DNA from: Halomarina ordinaria
GTDB taxonomy: Archaea > Halobacteriota > Halobacteria > Halobacteriales > Haloarculaceae
DNA length: 64,000 nt
NCBI RefSeq assembly: GCF_030553305.1
Contig: NZ_JARRAH010000001.1
Span: 2,666,001 to 2,730,000 of the forward strand
Reading direction: 5' to 3'
Part shown: positions 1 to 64,000 of the stretch, piece by piece
Numbering within the stretch: the stretch's first letter is position 1
Layout: each line of letters begins with the position of its first letter
Translations under genes and position numbers: made by a program
The notes under the pieces: model-generated
Seen by the model: the letters and a program-made list of their open reading frames with translations, nothing else
What the model was told of the DNA's origin: nothing
Database searches by the model: none

Positions 1-1
1 G

Positions 2-313
2 TCGACGAAGGTCGCCGTCTGGGACGGCGGCGAGTTGAGCGACTTCGACATCGAGACGGCCGAGTACGGCATGGACTTCACGAGCGAGGACCTCGCGGTC
101 GACGACGTGGCCGACGACTCGGCGGCCATCACCGAGGCGGTGCTGACCGGCGCGCGCGAGGACCGCTTCGCCGACGCCGTCGCCGTCAACGCCGCCGTGC
201 GCATCTTCGCCCGCGACGACGCCGACACGCTGGAGGAGGGTCTCGAGATGGCGCGCGCGGCCATCGACGACGGGAGCGCGGCCGAGACGCTGGAGCGCCT
301 GCGGGCGTTCTGA
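2..313 (+). CDS. trpD: Anthranilate phosphoribosyltransferase, C-terminal part (5' end outside window)
   Basis: The reading frame is open from base 2, so the gene starts upstream of the window; about 103 C-terminal residues are present. The segment VAVWDGG, then an acidic stretch, then an alanine-rich helix with VNAAVRIFAR and the closing LERLRAF follows the layout of the TrpD C-terminus, where an Asn in the VLNAA-type helix and a long final helix end the protein. TrpD transfers the phosphoribosyl group of PRPP to anthranilate in tryptophan synthesis. The assignment rests only on this tail; the catalytic glycine-rich and PRPP-binding motifs are off-window, so a TrpD-like paralogue is possible. 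Confidence 0.62.
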   Translation, partial: STKVAVWDGGELSDFDIETAEYGMDFTSEDLAVDDVADDSAAITEAVLTGAREDRFADAVAVNAAVRIFARDDADTLEEGLEMARAAIDDGSAAETLERLRAF

Positions 314-406
314 GGCCGCAGTAACTCGATTCCTGCGGGTTGAAGCCGGGATTTCGTCGGTTGCAAGCTACACTTACTAAAGGCCCCCCGACGTGTGCGT
401 GACCGC

Positions 407-778
407 ATGGAGCCAGCACCCATTCAGGCCGCAGGTATCGTCGGGAGCCTCATCAACTTCGTCGTGAGCCTGCTCATCGGCGGGCTCGGGATATACGTCG
501 GCGCGAAGGTACTGACCGGCGTCGAGGACTTCTCCAAGGCGGTCGTCACGGCGCTGGTCGGTGCTATCGCGTGGGCGATCTTCGGGTGGATTCCCATCGT
601 CGGCTTCCTCCTCGCGCTGGTCGCGTACCTCGCCGTCGTCAACTACCAGTACCCCGGCGGCTGGGTGAACGCCGTCGGCATCGCCCTGGTCGCCTGGCTG
701 GCGTCGCTCGTCGTCCTCCTGGTGCTCGGCGCCCTCGGCGTGGTCGCGTTCGACGCCCTCGGCGTCCCGGGCGTGTAG
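407..778 (+). CDS. Small haloarchaeal membrane protein
   Basis: A 123-residue, almost entirely hydrophobic protein with about four predicted membrane segments (roughly residues 10-30, 40-60, 62-80 and 88-115) separated by short Gly/Pro turns. The ATG at 407 is preferred over an upstream GTG at 395 because it gives a clean hydrophobic start (MEPAPIQAAG). I recognise it as the kind of small conserved membrane protein common in haloarchaea but cannot assign a function. It lies alone between trpD and a cyclophilin gene on the same strand with spacers of about 90 and 48 bp. Confidence 0.75.
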   Translation: MEPAPIQAAGIVGSLINFVVSLLIGGLGIYVGAKVLTGVEDFSKAVVTALVGAIAWAIFGWIPIVGFLLALVAYLAVVNYQYPGGWVNAVGIALVAWLASLVVLLVLGALGVVAFDALGVPGV

Positions 779-826
779 GCGCGCGCCCTCCAGTAGGGTT
801 TTCCCTCCGGGGACGCACCCTCGGGT

Positions 827-1357
827 ATGCACGAGAAGGAAAACGAGGACAACCCCGAGGCGGTGCTGCAGACGAACCACGGCGACATCCGACTCGAACT
901 GTTCGCCGAGCGCGCCCCGCGTACCGTCGAGAACTTCCTCGGCCTCGCCACCGGCTCCCAGGAGTGGGAGGACCCGGAGACGGGCGAGACGCGGTCCGAA
1001 CCCCTCTACGAGGACGTCGTCTTCCACCGCGTCATCGAGGGGTTCATGATTCAGGGCGGTGACCCGACGGGCACCGGCCGCGGCGGCCCCGGCTACCAGT
1101 TCGACGACGAGTTCCACGACGACCTGACCCACGACGCCGCCGGGACGCTCTCGATGGCCAACGCCGGGCCGAACACCAACGGCTCGCAGTTCTTCATCAC
1201 GCTCGACGCCACCCCCCACCTCGACGGCCGCCACTCCGTCTTCGGGCAGGTCATCGACGGGATGGACGTCGTCCGCGACATCGGCTCGCTCCCGACCGAC
1301 GCGCAGGACCGCCCCCAGGAGGACGCCCTCATCGAGGGTGTCCAGGTCTACCGGTAG
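827..1357 (+). CDS. Cyclophilin-type peptidyl-prolyl cis-trans isomerase
   Basis: This 176-residue protein has the full cyclophilin core: [14 protein letters not shown] with the catalytic Arg, the GTGRGGPGY loop, [10 protein letters not shown] and [11 protein letters not shown]. It catalyses cis-trans isomerisation of Xaa-Pro bonds and assists protein folding. No signal peptide or membrane segment is seen, so it should be cytoplasmic. Length and motif order match single-domain archaeal and bacterial cyclophilins. An acidic insertion after FLGLATG is the usual halophilic adaptation. Confidence 0.95.
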
Positions 1358-1447
1358 ACCCCTCCCGTCCTGTCACCGTGAGTGACAAGACTCATACCGT
1401 GTGAGCCGTGAGCCATCGGTACGGGAACGCACTGCACACCCCACGCC

Positions 1448-1663
1448 ATGACCGACCACCGCATCGACGACGCCGTCCCGAGCATCGCAGAGGAGGTGCA
1501 GTCGTGCCGCGACCGCGGCGTGCTGCTCCACCGCATCGTCCGCCCCCCGAACGCCCCCGAGGAGTGCACCCTCTACCCCGACGACGTCTCGGCCGCGGAA
1601 CTCCCGACGACGTGGCTGACCGCCAGCGAGGGGGCGTTCGTCTCGCTCGCGGACGCACGCTGA
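1448..1663 (+). CDS. Small conserved haloarchaeal protein (DUF7511-like)
   Basis: A 71-residue soluble protein. The C-terminal half (ECTLYP, then LPTTWLTASEGAFVSL) resembles a short domain found in many small haloarchaeal proteins that I associate with DUF7511; that name is from memory and unchecked. It has no transmembrane segment, and its two cysteines (residues 20 and 40) do not form a clear metal site. The stop lies 44 bp before the ferredoxin gene on the same strand, so co-transcription is possible. Function unknown. Confidence 0.65.
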   Translation: MTDHRIDDAVPSIAEEVQSCRDRGVLLHRIVRPPNAPEECTLYPDDVSAAELPTTWLTASEGAFVSLADAR

Positions 1664-1707
1664 CGGACACCGACAACGCCAAACCGCCGCCTTCCCAACC
1701 AACGGCA

Positions 1708-2046
1708 ATGGCAGAGGACGGCCCCGTCGACCCGAGCGCCATCGGGGAGCGCGACGCCCCACCGGTCGAGGAGAAGCCCTACAAGATAATCTTCGAGGCG
1801 AACAAGTGCATCGCCGCGGGCCGGTGCGCCGAGGTCTCGGCGAACTGGGAGATGGACCTCCTGAGCGGCATCGCGAAGCCCCTGACGTACTTCTTCGACG
1901 AGTCGGAACTGGAACACAACGTCCACGCGGCCGAGGTGTGCCCGGCGAAGAAGGACCGCGGCGTCATCCACGTCGTCGACCGCCGGACGAACGAGGAGAT
2001 AGCGCCCGACCCGCACGGCGACGGGACGCTGAGCGTCGACTGGTAG
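1708..2046 (+). CDS. Ferredoxin-like protein, single-cluster type
   Basis: A 112-residue acidic protein with a C-x5-C pair (CIAAGRC) and a later C-P (AEVCPAK), separated by a long insert that includes an aromatic-rich stretch. Three cysteines in the pattern C-x5-C...C-P match small ferredoxins carrying one 3Fe-4S (or incomplete 4Fe-4S) cluster, such as those that feed electrons to monooxygenases. The start at 1708 is chosen because the frame upstream has arginine-rich, non-halophilic composition. No redox partner gene is adjacent; the next element downstream is a tRNA gene. Confidence 0.8.
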   Translation: MAEDGPVDPSAIGERDAPPVEEKPYKIIFEANKCIAAGRCAEVSANWEMDLLSGIAKPLTYFFDESELEHNVHAAEVCPAKKDRGVIHVVDRRTNEEIAPDPHGDGTLSVDW

Positions 2047-2091
2047 GCGAACCGCAACGTCCTTGCCCTCGGCCGACCGACCGCGGAACGC

Positions 2092-2176
2092 GCGGGAGTG
2101 GCTGAGTCTGGCCAAAGGCGGCGGACTTAAGATCCGCTTCTGTAGAGATTCGGGGGTTCAAATCCTCCCTCCCGCA
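2092..2176 (+). tRNA. tRNA-Leu (anticodon UAA)
   Basis: An 85-nt class II tRNA. The acceptor arms GCGGGAG (2092-2098) and CTCCCGC (2169-2175) pair perfectly, with discriminator A2176. The anticodon stem GCGGA/TCCGC encloses the loop CTTAAGA with anticodon TAA at 2128-2130. A long variable arm follows, then a T arm with the loop TTCAAAT. The long variable arm and UAA anticodon identify leucine. CCA is not encoded. Copies of its 3' end lie downstream. Confidence 0.95.
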
Positions 2177-2487
2177 CTGCGTGTCGCGAACGGCCGAGAG
2201 CGACCGCAGTCGTCGAGGGATTCGAACGAACGAGCGAACAGCGTGAGCGAGTGGGGTTCAAATCCTCCCTCTCGCATTCGTCCGCGCGAGTGAACACGAG
2301 CGCGGAGAATCGGGTACTGTGGTTTGAATCAGTGAGCGACTGGAAGGAGCGAGGAGGGTTCGAATCCCTTCTCCCGGACTGTGCCGGCACCGAATCGAGC
2401 GGGCGCACTCGCTCGTGGCACGGTTTCGTCGCAAAAGCGCGTGGGCGCGAAGCGCCCGGTTCCGGTCGTGGGTCGTGCGGGCGTCGA
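2177..2487 (+). repeat. Degenerate tRNA 3'-end copies downstream of tRNA-Leu
   Basis: This 311-bp stretch has no credible gene. It holds two tRNA 3'-end remnants. The first, 2253-2276, matches the last 24 nt of the tRNA-Leu gene (2153-2176) at 23 positions. The second, 2356-2378, has a good T arm (AGGG, loop TTCGAAT, CCCT) followed by a pyrimidine-rich acceptor half but differs more. The three T loops start at 2157, 2257 and 2359, about 100 nt apart. GAGCGAAC-type low-complexity sequence fills the gaps. Such copies are what repeated integrase-mediated insertion at a tRNA 3' end, followed by element loss, would leave; no integrase is present. Confidence 0.7.
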
Positions 2488-3354
2488 CTACGGGGCGGCG
2501 TCCTCCGTCACGATGAGGTCGAACTCGGTGTCGGCCGGTTCGTCGTCGGGCGTGAGGTAGCCCGCGGCGAACGCGCTGTAGACGCCGCCGCCCTCGACGT
2601 CCACGGGGAAGGTGGCGACGACCTCGCCGTCGTTCTCCTCGGTGTCGGGGCGAATCTCGAGTTCGTAGGAGCCGCCGGGCACCTCGACGTACGCCGCGTC
2701 GCCGAACTCGACGCCGTCGAAGAGCGCCTCGCCGTCGGAGGCCGTCGTGATGTCGACCGCGCCGGCGTCGGGGGAGGCGTGGACCGCGCGCACGCGGGCC
2801 GTGTCGCTGCCCGGGGAGCTGTTGTCGTCCTCGAGGACTTCGAGGGCGAACGACTCGCCGTCGTCCGCGAGTTCGCCGACGGCCGCGAGGGTGTAGTCGG
2901 CGGCCGCGACCTCCTGTTCGCCCTCGAAGACCACCGTCTCGGGGTCGCCGGCGGCGGTTATCTCGAGGTCGTAGGTGTCGGGCGCGAGTTCGAGGTAGTC
3001 GCTCACCGTGCCGAAGGCGACGTCCTCGAGGACGGGGTCGCCCGCGACGTACACGTCGACGTTCGGCGCGTCCGGCGAGAGGTGGGCGACCCGGACGTTC
3101 GCCATCTCGCCCGCGTCGGTCTCGTTGCCCTCCTCGTCGGTCTCGTTACCCTCGCCGTCGGTCTCGTTGTCCATGCCGTCCGACTCGTTCCCCATGGACT
3201 CGTTGTCCATGCCGTCGGATTCGTTGTCGGTGTCGTTCGAGTCGTTCTCTCCCCCACCGCCGTTGCCGGCACAGCCAGCGAGGGCGGCCGTCGCCGCCGT
3301 CGCTCCAACTCCGAGCAGTACACGTCGTCGCGTCGTCACAGGTTCGTCCGTCAT
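2488..3354 (-). CDS. DUF4397 domain lipoprotein
   Basis: A 288-residue exported protein. The N-terminus has twin arginines in TTRRRVLLG, a hydrophobic stretch and the lipobox LAGC at about residues 25-28, so it is probably a Tat-exported, lipid-anchored surface protein. Residues 30-82 are a low-complexity linker of Asp, Glu, Asn, Gly, Ser and Met (short units such as NESDGMDNE). Two DUF4397-type repeats follow (about 84-185 and 186-280), each opening with VRVAHLSPDAP or VRAVHASPDAG and containing a Tyr-Xaa-Leu-Glu-Ile strand. DUF4397 is a beta-rich extracellular domain of unknown role. Confidence 0.9.
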   Translation of the reverse strand: MTDEPVTTRRRVLLGVGATAATAALAGCAGNGGGGENDSNDTDNESDGMDNESMGNESDGMDNETDGEGNETDEEGNETDAGEMANVRVAHLSPDAPNVDVYVAGDPVLEDVAFGTVSDYLELAPDTYDLEITAAGDPETVVFEGEQEVAAADYTLAAVGELADDGESFALEVLEDDNSSPGSDTARVRAVHASPDAGAVDITTASDGEALFDGVEFGDAAYVEVPGGSYELEIRPDTEENDGEVVATFPVDVEGGGVYSAFAAGYLTPDDEPADTEFDLIVTEDAAP

Positions 3355-3543
3355 CGGTCACCCTGAGAGACGACTGTCAGACGAATAACGACTTTCGTGA
3401 TTCGGACTAGAATCTCTCGAAGGTTCGTCGAAACTACTCTCGATGGGCGCCTCCGGGTCCGTCGGTGCTCGTCGCGCGTCGCGTCGCCGTCGTTCGTGCG
3501 TTTCGGTGGATTATTGCCGACGCCCGGTGCACTACGGACACGT

Positions 3544-3822
3544 ATGGAGGTGGTGCTCTGGCAGGTGCTCGCCGGGACGCGTGGGGCACCCAACCGGGCC
3601 CGCATCCTCCGGGCGCTCGACGAGCGCCCCCGCAACGCCAACCGGCTGGCCGAGGACCTCGACCTGGCGTACAACACCGTCAGACACCACCTCGCGGTCC
3701 TCGAACGGAACGGCATCGTCACCAGCGGCGACGAGGACTACGGCACGGTGTACCTGCCGAGTACGCGGGCGAGACAGCACTGGACGACCGTCGAGGACAT
3801 CATCGAACAGGTGGAGACGTGA
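3544..3822 (+). CDS. Winged-helix transcriptional regulator (ArsR/MarR-like)
   Basis: A 92-residue protein that is essentially one winged helix-turn-helix domain: RARILRALDERP, then NRLAEDLDLAYNTVRHHLAVLERNGIV as the recognition-helix region, then a wing (EDYGTVYLP). The start ATG at 3544 is preferred over earlier in-frame codons because the protein begins directly before the domain. No ligand-binding domain is visible. It lies 52 bp upstream of a small membrane-protein gene on the same strand, so the pair may be co-transcribed. The target is unknown. Confidence 0.85.
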   Translation: MEVVLWQVLAGTRGAPNRARILRALDERPRNANRLAEDLDLAYNTVRHHLAVLERNGIVTSGDEDYGTVYLPSTRARQHWTTVEDIIEQVET

Positions 3823-3874
3823 ACCGCGAGATATTACTCACCCGACGCGCTAACTCCGACAGAGAGGAACTCCG

Positions 3875-4156
3875 ATGGGACTGATGCTGGACGCGGCGCG
3901 CGTCGCGGCGGGAATCAACGTCGTGTTGTTACTCGTACTCATCAGTATCTGGGCCCGCAACTACCGCCTCGTCCGCTCCCGGCTGACGCTCGGGTCGATG
4001 GTGTTCGCCGGGTTCCTCCTCGCCGAGAACGCCGTCGCGCTCTACTACTACGTCGCCGGGCCGGTCATGCCCACGGCCGCCGTCCGCATCATGATGATAC
4101 TCCAGTTGCTGGAGGTCGTCGGTATCTCCGTGCTCGTCTACGTCACGTGGCAGTGA
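3875..4156 (+). CDS. Small three-helix membrane protein
   Basis: A 93-residue hydrophobic protein with about three membrane segments (residues 8-26, 38-60 and 70-91). The loop IWARNYRLVRSRLTLGSM carries positive charge. It follows the winged-helix regulator by 52 bp on the same strand. The pairing of a one-domain HTH protein with a protein of this type is familiar from haloarchaeal genomes, but no function is assigned. Confidence 0.75.
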   Translation: MGLMLDAARVAAGINVVLLLVLISIWARNYRLVRSRLTLGSMVFAGFLLAENAVALYYYVAGPVMPTAAVRIMMILQLLEVVGISVLVYVTWQ

Positions 4157-4193
4157 CCCCTCGAACGGCCCGAAGCGGGGACGGGTCCCCTCC

Positions 4194-5456
4194 TCAGGAC
4201 ATCGGGTCGTCCGTTATCGGGACGTTCCCCCGCGACCCCTGCGAGGAGTCGATGGCGTGGGGGCTGACGTCGAAGTCGAACACCTCCTTCGGGAGCGCCA
4301 GCGTCGCGCAGGCGTTCGGGACGTCCACGACCCCGCTCAGCCGACCCTCGACGGGGACGGTGCCGAGTATCATGTACGCCTGTTCGCCGCTGTAGCCGAA
4401 CTGCTTCAGGTACTCGATGGCGTCGAGACACGCCCGCCGGTAGGCGACGTGCGGGTCGATGTAGTGTTGCTCGCCGTCCTCGGTGACGGAGTAGCCCTCG
4501 AAGACGACGTACTCCGAGTAGTGCGGCCCGCGGTGGCCCGGTTCGAAGATGGGGTGGTCGACGCCCAGTTTGTCCATCCCGTCCTTGATGACGTTCACCT
4601 CGATGTCGAGGTAGCCCGCCATCTCGATGGCGCCGCAGAACGTGATTTCCCCGTCGCCCTGCGAGAAGTGGATGTCGCCCATCGAGAGCTTTCCGCCGTC
4701 GACGAACACCGGGAAGTACACCCGGGAGCCGATGGAGAGGTCCTTGATGTCGCAGTTGCCGCCGTTCTCCCTCGGCGGGACGGTGCGTGCGCCCTCCTCG
4801 GCGGCCGCCTCGGCCTCGTCGTCGTCCATCGTCCCCATCACCGCGCCGTCGGTCGTCGGCGGGTTGGCGACGGGCGGTTGTTCCTCGCCGGTCGGGTGGT
4901 TGGGCACGTCGCCGTGGTCGGTGTCCATCAGCGACTGCTCGCGGGCGTTCCACTCGTCGAGGAGGTCCTGGGACGGGGCGGTGCCGATGAGCCCCGGGTG
5001 GACCTTCCCCTCGAAGCGCACGTCCGGGATGTGCCGGGAGGTGGTCTCCGTCCCGTGGAGGTCCCAGATGGCCTTTCCGGCGTCCGGGAAGTGGTCGGTG
5101 AGGAACCCCCCGCCGTTCTGCTGGGAGAAGATTCCCGTGAAGCCGTACTCCCACCGCTCGTTGAGGACGCCGATGTCCAGCAGGTCGACGACCAGCAGGT
5201 CGCCCGGTTCGGCCCCCTCGACCTCGATGGGACCGGCGAGGTAGTGGACCTGCTGGAGTTCCACGTCGCGGACGTCGTTCGCGTTGTCGTCGTCGGATAT
5301 CTGCCCGCCCGTCCAGTCGAGACACTCGACGCGCATCCGGGTTCCGGGGTCGACGCTCACCGCCGCCGGTACGTCCGGGTGCCAGCGGTTGTGGACCGGC
5401 GTCGGTTGCTCGTCCGGGGGGCTGTCGAGGTCTATCTCTATCATCGTCTCTGGCAT
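4194..5456 (-). CDS. Acetamidase/formamidase family protein
   Basis: A 420-residue member of the FmdA/AmdA family, which hydrolyses short amides such as formamide to ammonia and the acid. The start MPETMIEIDLD at 5456 follows a GGTGA-like element and matches the usual family start; longer in-frame starts at 5483 and 5513 add an atypical leader. Features seen include GDLLVVDLLDIG, a C-terminal GDIHFSQGDGEITFCGAIE core typical of the family, and TVPVEGRLSGVVDVPNA near the end. The length is normal. It is soluble and cytoplasmic. No transporter or regulator for amides is adjacent. Confidence 0.9.
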   Translation of the reverse strand: MPETMIEIDLDSPPDEQPTPVHNRWHPDVPAAVSVDPGTRMRVECLDWTGGQISDDDNANDVRDVELQQVHYLAGPIEVEGAEPGDLLVVDLLDIGVLNERWEYGFTGIFSQQNGGGFLTDHFPDAGKAIWDLHGTETTSRHIPDVRFEGKVHPGLIGTAPSQDLLDEWNAREQSLMDTDHGDVPNHPTGEEQPPVANPPTTDGAVMGTMDDDEAEAAAEEGARTVPPRENGGNCDIKDLSIGSRVYFPVFVDGGKLSMGDIHFSQGDGEITFCGAIEMAGYLDIEVNVIKDGMDKLGVDHPIFEPGHRGPHYSEYVVFEGYSVTEDGEQHYIDPHVAYRRACLDAIEYLKQFGYSGEQAYMILGTVPVEGRLSGVVDVPNACATLALPKEVFDFDVSPHAIDSSQGSRGNVPITDDPMS

Positions 5457-5672
5457 GGTATCACCAGTGGTACCACTCACCATCACTCGACGTAAGTGTT
5501 GCTCGAACGTCACGGGGGGGCGAGAGTCGCCCGGTTCGGTGTCTCCCGGGGTGATGACAGTCGGAGGGGACGTGCGGGGTCGGAGCGGTGTCGGGTGGCC
5601 GACGGCGGCCTCCCTCCCGGCCGCCGCGCGCGACGCGGTGGGCTTTTGCCGCCGACGCGTCTACGACCACCG

Positions 5673-6194
5673 ATGACCGAGGAGCTACCGGAACGGGCCC
5701 GACGAGCCTTCGAGGCCCACGACGCGTACGCGGCGACCGACCGCGGCGACGCGTACCGACTCGACACCGTCTCGTTCGACGCGCTGGTCACGGCGACGGG
5801 GACCGACGACTGGGCGCTTCGTTACACGCTCACCGTCCGGGCCCCGACGCTCGACGCCGCCGTCGAGGAACCGGTCGGCCCGAACCTCCAGGAGGGGTGG
5901 CGCGACACGTACGAACTCCGCCTGGAGGACGCCCCCGGCTCCGTTCGCGCCGACGTCGACCTCGACGACCTGCACGTCGACGTCGAGGGCGAGGAGGTGG
6001 TCGCCACCTTCGTCTTCGCGTTCGGGAACGCGGAGCGCGCCCCGGCGGTGGCGAAGGCGCTCGCAGAGTACACGGAGGGGACCTACCTCGAGGGCGTCGT
6101 CCCGGGCTACACCTACCGCGACCCGGTCGCGGGGCTGCTCTCGCAGGCGCAGCAGGGCGAGGGGGACGGCCGCGGCGGGCCGATGCCGCTGTAG
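5673..6194 (+). CDS. Conserved haloarchaeal protein (DUF5813 type)
   Basis: A 173-residue acidic soluble protein. The opening MTEELPERARRAFEAHDAY and the central beta-rich segment (LVTATGTDDWALRYTLTV) match the haloarchaeal family I know as DUF5813; the family number is from memory. The start at 5673 is chosen because upstream in-frame sequence is arginine-rich and of non-halophilic composition. The protein ends with a flexible Gln/Gly tail. Its stop codon directly abuts the stop of the convergent TrkA-type gene (6194/6195). Function unknown. Confidence 0.75.
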   Translation: MTEELPERARRAFEAHDAYAATDRGDAYRLDTVSFDALVTATGTDDWALRYTLTVRAPTLDAAVEEPVGPNLQEGWRDTYELRLEDAPGSVRADVDLDDLHVDVEGEEVVATFVFAFGNAERAPAVAKALAEYTEGTYLEGVVPGYTYRDPVAGLLSQAQQGEGDGRGGPMPL

Positions 6195-6866
6195 TCAGGC
6201 CGGCGCCGCCGTCGGCCCGACGATGAGTTCGCGCACGTCCGCCATCGAGTCGAAGTCGGCGATGACGATGACGCGGTCGCCGCGTTCGAGCGAGTGGTCG
6301 TCGCCCGGGAGCGAGACGGCCTCCCCGTGCTTGCCGAAGCCGAGGAGGCGGGCGTTCGACGGCAGTTCGAGTTCCGAGAGGGAGTAGCCGTGCATCGGTG
6401 CGCGCTCCGTGACCGTCAACTCGACGAGCTGGACGTTCTGTGCCACGTCGGCGATGGCCCGGATGCTCCCCCCCATGAGGGCGTTCTTCGCCGCGATGGC
6501 GCCGAGGCGCTCGGGGTAGACCACCTCGTCGACGTCGGAGGCGTACTTGCCGAGGACGTACTCGCGGTAGTCGTTGTCGACGCGCAACACCGTCCGACAG
6601 CCGTGGCTCTTCGCTATCATGCACGCGACGAGGTTGGCGGTCACGTCGCCTGAGAGCGCCCCGAGGCCGTCGACCTCCTCCAGCCCCATCGACAGGAGGT
6701 CCTCCTCGTTCGCACCGTCGCCCTCGACGACGTCGAACGCCTCGGAGCGAACCCCCTCGATGACCTGCGGGTCCCGCTCGATGACCGTCACGTCGTGGCC
6801 CTCTTCCTCGAGCACGCGGGCGGTCCGCCGACCGACTCGTCCTGCACCGACGATAACAAACCGCAT
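6195..6866 (-). CDS. TrkA-type NAD-binding potassium channel/transporter regulator
   Basis: A 223-residue protein made of a TrkA-N (RCK) Rossmann domain (residues 1-125; VGAGRVG dinucleotide loop and acidic VIERD at the end of strand 2, as in NAD binders) and a TrkA-C domain (about 140-220). Such proteins sit on the cytoplasmic face of Trk/Ktr K+ transporters or K+ channels and gate them in response to nucleotides. No K+-channel or TrkH gene is next to it, so its membrane partner must be encoded elsewhere. Length is normal for a single RCK unit. Confidence 0.9.
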   Translation of the reverse strand: MRFVIVGAGRVGRRTARVLEEEGHDVTVIERDPQVIEGVRSEAFDVVEGDGANEEDLLSMGLEEVDGLGALSGDVTANLVACMIAKSHGCRTVLRVDNDYREYVLGKYASDVDEVVYPERLGAIAAKNALMGGSIRAIADVAQNVQLVELTVTERAPMHGYSLSELELPSNARLLGFGKHGEAVSLPGDDHSLERGDRVIVIADFDSMADVRELIVGPTAAPA

Positions 6867-6960
6867 GGACGTGCCTACGCGAACCCGTCACAATAACCTT
6901 ACCCCTCACCCGAACGCCGGCCAGCGAAAACCATTGCCCGTCGCGGCTCGTAGCGCTCGT

Positions 6961-7278
6961 ATGGAGACCGATGGAAGCGCGACGGACGAGGACGGGAGAG
7001 ACGAGAGCGAGACGGTCCGCGTGTGGCTCGTCGAGCGGACGTACTCCGACGACGAACAGAACCTCATCATCCTGACGTACGCCACGCCCGACGGCACCCG
7101 GGAGTTCAGGAAGGAGCGCGCGCTGACGAGTTTCACCGGCGACCACCGCGAGACGCGCGCCGCGCTCTCCGTCTCGCTCGACGACACCGCGACCGTCGAC
7201 GACGCCGAGACCCGCGAGCGCTACGCCGCGGAGGTCGACCGACTGTCGGCCACCCACGACCCGACGGACGCCGTCTGA
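6961..7278 (+). CDS. Conserved hypothetical haloarchaeal protein
   Basis: A 105-residue very acidic soluble protein. The start at 6961 is chosen because residues upstream in frame look like non-coding translation. The core (VRVWLVERTYSDDEQNLIILTYATPDG followed by FRKERAL) looks like a small alpha/beta domain, and the last 50 residues are Asp/Arg-rich and probably helical. No cysteine, membrane segment or known motif is visible. It stands between trkA (divergent) and a TrmB regulator on the same strand 44 bp downstream. I do not recognise the family. Confidence 0.7.
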   Translation: METDGSATDEDGRDESETVRVWLVERTYSDDEQNLIILTYATPDGTREFRKERALTSFTGDHRETRAALSVSLDDTATVDDAETRERYAAEVDRLSATHDPTDAV

Positions 7279-7322
7279 CGCCGGACCGGGGAGCCTAAAC
7301 GGGCCGGCGCGGTACGGCGCGC

Positions 7323-8078
7323 ATGGACCAACAGGCGGCCGTCGACGCCCTCGAACGCCTCGGCCTCTCGACGTACGAGGCGAAGGTGTTCATCGCGCTC
7401 GTCTCGCTCGGCGTCGGGTCGGCGAGCGACGTCGCACACGTCGTGGACGTCCCCCGCTCGCAGGTGTACGGCGCGGCCGACCGCCTCGAACGACACGGCC
7501 TCGTCGACAGCCGGCAGTCCTCGCCCATCCAGTACCGCCCCGTCGACCTGTCCGAGGCGCGCGACCGACTCCGGCGGCGCTTCGAGCGCGACCTGGACAC
7601 CGCCTTCGAGTACCTCGACGACGTCCACGAGGCGGCCGACCCGGCCGAGGAACAGGAGGGCGTCTGGACGGTCGAGGGGAGCGAGGCCGTCACCGGTCGT
7701 CTCGAACGGCTCCTCGCGGAGGCGTCCGCCTCGGCGCTGTTCACGACCGGTGACGCCCCGCTGGCCGACGAACGAACCGTCGCGGCGCTCGCGGAGGCGG
7801 CCGAGCGCGGCGTCGGCGTCACCGTCCTCAGCGCCTCCCAGGCGGTCCTCGACCGTTTCGACGACCGGGTGGCGACCCGTCACCTCCCGGACCTCGGCGA
7901 CTGGGAGGGCGAGGGGGGCCGCCTCCTGCTGGTCGACGGGCGGTCGGTGCTGCTGAGCGTCGGTGGAGCCGACGCGTCGAGCCCCGCCGGGGAGACGGCC
8001 ATCTGGAGCGCCGACACGGCGTTCGCGGCCGTCTTCGTCCGCCTCGTGGAGGGACGCCTCGGGGACTACGTCGCGTAG
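7323..8078 (+). CDS. TrmB-family transcriptional regulator
   Basis: A 251-residue protein. Residues 1-80 are a TrmB winged helix: AALERLGLSTYEAKVFIAL-like start, then SDVAHVVDVPRSQVYGAADRLERHGLV and a short wing. Residues 80-105 form a helical dimerisation segment, and the rest is a PLD-like regulatory domain (TGRLERLLAEA ... GVGVTVLSAS ... LLVDGRSVLLS). Haloarchaeal TrmB-type regulators include sugar- and metabolism-responsive factors, but the ligand here cannot be inferred. The next gene, a small membrane protein, is 80 bp downstream on the same strand. Confidence 0.88.
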   Translation: MDQQAAVDALERLGLSTYEAKVFIALVSLGVGSASDVAHVVDVPRSQVYGAADRLERHGLVDSRQSSPIQYRPVDLSEARDRLRRRFERDLDTAFEYLDDVHEAADPAEEQEGVWTVEGSEAVTGRLERLLAEASASALFTTGDAPLADERTVAALAEAAERGVGVTVLSASQAVLDRFDDRVATRHLPDLGDWEGEGGRLLLVDGRSVLLSVGGADASSPAGETAIWSADTAFAAVFVRLVEGRLGDYVA

Positions 8079-8158
8079 GGGCGCCGGTGCCGGGTCGGCG
8101 CCGCTCCCGCCCCGCCGGAAGGCGACACCCCAAAGAGGGCCGCGCCCCAACCGTCGCT

Positions 8159-8500
8159 ATGGTCTCGGTCATCGACGTGGTCGGCCTGCTCGCCATCCTC
8201 GGGGTCAACGGCACGGCCGCGGCCCTCCTGACGCGCTTCTTCCGCGTCCGCCTCGACACCCAGTGGGGCCCCATCGTCTACACGCTGCTCATCACGCCGG
8301 TCGTCCTGCTCGTCTCGACGCTCGTCCTGAGCGGCATCGTCGGCCTGGGGTTCAACCTCGGTACCGCGGGCGCCGTCGTCGGTATCGCCATCGCCCTCCC
8401 GCTGGCGCTCGGCGTCGCCTTCGACTACTTCTGGATGCCGGCGCCCGACGACGTCGAACTCCCGACCGAGTACGCCCGCGAGAACAGTCCTCGTCGGTAG
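8159..8500 (+). CDS. Small three-helix membrane protein
   Basis: A 113-residue protein with three or four hydrophobic segments (about 4-25, 40-65, 68-95) and a short soluble tail (EYARENSPRR). The start MVSVIDVVG at 8159 gives an immediate membrane segment. It is of a type conserved in haloarchaea, with a charged RFFRVRLDTQWG loop after the first helix. Function unknown. It is convergent with tmk, whose stop is 13 bp away. Confidence 0.75.
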   Translation: MVSVIDVVGLLAILGVNGTAAALLTRFFRVRLDTQWGPIVYTLLITPVVLLVSTLVLSGIVGLGFNLGTAGAVVGIAIALPLALGVAFDYFWMPAPDDVELPTEYARENSPRR

Positions 8501-8513
8501 TTTCCTCCTCCCC

Positions 8514-9107
8514 TCACGCCCCGTTCTCGTCGACGAGTCGCGCGACGCACTCCTCGACGCGCTCCACCACGTCCTCCGGGGAGCGTTCGGCGTCGACGCG
8601 GACGAACCGCTCCGGTTCGTAGTCGATGAGCCGTTCGTAGTTCTCCCGGACGGCGGCGAGGTAGTCCGCGTGTTCGAACTTGTCGGTCGCGCCGGCGCGC
8701 TCGGCGCCGACCTGCGGGTCGACGTCGAGGTAGACCGTCGCGTCCGGCGGCCGGGTGAAGGGCTGGTGGACGCCGCGGATGTACTCGACGGGCCGCTTCA
8801 CGACCCCCGAGAGCGCCGCCCCCTGGTAGGCGTAGCGCGAGTCGGAGTAGCGGTCCGAGACGACGAGTCGCCCCTCCTCGAGGGCGGGTCGGACGACCCG
8901 CGAGAGGTGGTCGGCGTGGTCGGCCGTGAACAGGAACAGGTCGGCCAGCGGGTCGGCGTCGTCGTCGTCGAGCGAGCGCCGGACCGCCTCGCCGTACCAG
9001 GAGGTGGTCGGCTCGCGGGTGAACACCGCGTCGGGGTAGACGTCCTGTAACGCCTCCCAGGCGGTGGTCTTGCCGGAGCCGTCGATGCCCTCCAGCGTGA
9101 TGAGCAT
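8514..9107 (-). CDS. tmk: Thymidylate kinase (dTMP kinase)
   Basis: A 197-residue protein starting [15 protein letters not shown], the P-loop of thymidylate kinases. The [12 protein letters not shown] segment contains the DR(Y/H) motif that positions the dTMP phosphate, and a [10 protein letters not shown] region follows the P-loop as in TMPK. It phosphorylates dTMP to dTDP in the cytoplasm. The start at 9107 places the P-loop at residue 6, as in the family; longer in-frame extensions have no similarity. The length is normal. Confidence 0.95.
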
Positions 9108-9210
9108 AGTCGGGGTTCCGGGCGGGGGGCCTTGAGTCGTCTGAACTCTCCCCGGCGAGACATCCCGCTCGCGAGGTAGTTTTAGGTTCGGTCGGCTCCT
9201 GTGTAGGGGT

Positions 9211-10110
9211 ATGAACGTGCTCGTCGTCGGCGGCACCGGATTCATCGGGACGGAACTCAGTCGGGAACTCACGGAGCGGGACCACGAGGTGACGGTCCTG
9301 TCGCGCTCGCCCGACGACGAGGGCCTCCCCGCGGGCGTCGACACCTACGAGGGCGACGTCACCGACTACGACTCCATCGAGGAGGCGTTCGTCGGTCAGG
9401 ACGCCGTGGTCTACCTCGTCGCGCTCTCGCCGCTGTTCAAGCCCGACGGCGGGAACGCGAAGCACTTCGACGTCCACCTCGGCGGCGCGGAGAACGTCGT
9501 GAAGGCGATGCAGGCCCACGACGTCGAGCGACTCGTCCACATGAGCGCGCTCGGCGCCGACCCGAGGGGCGAGACGGCCTACCTCCAGGCGAAGGGCCAG
9601 GCCGAGGAGACGGTCCGGGACGCCGGCCTCGACGTCGTCGTCTTCCGGCCGTCGGTCGTCTTCGGCGACGGCGGGGAGTTCGTCCCGTTCACGAAGAAAC
9701 TCGCCCCGCGCCCGGCCGCGCCGCTCCCCGGCGGCGGCAAGACGAAGTTCCAGCCCATCCACGTCGGCGACCTCGTCCCGATGCTCGCCGAGGCCGTCGA
9801 GGACGACGACCGCGTCGGTGACACCTACGACGTCGGCGGCCCCGAGGTGCTCACCCTCAAGCAGGTGGCCGAACTCGCGCACAGGGCCGACGGCCACTCC
9901 TTCACCGCCATCCCCATCCCGATGGCGTTCGCCGACGTCGGCCTCTCGATGCTCGGGGCCGTCGGCGGGCCGATGGGTCGCGACCAGGCGCGCTCGCTGC
10001 GCATCGACAACACCGTCGCGGACAACGACGTGACCGCCTTCGGCGTGGACGAGGGCGACCTGACGACCCTCCGCGAGTACCTCGGCCTGGAGGAGCGCGC
10101 GACGGCCTGA
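9211..10110 (+). CDS. Atypical SDR reductase, NDUFA9 (complex I assembly)-like
   Basis: A 299-residue protein with GGTGFIG at residues 7-13 (NAD(P) binding), GDVTD, and a YLQAK motif of the Y-x3-K type. The pattern [16 protein letters not shown] (here [14 protein letters not shown]) and the [13 protein letters not shown] segment match the NDUFA9-like atypical short-chain dehydrogenase family found widely in haloarchaea. Whether it serves respiratory complex I, lipid metabolism or another redox task is not known. A TATA-like AGTTTTAGG about 30 bp upstream suggests a leaderless transcript. Confidence 0.85.
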
Positions 10111-10115
10111 CCGCA

Positions 10116-10331
10116 TTACTCCTCGGCCGCCAGTTCGTACGCCCGGACGACGCCCTCGAAGAGCGACGTCGCCGCGCAGGCGAGCGCGACCACGCCGACG
10201 CCCCCGACGAGGAGCCACGCCCAGTGCGGGAGGCCGACCGGCCCGCCCCCGCCGTGGAGGACGAGCAGGGTCGGGGCCGCGACCAGCGAGCGGACAGCGG
10301 GGGGTCCCGACGGCGGGTCCGCCCCGGTCAC
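10116..10331 (-). CDS. Small membrane protein coupled to DUF2243 gene
   Basis: A 71-residue protein starting at GTG 10331, which overlaps the stop of the upstream DUF2243 gene in a GTGA arrangement and so implies translational coupling. It has two hydrophobic segments (about residues 15-30 and 38-62) linked by a glycine-rich turn (HGGGGPVGLPHW), then an acidic tail. I do not recognise the family. The upstream in-frame extension of this frame is arginine-rich shadow sequence and is not used. Confidence 0.65.
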   Translation of the reverse strand: MTGADPPSGPPAVRSLVAAPTLLVLHGGGGPVGLPHWAWLLVGGVGVVALACAATSLFEGVVRAYELAAEE

Positions 10332-10858
10332 GACTCGCTCACCGTCCGGGGTCGACTCGTCCGGTAGACGTAGTAGCCCGCCCCGACGATGAGGAGGCTG
10401 ATGACCGCCCAGTGGGGGTCGTAGTAGCCCGGTCCCTCCGTCGCGTCGTGGAGGCCGAGTATCGTGTGGTTGACGACGACGTCGAAGAGGTCGAACGCCC
10501 CGAGGCCGAGGACCGCCGCCCCCGCGAGCGGTCGGACGGGCAGCGGGGTCGTGGCGCGACGCTCGGCGCGCCACAGGAGGCCGGCGCCGCCGCCCGCGAC
10601 GGCCAGCATCACCGTGGCGAACACGCCGTCGGCGAACACGTTCGTCCGCAGGCCCGAGACGGTCGTCGTCGGGTAGAGGTTCGAGACGAGGGAGTGCAAC
10701 TGCAGGACGTGGTGGAGGACGAGCACGTCGATGACGGCGCTGAACCCGAACCCGAAGACGACCGCCCCGAGGAGTGCCCGGCGCATCGTCGCCCGGTCGG
10801 GGACCGTCTCGCGGCCCGCCCCCGCTTCGCGGTCCGTCGAATCGTCGAGAACGCTCAT
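10328..10858 (-). CDS. DUF2243 membrane protein
   Basis: A 176-residue integral membrane protein with about four or five segments. The segments FSAVIDVLVLHHVLQLHSLVS and FDLFDVVVNHTILGLHD are the two His-containing motifs that define DUF2243; the paired histidines (HH and the later NH/LH) suggest metal or heme ligation, but this is inference. The start MSVLDD at 10858 is preferred over an earlier codon at 10903. It is translationally coupled to the small gene that follows and divergent from cetZ. Function unknown. Confidence 0.85.
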   Translation of the reverse strand: MSVLDDSTDREAGAGRETVPDRATMRRALLGAVVFGFGFSAVIDVLVLHHVLQLHSLVSNLYPTTTVSGLRTNVFADGVFATVMLAVAGGGAGLLWRAERRATTPLPVRPLAGAAVLGLGAFDLFDVVVNHTILGLHDATEGPGYYDPHWAVISLLIVGAGYYVYRTSRPRTVSES

Positions 10859-10940
10859 GGACGGGGTTCGACCGGGGGGCGGTTCACTCGTCTGCCGGCG
10901 CACGCCACCCGCACGATTTTATTCACAGATTCGTGACAAA

Positions 10941-10950
10941 GTTTATAGCT
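10941..10950 (+). promoter_or_regulatory. TATA element of cetZ
   Basis: TTTATA at 10942-10947 lies about 26-31 bp upstream of the cetZ start codon (10973), in an AT-rich dip of otherwise GC-rich DNA. With the archaeal TATA-to-start distance of about 25-27 bp, transcription should begin within a few bases of the ATG, giving a leaderless mRNA. Confidence 0.6.
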
Positions 10951-10972
10951 TACGTATCTCATCTAGTGACCA

Positions 10973-12145
10973 ATGAGACTCGCAATGATCGGCTTCGGGC
11001 AGGCGGGGGGGAAGGTCCTCGACGCGTTCCTGGAGTACGACCGGCGGACGGGGTCGAACCTCGTCCGGGCGGCGCTGGCGGTCAACACCGCCCGGGCGGA
11101 CCTGATGGGCCTCGAGTACGTCCCCGAGGACCGGCGCGTGCTCATCGGCCAGTCGCGGGTGAAGGGCCACGGCGTCGGCGCGGACAACGAACTCGGCGCC
11201 GAGGTGGCCGAGGAGGACATCGACGAGGTGATGGGCGCGCTGGACGACGTCCCGGTCCACGAGGTCGACGCCTTCCTCGTCGTCGCCGGCCTCGGCGGCG
11301 GGAGCGGCTCCGGCGGCGGCCCCGTCCTCGCGCGTCACCTCAAGCGCATCTACACGGAACCCGTCTACGCGCTCGGCGTCCTCCCGAGCGCCGAGGAGGG
11401 CGGCATCTACACGCTCAACGCCGCCCGGTCGTTCGAGACCTACGTCCGCGAGACCGACCACCTGCTCGTCTTCGACAACGACGCGTGGCGCCGCTCCGGG
11501 GAGTCGGTCCAGTCGGGCTACGACGGCATCAACGAGGAGATCGTTCGTCGGTTCGGCCTGCTGTTCGGCGCGGGCGAGGTCGAGGCCGGCGGCGAGGTCG
11601 CGGAGTCGGTCGTCGACTCCAGCGAGATAATCAACACGCTCGCCGGCGGCGGCGTCTCGACGGTCGGCTACGCCACCGAGGAGGTCGAGCGGCCCGACGC
11701 GGGGTTGCTCTCGCGACTGCGCGGCGCCGAGGCGGAGGACCTCGACCCCGCGAGTACGACCAATCGCATCACCAGTCTCGTCCGCCGGGCCGCCCTCGGA
11801 CGGCTCACCCTCCCCTGCGAACTCGAGGGGACCGAGCGCGCGCTGCTGGTCCTGAGCGGCCCGCCGCGCTACCTCAACCGCAAGGGCATCGAGCGCGGGC
11901 GCACCTGGCTCGAGGAGGAGACCGGGAGCATGGAGGTCCGTGGCGGCGACTACCCCCGCCGCGACGCCGCCGAGGTGTCGGCGGTCGTCCTGCTCTCGGG
12001 GGTGACGCGCGTCGAGCGCATCAAGGACCTCCAGCGCGTCGCCATCGAGGCCCAGGAGAACATCGAGGACATCCGCGCGCGGAGCGACGCCAACCTCCAC
12101 AGCCTCGTCGAGGAGGACGCGGAGGAACTCGAACCGCTCTTCTGA
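10973..12145 (+). CDS. cetZ: CetZ tubulin/FtsZ-family GTPase (cell shape)
   Basis: A 390-residue protein closely following CetZ1: MRLAMIGFGQAGGK nucleotide loop, VNTARADLMGL, VLIGQSRVKGHGVGADNE, and a tubulin-type signature loop GLGGGSGSGGGP in place of the usual GGGTGSG. The T7 region (SGYDGINEEIVRRFG) and the SSEIINTLAGGG segment are intact. CetZ proteins form dynamic cytoskeletal filaments that control cell shape and motility in haloarchaea, distinct from division FtsZ. The C-terminus is acidic and lacks an FtsZ-type conserved peptide. It is followed 21 bp downstream by cofC. Confidence 0.93.
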   Translation: MRLAMIGFGQAGGKVLDAFLEYDRRTGSNLVRAALAVNTARADLMGLEYVPEDRRVLIGQSRVKGHGVGADNELGAEVAEEDIDEVMGALDDVPVHEVDAFLVVAGLGGGSGSGGGPVLARHLKRIYTEPVYALGVLPSAEEGGIYTLNAARSFETYVRETDHLLVFDNDAWRRSGESVQSGYDGINEEIVRRFGLLFGAGEVEAGGEVAESVVDSSEIINTLAGGGVSTVGYATEEVERPDAGLLSRLRGAEAEDLDPASTTNRITSLVRRAALGRLTLPCELEGTERALLVLSGPPRYLNRKGIERGRTWLEEETGSMEVRGGDYPRRDAAEVSAVVLLSGVTRVERIKDLQRVAIEAQENIEDIRARSDANLHSLVEEDAEELEPLF

Positions 12146-12166
12146 CTCGACCGCGTTCCCCGGCGT

Positions 12167-12862
12167 ATGCGCGTCGTCGTCCCGTACCGCGTCGCGGACC
12201 CGAAGACCCGCCTCGCCCCCCTCCTCGACCGCGAGGAACGGGTGTCGTTCTCCGAGACGATGCTCGCGGACGTCCTCGACGCCGTCACGGCGACGGGTCA
12301 CGCCCCGACGGTGCTCGCCACCGAGGACGTCGACCCCTCCGTACCCGGGACGAACGTGCGCGTCGACGACCGCCCGCTCAGCGACGCGGTGAACGCCCTC
12401 CTCGGCGACGGGCCGGTCGCCGTCGTGATGGCCGACCTCGCGCTCGCGACGACGCCCGCGCTCTCGCGCCTGTTCGACGCCGACGGCGACGTGGTCATCG
12501 CACCGGGGGTGGGCGGCGGCACCAACGCGCTCGTCGTCCGTCACCCCGACTTCCGGGTCGACTACCACGGCGTCTCGTACCGCGACCACCGCCGCGTCTG
12601 CGAGCGTATCGGCGCGGCGACGACGACGCTCGACTCCTACCGCCTCGGCACCGACGTCGACGAACCCGGCGACCTCGCTGAGGTCCTGCTCCACGGCGAG
12701 GGGCGGTCGCGGTCGTGGCTCCGCGACCGCGGGGTTCGACTCGCCGTCGGGGAGGGACGAGTCGGCGTCCGTCGCGAGGACGACGGCCGCGAATGGGCGG
12801 TAGAGGAATCGGGCGTCGGGGGTGCCGACGCGAGCGCCGAGCGCGACCACGACCCCGAGTGA
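12167..12862 (+). CDS. cofC: 2-phospho-L-lactate (or PEP) guanylyltransferase CofC
   Basis: A 231-residue protein with the CofC layout: MRVVVPYR start, [16 protein letters not shown] and the [12 protein letters not shown] motif of the nucleotidyltransferase fold. It activates 2-phospho-L-lactate (or phosphoenolpyruvate) with GTP to make the donor used by CofD in coenzyme F420 synthesis. It lies directly upstream of cofG, also an F420 gene, with a 34-bp gap. The Asp/Glu/Gly-rich tail beyond about residue 200 is a low-complexity extension. Confidence 0.93.
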
Positions 12863-12896
12863 CAGCCTTTTTGCTCCGCGGGGGTGAGGTTCGCCC

Positions 12897-13979
12897 GTGA
12901 TTCCCGGCGCGGACGAGTACGACGTCGACGTCGCGGTGGACGCGGCCGCCGTCGAGCGGTTGCGCTCGGTCACGCCGGCGGACGTCGACCCCGCCCCCGA
13001 ACTCTCGTTCGCGCGCAACGTCTTCCTCCCGCTGACGACCGCCTGTCGCTACACCTGTACGTACTGCACGTACTACGACGTGCCCGGTGAGGCGTCGCTC
13101 ATGTCGCCCGAGGAGGTACGCGAGACGTGTCGGATGGGGGCGAAGGCGGGCTGTACCGAGGCGCTGTTCACCTTCGGCGACGACCCCGACGACCGCTACA
13201 CGGCCGTCCACGAGCGACTGGCCGAGTGGGGCCACGACTCCGTCCACTCGTACCTCCGCGAGGCGTGCGACATCGCGCTGGAGGAGGGGTTGCTCCCCCA
13301 CTCGAACCCCGGCGACCAGACGCGCGAGCAGATGGAACTGGTCGCGGACGTGAACGCGAGCATGGGCGTGATGCTCGAGACCACCGCCGAGGTCCGCGCC
13401 CACGGCGGTCCCCGCGCGAAGTCCCCCGGCCAGCGCCTCGCCACCATCCGGACGGCCGGCGAACTCGGCGTCCCCTTCACGACCGGTCTCCTCGTCGGTA
13501 TCGGCGAGGACTGGACCGACCGCGCCGAGTCGCTGCTCGCCATCCGCGACCTCCACGAGCGCTACGGCCACGTCCAGGAGGTCATCGTCCAGCCCGTCGT
13601 CGCCAACGAGCGCTGGCGGGGCGACACGCCCGCCCTCGACGCACTCCGTCGGGTGACCGCGATGGCCCGCGTCGCGCTCCCAGAGGAGGTGAGCGTGCAG
13701 GTGCCGCCGAACCTCGCGCCGGTCCGCGACCTGCTCGACTGCGGTATCGACGACCTCGGGGGCGTCTCACCCGTCACCGACGACTACATCAACCCCGACT
13801 ACGCCTGGCCCGCGCTGCGCGAACTGGAGGCCATCGCCGAGGAGGCGGGCGTCCCGCTGCGCGAACGCCTGCCCGTCCACGAGCGGTTCGTCCCGGGGTG
13901 GCTCTCGCCGGCCATCCTCGACGCCCTCGAGGGCGAGGACGAAGCAGGTGCCCGCTACCGCGCCGTCCTGGGCGACTGA
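12897..13979 (+). CDS. cofG: 7,8-didemethyl-8-hydroxy-5-deazariboflavin synthase subunit CofG
   Basis: A 360-residue radical SAM enzyme starting at GTG 12897. The cluster motif C-x3-C-x2-C is CRYTCTYC at about residues 51-58. Together with CofH it builds the deazaflavin chromophore of F420 from a pyrimidine precursor and tyrosine. HSNPGDQTREQM and TTGLLVGIGE segments are family features. Its partner cofH lies 1.2 kb away on the opposite strand, separated by a CNNM-family gene. A T6 tract follows at 14033-14038. Confidence 0.95.
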   Translation: MIPGADEYDVDVAVDAAAVERLRSVTPADVDPAPELSFARNVFLPLTTACRYTCTYCTYYDVPGEASLMSPEEVRETCRMGAKAGCTEALFTFGDDPDDRYTAVHERLAEWGHDSVHSYLREACDIALEEGLLPHSNPGDQTREQMELVADVNASMGVMLETTAEVRAHGGPRAKSPGQRLATIRTAGELGVPFTTGLLVGIGEDWTDRAESLLAIRDLHERYGHVQEVIVQPVVANERWRGDTPALDALRRVTAMARVALPEEVSVQVPPNLAPVRDLLDCGIDDLGGVSPVTDDYINPDYAWPALRELEAIAEEAGVPLRERLPVHERFVPGWLSPAILDALEGEDEAGARYRAVLGD

Positions 13980-14032
13980 CGCTCCCCGCCCCGACGCGGG
14001 GGTAGATACCGCCGAGACGGCTGGTTCGCTGC

Positions 14033-14038
14033 TTTTTT
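14033..14038 (+). terminator. T-tract terminator after cofG
   Basis: Six consecutive T residues, 54 bp after the cofG stop and just before the next gene. Archaeal intrinsic termination needs mainly a T-run in the RNA-like strand, which fits here; no strong hairpin precedes it. Confidence 0.4.
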
Positions 14039-14064
14039 GCACTCGCTCCGGGTAGACGTTCGGG

Positions 14065-15159
14065 ATGATTCCACTCCAGGGCGAGATGGCCCCGCTCGAG
14101 GTCACTGCACGGTTGATAGCGGGGATCCTCCTCATCCTCGCCAACGCGTTCTTCGTGGCCACCGAGTTCGGGTTGACACGGGCACGCCAGTACACCGAGG
14201 AGGAGTTCGTCGACGGCGACCCCGCGCTCCAGCGCGCGTGGGACATGACCGACGACCTCGAGGTCTACCTGACGACCTGTCAGGTGTGGATCTCCGGGAC
14301 CAGCATCGCGCTGGGTATCGTCGCCGAACCGGGGCTGGCGGCGCTCATCGAGCCGGTCTTCGAGAACACGGCGCTCGCCTCGGTCGGGGCTGCCTCCCTC
14401 GTCGCGTTCGGCCTCATCAACCTCGTCCACCTGACGCACGGCGAACAGACGCCGACCTACCTCGGCGTCGAGCGCTCACGCCAGGTCTGTCGGTACGGCG
14501 CGCGGCCGCTCTACTGGTTCGCCCGCTCCATCGGTCCGCTCATCACGTTCGGCGACTGGGTCGCGAAGGCGACGCTCCGCCTGTTCGGCATCGAGATGAC
14601 GGGGGCGTGGACGGAAGCCGAGGCCGACGTCATCGAGTCGCGCGCCGACCTCCGGCGCCAGCTCGACGACATCCTCGAACAGGGCGACATGCCAGAGGAG
14701 CGCCGGGAGGAGATCCAGGCGGCCCTCGACATCGACCGCCTCACCGTCGGCGACGAGATGGTCCCACGCGATGACATCGTGACGCTGTCGACGACGAAGG
14801 ACGTGCGGGAGAACCTGCAGGTCCTCGAGGAGAACCCCCACACCCGCTTCCCGCTGGTCGGCGACTCCCTGGAGGACTTCGAGGGCATCGTCTACATTCC
14901 CGTCGTCACCAGGCACTTCGACGACCTGCGCGACGGCGACCGGACCTTCGCGGACCTCGCGGTCCCGCCGCTGACGTTCACGCCGGAGACGAGTATCGCC
15001 GAGGCCATCGACCGCTTCCAGGACGAGAACCAGGAACTCGCGCTCGTCGTCGAGGACGACGAGGTGGTGGGCCTGCTGACCGCGACCGACGCGATGGAGG
15101 CCGTCACCGGCGAACTGGCGGACCCGACCGACCCCGTCGAGGAGCGGCAGACGGACTGA
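14065..15159 (+). CDS. CNNM/CBS-domain membrane protein (HlyC/CorC type)
   Basis: A 364-residue protein with an N-terminal DUF21/CNNM membrane domain (about residues 1-190; ILLILANAFFVATEFGLTRAR is the signature segment) and a C-terminal pair of CBS modules (about 220-345; VGDEMVPRDDIVTLS and FADLAVPPLTFTPETS). Members are linked to Mg2+/Co2+ or Na+ transport, with nucleotides binding the CBS pair. The C-terminal CorC/HlyC domain found in longer members is absent. It separates cofG from cofH. Confidence 0.9.
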   Translation: MIPLQGEMAPLEVTARLIAGILLILANAFFVATEFGLTRARQYTEEEFVDGDPALQRAWDMTDDLEVYLTTCQVWISGTSIALGIVAEPGLAALIEPVFENTALASVGAASLVAFGLINLVHLTHGEQTPTYLGVERSRQVCRYGARPLYWFARSIGPLITFGDWVAKATLRLFGIEMTGAWTEAEADVIESRADLRRQLDDILEQGDMPEERREEIQAALDIDRLTVGDEMVPRDDIVTLSTTKDVRENLQVLEENPHTRFPLVGDSLEDFEGIVYIPVVTRHFDDLRDGDRTFADLAVPPLTFTPETSIAEAIDRFQDENQELALVVEDDEVVGLLTATDAMEAVTGELADPTDPVEERQTD

Positions 15160-15165
15160 GTTCGG

Positions 15166-16527
15166 TCAGTCGTCCGCGGGCGCCGTCTGCGACGCCATCA
15201 GCGGCGTCCCGTCCGCCTGCGGGCCGAGCGTCGGCCCCAACGGCCTCTCCTCGGGGTCGACGACCCGGCGCGTCCGGTAGTCCGTCGAGCGCTCGACGGG
15301 GACGCGCCCGACGGCCGTTATCATCTCGACGTAGTCGCGCACGGAGCGGAACTCCCCCTCGCTGCCGCCGGCGCGTTTCGTTATCTCCTCCGAGAGGATG
15401 GTCCCCATGAAGTCGTCGGCGCCGCAGGAGAGCAGTTTCAGTCCTCGCTCGTCGCCGTACTTCACCCACGAGGACTGTACGTGCTCGACGTTGTCGAGGA
15501 ACAGCCGAGAGACGGCGACCATCAGTTCGTCCTCCTCGAAGGTGGCGCCGCCGGAGACGATGCCGCGCTCGTAGAGGGGGGTCGTCCGGTGGACGAACGA
15601 CAGCGGGACGAACTCCGTGATGTTCCCGGTGCGGTCCTGGAGGTCGCGGACCACCTTCAGGTGCATCGCGCGGTGCATCTCGTTCTCGACGTGGCCGTAC
15701 ATGACGGTCGCGGTCATCGGGAGGCCGACGGTCGCCGCCGCTTCCATCGCCTCGACCCAGTCGTCGGTGCGTATCTTCCCCGGACAGATGACGTCGCGCA
15801 CCTCGTCGACGAGTATCTCGGCGGCGGTCCCCGGCACGCTCGCGAGGCCCGCGTCCGCGAGACGGCGGTAGGCGTCCTCGTAGCTCCAGTCGGTGCCGCG
15901 AATCGCGTGGTACGCCTCCTCGGGCGTCATCGAGTGGAGGTGCGCGCCGTCGCGGGACATCGCGCGCATCTGTTCGAGGTACGTCCCGGGGTCGGTGTCG
16001 TAGCGCTCGGGCGGCTTGTAGTTCACCTGGTTGGCGGGCGCGTCGTAGCCCGCGAGTATCTCGTGGTGTTCGGCGTCGAGCGCCAGCGCCGGGTGAAGCC
16101 CCGAGACGGAGGTCACCTCGTAGACGCCCCGCGAGAGCGCGTCGCGGACGACGGCGCGCGACTCGGCCGGGGTCTTCGTGAACCCCGGGTGGTCGACGCC
16201 GCTGTCGCGCTCGAAGTTCGCGGCGGTGTCCTTGAAGTTACAGAACAGGCAGCCGGTGTTGCAGGCCGTCGTGACGTTGTTGTTGAGGTTGGCGACGAAC
16301 GTCACCTCCTCGCCGACCACCTCGGCGCGGCGGCGGTCGGCGGCCTCGAGCACCTGCTCTTTCCGTCGCGGGTCGATGCCCTCGTGGTCGGTCCCCGTCG
16401 TGAGGAGTTCGACGCCGTCGTCGACGGTGAGTCGGTCGCCGGCACGGGCCTTCGCGAGCGCGTTCTCGAACGACTGGTCCGTCTCGGGGACGTGTTCGAA
16501 CCCGAAGTCGTCGACGGCACGGTCCAT
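15166..16527 (-). CDS. cofH: 5-amino-6-(D-ribitylamino)uracil-L-tyrosine 4-hydroxyphenyl transferase CofH
   Basis: A 453-residue radical SAM enzyme with the cluster motif C-x3-C-x2-C in CNTGCLFC. It joins tyrosine to the pyrimidine in the first step of the F420 chromophore, supplying CofG. The MDRAVDD start at 16527 sits about 25 bp after a TTTTATC element (16550-16556, minus strand), giving a nearly leaderless transcript; the longer frame start at 16575 would precede this promoter. FLDNVEHVQSSWVK and GADDFMGTILSEEI are typical C-terminal features. Confidence 0.95.
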   Translation of the reverse strand: MDRAVDDFGFEHVPETDQSFENALAKARAGDRLTVDDGVELLTTGTDHEGIDPRRKEQVLEAADRRRAEVVGEEVTFVANLNNNVTTACNTGCLFCNFKDTAANFERDSGVDHPGFTKTPAESRAVVRDALSRGVYEVTSVSGLHPALALDAEHHEILAGYDAPANQVNYKPPERYDTDPGTYLEQMRAMSRDGAHLHSMTPEEAYHAIRGTDWSYEDAYRRLADAGLASVPGTAAEILVDEVRDVICPGKIRTDDWVEAMEAAATVGLPMTATVMYGHVENEMHRAMHLKVVRDLQDRTGNITEFVPLSFVHRTTPLYERGIVSGGATFEEDELMVAVSRLFLDNVEHVQSSWVKYGDERGLKLLSCGADDFMGTILSEEITKRAGGSEGEFRSVRDYVEMITAVGRVPVERSTDYRTRRVVDPEERPLGPTLGPQADGTPLMASQTAPADD

Positions 16528-16575
16528 ACCAACGACTCCCCTCGCCTGCGATAAAACCGTGCCGGGTGGGGACAC

Positions 16576-17595
16576 TCACGACACCGGGAGGAGCCCCGGG
16601 CCGACGCCGACGGTCTCCGCGACGACCCAGGCGACGAAGACGACGTAGCAGCCGAGCAGGGCGGCCGCCTCGCGGTCGTCGAGCGAGAGGTCGGTCCGCA
16701 TGACGGTGAACAGGAGCACCGTCGCGGCGGTGAGCACGCCGAACATGGGTGCGGCGACCGCGAAGTCGATGAGCGCCGGTCCGGCGATGAGCACCCCGAC
16801 CGGGATGGCGACCAGCAGGTCGAACGTGTTCGACCCGAGGACGTTCGCCAGCGAGGTGACGCCGCGCCCGGCGCGGGCGGCGCGGACGCTGACGAGCGTG
16901 TCCGGGAGGCTGGTCGCACCCGCGACGATGACCACGCCGAGGACGAACTCGCTGACCCCGAACGTGCTCCCGAGGACGCGCACCGCGTGGACGAGGTTCT
17001 CGACGGCGACGAGGATGACGAGCAGCCCCGCCGCGAGGAACGCCCACTGTCGGAGTGGGTCGACGCCGCGGGCCTCTGCAGGGTCGGCGACGTACTCCGC
17101 GGTGTCCTGGTACTGGATGAACAGGTAGAGGGCGTAGAGGCCGAGGGGGATGAGCGCGAGCGGTCGGGTGACGCTGCCCGTCAGCGGGGCCGTCCCCGGG
17201 ACGTAGATGACGGCGAACGCGAACGTGATGAGGAGCGTCGACACCGCGAGCATGTAGAACTGCGCCTCCTTGTAGACGAGCGTGCGGTTGGACTCGACCG
17301 GCGTGGCGGTCGCGAGGCCGGCCGCCGCCGGGATGACGAGGACGTTGAAGATGGCCGAGCCGACGATGGCGCCGACGCCGAGGGCGACGGACCCCTCGAG
17401 GGCGGCGACGACGACGCTCGCCAGTTCCGGGAAACTGGAGCCGATAGCCACCACCACCGACCCCTGGACGACCGGAGGGAGGCCGTAGTACCGCGAGAGG
17501 CGCTCGCTCGACGACTCGAGCCAGTCGCTCCCCTTCCAGATGGCGGCGGTGGTGAGGACGACGACGACGGCGGCGACGGCCGGGGACCAGGCCAT
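16576..17595 (-). CDS. Sodium/calcium exchanger family (CaCA) membrane protein
   Basis: A 339-residue integral membrane protein with about ten helices in two halves. The two alpha-repeats are clear: GSSFPELASV at about residue 52 and GATSLPDTLVSV plus NVLGSNTFDLL in the second half. The family exchanges Ca2+ (or related cations) for Na+ across the cytoplasmic membrane. The acidic residue of the second repeat is Asp in SLPDTL rather than the common Glu, still a carboxylate. It lies upstream of cofH on the same strand, with a 48-bp gap. Confidence 0.9.
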   Translation of the reverse strand: MAWSPAVAAVVVVLTTAAIWKGSDWLESSSERLSRYYGLPPVVQGSVVVAIGSSFPELASVVVAALEGSVALGVGAIVGSAIFNVLVIPAAAGLATATPVESNRTLVYKEAQFYMLAVSTLLITFAFAVIYVPGTAPLTGSVTRPLALIPLGLYALYLFIQYQDTAEYVADPAEARGVDPLRQWAFLAAGLLVILVAVENLVHAVRVLGSTFGVSEFVLGVVIVAGATSLPDTLVSVRAARAGRGVTSLANVLGSNTFDLLVAIPVGVLIAGPALIDFAVAAPMFGVLTAATVLLFTVMRTDLSLDDREAAALLGCYVVFVAWVVAETVGVGPGLLPVS

Positions 17596-17680
17596 GTCGA
17601 GCGGTTCGTCCGTCGCCCCAAAGCCGTTGTGAGATGGACCGAAGGGAAACCCCTATGCCCGCCGCCCGGAACCCCCCGGT

Positions 17681-18718
17681 ATGACGAGCGTCAAGGAGTT
17701 CCGCGTCGTGGCGCCGGCGACCCCCGAGCGACTGGGGCGGGGCGCCTTCCGCTTCACCGACGACTACTCCGTCTTCGACTGGGGGAAGATGCCCGACGAG
17801 ATTCCGGGCAAGGGGGCGGCCCTCTGCGCGATGGGCGCGGCGAACTTCGAACTGCTGGAGGAGGCGGGCGTCCCCACCCACTACCGCGGGGTCGTCGTCG
17901 AGGGGTCCGTCGAGGAGGAGGGCCTCCCCGTCCCGCTCTCGGCCGCCGCCGAACCGCCCCGCGAGATGGCTATCGACCTCACGCAGGTGCCCGACCTCCC
18001 CCACGAGGGCCGGACGTACGACTACGACGCCTTCCACGCGGCGGCCGGCGAGAACTACCTCGTCCCGCTCGAAATCGTCTTCCGCAACACCGTCCCCGTC
18101 GGCTCCAGCCTCCGGTCGCGCGGCGCCCCGGCCGACTACGGCCTCGACCACGACGACTGGCCCGACGCGCCCGTCGACCTCCCCGACCCGGTCGTCGAGT
18201 TCTCGACGAAGTACGAGGAGGAGGACCGCTACCTCGCCCGTGAGGAGGCCGACCGAATCGCCGGGAAGGCGGATGTCGAGGACCTCGAATCGGTGGCGCG
18301 CGAGGTGAACCGACTGGTCACCGAGCGCGCCGCGGCGGCCGGCCTCACCCACGAGGACGGCAAGATAGAGTGCCTCTACGTCGACGGCGAGGTGCGCGTC
18401 GCGGACGTGGTCGGCACCTTCGACGAGAACCGCTTCTCCTACGACGGTCAACAGGTCTCGAAGGAGGTCGTCCGCCAGTACCACAAGCGCACCCAGCCCG
18501 AGTGGGTGGCGGCGGTGACGGACGCGAAGGCCCGCGCGGCGCGCGAGGACGTCGCCGACTGGCGCGCGCTCTGCGACCGCGACCCCGAACCGCTCCCCGA
18601 GCGCGTGGTGCGAGCGACGAGCGACCTCTACCGCGCCGGCGCGAACGCCTATCTCGAGCGGGCGCTGTTCGACGCGCCGCCGCTCGACGCGGCCGTCGAC
18701 GCGGTGCGCGACCTGTAG
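17681..18718 (+). CDS. purC: Phosphoribosylaminoimidazole-succinocarboxamide synthase (SAICAR synthetase)
   Basis: A 345-residue protein of the longer archaeal PurC form. [23 protein letters not shown] is the substrate-binding start, followed by [15 protein letters not shown] and, in the C-terminal half, a [18 protein letters not shown] segment with KEVVRQYHK. It condenses CAIR with aspartate in purine synthesis. The purS-purQ pair follows 157 bp downstream on the same strand, so the three genes form a purine cluster, though a separate promoter for purS is likely. Confidence 0.93.
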
Positions 18719-18875
18719 TCGGTCGTTCGGCCCCGCCTCGGCCTCGACGAGCGCCGCCTCCAGCGGGCGCGACGGTCCACGCAACGGTCCGTGGCGGTGA
18801 CCGTCTCTATCCACGTCTATGCACAGACGAACGACAACACAAGCGTTTTGATGCACGACTGCGGTCATTCGACCG

Positions 18876-19127
18876 ATGACCGCCTACACGGCGACAGTCA
18901 CGGTCCGACTCAAGCGGGGCGTCCTCGACCCGGAGGCCGAGACGACGGCCCAGGCGCTCTCGCGTCTCGGGTTCGAACTGGAGGGACTGCGCTCGACCGA
19001 CCGCTACGAGATAGACCTCGACGCCGAGAGCGCGGACGCCGCCGCGGCCCGCGCCGAGGAGATGGCCGAGCGCCTGCTGGCGAACCCGACCATCCACGAC
19101 TACGAGGTCAGCGTCGACGAGCGATGA
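18876..19127 (+). CDS. purS: FGAM synthase subunit PurS
   Basis: An 83-residue protein of the PurS fold: VTVRLKRGVLDPEAETTAQAL start, GLRSTDRYEIDL middle and ANPTIHDYEV end. PurS bridges PurL and PurQ in the formylglycinamidine ribonucleotide synthase complex. Its stop overlaps the purQ start in ATGA, implying coupled translation. PurL is not in the window. Confidence 0.95.
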   Translation: MTAYTATVTVRLKRGVLDPEAETTAQALSRLGFELEGLRSTDRYEIDLDAESADAAAARAEEMAERLLANPTIHDYEVSVDER

Positions 19128-19825
19128 TCGCCATCCTCCAGTTCGGCGGGTCGAACTGCGACCGCGACGCCGAACGCGCCCTCGAGTACCTGGGCATGGA
19201 CGCCGAGCGCGTCTGGTACGAGGACGGCCTCCCCGCCGAGACGACGGGCGTCCTCCTGCCCGGCGGCTTCTCCTACGGCGACTACCTCCGGGCGGGGGCG
19301 ATGGCCGCCCGCGCCCCCGTCATGGAGGCGGTGCGGACGTGCGCCGACCGCGGCGTCCCCGTCCTCGGGGTGTGCAACGGGGCGCAGATCGGTTGCGAGT
19401 CCGGCCTCACGCCCGGCGCGTTCACCACGAACGCGAGCGCCCGCTTCCAGTGCGAACCAGTCTTCCTCCGCGTCGAGAACGCCGACACGCCGTGGACCCG
19501 CGCCTACGAGGCGGGCGACGTGCTCTCGATACCCATCGCCCACGGCGAGGGGCGCTTCGAGGCCGACGACGACACCTACGACCGCCTCGTGAGCGAGGAC
19601 CGCGTCCTGTTTCGCTACTGCGACGCCGACGGAGACGTCACCGACGCCGCCAACCCCAACGGTTCGCGGGGGAACGTCGCGGGCGTCCTCGGCGAGCGCG
19701 ACACCGTCGCCGTGCTGATGCCCCACCCCGAACGCGCGACGCTCCCGGAACTGGGCAGCACCGACGGACAGGGCATCCTGCGCGGGTTCGAGACGGCACC
19801 GGCGCGACTCGACGGCGCTCGCTGA
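19124..19825 (+). CDS. purQ: FGAM synthase glutaminase subunit PurQ
   Basis: A 233-residue class I glutamine amidotransferase. The catalytic triad is visible: Cys84 in GVCNGAQ and the His/Glu of PHPER near residue 205. LPGGFSYGDYLRAGA is a PurQ signature. It supplies ammonia from glutamine to PurL in the fourth step of purine synthesis. The start overlaps purS by 4 bp. Confidence 0.96.
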   Translation: MIAILQFGGSNCDRDAERALEYLGMDAERVWYEDGLPAETTGVLLPGGFSYGDYLRAGAMAARAPVMEAVRTCADRGVPVLGVCNGAQIGCESGLTPGAFTTNASARFQCEPVFLRVENADTPWTRAYEAGDVLSIPIAHGEGRFEADDDTYDRLVSEDRVLFRYCDADGDVTDAANPNGSRGNVAGVLGERDTVAVLMPHPERATLPELGSTDGQGILRGFETAPARLDGAR

Positions 19826-19869
19826 CTCGCCGCGTTTCGCACCTCCCGTCCCCGTCTCACCCCCCGTTC

Positions 19870-20739
19870 TCAGCCGTCGCGCCCCGCCGGCGCGAACGCC
19901 TCGCGGTTGTCGGCGACGAACTGCTCGACGGACGTCGGGTCGCGGCCGAGGAGCCGTCGGAGGTCGTCCGTGGTTCGACTCGCGAGCCCGAGGCGGACGA
20001 CGGCGTACTCGAGCGCCATGAACGCGACGAGCGACCGGGGAACGCCCCGACGCGACAGCCGCCGGACGAACGCGAGGTGCGAGGGGGCTGAATAACGAAT
20101 CTCCCGGTCGAGGACGTCGCTGAAGGCGGCCGCGACCGCGTCGAAGTCGAGCGGCTCCGGGAGCGTGAGGTCGTACGCGCGGTTCTCGTGACCCGCCTCT
20201 GTGAGCGCCGTCGCGGCGACGGCGGCGACGTCCCGCGCGTCGACGAGGTGGAGGGCGGCCCGTCCCGCCGGGACGAACAGTTCGTCCCGCTCGACGACGT
20301 CGGGGCGGTGGACGCCGCTCAGGTTCTGCACGAACCACCCCGCCCTGAGGTGGGTGTAGGCGGGGCCGGCGCGCTCGACGTGGCGCTCGATGCGGCGGTG
20401 CGGGAGGACGGGCACCCGGTCGGCACCGACGACCGAGAGGGTGACGACCCGCTCGACGCCCGTCCGGACCGCGGCGTCGACGAACGCCGTGACCGGCCGG
20501 ACGCCGACGCGGGGCGGGAAGAGCAGGAACAGCCGGTCGACGCCGTCCAGGGCGGCCCCCCACGTCTCCGGGCGGGTGAGGTCGAACGCGACGGACTCGG
20601 GGCCGTCACCGAACCGCTCCCTCGCAGCGTCGGGGCTGCGGGCCGCGACGCGGACCGGCACGGGTGACGCCCGGAGCCGCTCTACGAGCGCCGACCCGAC
20701 CGTCCCCGTCGCGCCGGTCACCAGGACTCGGTGCGACAT
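19870..20739 (-). CDS. NmrA-like NAD(P)-binding protein (atypical SDR)
   Basis: A 289-residue protein with VTGATGTVG at the N-terminus (NAD(P)-binding loop), basic residues after strand 2 (ARSPDAARERF) suggesting NADP, and a central HLVDARDVA segment. The architecture matches NmrA-like quinone/NADP-sensing or azoreductase-type atypical SDR proteins. No canonical catalytic Tyr-x3-Lys is obvious, so a sensor or flavin-linked role is possible. The start at 20739 removes a non-coding-like upstream extension of the frame. Confidence 0.8.
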   Translation of the reverse strand: MSHRVLVTGATGTVGSALVERLRASPVPVRVAARSPDAARERFGDGPESVAFDLTRPETWGAALDGVDRLFLLFPPRVGVRPVTAFVDAAVRTGVERVVTLSVVGADRVPVLPHRRIERHVERAGPAYTHLRAGWFVQNLSGVHRPDVVERDELFVPAGRAALHLVDARDVAAVAATALTEAGHENRAYDLTLPEPLDFDAVAAAFSDVLDREIRYSAPSHLAFVRRLSRRGVPRSLVAFMALEYAVVRLGLASRTTDDLRRLLGRDPTSVEQFVADNREAFAPAGRDG

Positions 20740-20827
20740 CGGGGTGAAGGACGGCCGCGGCGCGGATGAACGTTCGGGACCGGCGTCGGACGCCACTCTC
20801 CACGACTCGACGCTCCCCGCGGCGGCC

Positions 20828-21472
20828 TCAGCGCACGACCGCGAACGCGTGTTCCCACGTGTCGAGTTCCGCCCCCACGCGCACCCACAGCGGGACGAGC
20901 GCCTCCAGGTACCGCGCCGACTCGATGCCGCCGACGTCGAACGCTCCGGGCCACCCGAGTTCGACGAGTATCTGCTCGGTCCGGGCCTTCGCGTCCGGGT
21001 CGTCGCCGCAGACGAACATCGGGGGGGTGTCATCCGCGAACTCGGGGTCGACCATCTGTGCGTTCGAGACGGTGTTGAAGCACTTCACCACCCGTGCGTC
21101 CGGGAGGCGCGCCTGGACGCGCTCGCCGAGCGAGTCCGTCGCGCCGAACAGGAGGTGCGGCGGCCCGTCCCCGGCGAAGTCGAGCGGGTTCGTCGCGTCG
21201 AGGACGAGTCGACCCGCGAACCGCTCCGGCCCGGCGAGGTCGAGGACGGCGTCGACGACATCGCCCCGGACGGCGAGGACGGCGACGTCGCCGTAGCCCG
21301 CCGCCTCCGCGAACGACCCGACCGACACCCCCTCGGTTCCGTCGGCCCACCGCTGTACCTTCCCGGGACTGCGCGTTCCGACCCGTGCTTCCCACCCGTG
21401 TCGGGCGACCCCCGCCGCCAGTGCCCGCCCCACGTCGCCGCTCCCCAGTATCCCGATTCGCTCGCCAGCCAT
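20828..21472 (-). CDS. F420H2:NADP+ reductase-type NAD(P)-binding protein
   Basis: A 214-residue protein with GILGSGDVGRALAAG (Rossmann loop), GTRSP (basic residue for the NADP 2'-phosphate), LVLDATNPL and VVKCFNTVSNAQM, the signature of the NADPH-dependent F420 reductase family (NAD-binding domain related to ProC). In an organism that makes F420 (cofC, cofG, cofH are nearby) it may move electrons between F420H2 and NADP. Some members lack F420 activity, so the exact reaction is unproven. It lies upstream of the NmrA-like gene on the same strand. Confidence 0.75.
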   Translation of the reverse strand: MAGERIGILGSGDVGRALAAGVARHGWEARVGTRSPGKVQRWADGTEGVSVGSFAEAAGYGDVAVLAVRGDVVDAVLDLAGPERFAGRLVLDATNPLDFAGDGPPHLLFGATDSLGERVQARLPDARVVKCFNTVSNAQMVDPEFADDTPPMFVCGDDPDAKARTEQILVELGWPGAFDVGGIESARYLEALVPLWVRVGAELDTWEHAFAVVR

Positions 21473-21542
21473 GCTGTCCGGTAGCTGCTGACGACGATAA
21501 GGGCTGCTTCGTCCCGTCGCCGGACCGGTCCCGCGGCCGTGG

Positions 21543-24500
21543 TCAGTCCTCCGAGACGACCTCCTCGAGTCGCCGGAGGCGGTCGCGTGCCTCGGAGACG
21601 TCGACGCCGTTTCGCTCGCCGAGGACGACCGCCGCCTCGCAGTGGTCGATGGCGGCCGCCCGCTCGCCGAGCGCCTCGCACGCGGCCGTCAGCGCGAGGT
21701 GGGTGTCGATGACGTCGCGCAGCGCGCCGATGTCGGTGAACAGGTCGAGCGCCTCCGCGTAGCGCGCTTCGGCCTCGTGGTCGTCCCCCCACGCCCGCGC
21801 CAGGTGGCCCCGCTCGACGAGCGTCTCCGCCTCGCCGTAGCGGTGCCCGCCCTCGCGACAGCGTGCGAGGCTCGCGCGGAGGCGCTCCGCCGCCCGGTCG
21901 AGGTCGCCCTCCGTGCGGGCGAGCGACCCGAGCAGGCGGAGCGCTTCGCCCTCCCCGCGGACGTCGGCGCTGTCGCGGTAGCGGTCGAGGGCGCGCCGCG
22001 CGAAGTCGCGTCCCCGGTCCGTGTCCCCCCGGTCGCGTGCGACCCGGCCGAGGTTCGCGAGGCTCTCGGCCTCGCCGATGCCGTCGCCGATGCCCTGCCG
22101 TCGGTCGAGGCTGCGCTCGTAGCGCGCCTCGGCCTCGTCGAGGTCACCGCGGCGGTAGGCCACGTCGCCGATGTTGCACTCGCACTGGGCGACGCCCTGG
22201 GTGTCGCCGACGGCCCGGTAGCGTTCGAGGCTGCGCTCGTGGTACTCGACGCTCCGCTCCAGTTCGCCGCGCTGCTGGGCGACGCAGCCGAGGTTGTGCA
22301 GGCAGTTCGCCTCGCCGAGTTCGTCGCCGATGTCGCGGTAGGTGTCGAGCGCCTGCGTGAGGTCGCGCTCGGCCGCGTCGAGGTCGCCGCGCACCCGCCA
22401 GAGGCTCCCGAGGTTGTTGAGCGTGTCCGCCTCGGTCCGCCGGTCGCCCGTCGACCGGAAGTACGCGAGGCAGTCGCGGTAGTGGTCGGCCGCCTCCTCG
22501 AGGACGCTCCGGGAGTCGAGGACCGTCGCGAGGTTGAACCGCGCGTCCGCCGCCGCCCGACGGTTGCCCATCTCCCGGTAACGCGACAGGCAGTCGCGGA
22601 GGTACGCCTCCGCCTCCGGGAGGTCGCCGCGCGACCACGCGACGATGCCGAGGTTGTTGACGACGTCGGCCTCCCCCTGCTCGTCGTCGCAGGCGCGGTA
22701 CGCACCGATGCTCTGCTCGTAGAACGCCTCGGCGTCGTCGAACTCGCTGCGCCGGAGCGCGACGGTCCCCCGGAACTTCAGGCTGCGCGCGCGGAGCGCC
22801 GCCGCCCGCGCGTCGTCAGCCGCCTCGTCGGCGAACGTCCCGAGGCGTTCGAACTCCCGCTCGGCCGCCTCCAGGCGCCCCGCTCGCAGCGACATCTCCC
22901 CGCGCCACTGCGTGCAGCGGACGGCGAGGGCCGGCGAACACGCCTCGGGGAGCGCGAGCGAGGTGTAGGGGCTGGTGCCGAACAGCGGCGCGAGCGCCGG
23001 TCGCGAGAGCCCCAGCCCGAACAGCCGTTCGACGGTCGCGTCGGCCCACTCGCCGGGGGCCTCCGACAGCTCTCGAATCGCGGGGGCCGCGCCCTGGAAC
23101 TCCCACTCGATGCGCGCCCGGGCGGTCTCGTCGTCGGCCAGCGACAGCAGCGCGCTCACGACGCGCCCGAAGCGTCGCTCGGCCGCCCGGTCGCCGTCGC
23201 ACTCGAGCAGGTGCCTGAGGAACAGCGACGACCAGGACTCGTGGACCGAGCGGTAGGCCGCCTCGCCGTCGCCGGGGGCCTCGCGCTCGAAGAGCACCCG
23301 ACCCGACAGCAGGTCGAGCGCCTCGGCCACCTCACAGAACCCCGGCGCGTCGTCGTCCTCCCGGGCGGCCAGCGCGTAGACGAGGTCGGGCGAGACGCCG
23401 ACTTCGGCGGCGTTCAGGACGTTGACGAGGACGCCCACGTCGAGGGCGTGTTCGCCGGCCTCCCGCAGGCGCTCGAACGTCCGTGCGACGTCCTCGGTGA
23501 GCGTCGTCGGGGTCGCGCTCCCGTAACCGGCGAGGGGGTCGACCGACAGCACGAGGCGGTGGAGGACGACGAGGAGGTCCGCGGCCTCGCCGTCGCCGTC
23601 GAGCCCCGAGACGAGGTCCTCAACCGTCAGGTCGACGCGCCGGCCGGTCGTCGCCTCGAAGTGGCGCACGAGGCGCTCGCACTCCGTCGCGTCGAGGGGT
23701 GGCATGTGGACGCGCTCGACGGCCTCCGCGCGGTGGGTCGCTGCGCGCGCGTCGGCCGGGAACGCTGTCGGGTCCTCCCACTCCGACTCGCGGGCGTCGA
23801 GGAGGAACGTCACCGAGGGGTCGTCGCGGTACTCCGCCATCGCGCCGAAGACCGCCACCGCGTCCTCGCGAAGGGCGTCCTCGACGACGACGAGCGCCCG
23901 CCCCGTCGCCTCGCGCAGGCGCGCGCGAAGCGCCTCCGCGCTCGTGAACGGCTCGCCCCGGCCGCGGCGACGGTAGAGGACCGTCCCGACGCCGGCCTCG
24001 TACCACCGGTAGGCGACCGTCTTGCACACCGTGCTCTTGCCGGCGCCCGGCGGTCCGACCAGCGCGTGGTCCCGCCCCGCGCGGAGGCCGGCGAGCAGGT
24101 CGGCCGTGAGGGCGCGCCGCTCGCCGGCCTCGTCGTAGGTGCGGTCGACGGCGTAGCCGGCGGCGACCTCCGCGAGGTCGAGGCCCGTGCGCCAGCTCGT
24201 CGGCGGCGGACACGGCGAGCGCTCGGCGAAGTAGTCGTCGGTGAGTTCGACGAACCCCTCGCGTTCGAGGACGAGGCGGTCGTCCCGGTGCCGGTCGGTC
24301 GGGCCGGCGGTCAGCCGCCGGTCGCCCGGGTCGAGCGCGCCGGCGCTCGCGGTCACGTCCGTCGCGTCCGCGCGGACCGCCTCGACGTACCGTTCCGCCG
24401 CCGCGCGCGCCGCCGCCGTGTCGTTGTAACACACCCCGACGCTCGCGTCACCGTCGTAGGCGACGCAGGCGACGCGCGGCTCCTCGCCCGACGAGAGCAG

Positions 24501-25118
24501 GAGGGTACAGGGCGGCTCCTCGTCCGTCCGCACGACCGTCGCGCCGCCGTCGACGAGCCCTCGGAGCGTCTCCGGGAACCGCGTCTCGAGGGTCTCGTAC
24601 AGCGCCGGCCCGACGACGAGGTCGAGGCCCCGCTCGTCGACGTGGTCGTGACACAGCGCCAGCACCTTCGGGTCGGCGACGACGGGGACGAGGGCCGTCA
24701 GTCGGTCGGCCGTCTCGACCGTCTCGCGCAGCGCGGCGGGGAGTTCGTACGGCGTGAGGTCGTCGGTGGGGACGTACTCGGCACCGGCGAGCACCGCCGG
24801 GTCGAGCCACTCACACTCGGCGGGGAGCGCGTCCAGCAACGCGTCGGCGGCGACGACGGTGCTCGTCGTCTCGACGAACGTCCGGTAGGCCTCCTCGGCG
24901 AGTCGGCCGGCGAGCGTGGTCGCGTAGCCGCCGTCGTGGCGTTCGACGAGGCCGGCGTGTTCGAGTTCGCGCAGCGCCCGGTCGACCGTCGAGCGCGACC
25001 GGCCGAGCGCCTCCACGAGCGCCGGCTTGCGCTGTGGCTCGTCGCCGAGGTGGACGAGGAACTCGGCGCGGCGCTCCAGCAGGCGGACGAACCGCTCGTC
25101 GGTCGCGTCGCTTTCCAT
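21543..25118 (-). CDS. Large HTH-FilR1-NTPase-TPR fusion regulator
   Basis: A 1191-residue multidomain protein. Residues 1-75 are a winged helix (KPALVEALGRSRSTVDRALRELEHAGLVE). Residues 80-260 resemble the FilR1-type effector domain of the regulator at 54098-54859 (LVPVVADPKVL..., a TLLLSSGEEPRV strand, VGVCYNDTAA). An NTPase follows, with Walker A GPPGAGKST (Lys361) and a Walker B-like VVVED near residue 410, consistent with a STAND/NACHT-type signal-transduction ATPase. From about residue 740 to 1175 come roughly ten TPR-like repeats with exact 40-residue spacing (AEAYL...Y...A.....NLG...RGD). A TTTAAG element near 25150 sits about 30 bp upstream of the start. The likely role is an ATP-switched, partner-sensing transcription regulator; the target is unknown. 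Confidence 0.82.
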   Translation of the reverse strand: MESDATDERFVRLLERRAEFLVHLGDEPQRKPALVEALGRSRSTVDRALRELEHAGLVERHDGGYATTLAGRLAEEAYRTFVETTSTVVAADALLDALPAECEWLDPAVLAGAEYVPTDDLTPYELPAALRETVETADRLTALVPVVADPKVLALCHDHVDERGLDLVVGPALYETLETRFPETLRGLVDGGATVVRTDEEPPCTLLLSSGEEPRVACVAYDGDASVGVCYNDTAAARAAAERYVEAVRADATDVTASAGALDPGDRRLTAGPTDRHRDDRLVLEREGFVELTDDYFAERSPCPPPTSWRTGLDLAEVAAGYAVDRTYDEAGERRALTADLLAGLRAGRDHALVGPPGAGKSTVCKTVAYRWYEAGVGTVLYRRRGRGEPFTSAEALRARLREATGRALVVVEDALREDAVAVFGAMAEYRDDPSVTFLLDARESEWEDPTAFPADARAATHRAEAVERVHMPPLDATECERLVRHFEATTGRRVDLTVEDLVSGLDGDGEAADLLVVLHRLVLSVDPLAGYGSATPTTLTEDVARTFERLREAGEHALDVGVLVNVLNAAEVGVSPDLVYALAAREDDDAPGFCEVAEALDLLSGRVLFEREAPGDGEAAYRSVHESWSSLFLRHLLECDGDRAAERRFGRVVSALLSLADDETARARIEWEFQGAAPAIRELSEAPGEWADATVERLFGLGLSRPALAPLFGTSPYTSLALPEACSPALAVRCTQWRGEMSLRAGRLEAAEREFERLGTFADEAADDARAAALRARSLKFRGTVALRRSEFDDAEAFYEQSIGAYRACDDEQGEADVVNNLGIVAWSRGDLPEAEAYLRDCLSRYREMGNRRAAADARFNLATVLDSRSVLEEAADHYRDCLAYFRSTGDRRTEADTLNNLGSLWRVRGDLDAAERDLTQALDTYRDIGDELGEANCLHNLGCVAQQRGELERSVEYHERSLERYRAVGDTQGVAQCECNIGDVAYRRGDLDEAEARYERSLDRRQGIGDGIGEAESLANLGRVARDRGDTDRGRDFARRALDRYRDSADVRGEGEALRLLGSLARTEGDLDRAAERLRASLARCREGGHRYGEAETLVERGHLARAWGDDHEAEARYAEALDLFTDIGALRDVIDTHLALTAACEALGERAAAIDHCEAAVVLGERNGVDVSEARDRLRRLEEVVSED

Positions 25119-25194
25119 CCGTCTACCGTCAACACCGTACCCGCGACCTTAAACGTGCACGTCTACCACGGTCCGTGTCAGCGCACGGTGGCGC

Positions 25195-26271
25195 TCAGTT
25201 CGTGAGCGCCATCCCGTAGCTCCGCTCGCGGTCGAGGACGGCCGCCCAGGTCCGCTCGCAGGAACAGCTCACCTGGTCGAAGACCGTCGGGTCCTGTCGG
25301 AGGTCGAAGTCCTTGATGGCGGTCTGGACGCGGTCGTCGCACTCGCCGCAGTTGTGTGGCCCCCGGTCGCTCCCGTGGCCGACCGGGTCGGAGACGACGA
25401 TGACGTCCTCGTCGGCCGTCTCGCGCAGCACCTCGGCGACCGACCAGAGCCACGGCGGGCGGTAGCCACCGTCGTGGTACAGTTGCTCGACCATCGTGTA
25501 GCGCTGGACGTTCGTCGGGTTCATCGAGACGGTGTGACAGCCCTCGACGCCGGCGCAGCGCCGCACGGAGCGTTTCATGTCCGCGACGGCCTCGCGCTCG
25601 GTGAGGAACGGCGGCTTCATGAGGAGGTACGCCTTCACGCCGGCGTCGGCCGCCAGCGCCTCGGCACAGGCCGCCTCGAAGTCGGCGAACTCGAAGTACT
25701 TGTTCACGCAGTCGTGGCGCACGCGGTCGGTCGCCGTCTCCAGGCCGATTGCGACGTCGGCGTCGAGACCGCGGTCGGTGAAGTCGCGCAGTTTCTCGCG
25801 GTCGACGAAGTTGGGGAGGGATTCGAGGACCATCCGCTCGCGGTCGGCGAACGTCTCCGCGATGGCCGCCCGGGTCTCCGCGGGGACCTCGCGTTCGTCG
25901 AGGAACGACCCCGAGGTGTATATCTTCACGAGTTCGGAGGGGGCGTCGGCGTTCTCGCGTTCGTGGTCGAGGCAGGCCTCGACCTGCGCCATCAGGTCCT
26001 CGTGGGCGACGGTGCCGCCGTCGACGGACTCGGCGACGTAGCCGCACATCGTACAACCGCCGGCGCGCGCCCAGCGACAGCCGCCGGTGTTGAGGATGAT
26101 GGTGAGCGACTGGTAGACGCCCGCCGGCGTGTTGTCCTCGTCGAGCCAGACGCGGGTGGGTTCGCGCGCGTCGTAGGTGCGCTGGTTGCGCGAGCGGACC
26201 TCCCGCATCACCTTGTTGTGCGCGTCCATCCCGCGGCCCCGCTCGTAGACCTCGGGGTTCGGCTTGCTCAT
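25195..26271 (-). CDS. raSEA: Archaeosine synthase radical SAM subunit RaSEA
   Basis: A 358-residue radical SAM protein. The cluster cysteines are C-x7-C-x2-C (GGCRWARAGGCTMCGY, about residues 65-77). Further CxxC motifs (CGECDD, CSCER) at the C-terminus may bind metal. In the known two-enzyme route, ArcS attaches lysine to preQ0-modified tRNA and RaSEA cleaves it to form archaeosine at tRNA position 15. Both arcS and tgtA are in this window but 25 kb away. The start overlaps the stop of the VanZ-like gene in ATGA. Confidence 0.9.
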   Translation of the reverse strand: MSKPNPEVYERGRGMDAHNKVMREVRSRNQRTYDAREPTRVWLDEDNTPAGVYQSLTIILNTGGCRWARAGGCTMCGYVAESVDGGTVAHEDLMAQVEACLDHERENADAPSELVKIYTSGSFLDEREVPAETRAAIAETFADRERMVLESLPNFVDREKLRDFTDRGLDADVAIGLETATDRVRHDCVNKYFEFADFEAACAEALAADAGVKAYLLMKPPFLTEREAVADMKRSVRRCAGVEGCHTVSMNPTNVQRYTMVEQLYHDGGYRPPWLWSVAEVLRETADEDVIVVSDPVGHGSDRGPHNCGECDDRVQTAIKDFDLRQDPTVFDQVSCSCERTWAAVLDRERSYGMALTN

Positions 26272-26708
26272 CGGCTCTCGCTACCCGACGCGCCGGTAAA
26301 ACCCCCGCGGTCGCCCGGGAGGGTGAGGTAGGCGGTGAGCACCGTCCAGCCGAGACCGCCGAGGACCGCGCCGACGGCGTTGGCGAGCATGTCGTCGACG
26401 TCGAACGCCCGGTAGGGGAGGAAGTCCTGAATCACCTCGACGCCCGCGCCGAAGGCGACGGCCGCCGCGACGGCGAGCACGACTGCCCGGGCGTCGCGCG
26501 CGAGGACGGCGTACGCGACCAGCCCCGCCATCGCGCCGTAGCTGAGCGCGTGGAGCCACTTGTCGAACCCGACGAGACCGAGCGGTCCCGTGGTGGGGAC
26601 GCCGGCCGTCGGGGGGTCGACCGTCGACGCGACCAGGACGTACCCCGCCCACAGCACGACGAGCGCGTACCGGACCCACCGTGGGGCGAGGGGGAGGTGA
26701 GGAGACAC
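26268..26708 (-). CDS. VanZ-like membrane protein
   Basis: A 146-residue protein starting at GTG 26708, with about four membrane segments and the VanZ-family features DKWLHALSYGAMAGLV and VIQDFLPYRAFDVDDMLANAVGA. VanZ-like proteins occur widely; a role in envelope processes is assumed from teicoplanin-resistance VanZ but is not established in archaea. The stop overlaps the raSEA start by 4 bp, so the two are probably one transcript. A TTTATG element on the minus strand near 26735 suits a leaderless start. Confidence 0.85.
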   Translation of the reverse strand: MSPHLPLAPRWVRYALVVLWAGYVLVASTVDPPTAGVPTTGPLGLVGFDKWLHALSYGAMAGLVAYAVLARDARAVVLAVAAAVAFGAGVEVIQDFLPYRAFDVDDMLANAVGAVLGGLGWTVLTAYLTLPGDRGGFTGASGSESR

Positions 26709-26858
26709 TGACGGAGGGTGTCACCGTCCCCGCATAAACGACCCGGAAGCCGACGTCTCCCCGTCGCGCGCTCGGTCGACCCGGAGGTCGCCCACCGTCC
26801 GAGGACGCCGAGACGGGACGCGAGAGTGGCGACGACCGAGCGTGTAGACCAGTTCAAC

Positions 26859-26887
26859 GTACTGCAGTACATGAAAGGGAACCTATA
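26859..26887 (+). promoter_or_regulatory. Palindromic operator candidate and TATA element
   Basis: A perfect 12-bp palindrome, GTACTGCAGTAC, at 26859-26870 precedes the TATA-like CCTATA (26882-26887), which in turn lies about 28 bp before the ATG at 26913. Position just upstream of the TATA box suits binding of a dimeric regulator to control the exchanger-like gene. Confidence 0.5.
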
Positions 26888-26912
26888 GGTGGGCCCCACC
26901 GATGGTGGGTGT

Positions 26913-28139
26913 ATGCGCATCGGTAGCAGGTATCTGGGGGTCGTAGCGCTCGTTTTCGTGGTCGTGCTGGGTGCCGTCGCCGTCGGCGGCGGCGTCGCCG
27001 TCGCACAGGACGGCGACGACGGCGGAGGTGCAGGTGACGAGGGCGAGGCCGGCGAGGAGGGTGAAGAGGGCGGCATCGAGGGTGCCATCGAGGGCTTCAT
27101 CGAAGCGCAGGGAACGGTCGGTGCGGCGGCCGTCCTCCTCGGCGGCATCGTGCTCCTGACGGCGTGTACCGAGAAGCTCATCAGCTACCTCGCCCGCGCG
27201 TCGCTCAACATGAAGATGTCGCTGTTCGCGCTCGCGATCATCTTCACCGGCTTCGAGTTCGACGACACCATCCTCGCGCTGGTCCTGTCGAGTGGCGGTC
27301 TGGAGGAGGCCGCCCTCGGGACCGCGCTCGGGACGGGACTGGCCATCATCGGCCTGACCCTCGCGCTCGCGGCCATCATCCGCCCGTTCCCGGTCGACCT
27401 CCCGACCGACTACATCGTCATCTTCGGTCTCGCACCGCTCGTCCTCGTTCCGTTCGCCCTGGTCGGGACGTTGACGGCCATCCACGGTGTCGTCCTGACG
27501 GCCTTCTTCGTCTTCGCCTTCGGCTACTTCATCCTCCGCGAGCGCCAGCGGGAGATCCCGGTGTTCCGCGATACGGAACTCGGGGAACAGCTCCGCCCCG
27601 ACGGCGGGGTGGCCCGTCCCAACGCGCTCGAGGAGATACCCGAGGAGCGCGTGCTGGGTGACCTCGCGGACTCCGGCCTCGTGTGGATCGCCCTCTCCAT
27701 CGTCGCGCTCGCGGGCATCGTCTTCGCGGCGATGCTCCTGGAGGGTGGCTCCGAAGTGGTCATCGAGGGCTTCGGTATCTCCGAGACGATCTTCGGGGCG
27801 ACCTTCCTCACGCTCCTGCTCACGTTCGAGGACATCATGCTCACCATCGAACCGGTCCGCCGTGGCTTCCCGGAAATCGGCGTCGGCAACGTCATCGGGA
27901 GCGTCCTGTTCTCCGTGACCGGCAACATCGGCGTCATCATGTTCCTCAGCGAGGTGGACATCTCGTCGTCCGTGTTGACGTTCCACCTCCCGGCCATGAT
28001 CGTCGTGACCGCACTCGCCGCCTACTTCTTCTACGAGGGCGAGATGAAGCGCTGGCACGGGTACCTGCTCGGCGGCCTCTACGTCGCCTACTGGGTCGTC
28101 GCGCTCGTCGTGTTCAGCGGGGTGCCGATCGGCGAATAG
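26913..28139 (+). CDS. Divergent CaCA-like membrane protein with signal peptide
   Basis: A 408-residue membrane protein. Residues 1-28 look like a signal peptide ending AVAQ, followed by a Gly/Glu-rich acidic linker (30-55) and then about ten helices in two halves. The repeats resemble those of Na+/Ca2+ exchangers but are altered: FTGFEFDDTILALV in the first half and TFEDIMLTIEPVRRG with GNVIGSVLFSVTGN in the second, where classical members have GS.PEL and GSN..N. Carboxylates are retained, so cation transport is plausible. A related protein is encoded convergently just downstream, 10 bp from stop to stop. The start at 26913 fits the TATA spacing. Confidence 0.78.
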   Translation: MRIGSRYLGVVALVFVVVLGAVAVGGGVAVAQDGDDGGGAGDEGEAGEEGEEGGIEGAIEGFIEAQGTVGAAAVLLGGIVLLTACTEKLISYLARASLNMKMSLFALAIIFTGFEFDDTILALVLSSGGLEEAALGTALGTGLAIIGLTLALAAIIRPFPVDLPTDYIVIFGLAPLVLVPFALVGTLTAIHGVVLTAFFVFAFGYFILRERQREIPVFRDTELGEQLRPDGGVARPNALEEIPEERVLGDLADSGLVWIALSIVALAGIVFAAMLLEGGSEVVIEGFGISETIFGATFLTLLLTFEDIMLTIEPVRRGFPEIGVGNVIGSVLFSVTGNIGVIMFLSEVDISSSVLTFHLPAMIVVTALAAYFFYEGEMKRWHGYLLGGLYVAYWVVALVVFSGVPIGE

Positions 28140-28149
28140 GTCGGGTCGG

Positions 28150-29229
28150 TCACACCAGGTAGTTCGCCCCCCAGTAGGCGGCGTACAGCGCCAGCAGCGT
28201 CGTCCCGCCCGCCCGGCCGACCCGTCCCCGGGCGAACATCCCTCCCACGACGACGAGTGTGAGGAGGAAGAACGGCCAGTGGACGGTGAGGACCGTCCCG
28301 CTCGTGTCGAGCGGGTGGACCAGCGCGACGACCCCCGCGTTGGCGGTCACGAAGAAGAGCACGCTCCCGACGACGTTCCCCACCCCGAGGTGGGGGCGCC
28401 CGCGCCGGACCGGTTCGACGGTGAGGAACAGTTCCTCGAGCGACGCGATGAAGCTCATCACGGTCGCGCCGAAGGCGAGGCCGGTGACGCCGAGGAGCGT
28501 GAGGAGTTCCTCCGCGCCCGTCACCGCCAGTTCCGAGCCGACGGTCATGCCGACGGCCGCGGCCACCGCCACCCCGAGGCGGAACCACCCCTCGTTGCGC
28601 TCGCGAAGGGGTTCGGTGAACCGGTTCTCGAAGAGGACGTCGAGGTCGAAGTCCACGTCGAAGACCGCCTCGCCGCCCTCGCCGTCGATGCCGTCGCCGT
28701 CGGCGGCCGGGCGCGTCCGTCCCGTCGCCTCGAACGCCTCGACCTCTTCGGCGCTCAGGTAGCGCGTGCTCGACCGGCGCTCGAGGCCGTAGACGACGAG
28801 GACCAGCGGCAGGTAGCCGGCCGTGAGCAGGAGGCCGTCGCCCCGGGTGAGCGTCCCGTCCAGCGCGAGCGCGAACAGCAACGCGGGTGCGCCGAGCATC
28901 AACAGCAGGTACGACCGCGGGACGGTCGTCTCGAACGGGGTGAGCACGCCCGCGAGACCGACGGCCGCCCCGAGGATGAACAGCGCCTCGCCGAAGACCG
29001 TCCCGAGCGCGAGCGCCGGCAGGCCGTCGAGCGCCGCCACGACGCCGAGGACGGCGTTCTCCAGGTCGGTCCCAGCGAGCAGGACCGTGAGGAAGAACCC
29101 CGAGACGCCGAGCGCCAGCGCGCTCTCGGAGACCGCCTCGATGAACGTCTCGACGCTGGCGACGACCAGCACGACGCCGAGCACGAAGGCGACGACGCCG
29201 ACGACCGTCGGCGGGACCCCGAGCGGCAT
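28150..29229 (-). CDS. Divergent CaCA-like membrane protein
   Basis: A 359-residue membrane protein related to its convergent neighbour. The first half has LAGTDLENAVLGVVAAL and the second ASLEELFLTVEPVRRG followed by GNVVGSVLFFVTAN; EPVRRG is shared exactly with the neighbour. A cytoplasmic acidic loop (about residues 160-200, with DGDGIDGEGGE) separates the halves. There is no signal peptide. The start MPLGVPP at 29229 is chosen because a TATA-like GATATTT lies about 35 bp upstream, which would exclude the earlier GTG at 29256. Probable cation transporter of unknown substrate. Confidence 0.76.
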   Translation of the reverse strand: MPLGVPPTVVGVVAFVLGVVLVVASVETFIEAVSESALALGVSGFFLTVLLAGTDLENAVLGVVAALDGLPALALGTVFGEALFILGAAVGLAGVLTPFETTVPRSYLLLMLGAPALLFALALDGTLTRGDGLLLTAGYLPLVLVVYGLERRSSTRYLSAEEVEAFEATGRTRPAADGDGIDGEGGEAVFDVDFDLDVLFENRFTEPLRERNEGWFRLGVAVAAAVGMTVGSELAVTGAEELLTLLGVTGLAFGATVMSFIASLEELFLTVEPVRRGRPHLGVGNVVGSVLFFVTANAGVVALVHPLDTSGTVLTVHWPFFLLTLVVVGGMFARGRVGRAGGTTLLALYAAYWGANYLV

Positions 29230-29319
29230 GCTCACCGACTCACGTGTCACTCTCAAATATCATTCGGCGCTCGCGCGCACACTTATGACCCTCTGCCGAC
29301 ATCCTTGGTGATACGAACC

Positions 29320-30171
29320 ATGGACCTCTCCCGCGCGGTCGGCGCTCTTCGACGACCGGAGTACACCGGCGAGAACCGCTGTCTCCCGTGTACGGTCGTG
29401 AACGTCGCCATCGCCCTCGCGCTCGCCGTCCTCGTCCGCGCCGCCAGCCGACGGACCGGCCCCGGCGTCGTCGTCTTCCTCGCGTCGAGCGCGCTCGTCT
29501 ACCTCCGCGGCTACCTCGTCCCGGGGACGCCGACGCTCACGGAACGCTACTTCCCGCCGTGGCTCCTTCGGCTGTTCGGCAAGGAACCGATAGCGGCGGT
29601 GGCCGTCGACGGAACGACCGACCCGGCGGCGTCCGCGTCCCCCGACGCGGGCCACCCGCTCGTCGCTGCGGGCGTGCTCGTCCGGGACGGAGACGGCTTC
29701 GCCCTCCCGCCCGCCGTCCGCGAGGACTGGCGCGAGGAGATACGGGCCGTCCGCGGGTCGGCCGTCGACGGGGCGGACGTGCGCGCGCTGTTCGACGCCG
29801 ACGCGGTCTCTCGCACCGGGGAGCGCTCGTTCGTCGTCGACGGGAGCGCCTCGGTCCGGTGGGACTCCGAGGCGGCGCTCGTCGCGGACGTGGCGTGCGC
29901 GCGCGTCCTCCGCACGCACGGCGTCGAGTGGGACGCCCTCGACCGCGAGCGGCGGCAGTCGCTCCTGCTCGGCCTCCGTCTCTCCCTGGAGCGGTGTCCG
30001 GCCTGCGACGGCGCGCTCGACCGGGGCGAGGAGCGCGTCGACCCCTGCTGTCAGCGCCCCCACCTCGTCGCGGAGGCGGTCTGTTCCGACTGCGGGGCGC
30101 TCGTGGCCGACGCCGCCGTCGTCGCCGCGGAGGGCGAGGGTGCCGTCCGCGAGCGACTCCTCCGTCAGTGA
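29320..30171 (+). CDS. Haloarchaeal membrane protein with C-terminal zinc ribbon
   Basis: A 283-residue protein. The N-terminus has the conserved EYTGENRCLPCTVVN segment, with a C-x2-C pair, and two membrane helices (about 28-65). The middle is soluble and acidic. The C-terminus (about 225-265) has cysteines arranged as CPAC ... CC ... CSDCG, a probable zinc ribbon. I recognise this architecture (Cys pair, membrane helices, zinc ribbon) from uncharacterised conserved haloarchaeal proteins but know no function. It is followed 68 bp downstream by a ferredoxin gene. Confidence 0.8.
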   Translation: MDLSRAVGALRRPEYTGENRCLPCTVVNVAIALALAVLVRAASRRTGPGVVVFLASSALVYLRGYLVPGTPTLTERYFPPWLLRLFGKEPIAAVAVDGTTDPAASASPDAGHPLVAAGVLVRDGDGFALPPAVREDWREEIRAVRGSAVDGADVRALFDADAVSRTGERSFVVDGSASVRWDSEAALVADVACARVLRTHGVEWDALDRERRQSLLLGLRLSLERCPACDGALDRGEERVDPCCQRPHLVAEAVCSDCGALVADAAVVAAEGEGAVRERLLRQ

Positions 30172-30239
30172 CGGACCGTCTCCCGTCTCGTGCTATCGCG
30201 ACCCACGGCCCTAAGTACGACCGTGACGATAGATGATGT

Positions 30240-30725
30240 ATGACGCCGGACCAACAGCTCCCGAACATCAAGGTCGGTCGCGACGCCGCCAGGGACGAGG
30301 CGTACGAGAGCGAGGAGGAGACCGTCTCGACGGTCGAGTACCTCAACTACCGGGCCGTCGAGCGCGAGGGGTGGGACGTAGACGACGAGGACCTCTTCGA
30401 GAAGGCGGCCGCCGCCGACCTCGACGACATCGACCACGGGACGCTCGAGGTTGGCGAGTACGAGTACGTCCTCGACGCGGCGGAGGAGGCGGGCCAGTCC
30501 TGGCCGTTCGAGTGCCGGGCGGCCTCCTGTGCCAACTGCTGCGCCTTCGTCACCGAAGGCGACGTCGAGATGGACATGAACCTGTTTCTCACCGACGAGG
30601 AGGTCGAGGAGATGGGGCTGCGTCTGACCTGCGTGTCGACGCCCGCCTCCGACGAGGTGAAACTCGTCTACAACGCCCGGAGCCACGACTACCTCCAGAC
30701 GGTCGTCGGCCAGCGGGAGGTGTAG
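30240..30725 (+). CDS. 2Fe-2S ferredoxin, halophilic plant type
   Basis: A 161-residue ferredoxin of the haloarchaeal type, with the inserted acidic N-terminal domain ([23 protein letters not shown]) and cluster cysteines in [12 protein letters not shown] plus LTC (C-x4-C-x2-C ... C). It carries electrons in the cytoplasm, classically for 2-oxoacid:ferredoxin oxidoreductases. Two oddities: an N-terminal extension of about 30 residues before the TVEYLNY start of the standard protein, and ASC in place of the usual GAC plus an extra Cys in the cluster loop. It is therefore probably a paralogue of the main ferredoxin. Confidence 0.93.
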
Positions 30726-30731
30726 CGCGCC

Positions 30732-31220
30732 TCAGGAGTGACGCTCGATGGCCTCGGCGAGTCGCTCGTCCGGCGCCGTGTCCATCACCAGCCGTTCCTC
30801 CTGGTAGCGTTCGGCCTCCGAGAGGTCGACGTCGGCGTCGACGGCGTCGAGGAGCGCCGCGAGCACCAGCGCGTGGGCGTCGAGTCGGTCCTCCAGTTCG
30901 TTGATACCGTTGAACGCCTTCTCCGCGAACCCGGTGAGCGAGTCGGAGAACTCCGAGAGGTTCGCCTCGCTCTGTTTTATCTTGCGCTCGTTCAGGCTGA
31001 TGCGCGCGAAGTTGTCGACCTCCTCGACCGCGTCCTCGAGGTCCGCTATCTCGCGCTCGAGCGACGCGATGCGCTCCTCGACCAACTGTTCGACCAGGCT
31101 CTCCATCGTGACCTCCGGTTCGGTCTCCCCGGTCGCCGCCCCGCCCTCTCGCGTCGACTCCGCCTCGCTCTCCTCGGTCGTCGGTTCGGGCGCGTGCCTG
31201 TGGGGTGTCTGTATCGCCAT
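30732..31220 (-). CDS. Acidic coiled-coil protein
   Basis: A 162-residue soluble protein. Residues 1-35 are disordered and Glu/Thr-rich. A long helical region follows (about 38-115) with heptad-like patterns (LVEQLVEERIASLEREIADLEDAVEEV), predicted to form a coiled coil, then a short C-terminal part. No DNA-binding motif is evident. Its promoter contains a TATA element (31246-31253) and a 12-bp palindrome (31225-31236), so expression is probably regulated. It converges with the ferredoxin gene, the stops being 6 bp apart. Function unknown. Confidence 0.75.
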   Translation of the reverse strand: MAIQTPHRHAPEPTTEESEAESTREGGAATGETEPEVTMESLVEQLVEERIASLEREIADLEDAVEEVDNFARISLNERKIKQSEANLSEFSDSLTGFAEKAFNGINELEDRLDAHALVLAALLDAVDADVDLSEAERYQEERLVMDTAPDERLAEAIERHS

Positions 31221-31224
31221 GTGA

Positions 31225-31253
31225 TGACACGTGTCACGACGCAGTATATAAAT
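31225..31253 (-). promoter_or_regulatory. TATA box and 12-bp palindrome upstream of coiled-coil gene
   Basis: On the minus strand the TATA element TTTATATA (31246-31253) is about 27 bp from the start codon at 31220. Between them lies the perfect palindrome TGACACGTGTCA (31225-31236), covering the expected transcription start. A repressor bound there would block initiation. Confidence 0.5.
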
Positions 31254-31379
31254 TTTGACAGCGTACTTGACAGTATCCCTGACTGGCAGTCGTGACGGTG
31301 GGGGCGTTCCCGGACGCGGTGGCTCCGGTCGGCGCGCTCGGACGGTCCTGTCGCACGAGAAATGAAGTGGGTGGTCGGG

Positions 31380-33092
31380 TTACGCGGCCATCGAGAAGAT
31401 CAGCAGGCGGTCGTCGCGCTTGCCCCGGCGGAGCCAGCCGCTGCCGCCGACCTGGACGGCGATGTACTGCTTGTCGGTCCCGGGGTCGTACCAGCTCATC
31501 GGGCTGGACGACACCGGCGCGTCGCCGCAGTCGAACTCCCAGACGCGGTCGCCGTTCTCGGCGTCGTAGGCGATGAGGTCGCCGTTCTGCGTGCCGGCGA
31601 AGACGAGGCCGGTCGCGGTCGCCATCGACCCGCCCCAGAGGTAGGTGTCGCTGTCTATCCAGTCGCGCCAGACGCGCTCGCCCGTCGCCGCGTCGATGGC
31701 CGTGATGGAGGCGATGTGCCCGTTGTAGTCGTCGGGCATGTCCTCGGTCTCGTCCTCGAGGATGCCGCCCCAGTACTTCTTGCCCTCCTCGAACTCCTCG
31801 AAGCGCCACCACGCCTCCTGGGCGTTGTTGTGCATCTTGTAGTAGATGAGCCCGGTGTCGGGGTTGTACGCCGGCGGCTGCCAGTCGTTACCGCCCATCC
31901 CGCCGGGCATGAACGTCCCGCGGCGCCCCTCGTCGATGTGGGGAATCATGCTGAACATGTTCAGCTGCTGGACGCCCGGTTCGGAGCGCTCGATGAGCTG
32001 GCCCGTCTCGGCGTCGACGGTGTACGCCCAGCCGGTCTTCCCGGCGTCGACGACGACGTCCTTCGTCTGGTTTCGGTGGGCGATCTCGAGGTCCTTGATG
32101 AGCACGCGCGGGCAGGCCGAGTCGTAGTCCCAGACGTCGTGTGGCGACTCCTGGTGGAACCAGAGCCGTTCGCCCGTCTCGGCGTCGAGACAGAGCGTCC
32201 CGCAGGTGTTGCGGTTCGGCCCCGGGCGCACCGACCCGTCGAAGTCCGGGCCGGGGTTGCCGATGGGGAGGTAGAGGCGGTTTCGCTCCTCGTCGAAGGT
32301 GGCGGTCATCCAGTTGGTGCCGGCCGCCTGCTCGATGCTGTCGCCGACCCACTCCTCCTCGGGACAGGTGCGTGTGAACCACTTCTGCTCGCCCGTCTCC
32401 GTGTCGAGCGCCGTGTGGAACCCGCGGACGCCGTACTCGCCGCCGGCGCTCCCCGTGTAGAGCGTCCCGTCGTGGACGATGGGCGCCCACGTCGCGGAGT
32501 AGCCCCGCTCGTGGTCGGCCGTGCTCGTGTACCACTCCTCCTCGCCGGTGTAGCGGTCGAGCGCGACGACCCCCGAGTCGAGGGTGCACATGAATATCTT
32601 GTCCTCGTAGACCGCGACGCCGCGGTTGTTGTCGTCGCAGCAGAGCACCACGTCCGACGGGACGGCGTAGGTGTAACTCCAGAGGACGTCGCCCTCGCGC
32701 GGGTCGATGGCCTTCACGTGGTTCGGCCCGTTGGACTGATACATCACCGGCGGGTCGCCGGGGACGACGACGGGCGTCCCCTCCATGCTCGACCCGGCGC
32801 CGACGTGCATCTCGTGTTCGAGTTCCAGGTCGTCGACGTTCTCCGGCGTGATGACGTCACACGTCGTGTACCGGTGCTGCTCGTAGTTCCCACCGTACAT
32901 CAGCCAGGCCTCCGGGTTCTCCCCGGACTCGCTCAACATCTCCTGGGTGACGTCCTCGCGCGGGATGCGGTCGGTGTCGTGCTGGTGGGTGACGGACTTA
33001 TCGGGCGAGCCGAGCACCCGATAGCCGTTGTCTGTCTCTCGAACGACCGTGTCCTGTGCGGCCTGTACCGCTTTGTCTTTCTCTATCGACAT
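31380..33092 (-). CDS. PQQ-dependent alcohol dehydrogenase, lanthanide-type active site
   Basis: A 570-residue eight-bladed propeller quinoprotein. Visible active-site features: vicinal cysteines Cys151-Cys152 in CCDDNNRG, Arg157, Glu219 in GGEYGVRG, Asn279 in GNPGP, and Asp322/Asp324 in WDYD. The extra Asp324 is the position that separates lanthanide-dependent XoxF-type enzymes from Ca2+-dependent MxaF (Ala there). A Lys in AGKTG takes the place of the MxaF Arg, as in quinoprotein ethanol dehydrogenases. Unlike known periplasmic relatives there is no signal peptide or Tat motif. It follows the unknown 305-residue gene by 6 bp. Substrate and electron acceptor are unknown; no PQQ-synthesis or cytochrome gene is nearby. 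Confidence 0.88.
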   Translation of the reverse strand: MSIEKDKAVQAAQDTVVRETDNGYRVLGSPDKSVTHQHDTDRIPREDVTQEMLSESGENPEAWLMYGGNYEQHRYTTCDVITPENVDDLELEHEMHVGAGSSMEGTPVVVPGDPPVMYQSNGPNHVKAIDPREGDVLWSYTYAVPSDVVLCCDDNNRGVAVYEDKIFMCTLDSGVVALDRYTGEEEWYTSTADHERGYSATWAPIVHDGTLYTGSAGGEYGVRGFHTALDTETGEQKWFTRTCPEEEWVGDSIEQAAGTNWMTATFDEERNRLYLPIGNPGPDFDGSVRPGPNRNTCGTLCLDAETGERLWFHQESPHDVWDYDSACPRVLIKDLEIAHRNQTKDVVVDAGKTGWAYTVDAETGQLIERSEPGVQQLNMFSMIPHIDEGRRGTFMPGGMGGNDWQPPAYNPDTGLIYYKMHNNAQEAWWRFEEFEEGKKYWGGILEDETEDMPDDYNGHIASITAIDAATGERVWRDWIDSDTYLWGGSMATATGLVFAGTQNGDLIAYDAENGDRVWEFDCGDAPVSSSPMSWYDPGTDKQYIAVQVGGSGWLRRGKRDDRLLIFSMAA

Positions 33093-33098
33093 CGTGAA

Positions 33099-34016
33099 TT
33101 ACCTCGCTAAACTGGGTGCGCGCATCTCCTCGGTGATGTGGAAGACGTCGCTGCAGACGTCCTCCTGGTTGATGATCAGAACCGCGGCGCTCGCGGTGAG
33201 CGCGGCGGACAGTTGGCTGTCCGTGAGCGTCGCGTCGGTGGCGTCGGCGACCTCTCTGGCGGCGAGCGTCAGCAGGTACAGCCCGCCGAGCATCGCCTTC
33301 ACGTCCCAGATTCCGTCGTCGAGAATCTCGTCGGTGATGAGGACCTGCTTCTGCCAGAGGTGGACGTCGAGCGTCCGAATCCACAGCAACGCCCCGCCCA
33401 TCGCGCGCTGATGGAGCGGTGGGACGAACTCGACCCTGAACTCGACGCCGTCGGGAATCTCACCGGTCGGCACCCACCGCGAGAGGCGCATGTCGTTGTT
33501 GACGATGTCCATCATCAGGGCGGTCTGCTCTCGGTCGTCGAACCCGACGTCGCCGAGCGCGTCCGTCAGCCGGTCGGCCCTGATGAGTTCGTGGGCGGTG
33601 TCCCTGATGTACGACGACGTGAACCGCGACGCGTTCTCGTCGACGCTCCCGAAGAACCCCACGTCGAGCAGGTGGTCGTAGACGCGCCACCCCGGCTCGA
33701 CGAGTTCCCGATACAGCTCCTCCGGTTCCCGCTCGCCGTCCGGTATCCCCTGCTCGCGTACCTCCGGGAGACGACCGAGCTGCTCCGCCAGGTCCGCCAG
33801 CGCCTCGTCGAGGAGTGCAGCGTCGAGCGACCCCTCCAGGTCGTCCCGAATCGTCTGCCCCAGCGTGGCGAACGCGGGGTCCGTGTCGGGCTCGACCGCG
33901 GCTTTCAGTTCCGAGAGCGTCAACTCTTCGTCCCCGACCGACTCGTCGATACCGAGCGACTGCACCAGTTGCCGCCGCTCTCCCTCGGTTACGTGCGGAA
34001 CGTTGACATCGGTCAT
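33099..34016 (-). CDS. Unrecognised protein co-transcribed with the PQQ dehydrogenase
   Basis: A 305-residue soluble acidic protein I do not recognise. Residues 1-110 are helical and Glu/Leu-rich; the middle has WRVYDHLLDVGFFGSVDENASRFTSSY; the C-terminal third includes WIRTLDVHLWQKQVLITDEILDDG and an Ala/Thr-rich helical end with one Cys. There is no signal peptide and no CxxC or His cluster. It ends 6 bp before the PQQ dehydrogenase start, so the two form one operon with this gene first. The start at 34016 is used because a TATA-like element (about 34050-34057) would overlap the earlier codon at 34049. A role as chaperone, subunit or cofactor-handling partner is inference. Confidence 0.78.
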   Translation of the reverse strand: MTDVNVPHVTEGERRQLVQSLGIDESVGDEELTLSELKAAVEPDTDPAFATLGQTIRDDLEGSLDAALLDEALADLAEQLGRLPEVREQGIPDGEREPEELYRELVEPGWRVYDHLLDVGFFGSVDENASRFTSSYIRDTAHELIRADRLTDALGDVGFDDREQTALMMDIVNNDMRLSRWVPTGEIPDGVEFRVEFVPPLHQRAMGGALLWIRTLDVHLWQKQVLITDEILDDGIWDVKAMLGGLYLLTLAAREVADATDATLTDSQLSAALTASAAVLIINQEDVCSDVFHITEEMRAPSLAR

Positions 34017-34248
34017 TGAACCACCGTCGTAATGACTTGCCCGTGTCATGAAATACCTTACCGTACTGTTCGGAAATTTTATCGATTATTCCTCTGGTAT
34101 CCGTTCATACCATCGATTTTCGACGGAAAACTCGGTGACAGCGTGAGAACATCTATGATAGTTTACCGTTGATACGTCACGGGCGACGCGTCTCGTCGAC
34201 CCGCGAGTTTAAGACCGCCGCGGCGCGACGTGCGTGGAGACTGCTCCC
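34017..34248. promoter_or_regulatory. Divergent promoter region
   Basis: This 232-bp spacer separates the PQQ operon (minus) from the CDC48-type gene (plus). It is markedly AT-richer than its surroundings (34060-34175). A TATA-like AGGTATTTC lies upstream of the minus gene and GTTTAAGACC (34207-34216) about 35-40 bp before the plus start. No gene or RNA is evident. Confidence 0.5.
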
Positions 34249-36444
34249 ATGGAACTGACGGTCGAACCGTTACCGCGACAGCGCGGCGGGGACGGGCTGG
34301 CGCACGTCGCCCGCGAGACGATGGCCGACCTGGGCGTCGAGAGCGGCGACTACCTCCTCGTCCGCGGGCCGGAGGGCGACCGGGCGGTCGCGCAGGTCCT
34401 CCCCTCGAACGACGTCGACGACGGCGCGATTCGGCTGGACGAGCAGGTCCGCCGGACGGGTCGCGTCGAGGCGGGCGAGTCGGTCACCGCGGAGCGAACC
34501 ACGGTCGAGTCGGCCGACCGCGTGGAGGTCGCCCTGCCGGCGGGTCTCGGCGCCGAGGAGGGACTGAAGCTCGCCCTCCGCGAGGAGCTCATCGGGCAGG
34601 CGGTCGTCGTGGGACAGACCGTCCCCGTCTCCCTCGCCGTCGGGTCGCGAGAGGAGGCGCAGTACCTCCCCGTCCGAATCGCGGCGGCGCGACCGAGCGA
34701 CCGGGTCGTGGTCCGCGACTGGACGCGCGTCCAGCTCTCGCCCGACGCCGACGCGGGGCTCTCGCTCGACGCGGTCGTCGGCGGTCGGGGAGGAACCGAG
34801 GTCACCTACGAGGACGTCGGCGGCCTCGACGCGGAACTCGAACAGGTCCGCGAGATGGTCGAACTCCCGGTGCGCCACCCCGAACTGTTCGACGTGCTCG
34901 GGGTCGCCCCCCCGAGCGGCGTCCTGCTCCACGGCCCGCCGGGGACGGGCAAGACGCTCATGGCGCGAGCCGTCGCCGCCGAACTGGACGCCTCGTTCGT
35001 CGAGGTCTCCGGACCGGAGGTCGCCTCGGCGTACCGCGGCGAGAGCGAGGAACGCCTCCGGGAGGTGTTCGAGGAGGCCGCAGCGAACGACCCCGCGGTC
35101 GTCCTCCTCGACGACCTCGAGTCGCTGGCCCCCCGCGACGACGAGGCCGGCGGACGGGTCGTCGCCCAGCTCGTCTCGCTGCTGGACGACCGCGCCGAAC
35201 GCGGCCGGGTCACCGTCGTCGGGACGACCGACCGCCTCGACACGGTCGACCCCGCCCTCCGAAGACCCGGCCGGTTCGACCGCGAGATAGAGGTCGGCGT
35301 CCCCGACCGCGACGGCCGCGAGGAGATACTGCGCATCCACACCCGCTGGATGCCCCTCGACGACGACGTCGACCTCGCTCGGCTCGCGGCGGTGACCCAC
35401 GGCTTCGTCGGTGCCGACCTCGAGAACCTCGTCCGCGAGAGCGCCATGTGCACCCTGCGACGCCTCCGCGCCGACGCAGACCTCGCGGACGGGACCCTCG
35501 ACGCGGACCTCCTGGCGTCGCTGTCGGTGAGCGACGACGACGTCAGGACCGCCCTCCGCTCGGTCGAACCCTCCGCGCTCAGGGAGGTGTTCGTCGAGGT
35601 GCCGGAGGTCGCCTGGGACGACGTCGGCGGTCTCGAGGACACGAAAGAGCGCCTCCAGGAGACCGTCCAGTGGCCCCTCGAGTACCCCGAGGCGTTCGAC
35701 CGCGTCGGGCTGACCCCCGCCAACGGCGTCCTGCTGTACGGCCCGCCGGGGACCGGCAAGACGCTGCTGGCGAAGGCCGTCGCCAACGAGTCCCAGAGCA
35801 ACTTCATCTCGGTCAAGGGCCCCGAACTGCTCGACAAGTACGTCGGGGAGTCCGAGAAGGGCGTCCGGGAGATATTCGAGAAGGCCCGGGCGAACGCCCC
35901 CGCCGTCGTCTTCTTCGACGAGATAGACGCGCTCGCCGGCGAACGCGGTCGGAACCGGGGGGACGCCGGCGTCTCCGAGCGCGTCGTCTCCCAACTGCTC
36001 ACGGAACTCGACGGCCTCGAGGAACTGGAGGACGTCGTCGTCGTCGCGACGACCAACCGCCCCGAACTGCTCGACGACGCCCTGTTACGTCCCGGTCGCC
36101 TCGACCGACACGTCCACGTCCCCACGCCCGACGAGGCGGCCCGGCGCGAGATATTCGCCGTCCACACCCGGGGGAAGCCCCTGGCCGACGACGTCGACCT
36201 CGACGACCTCGCCCGGCGCACCGAGGGCTACGTCGGCGCGGACGTCGAGGCGGTCTGCCGCGAGGCGGCGACGGTCGCCGTCCGCTCGTTCGTCCGGACG
36301 GGCACGCCGCGGGTCGAGGAACTCGACGTGACGGCGGCGCACTTCGAGCGCGCGCTCGAGTCGCTCGACCCGAGCTCGCTCGGCGACGAACGGTTCGCGG
36401 CCGACCGTCGAGGAGCGGACTGGCCGTCCGAGTTCGAGGAGTGA
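34249..36444 (+). CDS. CDC48-family AAA ATPase with altered first ATPase domain
   Basis: A 731-residue AAA+ protein: N-terminal substrate-binding domain (residues 1-185), D1 with Walker A GPPGTGKT at 229-236, and D2 with GPPGTGKT at 498-505. D2 is canonical (DEID Walker B, TTNRPELLDDALLRPGRLDR). In D1 the Walker B is LLDDLE, with Asp in place of the catalytic Glu, and sensor 1 reads GTTDR where Asn is usual. CDC48/VAT-type hexamers unfold proteins, often for the proteasome. Here D1 may bind but hydrolyse ATP poorly. The ATG at 34249 is preferred over an upstream GTG at 34234. This is probably one of several CDC48 paralogues. Confidence 0.92.
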   Translation: MELTVEPLPRQRGGDGLAHVARETMADLGVESGDYLLVRGPEGDRAVAQVLPSNDVDDGAIRLDEQVRRTGRVEAGESVTAERTTVESADRVEVALPAGLGAEEGLKLALREELIGQAVVVGQTVPVSLAVGSREEAQYLPVRIAAARPSDRVVVRDWTRVQLSPDADAGLSLDAVVGGRGGTEVTYEDVGGLDAELEQVREMVELPVRHPELFDVLGVAPPSGVLLHGPPGTGKTLMARAVAAELDASFVEVSGPEVASAYRGESEERLREVFEEAAANDPAVVLLDDLESLAPRDDEAGGRVVAQLVSLLDDRAERGRVTVVGTTDRLDTVDPALRRPGRFDREIEVGVPDRDGREEILRIHTRWMPLDDDVDLARLAAVTHGFVGADLENLVRESAMCTLRRLRADADLADGTLDADLLASLSVSDDDVRTALRSVEPSALREVFVEVPEVAWDDVGGLEDTKERLQETVQWPLEYPEAFDRVGLTPANGVLLYGPPGTGKTLLAKAVANESQSNFISVKGPELLDKYVGESEKGVREIFEKARANAPAVVFFDEIDALAGERGRNRGDAGVSERVVSQLLTELDGLEELEDVVVVATTNRPELLDDALLRPGRLDRHVHVPTPDEAARREIFAVHTRGKPLADDVDLDDLARRTEGYVGADVEAVCREAATVAVRSFVRTGTPRVEELDVTAAHFERALESLDPSSLGDERFAADRRGADWPSEFEE

Positions 36445-36447
36445 ACG

Positions 36448-37182
36448 TCAGGCGTCGGCGACGACGAGGACGTACCGGCCGCGCTCGCGCTCGACCTCCT
36501 CGACGTGCCGGACGTCGAAGCCGGCCTCGGCCACGAGGTCGCGCCAGTAGCGCGCCGGGTCCGTCGACCCGTCGTGGGTGATGCGCAGTTCGAGAACCCC
36601 GAGCGTGCCGCCCGGTGCGCACACCCGGTGGGCCTCGGCCGCCGCGCGCCGCGCGGCGGCTTCCGGGAGGTCGTGGAGCACGCGGCAGGCGGTCACGACG
36701 TCGACGCTCCCGTCCGCGACGGGAAGCCGGGCCGCGTCGCCGCGGACGACCGCGGCGTCGAGGCCGGCGCGCACGGCGTTGCGCCGGGCGAGCGCGGGCG
36801 CGTTGCCGAGGATGACCCGGTCGTCGAAGACGTCGACGCCGACGACGGTCGTCTCGGGTGCGAGCGTCGGAGCGAGCCCGACGAGCGAGCGCCCCGTCCC
36901 GCAGCCCACGTCGAGCACGCGGTCGGCCCCGTCGAGCGGGAGCGCCGCCGCGAGGAGCGCGTACTTCTCGCCGTCGAGACGCCACGGCGGCGGCCGGAGG
37001 AGCTTCGAGAGCGTCCGGTAGTCGGTGCGCGCGCCCCACAGTCCGAGCGCGACGGCGAGGAGTCGGCGGGTGCGCCGGGTCGACGCGACGGCGAGGAGCG
37101 CCCCGGCCGCGAGCGCGAGCGTGCCGAGGGCTAGCGCTCGTCCGCGCCGTCGCCAGTGGTAGATTCCGAAGTAGTAGGACAC
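36448..37182 (-). CDS. Membrane-anchored SAM-dependent methyltransferase
   Basis: A 244-residue protein. Two hydrophobic stretches (about residues 15-33 and 40-50) anchor the N-terminus. A class I methyltransferase domain follows: VLDVGCGTGRS (motif I), VVGVDVFDD (acidic residue for the SAM ribose), VRGDAARLPVADGSVDVV and GGTLGVLEL. The pattern resembles UbiE-type C-methyltransferases, so a membrane-embedded lipid or quinone substrate is plausible but unproven. It ends 3 bp from the convergent CDC48 gene. Confidence 0.85.
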   Translation of the reverse strand: MSYYFGIYHWRRRGRALALGTLALAAGALLAVASTRRTRRLLAVALGLWGARTDYRTLSKLLRPPPWRLDGEKYALLAAALPLDGADRVLDVGCGTGRSLVGLAPTLAPETTVVGVDVFDDRVILGNAPALARRNAVRAGLDAAVVRGDAARLPVADGSVDVVTACRVLHDLPEAAARRAAAEAHRVCAPGGTLGVLELRITHDGSTDPARYWRDLVAEAGFDVRHVEEVERERGRYVLVVADA

Positions 37183-37242
37183 GGTCCGGTCACCCGCTCG
37201 CGGTCGTCACGGCTCGACCCGGCGACCGGCGTCGGGAACGCC

Positions 37243-37542
37243 TCACTCGCCCGACAGCGGTTCGCCTCGCTTGGTTACCTTCGTCGCCGGCAGGCCGGCG
37301 CGCTCGGCGTGTTCGTACACGGTCTCCTCGTCCTCCGCCCGGTAGTGACAGAACGTCCCGACGACCTGCTCGTCGCCGTTCGTCAGCACCTCCGAGTCCA
37401 CCCACTCGATGTCCCTGCCCTCCTCGCGGAGCGTCGACAGCGTCTCGCCGGACGCCTCGGCCGCCGCCGAGAGTTCGTCCCGGGATATCGGTTCGTCCAG
37501 TTCGCGCAGGATGAGGAAGTCGTCCACTGCGTCGTTCGACAT
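37243..37542 (-). CDS. DUF4242-type small protein
   Basis: A 99-residue soluble protein. The pattern FLILRELDEPISRDELSAAA, then DIEWVDSEVL, then GTFCHYRAEDEETVYEHAERAGLPAT matches the ferredoxin-fold family known as DUF4242, in which a short beta strand with FC or CL is followed by an acidic helix. The start MSNDAVDD at 37542 is chosen over the longer frame start. No partner gene is evident; a methyltransferase lies downstream on the same strand. Function unknown. Confidence 0.75.
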   Translation of the reverse strand: MSNDAVDDFLILRELDEPISRDELSAAAEASGETLSTLREEGRDIEWVDSEVLTNGDEQVVGTFCHYRAEDEETVYEHAERAGLPATKVTKRGEPLSGE

Positions 37543-37633
37543 GGTCCGACACCTCCTTTCGGCCCGGGACGTGTAAGTTCTTTTCACGGTTCATGATAAC
37601 TCTCGTCGATACTCCGGCCGACGTCAGTGACCG

Positions 37634-37888
37634 TCACCACTCCGTGAGCCAGTCGGGGGCGAGGCGGGCGCGACAGCGCGTGCAGTAGACGGTCGTGACG
37701 TCGTTCTCGGCGTCGCACTGCGGGCAGGCCACGCTCGCTCGGCGCCGAACGGCGGCGAGGGTTCCGGCGGCGCGCGCGTCCCCCGCGAACGTCCCGCGAC
37801 CGTCGGTCGACCTCCCGACCGTCAGGTAGGTCGCCGTCACGGCGGCGAGGAGCGCGACGACCGACAGCGCGGCGAGCAGCGTCGACAT
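37634..37888 (-). CDS. Small membrane-anchored zinc-ribbon protein
   Basis: An 84-residue protein starting MSTLLAALSVVALLAAV (single N-terminal membrane helix), with a C-terminal zinc ribbon CPQCDAENDVTTVYCTRC (C-x2-C ... C-x2-C). It starts 1 bp after the stop of the upstream binding-protein gene, so it is likely the last gene of that operon. Haloarchaea have many such helix-plus-ribbon proteins of unknown function. Confidence 0.75.
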   Translation of the reverse strand: MSTLLAALSVVALLAAVTATYLTVGRSTDGRGTFAGDARAAGTLAAVRRRASVACPQCDAENDVTTVYCTRCRARLAPDWLTEW

Positions 37889-37889
37889 C

Positions 37890-38870
37890 TCACGCCTCCT
37901 CGCCCCCGCGACCGATGCGCTCGGCGTAGTCCCGGAGCGCGGGTGCCTCGGCGTCGAGGTAGTCGTTCGTCCAGACGGCGTCCGGGTCGGTCGGGCCGTC
38001 GAGGAGGTCGGTCTCGGCGAGCATCGCGTCGAGACGGTGCCACCGCTCGCCGTCGTGGGCCCCCCACCCCGCCGTCCGGACGTGGTCGGTGAACTGGAGC
38101 GACTCGGCGGCGGCCCGGAACTTGTCCGTCTCGATGGCTCGACGGCGTTCGAGCGTCGCGTTGCGGGCGACGAGCGCCTCGATGGCCGCCTCCGGGTCGT
38201 TCGTCGCCGCCGCCCACCCCCTCGCGGTCGCCCGGAGGAACGCGCGCAGCGTCCCCGCACTGGACTCGGCGAACGCGCGGTTGGTCACGAGCGTCATGCC
38301 GTAGACGCCGAGGTAGTCGCCGATGGGGAGTTCGTCGGCGGTCCGGTCGTACTCGCGTTCGAGTTCCAGCCCGTTCGTGACGACGCCCACCGCGGCGTCG
38401 ACGCTCCCGTCGAGGAGTTTGTGCTGGACGCGGTGGTGCGTGTTCGGGTCCACCCCCTGCAAATCCACCTCGTCGGCGATGCCCACCTGTTCGAGCAGTT
38501 GCGCGGCGAGGATGCGCGTCTTCGTCGCCGACGGCGCGACGGTCCGGCCGGCCAGTTGTTCGGGGCGTTCGAGCGATTCGCCGAAGACGTCCCGGAGGGT
38601 GTAGACCGCCGCCGGCGTCTTCTTCGTCACCGCCGCCACCGCCAGCGGTTCGAACCCCTCGCTCTGTGTGGCGAGGACGGCGCTCGCCCCCGCGAGGCCG
38701 ACGTCGGCGCGCCCCCGGGCGGCCTGTTCGGCCGCGAACGGCGACCCGTGGCCCTCGACGAACTGCACGTCGAGGCCCTCCTCGTCGTAGAACCCCCGCT
38801 CCCGGGCGAGGAAGTACGGCGCCTGGAAGCCGTTCGGCTCCCAGTTCAGCTGGAAGGTGAGGGGCGCCAT
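37890..38870 (-). CDS. NMT1/THI5-like substrate-binding protein (third of three)
   Basis: A 326-residue protein with the ThiY/SsuA-type fold: FQLNWEPNGFQAPYFLARERGFYDEEGLDVQFVEG at the start, then GRADVGLAGASAVL and DGSVDAAVGVVTNG. Such proteins bind small heterocycles or sulfonates for ABC transporters. The N-terminus (MAPLTFQLNW) has no signal peptide or lipobox, and no permease or ATPase gene is adjacent. Its start overlaps the stop of the preceding paralogue (TGATG at 38868-38872). The yeast THI5 CCCFC motif is absent. Either it acts in the cytoplasm or is exported in an unrecognised way. Confidence 0.82.
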   Translation of the reverse strand: MAPLTFQLNWEPNGFQAPYFLARERGFYDEEGLDVQFVEGHGSPFAAEQAARGRADVGLAGASAVLATQSEGFEPLAVAAVTKKTPAAVYTLRDVFGESLERPEQLAGRTVAPSATKTRILAAQLLEQVGIADEVDLQGVDPNTHHRVQHKLLDGSVDAAVGVVTNGLELEREYDRTADELPIGDYLGVYGMTLVTNRAFAESSAGTLRAFLRATARGWAAATNDPEAAIEALVARNATLERRRAIETDKFRAAAESLQFTDHVRTAGWGAHDGERWHRLDAMLAETDLLDGPTDPDAVWTNDYLDAEAPALRDYAERIGRGGEEA

Positions 38871-39856
38871 CACGGCACCTCCGGGCGGAACGTCCCCTCG
38901 GGGATGCGGTCGACGCCGAGCGCCTCCGGCCCGGCCACGTCGAGCAGGTGGTCGAACAGCCGCTCCATGCCGTCGATACGCGCCTCGTCCCAGTCGCGCA
39001 CGACCATGTCGCGCCAGCCGTCCCGGACCGCGCGGACGATGGCCGGGTCGTCGTACGTCATCAGTTCCTCGCCGACGACCTCCCAGTGGTCGTCCTCGCT
39101 CACGAGGCGGTCGACCACGTCGCGGTAGGCGCCCTTGAACCCGCGCACCGTCTCGGGGTGCGCCTCGAAGAACGACTCGCTCGTGAGGAACGTCGAGATC
39201 GGGAGGCGCTCGTCGGTCTCCGAGAGGCGCTGGACGAGGTCGGCCATCGGGAGCACCTCGCGGTACGGTCCGCGCTCGGTTATCTCGGGGACGATGGGCC
39301 AGAACTGGAGGACGGCGTCCACCTCGCCGTCGTGGAGCATTCGCGTGAGGCCGACCTTCGACCCCGCCTCCACGGGGGTCGCCGCCTCGTCCGGGTCGAA
39401 CCCGTGGTACTCGCGGCAGGCCGCCCGCGTCAGGATCCAGTTCTTGTCGAGGCGACGGACGACACCGATGCGGTGGTCCGGCAGGTCGGTGAGGTCCTCG
39501 ATGTCGGTGTCCTCGGGGGCGACGAGGCCCCCGACGGTCCGGCCGTAGGGGTGGAAGGCGACGATGCTCGCGCCCTCGCTCCGCTCGCGGGCCGTCGAGA
39601 TGTAGTCGATGTCGATGAGGTCGGCCTCGCCCTCCTGCAGGCGCGCCTCGACCGTCTCCATCCCGCCTTCCAGCTCGTCCGAGACCAGTTGCACGTCGAG
39701 GTGGAAGCCGTGGTCGTGGTCCAGCCCCAGGCGCTTGATGGTGTAGAGCATGTAGCGCGGGCTGCCGTTGTGTTCGAAGCGCGCGCGCATCACCGGCCGG
39801 TCACCCGGGTCGTCGTGGACGGCGTCGAGCGCCGCCTGCTGGTCGGCGACGTTCAT
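38870..39856 (-). CDS. NMT1/THI5-like protein (second of three)
   Basis: A 328-residue paralogue with the same two-lobe binding-protein layout: RARFEHNGSPRYMLYTIKRLGL, VEARLQEGEADLIDIDYIS, HRIGVVRRLDKNWILTR and LTRMLHDGEVDAVLQFWPIV. Compared with the other two it lacks the classical EGL motif after the first strand and has a distinctive N-terminal leader (MNVADQQAALDAV). There is no signal sequence. The start overlaps the stop of the first paralogue in ATGA and its own stop overlaps the third, so all three are translationally coupled. Ligand unknown. Confidence 0.8.
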   Translation of the reverse strand: MNVADQQAALDAVHDDPGDRPVMRARFEHNGSPRYMLYTIKRLGLDHDHGFHLDVQLVSDELEGGMETVEARLQEGEADLIDIDYISTARERSEGASIVAFHPYGRTVGGLVAPEDTDIEDLTDLPDHRIGVVRRLDKNWILTRAACREYHGFDPDEAATPVEAGSKVGLTRMLHDGEVDAVLQFWPIVPEITERGPYREVLPMADLVQRLSETDERLPISTFLTSESFFEAHPETVRGFKGAYRDVVDRLVSEDDHWEVVGEELMTYDDPAIVRAVRDGWRDMVVRDWDEARIDGMERLFDHLLDVAGPEALGVDRIPEGTFRPEVP

Positions 39857-40752
39857 CGTCGCACCGGGCTCACGATGGCGTCGAGGTCGGCCCCCCCGTC
39901 GATGAGCCGCCGGCGCTTCATCCAGTCGAGCTGTTCGCCCAGCTCCTCCCGGTCGACGAACTCGGGGGTCTCGTAGGTCGGGACGTCGATGCTCGCGAGC
40001 AGGGCCTCGCGGTCGACGTCCTCGAAGAGGTCGGGGGCGACGTCGGCGTCCGCGTCGAGCATCGCGAGGTACTCCTCGCGGAACGCCTCCGGGTCCTCGT
40101 TGATGTCCTCGACCGCCCGGCTGTACCCCCGCATGAACGCCTCCAGGTCCTCCCCCGCCAGTTCCTCGCCGGCGACGATGCCCATGTGGTTCTCGAACTC
40201 GAGGACGGGTCGGAAGCCGAGGTGGTCGGCGAGCGTGCTCTGGGGTTCGAGCAGCGAGATGGCCTCCACCTCGCCGTCGCGGAGCGCGCGGAGGCGGTCG
40301 GTCGGCATCCCGTGGTGTTCGAGCGTCACCTCGTCGGCCGGGACGTGCGCTTCGAGCGCCCGGACGACGGTGTACTCCTGTCCCGTCCGGCGGTTCACCC
40401 CCACCGGGACGCCCGCGAGGTCGGCCGGTTCCTCGACGTCGCTGTCCGGCCGGACGTAGACCGTGTAGGGCTGGTCGGCGAACGTCCCGCAGGCGACGAC
40501 CCGCCCGTCGCGCATGTCCCAGGTGCGCTTGATGGACTCCCACTTGCAGATGGGGTAGAGGTCGACGTCGTGGTCGCCGGTCAGCGTCTCCTCGGCCGGG
40601 ATGTACTTCCAGTCGACGTCTCCCCGGTCGCGCTCGACGAGGTCGACGTCGAGCCCCTCCGCTGCGAAATACCCCCGTTCGCTCGCCACCCGCTGCGGAA
40701 GCATGAACGAGAACGGCAGGTGGAAGAGCCGAACATTGTTACTCCGTGCCAT
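39853..40752 (-). CDS. NMT1/THI5-like protein (first of three)
   Basis: A 299-residue binding-protein homologue: PFSFMLPQRVASERGYFAAEGLDVDLVE, then VACGTFADQPYTVYVRPDSDVE, then RLRALRDGEVEAISLLEPQ. It starts the coupled set of three plus the zinc-ribbon gene. The N-terminus MARSNNVRLFHLPF is not a secretion signal. A strong TATA element (TTTTTATAA, 40779-40787 on the minus strand) lies about 30 bp upstream, so the mRNA should be leaderless. The divergent neighbour is a cupin. The substrate cannot be inferred. Confidence 0.82.
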   Translation of the reverse strand: MARSNNVRLFHLPFSFMLPQRVASERGYFAAEGLDVDLVERDRGDVDWKYIPAEETLTGDHDVDLYPICKWESIKRTWDMRDGRVVACGTFADQPYTVYVRPDSDVEEPADLAGVPVGVNRRTGQEYTVVRALEAHVPADEVTLEHHGMPTDRLRALRDGEVEAISLLEPQSTLADHLGFRPVLEFENHMGIVAGEELAGEDLEAFMRGYSRAVEDINEDPEAFREEYLAMLDADADVAPDLFEDVDREALLASIDVPTYETPEFVDREELGEQLDWMKRRRLIDGGADLDAIVSPVRR

Positions 40753-40834
40753 GATATAGACGGTGAGACCATACTGTTATAAAAATAATGCAAGAATATT
40801 TATGAACCCGCGTCGGTTCGTGGTACCCACTGAC
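40753..40834. promoter_or_regulatory. Divergent promoter between THI5-like operon and cupin
   Basis: An 82-bp AT-rich spacer. On the minus strand TTTTTATAA (40779-40787) serves the binding-protein operon. On the plus strand AATATTTATG (40795-40804) lies about 33-38 bp before the cupin ATG. The two cores are only about 8 bp apart, so one regulator could control both directions. Confidence 0.6.
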
Positions 40835-41209
40835 ATGTACCACGTCGCAGCGGTCGACCGCGAACCCGTGGAGGTCGCGGAGGGGGTGTACCTGGCGGAC
40901 CTGGCGACGGGCGAGCGCGCCTCGATGAAGTTCTGGCGCATCGAGCCGGGCGCGACGCTCCCGACGCACCGCCACCACAACGAGCAGATCGGGTTCGTCA
41001 TCAGCGGGACGCTGACCGCCGTCCTGGAGGACGGCGAGCACACGCTCGCGCCGGGCGACTCCTACGCCTTCCGGAGCGACGAACTCCACGGCGCGCGGAA
41101 CCGGGGGGCGGAACCGGCCGTCGGCATCGGCGTCCTCAGTCCGCCGCGCGAGGAACCGGAGTGGGCGACGAAACGTCGCGCTGGCGCGCGCGCCGACTCC
41201 GACGACTGA
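40835..41209 (+). CDS. Cupin-domain protein
   Basis: A 124-residue single-domain cupin. The first motif is PTHRHHNEQIGFVISG, with His and Glu metal ligands, and the second is APGDSYAFRSDELHG with the final His. Such proteins are metal-dependent isomerases, dioxygenases or small-molecule sensors. The MYHVAAVD start at 40835 fits the TATA spacing; earlier in-frame codons would lie inside the promoter. It is divergent from the THI5-like operon and may act on, or sense, the same compound. It converges with an AOR-family gene, whose stop is 14 bp away. Confidence 0.85.
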   Translation: MYHVAAVDREPVEVAEGVYLADLATGERASMKFWRIEPGATLPTHRHHNEQIGFVISGTLTAVLEDGEHTLAPGDSYAFRSDELHGARNRGAEPAVGIGVLSPPREEPEWATKRRAGARADSDD

Positions 41210-41223
41210 ACCGCGTTCGAGGA

Positions 41224-42885
41224 CTACTCCGGGATCAGGTCCGCGGGCACCGTTCCGTCCTCGTTCCACCCGCGTGCCTCGTAGTAGGCGGAGAGCGCCG
41301 CCTCGAACCCCGGCAGGTCGTAGGGGAGGGCGTCGTCGCTCCGGTCGAACCCGCGCCGGTTGTTGAAGTGGCGTTCGAGCGTGACGACGCGTTCGCCCAC
41401 CGCGAGGAGGTCCTCGTAGTCGGCGTCGAACAGCGCTTCGAGGCGCTCGTCGGTCACCACGTCGCGGGAGAACCGACAGACGATACCCGAATCGAGGAAC
41501 GCGTTTCGCGCCTCCTTCTCGACGAGTCGCGCCGGCTTCCCGTCGAACCCCTCGCGGTCGAGGGCGTACTCGGGTTCGACGAGGGGGTACTCGTAGGCGT
41601 ACATGCTCCCGTAGAGGTGGTCCGCGCCGCGGTTCGAGGTGGCGAACGCGAGCGCCTGGCCGTGGAGGGCGCGCCCGTCGTGCGCCGAGAACTCCATCCC
41701 CTTGCTCGTCCAGTTCTCGACGCCGAGGTCCCCGTGGGCGCGGTCGATACCCTCCGCGAGCAGGTCGCCGACCCCCTCGCGGTAGGCGATACGCTCGACG
41801 AGGTCGTGGACCAGGTCGACGTCGCCGAAGGCGTCCTCGCTGGCGAGGTAGGCGGCGACGACGTCGCCGCACGAGATGGTGTCCAGGCCGAACTCGTCAC
41901 AGAGGTCGTTCGACTGCATCACGGCGTGGAGGTCGTCGACCCCCGCGTTCGCCCCGAACGCCATCACCGTCTCGTACTCCGGCCCCTCGGTCTCCAGTCC
42001 GGTCTCCTCGTCGCGCGTCGGCAACTTGCAGGCGAACGCGCAGGACGAACACGTCCCCTTCTTGTACTTCTTCGTCTCGATGGCGTCGCCGCCGATGGCC
42101 GCCGCCCCCTCGAACGAGCGCTCGGAGAAGTAGCGCGTCGGGAGCGCGCCCACCTCGTTCGCGTACGTCGTCAGCCCCGCCGTCCCCTGTCGTTTCATCA
42201 CGCTGTCGGAGCCGGCGGCCTCGCGGTGGACGGCCGCCGCCTCGTCCGGGAGGTCGAGCGAGCGCTCGACGCTCCCGTCGAACGTCAGCGCCTTCACGTT
42301 CTTCGACCCCATGACCGCGCCGAGGCCGCCGCGCCCGAACGTCCGGTGGTCGGTCGTCACGATGGCCGCGAAGCGCACCCGGTTCTCGCCCGCCGGCCCG
42401 ACGCACGCGACCTGGTCGGCGCCGAGGCCGTGGTGCTCCTCGACGTACGCCGACACCTCCGAGACGACGGCGTCCGCGAGGTCCGGGACCGCCTCGAACG
42501 CGACGCCGTCGTCCCGGACGTGGACGACGAGGGGGTCGTCGCTCGCCCCGACGAGTTCGACGGCCGGATGGCCCGTCGCGAGGAAGTGCCGCGAGAGGAA
42601 CCCCCCGGCGTTCGAGGAGAGCAGGCCGCCGGTCAGCGGCGAGAGGCCCGTACACGAGAGTCGTCCGGTGAAACTCGTCCTCGAGGCCTGGAGGGGGCCG
42701 GCGGCGAAGACCAGCCGGTTCTCCGGGCCGAACGGGTCGGCGTCGAAGGGGACACGGTCGTGGGCGAGTTTCGTCCCGACGCCCCGGCCGCCGACGTAGT
42801 CGGTGAGCACGTCGTCGCAGGCCGTCTCGGTCGTCTCGCGGCGACTCACGTCCACCGTCAGCAGCGGGCCGGTCGCGTGCAGCAT
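41224..42885 (-). CDS. Aldehyde:ferredoxin oxidoreductase family protein (first AOR)
   Basis: A 553-residue tungsten-type AOR-family protein. GGRGVGTKL near the start and CVGPAGENRVRFA with RGGLGAVMGSKNVKA are pterin-binding features. The [4Fe-4S] ligands are present: Cys279, Cys282, Cys286 (TCSSCAFAC) and Cys470 (GIVCRF). The enzyme family oxidises aldehydes to acids with ferredoxin as acceptor in the cytoplasm. The length is slightly short of the 605 residues of Pyrococcus AOR. It is divergent from a VOC-protein gene, with 91 bp between starts. The substrate is unknown. Confidence 0.93.
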   Translation of the reverse strand: MLHATGPLLTVDVSRRETTETACDDVLTDYVGGRGVGTKLAHDRVPFDADPFGPENRLVFAAGPLQASRTSFTGRLSCTGLSPLTGGLLSSNAGGFLSRHFLATGHPAVELVGASDDPLVVHVRDDGVAFEAVPDLADAVVSEVSAYVEEHHGLGADQVACVGPAGENRVRFAAIVTTDHRTFGRGGLGAVMGSKNVKALTFDGSVERSLDLPDEAAAVHREAAGSDSVMKRQGTAGLTTYANEVGALPTRYFSERSFEGAAAIGGDAIETKKYKKGTCSSCAFACKLPTRDEETGLETEGPEYETVMAFGANAGVDDLHAVMQSNDLCDEFGLDTISCGDVVAAYLASEDAFGDVDLVHDLVERIAYREGVGDLLAEGIDRAHGDLGVENWTSKGMEFSAHDGRALHGQALAFATSNRGADHLYGSMYAYEYPLVEPEYALDREGFDGKPARLVEKEARNAFLDSGIVCRFSRDVVTDERLEALFDADYEDLLAVGERVVTLERHFNNRRGFDRSDDALPYDLPGFEAALSAYYEARGWNEDGTVPADLIPE

Positions 42886-42976
42886 CGACTCGCGTACGTG
42901 GGCGCCGAGTGTTAAACCTTGGCGCGTCCCGTGGTACCGGGGAAACCTCTTTACCGCGACGCGTGGGGGTCCACGT

Positions 42977-43402
42977 ATGGACGCCGTCGATCACATCAAC
43001 GTCGACGTCGACGACCTGGGGGCGTGCTTCCCGTTCTACCGGGACGTCCTCGACCTCGACCTGCTCCGCCCGCCCGAGGACTTCCAGGGCGAGCACGCGA
43101 TGTTCCGTGCCGGCGAGACCGTCGTGACGCTCGCGGAGACGGGGCGCGCCGAGAACTGGGACGAGACGGGCCTCGACCACCCACTCGACAAGGCGCACGT
43201 CGCGTTCGCCACCGACCGCGAGACCTACGAGTCGCTGGTCGCGGACCTCGACGGCCAGTTCCCCAAACAGGGCCCCTACGACTGGGGGGAGTTCGAGGGG
43301 TTCTACTTCCTCGACCCGGACGGCACGCTCCTCGAAGTCGTCACCTACGACCCGCCCGCGCCGGGCGTCGAGCGCGACCTCCTCACGCACGACGACGTGT
43401 GA
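42977..43402 (+). CDS. VOC (glyoxalase/dioxygenase superfamily) protein
   Basis: A 141-residue vicinal-oxygen-chelate protein with two beta-alpha-beta modules. The typical ligand positions are visible: His in DHINVDVDD, a strand with TVVTLAETG, His in KAHVAF, and the closing Glu in TLLEVV. Such small proteins include glyoxalase I, methylmalonyl-CoA epimerase, dioxygenases and resistance proteins; the specific activity cannot be read. It is divergent from the first AOR gene and 418 bp upstream of the second. Confidence 0.88.
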   Translation: MDAVDHINVDVDDLGACFPFYRDVLDLDLLRPPEDFQGEHAMFRAGETVVTLAETGRAENWDETGLDHPLDKAHVAFATDRETYESLVADLDGQFPKQGPYDWGEFEGFYFLDPDGTLLEVVTYDPPAPGVERDLLTHDDV

Positions 43403-43819
43403 GGCCGACCGTCCGTCGCGTGATGACCGGGACGAGCAAACGAAGTCAATTACTATCGCGGCCAACGCACCACGAATCAAACCTCTCGTGCCGTTATATA
43501 CCGACTCCTCACCACTCCCCTCCCGGTTCGTCCGTCAGTCCGTCCCGTCGCGAGCGTGGCGCCGACGCCCGCGGACCCGCCGCCGTGCGAGCGAATCGCA
43601 CCCGACACACGCTGCGCGCCGCCGAGCCAGCGTCACCTCCCGGCGACGAACTGCGTCGCCGCGTGACCGTTCCGTCGCCGACGGGAGCCGTCCCGTCTCG
43701 CCTCCCCGGGCGACCCCCGCGTCACACCGGGGGCGAGCGGTGCCCGAAACCGTATCCGTTTACATCACCCTGGCAACATCTAACACCATCGCCCGCCAAT
43801 GTAACGGCGTACGTTAATC
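43403..43819 (+). other. 417-bp gene-free leader/promoter region before second AOR
   Basis: No credible protein gene is seen here; frames that stay open have serine/arginine-rich, non-halophilic composition. A good TATA element, TTATATA, lies at 43494-43500, more than 300 bp before the AOR start; a weaker GTTTACA near 43758-43764 would give a leader of about 35 nt. Transcription from the first site would yield a long leader or a small RNA. Confidence 0.4.
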
Positions 43820-45748
43820 ATGACTGAACTCGGCGGTTTCCAAGACCACGTAGCTCGCGTGGACCTCTCCTCGGGGGACGTGGGCTACGAGAGTATCGAC
43901 GACGAGGACGCGAAGAAGTACATCGGGGCGCGCGGCCTCGGCGTGAAGTACGTCTTCGACCAGGGACCGGACGTGGACCCGCTCGGCTCGGACAACCTCA
44001 TAGCGTTCATGAACGGTCCACTCACGGGAACGCAGGTGGTGATGAGCGGGCGCATCGCCGTCTGCACGAAATCGCCCCTCACCGGGACCGTCACCGACTC
44101 CCACCACGGTGGCTGGTCCGGCGCCCGGCTCAAGTGGGCGGGCTTCGACGGCCTGCTCTTCGAGGGGAAGGCGGAGGACCCCGTCTACGCCGTCGTCGAG
44201 GACGGCGAGGTCGAACTCCGCGACGCCTCCCACCTCTGGGGCAAGGGCGTCCACGAGGTCCGCGACACCGTAGAGGAGGAGGTCGAGGGCTCCTACGGCA
44301 AGAACCTCTCCATCATGGCCATCGGCCCGGCCGGGGAGAACCAGGTCCGCTACGCCTGCATCGTGAACGAGGACGACCGCGCCTCCGGGCGCGGCGGCAC
44401 CGGCTGCGTCATGGGCTCGAAGAACCTGAAGGCCGTGGTCATCAAATCGACGACGAAGATGCCCAAGCCCGCGAACCCCGAGACCTTCCGGGAGGGCCAC
44501 CAGCAGGCCATGCAGGTCATCCAGGAGTCCGAGGTCACCGCACCGAACGAGGGCGGCCTGTCGCTCTACGGGACGAACGTCCTGATGAACGTCGGCGAGG
44601 AGATGGACGGCCTCCCGACGAAGAACGGGAAGTACACCTCCACCGAGGCGTACCGCGACGCCGAGGGCGTCGACGTCGACGCCGAGCGCGTCTCCGGCGA
44701 GAACGTCCGCGAGAACATCCTCGTCGACGAGCCGACCTGTCACTCCTGCCCGGTCGCCTGCAAGAAGGAAGTCGAGGTGGAGTACTCGCACAAGGGCGAG
44801 GACATGAACGTCCGGATGGAGTCCTACGAGTACGAGTCGGCCTACGCGCTCGGCCCGAACTCGGGGCACACCGACCGCGACGCCATCGCCGTGATGATCG
44901 ACCAGTGTAACGACCTCGGAATGGACACCATCGAGGCGGGCAACATGCTCGCCATGGCGATGGAGATGTCCGAGGAGGGCAAGTTCGACGACCTCGGCGA
45001 GGGCCTCGACTGGGGCGACGTCGAGTCGATGATCGACCTGCTCGACGACGTCGGCCACCGCGACGGCGCGCTGGCGGACCACCTCGCCGGCGGCGCGAAC
45101 CACCTCAGCGAGGAGTTCGGCGCCCGCGAGAACTCCCTCGACGTGAAGGGCCAGACCATCCCGGCGTACGACCCCCGCTGCCTGAAGGGCATGGGCATCG
45201 GCTACGCCACCTCGAACCGCGGCGCCTGCCACCTGCGCGGCTACACGCCCGCGGCCGAAATCCTCGGCATCCCCCAGAAGGTCGACCCCTACGAGTGGCA
45301 GGGGAAGGGCGAACTCTGTGCGACCTTCCAGGACATGCACGCCATCAGCGACTCGTTCGACATCTGCAAGTTCAACGCGTTCGCCGAGGGCATCGAGGAG
45401 TACGTCATGCAGTACAGCGGCATGACCGGCCTCGACGTGACCGAGGAGGACCTGATGCAGGCCGGCGAGCGCGTCTACAACCTCGAACGGTACTACAACA
45501 ACCTCGTCGGCTTCGACGGCGACGACGACTCCCTCCCCGCGCGCTTCCTGGAGGACGGCATCCCCGGCCAGGGCGCGAGCGAGGGCGAGTACTGCGAACT
45601 CGACGAGATGAAAGAAGAGTACTACGAGCACCGCGGCTGGGTCGACGGCGTGGTCAGCGAGGAGAAACTCGAGGAACTCGGCATCGACATGGGCCCCGGC
45701 ACGGGCGTCACGCTCGGCGATAGCGGCGCCGCGCCCGCGGACGACTAG
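43820..45748 (+). CDS. Aldehyde:ferredoxin oxidoreductase family protein (second AOR)
   Basis: A 642-residue AOR-family protein, slightly longer than Pyrococcus AOR. It has GARGLGVKYVFD, IGPAGENQVRYA and RGGTGCVMGSKNLKA for the tungsten/molybdenum pterin, and complete cluster cysteines Cys307, Cys310, Cys314 (TCHSCPVAC) and Cys516 (FDICKF). The C-terminus ends with a Gly/Asp-rich tail. It probably oxidises an aldehyde with ferredoxin as acceptor. Codon use and acidity suggest a well-expressed cytoplasmic enzyme. It is followed by a T-rich hairpin region that should terminate transcription. Confidence 0.94.
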   Translation: MTELGGFQDHVARVDLSSGDVGYESIDDEDAKKYIGARGLGVKYVFDQGPDVDPLGSDNLIAFMNGPLTGTQVVMSGRIAVCTKSPLTGTVTDSHHGGWSGARLKWAGFDGLLFEGKAEDPVYAVVEDGEVELRDASHLWGKGVHEVRDTVEEEVEGSYGKNLSIMAIGPAGENQVRYACIVNEDDRASGRGGTGCVMGSKNLKAVVIKSTTKMPKPANPETFREGHQQAMQVIQESEVTAPNEGGLSLYGTNVLMNVGEEMDGLPTKNGKYTSTEAYRDAEGVDVDAERVSGENVRENILVDEPTCHSCPVACKKEVEVEYSHKGEDMNVRMESYEYESAYALGPNSGHTDRDAIAVMIDQCNDLGMDTIEAGNMLAMAMEMSEEGKFDDLGEGLDWGDVESMIDLLDDVGHRDGALADHLAGGANHLSEEFGARENSLDVKGQTIPAYDPRCLKGMGIGYATSNRGACHLRGYTPAAEILGIPQKVDPYEWQGKGELCATFQDMHAISDSFDICKFNAFAEGIEEYVMQYSGMTGLDVTEEDLMQAGERVYNLERYYNNLVGFDGDDDSLPARFLEDGIPGQGASEGEYCELDEMKEEYYEHRGWVDGVVSEEKLEELGIDMGPGTGVTLGDSGAAPADD

Positions 45749-45757
45749 AGACCCCCA

Positions 45758-45875
45758 CCTTTTTTGACCTCGGGTGCGCTTCGCGCACCGCTCGGCCAAA
45801 AAATCTGGACCAAAAAAGGCCGGTTGCGAGCGCTCCGCGCTCGCAACCGGTGAACCGCGCCGCTTCGCGGCGCGG
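45758..45875 (+). terminator. T-tract and array of three hairpins after second AOR
   Basis: A T6 run (45760-45765) follows the AOR stop. Three hairpins come next: a 7-bp stem GGTGCGC/GCGCACC at 45773-45789 with a TTC loop; a perfect 14-bp stem at 45820-45850 with a 3-nt loop; and a 9-bp stem CCGCGCCGC/GCGGCGCGG at 45855-45875 with a TTC loop. The first is flanked by CCTTTTTT and AAAAAAGG, which are themselves inverted. This looks like a terminator combined with a palindromic repeat element. Confidence 0.6.
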
Positions 45876-45936
45876 ATGCTGGCCGCAGTGGTGTGCCCCG
45901 GTAACGCACTGTCCAGTCAGTCAGTCCTGCTGAATT

Positions 45937-45959
45937 TATATATATATATATATATATAT
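45937..45959 (+). repeat. (TA)n dinucleotide tract
   Basis: Alternating TA for 23 bp, striking in GC-rich DNA, immediately before the small lipoprotein gene. It can act as the TATA element; slipped-strand changes in its length would alter promoter spacing. Confidence 0.9.
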
Positions 45960-45975
45960 GACACATATGGCGCGT

Positions 45976-46215
45976 ATGCACCGACGACGCCTCCTCGGCG
46001 TGCTGGCCGGCGCGAGCGCGGCGCTGGCCGGATGTCTGGCGAGGCAGCCCGCGGTCGGCGACGACGGTGAGGGCGCCAACGGCGACGGGTTCACCGTCGA
46101 GGAGGAGCATCTCGAGGACTGCAACGAACACGCGACGGTGGCGTTCGTCCGGTCAGCGACGGAACTCGAGGCCGAGTCCACCGTCGGCGGGATGGCCTGC
46201 ACGAACGAGAGTTGA
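45976..46215 (+). CDS. Small predicted lipoprotein
   Basis: A 79-residue protein starting MHRRRLLGVLAGASAALAGC: basic residues, a hydrophobic stretch and the lipobox LAGC, so probably exported (Tat-like RRR) and lipid-anchored. The mature part is about 60 residues, Asp/Glu-rich, with two further cysteines (LEDCNEH and GMACTNE) that could form a disulfide. Two earlier in-frame ATG codons exist at 45958 and 45967; 45976 is preferred because transcription from the (TA)n promoter should begin around 45964-45986. Function unknown. Its stop abuts the stop of the next gene on the other strand. Confidence 0.65.
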   Translation: MHRRRLLGVLAGASAALAGCLARQPAVGDDGEGANGDGFTVEEEHLEDCNEHATVAFVRSATELEAESTVGGMACTNES

Positions 46216-46707
46216 CTACGACTCGGACTCCGCGCGCGGCCACGCGAGACGCACGCCCTCGGGGTCCTTCCGCCCCGTCGCGTCCACCTCGCCGCGCTTC
46301 CAGAGGTACCAGTAGGCGCGTCGGGCGACCGCTCCCTCCCCGACGCTTTCGAATGCCTCGTCCGGGTCGGCGTACTCGCCGGGGTGGTCGCGCTCGAAGG
46401 CGGCGAGCGTCTCGCGCAGGGTCTCGACGGCGTCGGTGGCGAGGACGGTCCCGCCGTCGCGCTCCTCGACCGCCTCGAGGCCCGCGGGCGAGAGCGCGTG
46501 GGTCGTCCTGCTGTTCGGCGGCGAGTCGAGCAATCCCTTGCGGACGAGTCGGTTGTGCTCGCGCTGGACGGCCGTCGGACTGGCGTCGAGGGACGCGGCG
46601 AGGTCGGGGACGACGCGGTGGACGTCGAAGTGGACCTCCCAGGCGGCCTCGCGGAACGCGTCGTGGTAGCACCGCAGGATTCCGTCGCGGATGGACTCCT
46701 CCGTCAT
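46216..46707 (-). CDS. Helix-turn-helix protein
   Basis: A 163-residue acidic soluble protein. Residues 1-85 appear to be a winged helix: VVPDLAASLDASPTAVQREHNRLVRKGLLDSPPNSRTTHALSPAGLEAVEE. The C-terminal half is helical with many Glu and aromatic residues (ARRAYWYLWKRGEVD) and resembles no domain I know. The gene is a likely transcription factor without a recognisable ligand domain. It is divergent from a methyltransferase gene. Confidence 0.7.
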   Translation of the reverse strand: MTEESIRDGILRCYHDAFREAAWEVHFDVHRVVPDLAASLDASPTAVQREHNRLVRKGLLDSPPNSRTTHALSPAGLEAVEERDGGTVLATDAVETLRETLAAFERDHPGEYADPDEAFESVGEGAVARRAYWYLWKRGEVDATGRKDPEGVRLAWPRAESES

Positions 46708-46789
46708 CGACTCCCTCTAGTCGTCGCGACGCTCAAGTACGGAACGGAGTCGCGGTGGGTTCTTGCCCGCGGGCCGTGAAGCCGTCGTC

Positions 46790-47434
46790 ATGACCGCTCA
46801 CGAGGCGGGCGACCGTCCGGCGAAGTCCCGCGCGGAGGTCCGCGACATCTACGAGGAGAACGCCGCGCGCTTCGAGCGCTTCGGCTGGCTCGAAGAGCGC
46901 CTCGTGGGGCGCTACCGCGAGCGCCTGTTCTCGCGCGCGGAGGGGCGCGTCCTCGACGTGGCCTGCGGCACCGGGCCGAACTTCGCGCACCTCCCCGAGA
47001 GGACCGACCTCGTCGGCGTCGACCTCAGCGAGGCGATGCTGCGGGGGGCCGCGCGGACGGCGCGAGACCTCGACCGGGACGCGGACCTCCGCGTGGCCGA
47101 CGCCGAGGCCCTCCCCTTCGAGGACGACGCCTTCGACACCGTCGTCTCGGCGCTCTCGACGTGCACGTTCCCGGACCCGGTCGCCGTCCTCCGGGAGATG
47201 GACCGCGTCTGCGCGCCCGACGGGCGCATCCTCCTGTTCGAACACGGGCGCAGCAGCGTCCCGGCCCTCGCCCGCCTGCAGGACCGCTTCGCGTCGCGGC
47301 ACTTCGAGCGGATGGGCTGTCGCTGGAACCAGGAACCGGTCGACGTCGTCCGCGAGGCGGGACTCAGGGTCGAGGGGGTCCGCCGCGACGTCCTCGGTCT
47401 CTTCACGAGCCTCGTCGTCGTGCCCACCGCGTGA
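46790..47434 (+). CDS. SAM-dependent methyltransferase (UbiE/Methyltransf_11 type)
   Basis: A 214-residue class I methyltransferase: RVLDVACGTGPN (motif I), LVGVDLSEAML, VADAEALPFEDDAFDTVVSAL (motifs II/III) and DGRILLFEHGRS. The long helical start (YEENAARFERFGWLEERLVGRYRERLF) is typical of small-molecule or lipid C-methyltransferases. There is no membrane segment. The MTAHEAG start at 46790 is preferred over 46763. The substrate is unknown. Confidence 0.88.
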   Translation: MTAHEAGDRPAKSRAEVRDIYEENAARFERFGWLEERLVGRYRERLFSRAEGRVLDVACGTGPNFAHLPERTDLVGVDLSEAMLRGAARTARDLDRDADLRVADAEALPFEDDAFDTVVSALSTCTFPDPVAVLREMDRVCAPDGRILLFEHGRSSVPALARLQDRFASRHFERMGCRWNQEPVDVVREAGLRVEGVRRDVLGLFTSLVVVPTA

Positions 47435-47446
47435 GGCCGCCGGGGC

Positions 47447-47492
47447 GGGTCCACGGGTCCACGGGTCCACGGGTCCACGGGTCCACGGGTCC
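47447..47492 (+). repeat. Tandem 8-bp repeat GGGTCCAC
   Basis: Five complete copies and most of a sixth of GGGTCCAC, without mismatches, fill the space between the convergent methyltransferase and the next gene, ending directly at the latter's stop. The unit is not a multiple of 3, fitting a non-coding location. Confidence 0.95.
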
Positions 47493-47855
47493 TCACCCTT
47501 CCTTTCCGACGACGACCACCTCGCGGATGTCGAGGGCCGTCTCGAACTCGTCGCGCCGGTCGTTGACGCTGCCGACGCGGCGGAGGTGTTCGGTGTGGGC
47601 GCGTTCGACCGCGTCCCCCTCCCGGCGGTCGAGGTCCAGTCGGTCGCGGAGGTCGTCCCAGTGGCCCGCCTCGACGAAGAAGACGCACGCCTCGTCGTCC
47701 TCGGCGACGAGTTCGTAGCGCCGGCGGTAGTCCTCGAGGCGCGGGCCGAGGTCGGCCTGGACGTGTTCGACGAGGTCGGGGAGCAGTTGTGGGCCGACGC
47801 TCGCCTTCGCCGCGGCGAGCAACAGCGCGTTGCCGTCGATGGGGTTCACGCTCAC
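47493..47855 (-). CDS. Conserved haloarchaeal protein at end of MoaD/SAMP operon
   Basis: A 120-residue acidic protein starting at GTG 47855, which overlaps the stop of the preceding gene (GTGA). It opens PIDGNALLLAAAKASVGPQLLPDLVEHVQADL and is mainly helical, with an EACVFFVEAGHWDDLRDRL segment. I do not recognise a catalytic motif. Its position as the third gene after the SAMP3-like and MoaD-related genes suggests a shared task around sulfur transfer or pterin cofactor supply; this is inference from context only. Confidence 0.72.
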   Translation of the reverse strand: MSVNPIDGNALLLAAAKASVGPQLLPDLVEHVQADLGPRLEDYRRRYELVAEDDEACVFFVEAGHWDDLRDRLDLDRREGDAVERAHTEHLRRVGSVNDRRDEFETALDIREVVVVGKEG

Positions 47856-48106
47856 CCCCCGGCGCGCATCGCCTTCTGGGTGAAGGCGTCGACGAGACCG
47901 TCGAGCGCCGCCTCCTCGCCCTCGAAGGCGACCGTCACCTCGGTCAGGCTGATGGACCCGGCGACGTCCACCGCCTCGGTGGTGAGGTCGGCGCGCCAGC
48001 CGTCGCCCTCGACGCGGTCCTCGTCGACGCGCTCGCCGCCGAGGTTCTCCAGGTAGTGGACCGCGAGTCGCTTCGAGATGCCGCGATAGGACTCCTCTCG
48101 GCGCAT
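47852..48106 (-). CDS. MoaD-related C-terminal domain protein
   Basis: An 84-residue protein: YRGISKRLAVHYLENLGGERV followed by VTVAFEGEEAALDGLVDAFTQKAMRAGG. This matches the small domain described as the molybdopterin cofactor biosynthesis MoaD-related C-terminal domain (DUF1952 type), which in some bacteria and archaea is fused to MoaD. Here it is a separate gene starting directly after the SAMP3-like stop, so the two probably act together. Exact function is not established. Confidence 0.78.
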   Translation of the reverse strand: MRREESYRGISKRLAVHYLENLGGERVDEDRVEGDGWRADLTTEAVDVAGSISLTEVTVAFEGEEAALDGLVDAFTQKAMRAGG

Positions 48107-48388
48107 CTATCCACCCGCGACCGGGGGGAACACGGACATCGTGTCGCCCTCCTCCAGTTCGGTCGCGGTCCCGTCCAGGTGGAGCACCTCGCGCCCGTTC
48201 TTGAGCACGTTCAGCTGTGGGCGAATGTCGCCGACGTCGTCGAGGATGAGGCCTTCGAGCCCGTCGAACTCCGCTTCGAGCGCGGCGAGGACATCCCCCA
48301 CCGTCGCGTCGTCGTCGTACTCCCTCGCGATGGTCTTCGACCCCACCGCGGTGCGGAAGTTCGCGAAGAACCGCAACTCGAGTTCCAT
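48107..48388 (-). CDS. samp3: Ubiquitin-like small archaeal modifier protein, SAMP3/MoaD-like
   Basis: A 93-residue beta-grasp protein: MELELRFFANFRTAVGSK, DDDATVGDVLAALE, LNVLKNGREVLHLDG and the C-terminal PPVAGG with the diglycine needed for E1 (UbaA) adenylation. It closely resembles Haloferax SAMP3. Such proteins conjugate to lysines of targets and some also deliver sulfur for molybdopterin. The start at 48388 lies about 25 bp after a CTTTATG element on the minus strand. It stands downstream of an AOR gene on the same strand, an enzyme type that needs a pterin cofactor. Confidence 0.88.
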   Translation of the reverse strand: MELELRFFANFRTAVGSKTIAREYDDDATVGDVLAALEAEFDGLEGLILDDVGDIRPQLNVLKNGREVLHLDGTATELEEGDTMSVFPPVAGG

Positions 48389-48487
48389 GCCTCTAACACT
48401 GCCTCTGGCGGCATAAAGCCACACCCGATAGCGCGGCGCGCGCGCAGTCCCGACGCGCTCGCTGGTCGGTCGGTCGACGACGCGGCG

Positions 48488-50260
48488 TCAGCGCTCGGTC
48501 GTGGCGCGCGTCTCCCCCAGGGGGGTCGCACCGTCGACCACGCTCCCGAGACCGACCCGCTCGATGGTCTCGGCCGTGGGGCGGCCCGCGTCGTCCCACC
48601 CGCGCGCGGCGTAGTAGGCGGTGAGCAGGTCCTCGAACGCGGCCGGGTCGAGCGCCACGCCGTCCTCCCGGGGCGTCGCGAGCGGCGCCGGGAGGGCGTC
48701 GTCGGTGCGGTCGAACCCCTCGCGGACGTTGAACAGGCGCGTCAGCGTCCAGACGCGCTCGCCGAGGCGCGCGAGGTCGTCGGGCGAGTGGTCGAGGCCC
48801 ACCTCGGCGAGGAGCGCCGCGCCGAGGTCCGAGAGCGCCTCGGCCGCGAAGTCGTCGGCGACGAGGCTCCAGACGGCCGACCGGGCGTTCTGCGCGCCGA
48901 CGACGGCCTCGACGCGTTCGGCGGTCGACCAGGTCTCCTCGAACACCTCGCGCTCGACGGGTCGAGCGCGCCGGTGGCAGGCCCCCCGGTCGCTCGTGGC
49001 GTAGGCCAGCGCCATCGCGGGCGCGACGCGCGGGTCGTACCCCGGCATCTCCATCGACTTCACCGTCGGGACGAGCGCCTCGCCGCCGAAGCGTTCCGCG
49101 GCGGCCTCGACCCCGTCGGCCAGCGCGTCGCCGAGCGGCGTCGCGCGGGTCGCTATCTCCTCGACGAGCGCGCGGGCGGCGGCCGGGTCGCCGAAGGCGA
49201 GGTCCCGGTCGAGCGTCCCGTTCTCGGCGGCGCGTATCGCCCACGCGACGGCGCTCCCCGCGCTGATGACGTCGACGCCGAGGCGGTCGCACGTCGCGCC
49301 GAGGTCGGCGACGGCGTCGGCGTCGTCGATGCCGAGGCCCGCCCCGAGGCTCATCGGGGTGGCCCCCCGGGGGACGCTCTCGCCCTCGTCGGTCGCCACG
49401 CGAAAGCCCCCCGGCACCGCCCGGTCGGGGTGCTCGCGGCCGACGCTCCGTTCCCTGAGCGCCTCGACGCCGACGCCCTCCGCCCCCTCGAAGCGCCCCG
49501 CCTGCCAGCCGCGGGTCGCGAGCGCGCCGACGGCGTCGGCGAAGTCGAGGCTCTCGACGGTCTCGCTCGCGGCCTGCCAGCGACCGGTGTCGCCCTCCCG
49601 GTAGGCGCGCTCGTAGCGTTCCCGGAGGGTAGCGAGCGCCGGCGACGGCTCCGGGGGGTCCCCCCGCGCCACGACGGCCTTCAGCCGCTTCGACCCCATG
49701 ACGGCGCCCGCGCCGCCCCGCCCGGCGTGGTGGTCGCCGCCGTCGGTGGCGATGGTGGCGTACGAGACTTCCGCCTCGCCCGCGGGGCCGACGCAGGCGA
49801 CGGCGCCGGAGAGGGCTTCGTCGGTCGCGTGCGCGTCCGCGCCGGTCAGGTCGGCCGCGGAAACGAGCCGTCCCGCGCCGTCCTCGAGGACGAGCGTCGT
49901 CCACTCCTCGGCGCGGCCGGTCACCAGCACGCCGAGGCAGTCGGGGAGCGCGCCGGCGAGCGCGTCGGGGAACGCGCCGCCGCCGTAGGAGTCGAGGAAG
50001 CCGCCGGTGAGCGGCGACTTCGTGACGGCGGCGTAGCGCGACTCGCCGGGGAGGGCCCCCGAGAGCGGGCCGACGAGGAACGCGAGGTGGTTCGCCGGCG
50101 AGAGGGGGTCGACGCCCGGCGCGAGTTCGTCGTAGAGGTACCGCGCGCCGAGGCCCTTCCCGCCGAGGTAGTCGCGTCGCCACTCCTCGGGGACGCGCTC
50201 GCGTTCGACGGTCCCGCCGGTGAGGTCGACGCGCAGGACGCGGTCGCGCACGGTGGTCAT
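48488..50260 (-). CDS. AOR-family protein lacking the Fe-S cluster cysteines (third AOR)
   Basis: A 590-residue, uninterrupted AOR-family protein. It keeps the pterin-domain signature GGKGLGARYLYD, CVGPAGEAEVSYA and RGGAGAVMGSKRLKA, as well as YATSDRGACHRR. The [4Fe-4S] region is replaced: the C-x2-C-x3-C segment of the other two AORs corresponds to REHPDRAVPGG, and the last ligand (GIVC or DICK in the others) to SAVWSL. All four cluster ligands are therefore missing, with no frameshift. The protein may bind pterin but cannot pass electrons to ferredoxin in the normal way. It lies 99 bp upstream of the SAMP3-like gene on the same strand. Confidence 0.9.
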   Translation of the reverse strand: MTTVRDRVLRVDLTGGTVERERVPEEWRRDYLGGKGLGARYLYDELAPGVDPLSPANHLAFLVGPLSGALPGESRYAAVTKSPLTGGFLDSYGGGAFPDALAGALPDCLGVLVTGRAEEWTTLVLEDGAGRLVSAADLTGADAHATDEALSGAVACVGPAGEAEVSYATIATDGGDHHAGRGGAGAVMGSKRLKAVVARGDPPEPSPALATLRERYERAYREGDTGRWQAASETVESLDFADAVGALATRGWQAGRFEGAEGVGVEALRERSVGREHPDRAVPGGFRVATDEGESVPRGATPMSLGAGLGIDDADAVADLGATCDRLGVDVISAGSAVAWAIRAAENGTLDRDLAFGDPAAARALVEEIATRATPLGDALADGVEAAAERFGGEALVPTVKSMEMPGYDPRVAPAMALAYATSDRGACHRRARPVEREVFEETWSTAERVEAVVGAQNARSAVWSLVADDFAAEALSDLGAALLAEVGLDHSPDDLARLGERVWTLTRLFNVREGFDRTDDALPAPLATPREDGVALDPAAFEDLLTAYYAARGWDDAGRPTAETIERVGLGSVVDGATPLGETRATTER

Positions 50261-50304
50261 CGTCCCCGACTACGCCGGTCGTGCGGAAAAGGGGTGCGCC
50301 CGGT

Positions 50305-50700
50305 CTAGTCCTTGAAGACGTCGCTGAGTCGGATGCCGTCCTCGACGATGCGGTAGTTGCGCTCGTGGTCGAGGCGGTCGGCGAGGCCCTCGTGGTCGTA
50401 CAACTGGGCGATGAGGTCGGCCTGGAGGTTGCGCCACGCGATGGCGTAGATGGGCGACTGCCCCCACGCCCGGAGTTCGGGGATGAACTCGTCGTAGCGC
50501 TCGGCGCGCTCCTCCAGGTGTTCGACGACGTCCATCACGAAGCCGGCGGCCTCCGCGTCGTCGCCGGCGTCGTCGATGGCGCGGTTGATGCGGGTTTCGA
50601 GCCCCTCGACCGCCCGGTGCATGTCGTTCGCGGCGTTCCCGTCGTCGTCCGGCAGCGCGTCGAGTATCGGCTGTGGCACGCCGAGTGAGACGTCGTCCAT
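50305..50700 (-). CDS. Conserved haloarchaeal helical protein
   Basis: A 131-residue acidic, mostly helical soluble protein: MDDVSLGVPQPILDALPDDDG, then MHRAVEGLETRINRAIDD, then GQSPIYAIAWRNLQADLIAQLYDHEGL and VEDGIRLSDVF. The start at 50700 follows a terminator-like T-run after arcS; upstream in-frame sequence is arginine-rich shadow. No known motif is seen. Function unknown. Confidence 0.72.
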   Translation of the reverse strand: MDDVSLGVPQPILDALPDDDGNAANDMHRAVEGLETRINRAIDDAGDDAEAAGFVMDVVEHLEERAERYDEFIPELRAWGQSPIYAIAWRNLQADLIAQLYDHEGLADRLDHERNYRIVEDGIRLSDVFKD

Positions 50701-50725
50701 GCGTAGACGTGCCGCTCGGTCGGTA

Positions 50726-50730
50726 AAAAG
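50726..50730 (-). terminator. T-tract after arcS
   Basis: The minus strand reads CCTTTTTACC here, 18 bp past the arcS stop and just before the start of the next gene. It is a short T5 run, so termination may be partial. Confidence 0.35.
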
Positions 50731-50747
50731 GCTGTCCGGTCGCGCCG

Positions 50748-52508
50748 TCAGCGCTCCTCGACGTGACGCACGTCGACGGCGATGCCGCGCGTCGAGCGGG
50801 CCATCTCGTCGCCCGACATGGCCGCCCGGCCGACGCCGAACGCCCTCGGCCCCTCGAAGACCACCTCGTCGCCGACGCGGATGGCGTCGCTCGCGTCGAG
50901 GATGCCGGGCGCGAGGACGCTCCCCTGCGGGACGAACGCGTCGATGTCGACGCGCCTGGTCGGGACGTCGCTCTCTGCCCAGCGCTCGCCGCCCGCGAGC
51001 GTGAGCGCGAGGGTGCCGTACTGCGGGACGAGCGTCGCCCACTGCTCGCCCTCGTGGTGGACCCGCAGCGAGGGGAACCGCCCACCAGTCTGGATGTCGT
51101 CGAACAGCGCGTCGCCCGCCGGCTCGGTCCCCTCGCCGCCGAACTGGTAGTCCGCGATGGCGCGGACGGTGTTGTGCTCGCGGGTGCGCTTCAGGTACGC
51201 CGACTCACCGTCGAGCGCCGTCCGGAGGGCCGCGAGCGACTCGTCGGTCGTCGGGTGGTCCGTGACGGTGTACCGAAACTCGACGCCCGCGCGCGCCGCC
51301 GCGCGCTCGACGATGTCGGTGTAACCGCCGGGCGGGACGTGCGCCACGTAGTCGGGGTACTCGGTGTTGGCGAGGTAGCGCGCGAGCACCTCGACGACGA
51401 ACTCCCGTTCGGTCTCCGTCCACTGCCCCGTCACGACCGAGTCGTAGTGCTGGGCGGGGTAGGTGAGTTCGAGTTCCTGCGGGACGACGCCGATGGGGGA
51501 GGTCATCGACACCTTGTGCGCGCGGTAGCCGATGGCGTCGTGGAACTGCCCGTGGCTCTGGGACTCGCTGTAGGGTTTGCGCGCGGAACAGGGGACGAGG
51601 ACGAGCGGCTTCTCGAAGCGGTTGTGGTAGCGCGAGGTCACGCGCTCGGCGAAGCGCTGAATCTCGACGCGGCGCAGCGAGTCGTCGCTCGCCGCCAGCA
51701 GTTCATCGCGGCGGAGGACGGGCGTGCGCTCCTCGACGTAGCCGTACTGCTGGTCGAGACGGCGGAAGGTGGCGGTGAGCCACGCGCCGTGGCGGGCCTG
51801 CCCCTCGACGTAGTCGCGTAGTCGCCCCGCCCGGATGCGCTCCCTGACCGTCGCGAGCTGCGCCCGGAGCGCGTTGACGTTGTGCTCGGCGCAGTCCTCG
51901 TGGGTGAACGCCTCCCGCGACCCCTGACAGGCCGGACAGGCACAGGGGAGTTCCGTCAGGTCTTCGAGAAAGGACTCGCCGTCGGCCGTCTGGTAGAACC
52001 CCTCCAGCCCGCGGACGTACGCGCGGTTCGCGTCCACGAGGTCGACCCCGGCGTAACAGAGCGTGGCGACGTTCGCGGGCGTGGCGACCCCCGAGAGGAA
52101 CAGCGCCGTGTCCGGGGGGATGGCCTCGCGCACGTCGATTACGGTCTCGACGAACGCCCGGGCGTTCCCGCGCAGGCCGGCCCCCTCCGAGAGGGCGTAG
52201 GCGTCGGCGCCGGCGTCGCGGGCCGTCGCCCGCGAGACGACGGCCGCGCTGGGGAAGTCGACGTCCTCGTAGTCCACGGCGAACGCCTCCTGGACCTCGG
52301 GTGCGGTGCCCGCGGGGAAGGCGCGATGCGGGAGGACGGTGAGGACGCCCTCGTCGCCCTCGGGGGCGGCGTGCTCCTCCGGCCAGAGGCTGCCGGCGTC
52401 CTCGACGACGTCGTCGGCGAGCGCGGGCGTGACCAGCGGCTCGGTCAGGCGGAGTTCGCCCACCCGAGCGGGTCCGTCGCGCTCGTGGACCTCGAAGTAG
52501 TCGGTCAT
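50748..52508 (-). CDS. arcS: Archaeosine synthase subunit ArcS (TgtA2)
   Basis: A 586-residue protein. The N-terminal region is TGT-like but lacks the full catalytic set. ELPCACPACQG is a zinc-binding cysteine motif. The central PCSARKPYSESQSH is the diagnostic ArcS motif PC-x3-KPY-x2-S-x2-H. The C-terminus (about 500-580; FVPQGSVLAPGILDASDAIRVGDEVVFEG) is a PUA RNA-binding domain. ArcS transfers lysine to preQ0 at tRNA position 15, with RaSEA completing archaeosine. It follows tgtA by 68 bp on the same strand, so the two are likely one transcript. Confidence 0.95.
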   Translation of the reverse strand: MTDYFEVHERDGPARVGELRLTEPLVTPALADDVVEDAGSLWPEEHAAPEGDEGVLTVLPHRAFPAGTAPEVQEAFAVDYEDVDFPSAAVVSRATARDAGADAYALSEGAGLRGNARAFVETVIDVREAIPPDTALFLSGVATPANVATLCYAGVDLVDANRAYVRGLEGFYQTADGESFLEDLTELPCACPACQGSREAFTHEDCAEHNVNALRAQLATVRERIRAGRLRDYVEGQARHGAWLTATFRRLDQQYGYVEERTPVLRRDELLAASDDSLRRVEIQRFAERVTSRYHNRFEKPLVLVPCSARKPYSESQSHGQFHDAIGYRAHKVSMTSPIGVVPQELELTYPAQHYDSVVTGQWTETEREFVVEVLARYLANTEYPDYVAHVPPGGYTDIVERAAARAGVEFRYTVTDHPTTDESLAALRTALDGESAYLKRTREHNTVRAIADYQFGGEGTEPAGDALFDDIQTGGRFPSLRVHHEGEQWATLVPQYGTLALTLAGGERWAESDVPTRRVDIDAFVPQGSVLAPGILDASDAIRVGDEVVFEGPRAFGVGRAAMSGDEMARSTRGIAVDVRHVEER

Positions 52509-52576
52509 TGGCGGAGGTGCGGCGTCGGCGTTGAACTATCTTGTCTTGTGGAATCGGTCGCCGTCGCCCGTCCCCG

Positions 52577-54052
52577 TCAGGACTCGCGGTCGGCGAGCGA
52601 CTCGACGCGGACGTCCTCGGGGAGGCGCGCGAGCGCGCTCTCGGGCCACTCCCAGTGGGCGACGGTGAACGACGCCTCGGGGTTCGCGGCCGCGAGCGCG
52701 CGCACGCCCTCGGCGGCCCGCTCGTAGGCCGCCCGACCCGGGTGCTCGGGAGTCTCGGCGGTGAACGGGTAGCTGTCCGAGAGGTGGCGCGGGAAGGGAC
52801 CGAAGGGCGGGACCAGCCGCCAGGTGGCGTCGTAGCGGTCGCTGTCGTTGCCCTCCGTCAGCAGGACGCTCCCCTCGACCGCCAGCCGCGAGAGCCGGTC
52901 GTGGTGGCGGAGCACCTCGGGGCGGCGGGCGGACTCGGCGGAGACGTGGAAGAAGGAGTCCTTCGTCGCGGGGTCGGTCCGCTCGAGTTCCGCCGAGTGG
53001 TCGAGCAGGGCGCGGTAGCCGTCGAGCATCGCGGGGTGGCCGCGGGCGCGGGCGTCGACGAGTTCGAGCAGGTTCCCCCGGCGGACGGCCTGTTTCACCC
53101 GTCGCAGTTCCTCGAAGGTGACGTGGAGGTTGTGCCGGGCGAGCAGGCGCTCGCGGGTGTCGGCGTCACAGCGGGCCACCTCCTCGGGCGCGTGGTCGGT
53201 ACAGACCGGGCACGAGCAGGGGAAGTACGCCAGGTCGTCGAGGTGTTCGGTGCCGCGCACGGTGAGGTAGCGGTCGTCGCGGGCGTAGAGGGCGTAGGCG
53301 GCGGAGTCGAACAGGTCACAGCCCATCGCCACGGCGAGCGCGAACATCATCGGGTGGCCGGCGCCGAAGAGGTGGACCGGGGCGTCCTGGCCGAGGCCGC
53401 GCTTGGCGGCGGCGACGACCTCCACCATGTCGTCGTAGCGGTAGCTGTTGAGCAGGGGGACCACCGCGCCGACGGGGAAGACGTCGAGGCTCGTCCCGTA
53501 GGCGTGGCGGGCGGCGTCCTCGCGGAGGTCGGTGTACGTCGACCCCTGGACGGGCGCGTTGACGAGCATCTCGCCCACGTCGACGCCCTCGGCGACCTCG
53601 AGGCGTTCCCTCGTCGTGGCGAGTTCCGCCGCCGCGCGCTCGCGGGAGACGTCCGGCGGGGTGGGGATGTCGACGGGCGTGCCGATGTCGCTCCCGACGT
53701 CGTACTGGAACCGCAAAATCTCCTCGGTGGTGGTGTCGATGTCGCCGTACTCCGCCAGCTGGAACGACCCGGAGTCGGTCATGATGGCGCCCGAGAAGTC
53801 GTAGAGGTCGTGCAGTCCCCGCGAGAGCGCGCTCTCGCGGAGGTCCTCGCTCTTCTGGAGGATGTAGCCGTTCGTGATGAGTATCTCCGCGCCGAACTCC
53901 GCCTCCAGGGCCGCCGGGGCGATGGTCCGGATGTGCGGGTTGATGACGGGGAGGAGCGCGGGCGTCTCGACGGTGACGCCCGCCCGCGGGACCCGGAGGT
54001 CGCCGATGCGTCCCCCGGCGTCGAAGGCCCGAAGCTCGAAACAGTCGCGCAT
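52577..54052 (-). CDS. tgtA: tRNA-guanine(15) transglycosylase
   Basis: A 491-residue archaeal [39 protein letters not shown] is the N-terminal strand set, [15 protein letters not shown] contains a catalytic Asp, [28 protein letters not shown] holds the nucleophile region, and [11 protein letters not shown] binds zinc. It exchanges guanine 15 of tRNA for preQ0, the first step on tRNA of archaeosine synthesis. No PUA domain is attached, consistent with the split seen in haloarchaea. The arcS gene follows directly. Confidence 0.96.
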
Positions 54053-54097
54053 TGGGCGCCCTTCCCCGAGCGCGTCACTAAGGGTTGCGTTCCGCGC

Positions 54098-54859
54098 TCA
54101 GCCGACGAGCGGCGTCGATTCCTCGCGGTAGCGCTCGTACAGCGCCTCGCCCCACTCGTAGGCGGCCGGGTCGTCGGTGTCGACGAAGACGCTGAGCGTG
54201 CCCGTCTCGGGGTCGTAGCCGCCGACGCCGACGCGCTCGTCGAACAGCGCGAGGCCGCAGGGGACGGCCTCGTGGACGCTGAGGGTGAGGTTGCCGCTCT
54301 CGACGGCGGCCGCGCCGCGCTCGGGGTTCGACTCCAGGATGGACTCGACCACCGAGGGGAGGTAGACGATGTCCGTCTCCATCCCGTCGACGATGCGCTC
54401 GTAGATGCCCTCGACGTGCATGGGGGCCACCGTCGCCGTATCGAACCCCCGGAGGCTGTCCGTCCCCTCGACGAGCGACATGAACCGCTCGACGGGCCGG
54501 TAGGGCGTCCCCGGTGCCGCGCTGGTCACCGTCGCGCCCGCGAAGTGCTCGACGCGCAGGCCGAGCGCCTCGGGGTCGACGACCTCGAGGAGGGGGTCCA
54601 GTCGCCGCGCCGCCCGGCCCGCCCGGGCGAGGTCGTCGACCCGTTCCGCGACCACGTGGCCCGCCGCGGTAAGTCGATAGTGGCCGTTCTCGCGCTCGAC
54701 GAGGCCGTGGTCGGCCAGCGACCGGGTCGCGCGGTGGACCGTCGGTTTCGACACGTCGAGCGCCGCCTGCAGGTCGCGCCGGTCGTGCGGTTCCGTCCGC
54801 AGGGCGGCGAGGAGCGGCGCCCGCCTGACGACGCTCACGAGCCACTCCGTCTCGTCCAT
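54098..54859 (-). CDS. FilR1-type HTH transcriptional regulator
   Basis: A 253-residue protein. Residues 1-75 are a winged helix (DRRDLQAALDVSKPTVHRATRSLADHGLVE, then a wing). Residues 80-250 form the effector domain seen in the methanogen regulator FilR1 and common in haloarchaeal HTH proteins: VERFMSLVEGTDSLRGFDTATVAPMHVEGIYERI, then CGLALFDERVGVGGYDPETG. The same HTH plus effector layout begins the 1191-residue fusion protein at 21543-25118. The ligand is unknown. It is divergent from a DUF4870 gene. Confidence 0.85.
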   Translation of the reverse strand: MDETEWLVSVVRRAPLLAALRTEPHDRRDLQAALDVSKPTVHRATRSLADHGLVERENGHYRLTAAGHVVAERVDDLARAGRAARRLDPLLEVVDPEALGLRVEHFAGATVTSAAPGTPYRPVERFMSLVEGTDSLRGFDTATVAPMHVEGIYERIVDGMETDIVYLPSVVESILESNPERGAAAVESGNLTLSVHEAVPCGLALFDERVGVGGYDPETGTLSVFVDTDDPAAYEWGEALYERYREESTPLVG

Positions 54860-55004
54860 ACCCCTCGATACGTGGTATCGTACTTAATGGTAGTCACGCT
54901 CGCCGACCGAATCACCCCGCGAGTCGCGTTTCAGCCACCGAGACGGTCTTACGCGGTGAGTATAACCTCCGACGAATCAGTCTGTTTCCCGGTGGTATCC
55001 GATT

Positions 55005-55439
55005 ATGACAACGACCGAACCGACGGACACGCTCGACGCTGAACCGACTTCGACCACGACGACCGACACCGGGCTCGACGCCCACGTCCTCGCGGCGCTC
55101 TCGTACGTGCTCGGCCCGCTGACGGGGCTCGTCGTCTACCTCGTCGAACCCGAGGACGACTACGTGCGCTTCCACGCGGCCCAGAGCATCACCACGTTCG
55201 GCCTCCTGTTCGCGGCCAGCATCGTCTTCTCCGTCGTCCAGACTGTGCTGTTCACGGTGCTGTTCGTCGACCCGGCGACGTTCATCGTCGGCAGTCTCGT
55301 CTCGCTCGCTCTCGGCCTCGTCAGCCTCGTCGTCGGGCTGGGCGCGCTCGTCCTCTGGGTCTACCTCGTGGTCAGCGCCTACAGGGGTCGGACGCCGCGG
55401 ATTCCCGTGGCCGCCGGCCTCGCGGACCGACTCGTCTGA
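55005..55439 (+). CDS. DUF4870 membrane protein
   Basis: A 144-residue protein with a Thr-rich soluble N-terminus (1-25) and three membrane segments. ALSYVLGPLTGLVVYLVEPEDDYVRFHAAQSI is the DUF4870 signature, including the cytoplasmic FHA-QS motif. Function unknown; the family is widespread in bacteria and archaea. It stands alone, divergent from the FilR1-type regulator with 145 bp between starts. Confidence 0.88.
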   Translation: MTTTEPTDTLDAEPTSTTTTDTGLDAHVLAALSYVLGPLTGLVVYLVEPEDDYVRFHAAQSITTFGLLFAASIVFSVVQTVLFTVLFVDPATFIVGSLVSLALGLVSLVVGLGALVLWVYLVVSAYRGRTPRIPVAAGLADRLV

Positions 55440-55534
55440 GCAGTACTGGGAGATGGCGTGCGCCCGGGTGGGGCGACGGACACGCAGGTGGGGGTGACGG
55501 TACCCGTGGGACCGCGCCCGGGTGGGACGCGCGC

Positions 55535-56110
55535 TCAGGTGGGGGTGGCGTCGTCCGGTATTCCGAACGAGTCGTAGTAGAGGACGCCGAGGACGGCCCG
55601 TCCGTCTCGCACGTCGCCGTCGCGAATCGCGGCGCGGAACGCCTCGTAGTCGGTGGTCGAGGGGTGGATGGTCTCGTCGACGTCGAGGTCCTGGTCGCCG
55701 GCGGGTTCGCAGTCGTACGCGACGAAGAAGTGGAGTTCGGAGTCGGCGATGCCGTTCGCCGGTTCGACGGTCGTGAGCGGGACGACCCGGTCGGCCTCGT
55801 AGCCCGTCTCCTCGCGGAGTTCGCGGTGGGCCGCCGCGCGGTAGTCCTCGTCGTCCGGTTCGACGCCGCCGACGGGGAGGCCGCGGTTGATTCGCCTGAC
55901 GGCCTGGCGCCACTCCTCGATGACCACGAGGTCGCCGTCGGATGTGAACGGGAGTATCACGACGGCGGGTGGCTCGCTCAGGTAGTCGTAGTCCGTCTCG
56001 GTGCCGTCGGGGAGGCGGACGTCCTCGTGGCGGACGTCGAAGCCGGGGCAGGTGTAGGCCACCTCGCCCGCGAGCGTCTCCCAGGCCAGGTCGTCGGCTG
56101 TGTCGCTCAT
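55535..56110 (-). CDS. Nudix hydrolase (ADP-ribose pyrophosphatase-like)
   Basis: A 191-residue protein with a perfect Nudix box, G-x5-E-x7-REL-x-EETGY (from GVEPDDE to REETGY), plus the upstream EEWRQAVRR of ADP-ribose pyrophosphatase-type members. It hydrolyses a nucleoside diphosphate linked to X; ADP-ribose or a related sugar nucleotide is the likely substrate. The start MSDTADD at 56110 is chosen because the longer frame is arginine-rich. The last codons lie in a short direct repeat shared with the downstream spacer. Confidence 0.92.
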   Translation of the reverse strand: MSDTADDLAWETLAGEVAYTCPGFDVRHEDVRLPDGTETDYDYLSEPPAVVILPFTSDGDLVVIEEWRQAVRRINRGLPVGGVEPDDEDYRAAAHRELREETGYEADRVVPLTTVEPANGIADSELHFFVAYDCEPAGDQDLDVDETIHPSTTDYEAFRAAIRDGDVRDGRAVLGVLYYDSFGIPDDATPT

Positions 56111-56144
56111 GGGTCGACTGCGGCGCGCTTCGGCAAAAACCCGC

Positions 56145-56501
56145 TCACTCGACGGCGAAGTAGCGGTCGGCGTGGCGCGCACAGCCGGGGTTGAACGCCG
56201 CGCCGCACGCCGGACAGGCGTGGTCGCACGCGAGGTACGTCTCGGCCGAGAGGGTGGTCCGACAGACCCCACAGAGGACTGCCGGGTCGTCGAAGCGCTC
56301 GCGCGGCCAGGGCGTCGTCTCGTGGTCCGCCAGTTCCTCGTGGCAGGCGTGACAGGGGTAGTAGGTGTCACAGCAGGCGTGGCGCAGGGCGACGACGTCG
56401 CGGTCGCTCCGGTAGTGCGTACAGCGCGTCGCCCCGTCGACGGCCACGCCGCGGAGCGGGACGTCGAAACGGGGGTCGAGCGTCGCGTCCGGACTCGTCA
56501 C
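56145..56501 (-). CDS. CHY zinc-finger protein
   Basis: A 118-residue protein starting at GTG 56501. It has the CHY pattern CTHYRSDRDVVALRHACCDTYYPCHACH, followed by CGVC, CDHACPAC and a final CARH. The many Cys and His residues bind several zinc ions. Related domains are linked to Hot13 (mitochondrial zinc/redox handling) and to ubiquitin ligases in eukaryotes; the archaeal role is unknown. It lies 34 bp upstream of the Nudix gene on the same strand. Confidence 0.92.
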   Translation of the reverse strand: MTSPDATLDPRFDVPLRGVAVDGATRCTHYRSDRDVVALRHACCDTYYPCHACHEELADHETTPWPRERFDDPAVLCGVCRTTLSAETYLACDHACPACGAAFNPGCARHADRYFAVE

Positions 56502-56620
56502 GGACGGGTGAACGGCGGCCGGGGACGAGGGTCTGTCGGTCGCCCCACCTCCCGAAACTCGGGTGCGAGGCGGGGGTTACCAGCAGTTTTTTCCCTCGTT
56601 CGCCACTAACAGAACCAACA

Positions 56621-57667
56621 ATGGTCGACTCCCCCACCGCGAGGTCACGCCCGCCTTCTTCGCTCGCGTGGTGTCACGAAGTGGTGGACGACGTCTCGCG
56701 CACGTTCGCCATCACCATCGATCTCCTCGACGCGCCGATGTCGGACTACATCTGCGTCGGCTACCTCCTCTGTCGCGTCCCGGACACCGTCGAGGACGCG
56801 GGCCACGTCCCGCCGGCGGAGAAGGCCCGTCTGTTGCGGACCTACGACGACGCGCTCGACCCCGCGTCGGCGACCGGGGTCGACGACTTCCGTGCCGCCG
56901 TCGAGGAGTGGCTCCCGGCGGACCCGGACGCGCCCGCCGACTGGGCCGTCGTCCGGCACGCAGACCGGGTGTTCGCGGCCTACGACGCCTTCGACGCCGA
57001 CGTGCGGGCGGCGATGCGCCCGCCCATCCGCGAACTCGTCGGCGGGATGGCGACGTTCGTCGAGGGGAGCGACGCCGAGCGGGGCATCCGCATCGGCACG
57101 CGCGAGGAACTCGACCGCTACTGCTACGTCGTCGCGGGGACCGTCGGCCACCTCATCACGAACCTCGCCGCCCTCGACACCGACGACGAGACCGAGCGCT
57201 ACCTCCGCGCCCGCGCCGAGAGCTTCGGCCACCTCCTCCAGCTGGTCAACATCGCGAAGGACGTCCACACCGACTACCGCGAGGAGGACAACGTCTACAT
57301 CCCCCGCGAGTGGCTCCAGGCCCACGGCGTCCCCATCGACGAACTGCTCGCCCCCGAACACCGGACGGGCGCCACCGCCGCCCTCCAGCGCGTCATCGAC
57401 CACGCCCGGTCGTTCCGTACCGACGCCCGCGAGTACCTCGAACGCTACGCCCACGGGACCGACCACCACCTCGGGGCGTGGGCCGTCCCCTACCTGCTCG
57501 CCATCGCGACGCTGCGCGAACTGGAGGGGAACCTGGAGGACGTCTTCACCGAGTCGTCGGTGAAGGTCTCGCGCGAGGAGGTCGCCCGGGTCGTCTCCGC
57601 GTTCGCCGTCGACTCCCCCGACCTGAGCGTCCTCGACGGCGTCGAACGCTCCGTCGAGACGGCGTAA
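56621..57667 (+). CDS. Squalene synthase (farnesyl-diphosphate farnesyltransferase)
   Basis: A 348-residue head-to-head prenyl synthase: DVSRTFAITIDLLDAPM, then CRVPDTVEDAG (first Asp-rich motif) and QLVNIAKDVHTDYREEDNVYIP (second). These bind the two diphosphates via Mg2+. The form matches archaeal squalene synthase-like enzymes better than phytoene synthase, whose N-terminus differs. The product is probably squalene, but dehydrosqualene or phytoene cannot be excluded. It stands alone; a palindrome lies 130 bp downstream. Confidence 0.88.
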   Translation: MVDSPTARSRPPSSLAWCHEVVDDVSRTFAITIDLLDAPMSDYICVGYLLCRVPDTVEDAGHVPPAEKARLLRTYDDALDPASATGVDDFRAAVEEWLPADPDAPADWAVVRHADRVFAAYDAFDADVRAAMRPPIRELVGGMATFVEGSDAERGIRIGTREELDRYCYVVAGTVGHLITNLAALDTDDETERYLRARAESFGHLLQLVNIAKDVHTDYREEDNVYIPREWLQAHGVPIDELLAPEHRTGATAALQRVIDHARSFRTDAREYLERYAHGTDHHLGAWAVPYLLAIATLRELEGNLEDVFTESSVKVSREEVARVVSAFAVDSPDLSVLDGVERSVETA

Positions 57668-57796
57668 CCGACTCCCGTTCCTCTCGATTCGTCTCCGCCC
57701 CCAGCGACAGCTCCCGCCTGCTACCCTTCGTCGAACCACGGGACGTCGCCGCCTCCCTCGCGTGGCCTGCTGGCATACGGAACGCTCATCGTCTTT

Positions 57797-57816
57797 TTTA
57801 CTCGATAATGAGTAAA
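57797..57816. promoter_or_regulatory. Inverted repeat TTTACTC-N6-GAGTAAA
   Basis: A perfect 7-bp inverted repeat with a 6-bp spacer (GATAAT) in the 228-bp gap between the squalene synthase and a small membrane-protein gene, preceded by a T6 run (57794-57799). It may be an operator about 80 bp upstream of the next start, or part of a terminator. The rest of the gap shows nothing else. Confidence 0.5.
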
Positions 57817-57895
57817 CCTTTTCAGCGTGAACCGTCGACTGTGAGGTGATGATTGATTCGCTCACCAACCACCCCGTAGCACCGCTTGAACGACC

Positions 57896-58198
57896 ATGAT
57901 GTGGCAGGACCTCGTCTTCCTCTGTGGCAGCGTCTTCTCGCTGTTCGTCCTCATGCCGACGCTTCGCGACTCGATGGCGAACGTCCCGCTCGGGACGACG
58001 CTCCCCTCGGCGACCATCGCCGCCGTCTACGGGACGACGTTCTTCACGCTGGGGATGACCTTCTCCGCCGCCGGGTCGTTCCTCACCGGCATCATGTGGA
58101 GTCTCATCGCCTTCCTCCGCTCGCCGCACCCCTACAACCCCCGCCGCGTGGACGACGGGCCGACGTCGGTCCGGAGCGCCCCGCAGAACGCGGACTGA
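57896..58198 (+). CDS. Small membrane protein
   Basis: A 100-residue protein with two clear membrane segments (about 5-25 and 40-75) and a soluble C-terminal tail (HPYNPRRVDDGPTSVRS). Two start codons in a row (57896, 57899) are possible. No family is recognised, though proteins of this shape are common in haloarchaea. The diol dehydratase reactivase gene starts 119 bp downstream. Confidence 0.72.
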   Translation: MMWQDLVFLCGSVFSLFVLMPTLRDSMANVPLGTTLPSATIAAVYGTTFFTLGMTFSAAGSFLTGIMWSLIAFLRSPHPYNPRRVDDGPTSVRSAPQNAD

Positions 58199-58317
58199 AC
58201 CGCTCTCCTTCGACTGTCGTCGACGCGGACGTTCTTTCGCTCGACCGTCGCGCACCCAGCGACGGCTGTCAGCCGTCTAAAGAAAGTGTCTTTGGCCGTC
58301 ACTGACATGGGAACGGT

Positions 58318-60231
58318 ATGCACTGCGTCGCCGGTGTCGACATCGGCAACTCCAGCACGGAGGTTGCCATCGCGCGGAGGGGGGACGACGGGTCGTGGGC
58401 GTTCGTCGCGAGCGACCTGTTCCGGACGACCGGGTTGAAGGGGACGAAGGAGAACGTCCCGGGCGTCCTGAACGCGATGCGTCGGGCGACCGAGCAGGTC
58501 GGCCTCGACCCGGGGGACGTCGACCGCGTCCTGCTCAACGAGGCCGCGCCGGTTATCGGCGACGTCGCCATGGAGACCATCACGGAGACGGTCATCACGG
58601 AGTCGACGATGATCGGTCACGACCCCTCGACGCCCGGCGGCGTCGGCCTCGGCACCGGAACCATCGTCGAAATCACCGACGACATGGCCGACTATTCCAC
58701 AGCGGAGTCGGTCGTGTTCGTCGTCCCGGGGTCGGTCGACTTCGCGGACGCGGCCGAGCGCATCAACGCCTGGCACGACGCCGGCTACGACGTGGCGGGC
58801 GCCATCGTCGAGAAGGACGACGCCGTCCTCATCGGCAACCGTCTCGACGTCGAGATACCCGTCGTCGACGAGGTGTCGAAACTCGACCTCATCCCCCGTG
58901 GGCAACCGGCGGCCGTCGAGGTGGCCGCCCGGGAGTCGGGCAAGACCATCGACCAGCTCTCGAACCCCTACGGCATCGCGACGGTGTTCGACCTCTCCCC
59001 CGAGGAGACCCGGAAGGTGATACCCGTCGCCCGCGCGCTCGTGGGCAACCGCTCGGCGGTGGTCATCAAGACGCCCGCCGGCGACGTCGAGGAGCGGACC
59101 ATCCCCGCCGGCACCATCACCGTCGTCAACGAGCGGGGTATCACCACGACCGTCGACGTCGACCAGGGGGCCGACGCCATCATGGAGTGCGTCATGGACA
59201 ACTGGCCCGTCGCGGACGTGCGCGGCGAGAGCGGGTCGAACATCGGAGGGATGCTGAACCGCGCGCGCGCCCGGATGGGCGAGGTCACGGGGCAGGACCC
59301 AGACTCGATAGAGATTCGCGACGTGATGGCCGTCGACACGCTCGTCCCCCAGGAGGTGGAGGGGGCCGTCGCGGGCGAGTACAGCATGGAGAACTCCGTC
59401 GGTCTCGCCGCGATGGTGAAGACCAACCGGTTGCCGATGCGCCAGATAGCCGACGGCATCGAGGCCGAACTCGACACGGAGGTGGTCATCCAGGGCGTCG
59501 AGGCGAACATGGCCGTCCTCGGGTCGCTCACGACGCCGGGGACCGACCTCCCGGTGGCCATCCTCGACATGGGTGGCGGGTCGACCGACGCCGCCTACAT
59601 GAACGAGCGCCGGGCGGTCGACTCGATTCACCTCTCGGGCGCCGGCGACATGGTGACGATGCTCATCGACTCCGAACTCGGCCTCGACGACCGCGACCTC
59701 GCGGAGGCCATCAAGAAGTACCCCGCCGCGAAGGTCGAGACGCTGTTCAGCGTGCGCCACGAGGACGGCACGGTCCGCTTCCTCGACGAGGCCGTCGACC
59801 CCGAACTGTTCGGCCGCGTCGTCCTCCTCGAGGACGGCGGCGGGATGCGGCCGGTCCCGGTCGACGAGTCGCTGGAGGAACTCAGACGGACCCGCCGGCG
59901 GGCCAAGCGCCGGGTGTTCGTCGAGAACGCCGAACGCGCGCTCCGCCTCATCACGCCGGGAGGGAACGTCCGGCACCTCCCGTTCGTCGTGATGGTCGGG
60001 CGCTCGTCGCTCGACTTCGAGATACCCGAGATGATCTCCGACGCCCTCGCCGAGTACGGCATCGTCTGTGGCCGGGCGAACGTCCGCGGGGAGATGGGGC
60101 CGCGAAACGCCGTCGCCACCGGCCTCGTGCTCTCGCACATCGACGGCGGCGGCCACCTCGACTTCGACCTCCCGCCCGAGTTGGCCACCTCGCTCGACCG
60201 ACCGGAGGCGACGGCGGGTGACGACGCGTGA
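58318..60231 (+). CDS. Diol/glycerol dehydratase reactivase, large subunit
   Basis: A 637-residue chaperone-like ATPase of the DdrA/PduG/DhaF family. VAGVDIGNSSTEVA is the actin/Hsp70-type phosphate-binding start; LDMGGGSTDAAY is the second phosphate loop; IHLSGAGDMVTMLI and RLITPGGNVRHLPF are family features. The protein removes damaged cobalamin from the B12-dependent dehydratase and lets fresh coenzyme bind, using ATP. The small subunit follows 28 bp downstream and the dehydratase genes lie 1.1 kb further on the same strand. Confidence 0.93.
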   Translation: MHCVAGVDIGNSSTEVAIARRGDDGSWAFVASDLFRTTGLKGTKENVPGVLNAMRRATEQVGLDPGDVDRVLLNEAAPVIGDVAMETITETVITESTMIGHDPSTPGGVGLGTGTIVEITDDMADYSTAESVVFVVPGSVDFADAAERINAWHDAGYDVAGAIVEKDDAVLIGNRLDVEIPVVDEVSKLDLIPRGQPAAVEVAARESGKTIDQLSNPYGIATVFDLSPEETRKVIPVARALVGNRSAVVIKTPAGDVEERTIPAGTITVVNERGITTTVDVDQGADAIMECVMDNWPVADVRGESGSNIGGMLNRARARMGEVTGQDPDSIEIRDVMAVDTLVPQEVEGAVAGEYSMENSVGLAAMVKTNRLPMRQIADGIEAELDTEVVIQGVEANMAVLGSLTTPGTDLPVAILDMGGGSTDAAYMNERRAVDSIHLSGAGDMVTMLIDSELGLDDRDLAEAIKKYPAAKVETLFSVRHEDGTVRFLDEAVDPELFGRVVLLEDGGGMRPVPVDESLEELRRTRRRAKRRVFVENAERALRLITPGGNVRHLPFVVMVGRSSLDFEIPEMISDALAEYGIVCGRANVRGEMGPRNAVATGLVLSHIDGGGHLDFDLPPELATSLDRPEATAGDDA

Positions 60232-60259
60232 GCCACAGAACGGGCCGGGGTGAACACCG

Positions 60260-60622
60260 ATGAGCGGATGTCGCGGCCCCGTCGAGAAGGGCGACGAGAC
60301 CCCGCGCATCGGCGTCTGGTGCGTGGGCGACGTCCCGGAACACCTCCCGGCGCTCGAACACGGCATCGAGGAGGAGCGGGTCTCGTGGGTCGTCAGGTCC
60401 GAGATGGGCGGCGACGTCGTGAGCGTGGCCTACGAGGCGGCGAGCGACTCCGCGCTCCGGGTCGGCGTCGGCGTCGACGGCGACCGCTACGTCGTCCACC
60501 ACCAGCGACTCCCGCGCGACGACCCGCTGTTCGACGTCCGCGCGGACGACGCCCGCGCGCGTACCGTCGGGTCGAACGCCGCCCGTCTCGCCAAGCGGAT
60601 GCCGTTCAAGCCCGTCGACTGA
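60260..60622 (+). CDS. Diol/glycerol dehydratase reactivase, small subunit
   Basis: A 120-residue protein of the DdrB/PduH/DhaG type: PRIGVWCVGDVPEHLPALEHGIEEERVSW, then GVGVDGDRYVVHHQRLP and NAARLAKRMPFKPV. The small subunit resembles part of the dehydratase medium subunit and swaps with it during reactivation. It follows the large reactivase subunit closely, so both are probably one transcript. Confidence 0.88.
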   Translation: MSGCRGPVEKGDETPRIGVWCVGDVPEHLPALEHGIEEERVSWVVRSEMGGDVVSVAYEAASDSALRVGVGVDGDRYVVHHQRLPRDDPLFDVRADDARARTVGSNAARLAKRMPFKPVD

Positions 60623-60745
60623 CGCCCGTCCGCGCCCGTCACCCCTCTCGCGCGCGACCAGTAGCGTGTCGGGTATCTTCACACAAATATCAATTCAGGG
60701 TACAGATATAACCTATCACGGGAAAGGAAGGGTGGAGTCCAAACG

Positions 60746-61156
60746 ATGACAGAAGTCACACTCGACGTCGCGAAGCGACTCGTCGACGCGGCCGAGGCGG
60801 AGGCCGAGGAGATCGACGTCCCCATGTGTATCGCGGTGATGGACGCGGGGGCGAACCTGGTCGCGTTCCACCGGATGGACGGAGCGCTCCTCGCGAGCAT
60901 CGACATCGCCCGGAACAAGGCGTACACGTCCGTCTCGCTCAAGTTGTCGACCGACACCGTCTGGGAGGTCTCACAGCCCGGCGAGCCGCTGTACGGCCTG
61001 GGAGGGACGAACGACGGCCGCATCGTCACGTTCGGCGGCGGCTTCCCGCTGGAGGTCGACGGCGAGGTCGTGGGGGCGGTCGGCGTCTCGGGTGGCAGCG
61101 CCGAGGAGGACATGACGGTGGCCGAGGCCGCCGTCGACGCGTTCGAGTCCATGTAA
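60746..61156 (+). CDS. GlcG/HbpS-like protein (DUF336)
   Basis: A 136-residue protein: CIAVMDAGANLVAFHRMDGALLASIDIARNKAYT is the family signature, followed by FGGGFPLEVDGEVVGAVGVSGGSAEEDM. Relatives include HbpS (heme binding) and the C-terminal domain of PduO, the adenosyltransferase of propanediol use. In a B12-dependent dehydratase cluster a corrin- or heme-related role is plausible. It has its own TATA element (ATATA, 60706-60710) and a GGAG-like ribosome-binding site (60734-60737). No adenosyltransferase domain is attached. Confidence 0.88.
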   Translation: MTEVTLDVAKRLVDAAEAEAEEIDVPMCIAVMDAGANLVAFHRMDGALLASIDIARNKAYTSVSLKLSTDTVWEVSQPGEPLYGLGGTNDGRIVTFGGGFPLEVDGEVVGAVGVSGGSAEEDMTVAEAAVDAFESM

Positions 61157-61283
61157 TTTAAAAGAGAGAACAATAACCCGCCGATTCGACAAGCACACTT
61201 GCGTTAACTTTTGTATCTTTGTTTTAGACGGGCGGCTCATTGACAATGTTTATCCCGGCGCTGGCGTAGGTATCCAGTAGCTC
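61157..61283 (+). promoter_or_regulatory. AT-rich promoter of the dehydratase genes with inverted repeat
   Basis: A 127-bp AT-rich spacer in GC-rich surroundings. A TATA element TTTAT (61249-61253) lies about 31-35 bp before the pduC-like start. Directly next to it is the inverted repeat CATTG-A-CAATG (61238-61248), overlapping the position of the transcription factor B recognition element. A regulator bound there could block or recruit TFB. Confidence 0.55.
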
Positions 61284-63005
61284 ATGGTAGATGATAACGC
61301 TCACCGAACGGACGGTGCAGGGGCGGTCGGCGGGGGGACGCCGAAGCGGTCGAAACGGTTCGAGGCGCTCGAAGACCGCCTCGTGAACCTGGACGGCTTC
61401 GTCAACGAGTGGCCGGAGGTCGGCTTCGTGGCGATGGAGAGCCCGAACGACCCCGAGCCGAGCGTCCGCGTCGAGGAGGGAACTGTCGTCGAGATGGACG
61501 GGAAGGAGCGCTCGGAGTTCGACTTCATCGACCGGTTCATCGCGGACTACGCCCTCGACGTGGAGACGGTGGAGGAGGCGATGGCGGTCGACTCCCTCGA
61601 GTTCGCCCGCGACCTCGTGGACATCAACGTCCCCCGCGCTGACATCGTCGAGCGGGCGACGGCGATGACCCCGGCGAAGCTGACGGAGGTGGTGAACCAC
61701 CTCAACATCGTCGAGATGATAATGGCGATGCAGAAGATGCGCGCTCGAAAGACGCCGGGGAACCAGTGTCACGTCACGAGCGTGAAGGACCACCCGGTCC
61801 AGATAGCGGCCGACGCCGCCGAGGCGGCGCTCCGCGGGTTCGACGAGGCGGAGACGACCGTCGGTGTGGCCCGGTACGCGCCGTTCAACGCCCTCTCGCT
61901 GCTCGTCGGCACGCAGACCGGTCGCGGGGGCGTCCTCACGCAGTGCGCCGTCGAGGAGGCGACCGAACTCCAGCTCGGGATGCGCGGGATGACCGGCTAC
62001 GCCGAGACGGTCTCCGTCTACGGCACCGAGGACGTGTTCAAGGACGGCGACGACACGCCGTGGTCGAAGGCGTTCCTCGCCTCCGGCTACGCCTCGCGGG
62101 GCCTGAAGATGCGCTTCACCTCCGGGGCCGGCTCCGAACTCAACATGGGGCAGGCCGAGGGGAAGTCGATGCTCTACAACGAGATCAAGTGCATCCTCGT
62201 CACCAAGGGCTGCGGCGTTCAGGGGCTCCAGAACGGTGGTATCAGCTGTATCGCCATCCCGATGTCCGTCCCCTCGGGCGGGCGCGAGGTGGCGGCCGAG
62301 AACCTCGTGACGATGATGGTCGACCTCGAATCCGCCTCGGGGAACGACCAGACGTTCACCCACTCGGAGATACGCCAGACCGCCCGGACGATGCCGCAGT
62401 TCCTCGCGGGGACCGACTTCATCTTCTCGGGCTACAGTTCGGTGCCGAACTACGACAACATGTTCGCGGGGTCGAACTTCGACTCCTACGACTTCGACGA
62501 CTACAACGTCCTCCAGCGGGACCTGAAGGTCGACGGGGGCGTGCGTCCGGTCGACGAGGAGGAGGTCATCGAGCGCCGCCGCCGCGCGGCGAGCGCGCTC
62601 CAGGTCGTCTTCGAGGAACTCGGCTTCCCACCCATCACCGACGAGGAGGTCGAAGCCGCCACCTACGCCGACGGCAGCAAGGACATGCCCGACCGCAACC
62701 AGGCGGAGGACATCAAGGCCGCCCAGGAGATGATGGAACGCGAGGTCACCGGCGCCGACGTCGTCGAGATCCTCGCGGGGAACGGCTTCGAGGGCATCGC
62801 CGAGAACATCCTCAGCATCCTGAAGGGGCGCGTGGCCGGCGACTACCTCCACACGTCGGCGGTGTTCGACGAGGAGTTCAACGTCGTCAGCGCCGTCAAC
62901 GACCAGAACGACTACGAGGGCCCCGGCACCGGCTACCGCCTCGGCGGCGAGCGCTGGGAACAGATCAAGGCCATCCGACAGGCCATCGACCCGGAGGACG
63001 TCTGA
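61284..63005 (+). CDS. pduC: B12-dependent diol/glycerol dehydratase, large subunit
   Basis: A 573-residue TIM-barrel subunit of the PduC/DhaB1 family. MQKMRARKTPGNQCHVTSVKDHPVQIAADAAEAALRGFDE, MRFTSGAGSELNMGQAEGKSMLYNE and the segment GCGVQGLQNGGISCI (residues 312-326) are highly conserved active-site and cobalamin regions. The enzyme converts 1,2-propanediol to propionaldehyde or glycerol to 3-hydroxypropionaldehyde through a radical mechanism in a hexamer with medium and small subunits. Substrate preference cannot be decided from this sequence. The medium-subunit gene starts 9 bp after its stop. An acidic N-terminal leader of about 20 residues is extra compared with bacterial forms. Confidence 0.95.
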   Translation: MVDDNAHRTDGAGAVGGGTPKRSKRFEALEDRLVNLDGFVNEWPEVGFVAMESPNDPEPSVRVEEGTVVEMDGKERSEFDFIDRFIADYALDVETVEEAMAVDSLEFARDLVDINVPRADIVERATAMTPAKLTEVVNHLNIVEMIMAMQKMRARKTPGNQCHVTSVKDHPVQIAADAAEAALRGFDEAETTVGVARYAPFNALSLLVGTQTGRGGVLTQCAVEEATELQLGMRGMTGYAETVSVYGTEDVFKDGDDTPWSKAFLASGYASRGLKMRFTSGAGSELNMGQAEGKSMLYNEIKCILVTKGCGVQGLQNGGISCIAIPMSVPSGGREVAAENLVTMMVDLESASGNDQTFTHSEIRQTARTMPQFLAGTDFIFSGYSSVPNYDNMFAGSNFDSYDFDDYNVLQRDLKVDGGVRPVDEEEVIERRRRAASALQVVFEELGFPPITDEEVEAATYADGSKDMPDRNQAEDIKAAQEMMEREVTGADVVEILAGNGFEGIAENILSILKGRVAGDYLHTSAVFDEEFNVVSAVNDQNDYEGPGTGYRLGGERWEQIKAIRQAIDPEDV

Positions 63006-63014
63006 GAGCAGACC

Positions 63015-63602
63015 ATGGCGAAAGCAGACACGGACACACGACAGCAGCCGAACCGCACGCTCACGCTGACCGAGGAGGGCCCCGCCGAGAAGGGGACCGA
63101 CACCGACGAGGTGGTCATCGCCATCAGTCCCGGCTTCGGGACGCTGATGGACCACACGATGACCGACGTCCCCCACGCCGACGTGCTCCGGGAGATGATG
63201 GCCGGCATCGAGGAGGAGGGCCTGCGCTCGCGGGTCGTCCGCATCAACGAGAGCGTCGACCTCGGCGTCATCGGCCTCACCGGCGCGAAACTCAGCGGCT
63301 CGGGCATCAGCATCGGCATCCAGACCCGCGGGACGACGCTCATCCACCAGGCGGACCTCGTCCCGCTGAGCAACCTCGAACTGTTCCCGCAGGCGCCGCT
63401 GCTCGAACCGGACACGTTCCGCGCCATCGGGCAGAACGCCGCCCGGTACGCCAAAGGCGAGACGCCCTCGCCGGTGCCCGTCGAGAACGACCCGATGGCC
63501 CGGCCGAAGTACCAACCGCTCGCGGCCGTCTGGCACATCAAGGAGATGAGCTACCGCGAGGACGACAGCGAACCGACCGAACTCTCGGTTTCCTTCGACT
63601 GA
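63015..63602 (+). CDS. pduD: Diol/glycerol dehydratase, medium subunit
   Basis: A 195-residue protein of the PduD/DhaB2 type: VVIAISPGFGTLMDHTMTDVPHADVLREMMAGIEEEGL, then GSGISIGIQTRGTTLIHQADLVPLSNLELFPQAPL. The medium subunit covers the adenosylcobalamin bound on the large subunit. Bacterial PduD carries an N-terminal microcompartment-targeting peptide; here the N-terminus is short and polar (KADTDTRQQPNRTL), with no obvious amphipathic targeting helix. The small-subunit gene starts 2 bp after its stop. Confidence 0.94.
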   Translation: MAKADTDTRQQPNRTLTLTEEGPAEKGTDTDEVVIAISPGFGTLMDHTMTDVPHADVLREMMAGIEEEGLRSRVVRINESVDLGVIGLTGAKLSGSGISIGIQTRGTTLIHQADLVPLSNLELFPQAPLLEPDTFRAIGQNAARYAKGETPSPVPVENDPMARPKYQPLAAVWHIKEMSYREDDSEPTELSVSFD

Positions 63603-63604
63603 CC

Positions 63605-64000
63605 ATGACCGACGACACCACCTATCCACTCGGCGACGACCCCGACAGCGTCACGACCCCGGCCGGCACGAAACTCTCCGACGTCACCCTCGAGGCGGTC
63701 CTCGCGGGCGACGTCGACGGCGCCGACCTCGTCATCGCCGACGACACGCTCGAGAAGCAGGCCCGCATCGCAGAGGAGGCCGGCCGACCGCAGGTCGCCC
63801 AGAACTTCCGGCGCGCGGCCGAACTCACCGCCGTCCCGGACGACCGCATCCTCGAAATATACAACGCGCTCCGACCCAGCGGCGCCGACAAGGAGACGCT
63901 GCTCGACATCGCCGACGAACTCGAATCGGAGTTCGGCGCCGAACTGAACGCGGCGCACGTCCGCGAGGCCGCCGAGGTGTACGAACAGCGCGACCTGTTC
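63605..64000 (+). CDS. pduE: Diol/glycerol dehydratase, small subunit (3' end outside window)
   Basis: The first 132 codons of a PduE/DhaB3-type subunit: acidic leader, then KLSDVTLEAVLAGDV, TLEKQARIAEEAGRPQVAQNFRRAAELTAVPDDRILEIYNALRPSGADKETLL in the conserved helical core. The gene is open at the window end and about 40 further residues are expected. It completes the three-subunit dehydratase. Whether an adenosyltransferase, alcohol or aldehyde dehydrogenase or shell proteins follow cannot be seen. Confidence 0.93.
   Translation, partial: MTDDTTYPLGDDPDSVTTPAGTKLSDVTLEAVLAGDVDGADLVIADDTLEKQARIAEEAGRPQVAQNFRRAAELTAVPDDRILEIYNALRPSGADKETLLDIADELESEFGAELNAAHVREAAEVYEQRDLF

Follow-up and report, generated by a model that had tools for sequence, protein, structure and literature searches.

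Haloarchaeal homologues of aldehyde ferredoxin oxidoreductase that lack the iron–sulfur cluster ligands: candidate cofactor-handling proteins associated with formate dehydrogenase and YqeC

What may a protein of the aldehyde ferredoxin oxidoreductase (AOR) family do when all ligands of its [4Fe-4S] cluster are missing? The question is raised by the window, a stretch of 64,000 nucleotides from Halomarina ordinaria, which contains three of the six AFOR_N genes of this genome (Table 1). Two of them encode canonical AORs, the cluster cysteines of which (279/282/286/470 and 307/310/314/516) lie exactly where a preliminary description of this DNA had placed them. The third gene was said there to have lost all four ligands within an intact frame, and both statements are borne out: REHPDRAVPGG (from residue 275) and SAVWSL (from residue 461) stand at the ligand sites, the reading frame is uninterrupted, and the AFOR_N (E=1e-61) and AFOR_C (E=6e-87) Pfam domains are complete over the full length of the protein. 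Its only cysteines are residues 108, 156, 324 and 428, and inspection of the sequence revealed no CxxCxxxC motif. A domain search returned AFOR domains only, and the protein does not belong to the FdhD family.

Table 1. Coordinates of the Cys-less gene, its diagnostic residues and related genes within the window
Feature	Position	Strand	Basis
Cys-less AOR-family protein, 590 aa	48488..50260	-	ATG start; AFOR_N + AFOR_C; AlphaFold2 model; PDB matches
REHPDRAVPGG (residues 275-285), aligned with the C288-x2-C291-x3-C295 cluster loop	49406..49438	-	alignment
VPRGAT (residues 296-301), aligned with GPEYES; R298 for Glu311, A300 for Glu313	49358..49375	-	alignment
Residues 325-330 DRLGVD, first pterin motif, kept	49271..49288	-	alignment
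Residues 425-431 RGACHRR, kept; H429 = PfAOR His448	48968..48988	-	alignment
Second pterin motif in degenerate form, WSLVAD (residues 464-469); W464 for Asp489, D469 for Cys494	48854..48871	-	alignment
Canonical AOR with four Cys, closely homologous to Haloferax volcanii WOR83 (PDB 9q1t, solved)	43820..45748	+	structure/sequence match
Second canonical four-Cys AOR, 553 aa	41224..42885	-	domains, alignment
SAMP1/MoaD-family ubiquitin-like protein	48107..48388	-	NF041918 E=4e-31, PF02597

Residues were compared in an alignment of 80 members of the Cys-less clade with 41 other AORs, numbered after the P. furiosus AOR; the four cluster cysteines and two pterin motifs are those of the 1aor structure, and the pocket was assessed from aligned residues only. 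Cysteine occurs at positions 288, 291, 295 and 494 in 0/80 clade members versus 41/41 other AORs, and the same distribution is found for Glu313, the loss of which had been overlooked in the preliminary description. Position 313 is taken by A, G or S and Glu311 is replaced by Arg in all 80 members, while Cys494 is changed to Asp and Asp489 to Trp in 78/78 members having a residue at these positions; F, W or Y instead of Asp489 is also found in 11 of the 41 Cys-bearing AORs. R275 and E276 are invariant among 22 aligned orthologues. Arg76 (78/80), Thr243 (80/80), Asp343 (80/80), Tyr427 (76/80) and His448 (79/80) are kept in the clade, as is the first DxxGxD pterin motif. The earlier opinion that the pterin-binding motifs persist holds for this motif and fails for the second, which reads W464-S-L-V-A-D469 in the window protein versus DxxGxC in PfAOR and is changed throughout the clade. 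Glu313, Tyr427, His448 and Thr243 represent conserved active-site residues of the family (PMC13328260).

Since the new residue pattern (Glu311 to Arg, Cys494 to Asp and others) is conserved across the clade, the cluster site looks remodelled, not eroded, as judged from the alignment. The only cysteines conserved in the clade, 156, 324 and 428, were considered as replacement ligands and rejected: many Cys-bearing AORs have them too, and none of them serves as a ligand in PfAOR. No cysteine is newly conserved among the 80 aligned members; this is why a replacement cluster is not indicated, and the suggestion that cysteines elsewhere take over the ligand role fails. A sequencing error at both sites, which had also been considered, is ruled out because the same residues are missing in 80/80 aligned orthologues.

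The three-domain AOR fold is predicted with confidence for the window protein (AlphaFold2 pLDDT 96.3, pTM 0.95). The best agreement of the model is with the solved structures of P. furiosus FOR (1b25; Z 50.5, rmsd 2.0 Å, 577 residues) and AOR (1aor; Z 48.5), and the matches listed by VIA-align include no high-Z member of any different fold family. The Cys-less protein is similar to these two enzymes in its full-length AFOR_N and AFOR_C domains, in its fold (Z 48-50, rmsd about 2 Å over 565-577 residues) and in possessing the first pterin motif, Arg76, Thr243, Tyr427 and His448. It differs from them in the lack of [4Fe-4S] ligands and Glu313, in the Glu311 to Arg and Cys494 to Asp replacements, in the altered second pterin motif, and in the linkage of its clade to formate dehydrogenase (FDH) and YqeC.

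To characterise the clade, 59 related genomes, 84,980 scanned species and 174 haloarchaeal genomes of at least 95% completeness were searched. The preliminary description had pointed to a search for a Cys-less clade and its gene neighbours, and such a clade does exist: the gene family is present in 93/174 haloarchaeal genomes, and all Cys-less members found in the species scan and in these genomes are haloarchaeal, those of Haloferax massiliensis and Haloarcula among them. In a tree of 77 proteins, built by a quick method with no bootstrap, the Cys-less proteins represent one change of state (SH-aLRT 100) on a long stem. The nearest relatives (40-46% identity), from haloarchaea (L034, L103, L105) and Bipolaricaulota (L117), keep the four cysteines. 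Judging from the tree and the alignment, the cluster and the catalytic glutamate were lost once, early in haloarchaea. Purifying selection acts on close pairs of the clade, with dN/dS of 0.07-0.28 in pairs with at least 79% identity. In three genomes (G053:C17, G062:C1, G130:C1), the match to the Cys-less gene is split into two adjoining parts, which may reflect a loop insertion or a frameshift.

YqeC is encoded within 10 kb of the Cys-less gene in 62/93 genomes and FDH within 12 kb in 64/93, one or the other being found within about 12 kb in 78/93. Among 46 named loci (flanks up to 9 kb), FDH-like genes occur in 33, YqeC in 22, MobA-like genes in 17 and SAMP1 in 3, while none of these is located near any of six Cys-bearing relatives (0/6), the nearest sisters included. 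The linked FDHs are of at least three architectures, one of them Tat-exported, and in some loci YqeC and MobA are nearby without FDH. In H. ordinaria, YqeC is grouped with two FDH genes about 870 kb away from the Cys-less gene, the neighbour of which is SAMP1. A DUF7124 (PF23439) gene is located directly downstream in 16/43 named loci (L071, L074 and others), often overlapping or abutting the end of the Cys-less gene.

The SAMP1 gene is co-directional with the Cys-less gene and located 99 bases downstream of it. This adjacency is retained in two further genomes of the same genus; however, it is rare among the loci examined and therefore represents a local feature, and SAMP1 was rejected as a defining partner. 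MoaD-type genes are already known to be associated with archaeal AOR genes (PMC2948915), and WorX, a ThiS-like protein, is encoded near Class I WORs (PMC13328260). The SAMP1 gene of the window is of the WorX kind, the difference being its rarity beside Cys-less genes. In the same genome, another SAMP1-like gene (44% identity) is located near a further canonical AOR gene (L037, C1:585000-603000).

The relation to FDH and YqeC is also seen in gene co-occurrence, tested by the Fisher method, which ignores the shared descent of genomes: YqeC is present in 93/93 carriers of the Cys-less gene versus 114/174 genomes overall (p=4e-29), another AOR in 93/93 versus 129/174 (p=1e-19), and an FDH homologue in 92/93 versus 131/174 (p=2e-16). 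A protein was counted as an FDH homologue if its score exceeded the TIGR01591 cut-off or if it resembled a Tat-signal FDH-like protein; the latter scores 443 bits against the model cut-off of 666, therefore its FDH name rests on best-hit similarity. This Tat-type homologue occurs together with the Cys-less gene in 52/53 genomes. Within-genus contrasts show the same tendency, the Tat-type homologue going with the Cys-less gene in 8/8 informative genera and YqeC in 10/10. The Cys-less gene is missing from 39 FDH-bearing genomes, which means that not all haloarchaeal FDHs require it. Xanthine-dehydrogenase-type enzymes, the known context of YqeC, were tested as partners and rejected, since they exhibit no association with the Cys-less gene in the 174 genomes (p=0.88). 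FDH is present in 112 of the 114 YqeC genomes, that is, YqeC tracks FDH in haloarchaea.

FdhD is the usual sulfurtransferase and chaperone of FDH. A profile search for it (PF02634) gave no matches in the 174 haloarchaeal genomes, although 131 of them have FDH homologues; the same profile detected FdhD in 8/14 control genomes, including M. jannaschii, S. acidocaldarius and M. acetivorans. Haloarchaeal FDH is therefore matured otherwise or needs no such sulfuration. YqeC is a presumed molybdenum-cofactor accessory. In the literature, it has been proposed to serve selenium-dependent Mo hydroxylases (PMC2276186), in contrast to its tracking of FDH in haloarchaea.

The usual location of the Cys-less gene beside FDH and cofactor-assembly genes suggests a helper protein for building FDH. 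The missing cluster and Glu313 speak against oxidation of aldehydes, while the retained cofactor pocket together with the nearby YqeC, MobA-like and FDH genes argues for cofactor handling. Among the three roles offered in the preliminary description (a non-redox pterin enzyme, a cofactor-insertion chaperone, a subunit of the other AORs), cofactor handling is favoured; the partner, however, appears to be FDH/YqeC and not the other AORs, because FDH, YqeC and MobA-like genes adjoin the Cys-less gene in most species and the link with FDH holds inside genera.

We suppose that an AOR-fold protein lost its iron–sulfur cluster and catalytic glutamate in a single early haloarchaeal event and may have been retained afterwards as a redox-inactive accessory protein. 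It would still bind a bis-pyranopterin Mo/W cofactor, whole or in part, and together with YqeC would hold, modify or deliver this cofactor, chiefly for FDH, possibly taking over some of the tasks that FdhD performs in other organisms. We give about an even chance to the general proposal that a redox-dead AOR became an accessory that handles tungsto/molybdopterin together with YqeC, mainly in the maturation of FDH. A more tentative suggestion is that this carrier or maturase would form with YqeC an unrecognised FDH maturation system replacing FdhD in haloarchaea. The proposed job is analogous to that of FdhD, which is an unrelated family not found in the haloarchaea searched; YqeC and XdhC-type accessory proteins share the genomic company of the Cys-less AOR but represent a different family.

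Several facts speak against an accessory role. FDH uses a cofactor of the guanine-dinucleotide type while AORs use bis-MPT, and compatibility of the pocket with the former is presumed. The gene is missing in the 39 FDH-bearing genomes mentioned above, and in H. ordinaria the FDH/YqeC group is remote from it. Moreover, deletion of yqeC in C. difficile results in no obvious phenotype (PMC11448449).

An unlikely alternative, but the first to be weighed, is a non-redox pterin or tungsten enzyme of C1 metabolism, in which the cofactor would act as a Lewis acid within the old pocket and catalyse a hydration, hydrolysis or isomerisation. Retention of Thr243, Tyr427, His448 and Arg76 agrees with such an activity, as does the locus of Haloterrigena turkmenica, where the Cys-less gene is located between a FAD-dependent oxidoreductase gene and those for the NADH-binding and alpha (fdhF) subunits of FDH, followed by glyA. 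This locus adjoins BCCT transporters and may fit a methylated-glycine C1 pathway; dimethylglycine-dehydrogenase-like genes, named by inspection only, flank the Cys-less gene in three other loci. However, Glu313 and half of the second pterin motif are gone, and the commonest shared neighbours are FDH and cofactor genes.

It is rather improbable that the protein is a pseudoenzyme subunit or regulator paired with a canonical AOR such as WOR83. The presence of other AORs in every carrier also fits an AOR partner, and a WOR83 homologue is encoded within about 5 kb of the Cys-less gene in the window genome and in one more (G007), but 36 AOR-bearing genomes are devoid of the Cys-less gene (17 of these also lack YqeC), the common neighbours are FDH and YqeC, and the Cys-bearing relatives exhibit no such linkage.

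A structural subunit of the FDH complex, as opposed to a maturation factor, is doubtful too: the frequent proximity to FDH genes and co-occurrence with the Tat-type homologue would be expected of it, while the diversity of the linked FDH architectures and the linkage to YqeC and MobA in loci where FDH is not nearby are against it. The chances are poorer still for a redox-active aldehyde or formate oxidase in which W-pterin would donate electrons directly to a partner, with no cluster in the enzyme itself: the substrate-side Thr243, Tyr427 and His448 are available, but Glu313, which all 41 other AORs possess, is lost in 80/80 members, and Arg stands for Glu311. Finally, decay or a sequencing artefact, which ligand loss can mark, may be dismissed given the spread over 93/174 genomes, dN/dS well below 1, the new invariant residues and the confident fold.

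In a classification of more than 4,000 tungsten oxidoreductases (June 2026), the [4Fe-4S] ligands and active-site residues are nearly invariant and every large subunit is treated as carrying the cluster (PMC13328260). The main texts of the open-access literature on haloarchaeal AOR, tungsten, SAMP1, YqeC and FdhD yielded no account of a Cys-less clade in this family, and plasmid records at NCBI name the clade members only as "aldehyde ferredoxin oxidoreductase C-terminal domain-containing protein". A clade that occurs in over half of the sampled haloarchaea and has dropped all these invariant residues, together and once, represents an exception that would surprise specialists. Through its association with FDH and YqeC, culturable haloarchaea become suitable for testing how FDH maturation proceeds when FdhD is lacking, and what role YqeC plays.
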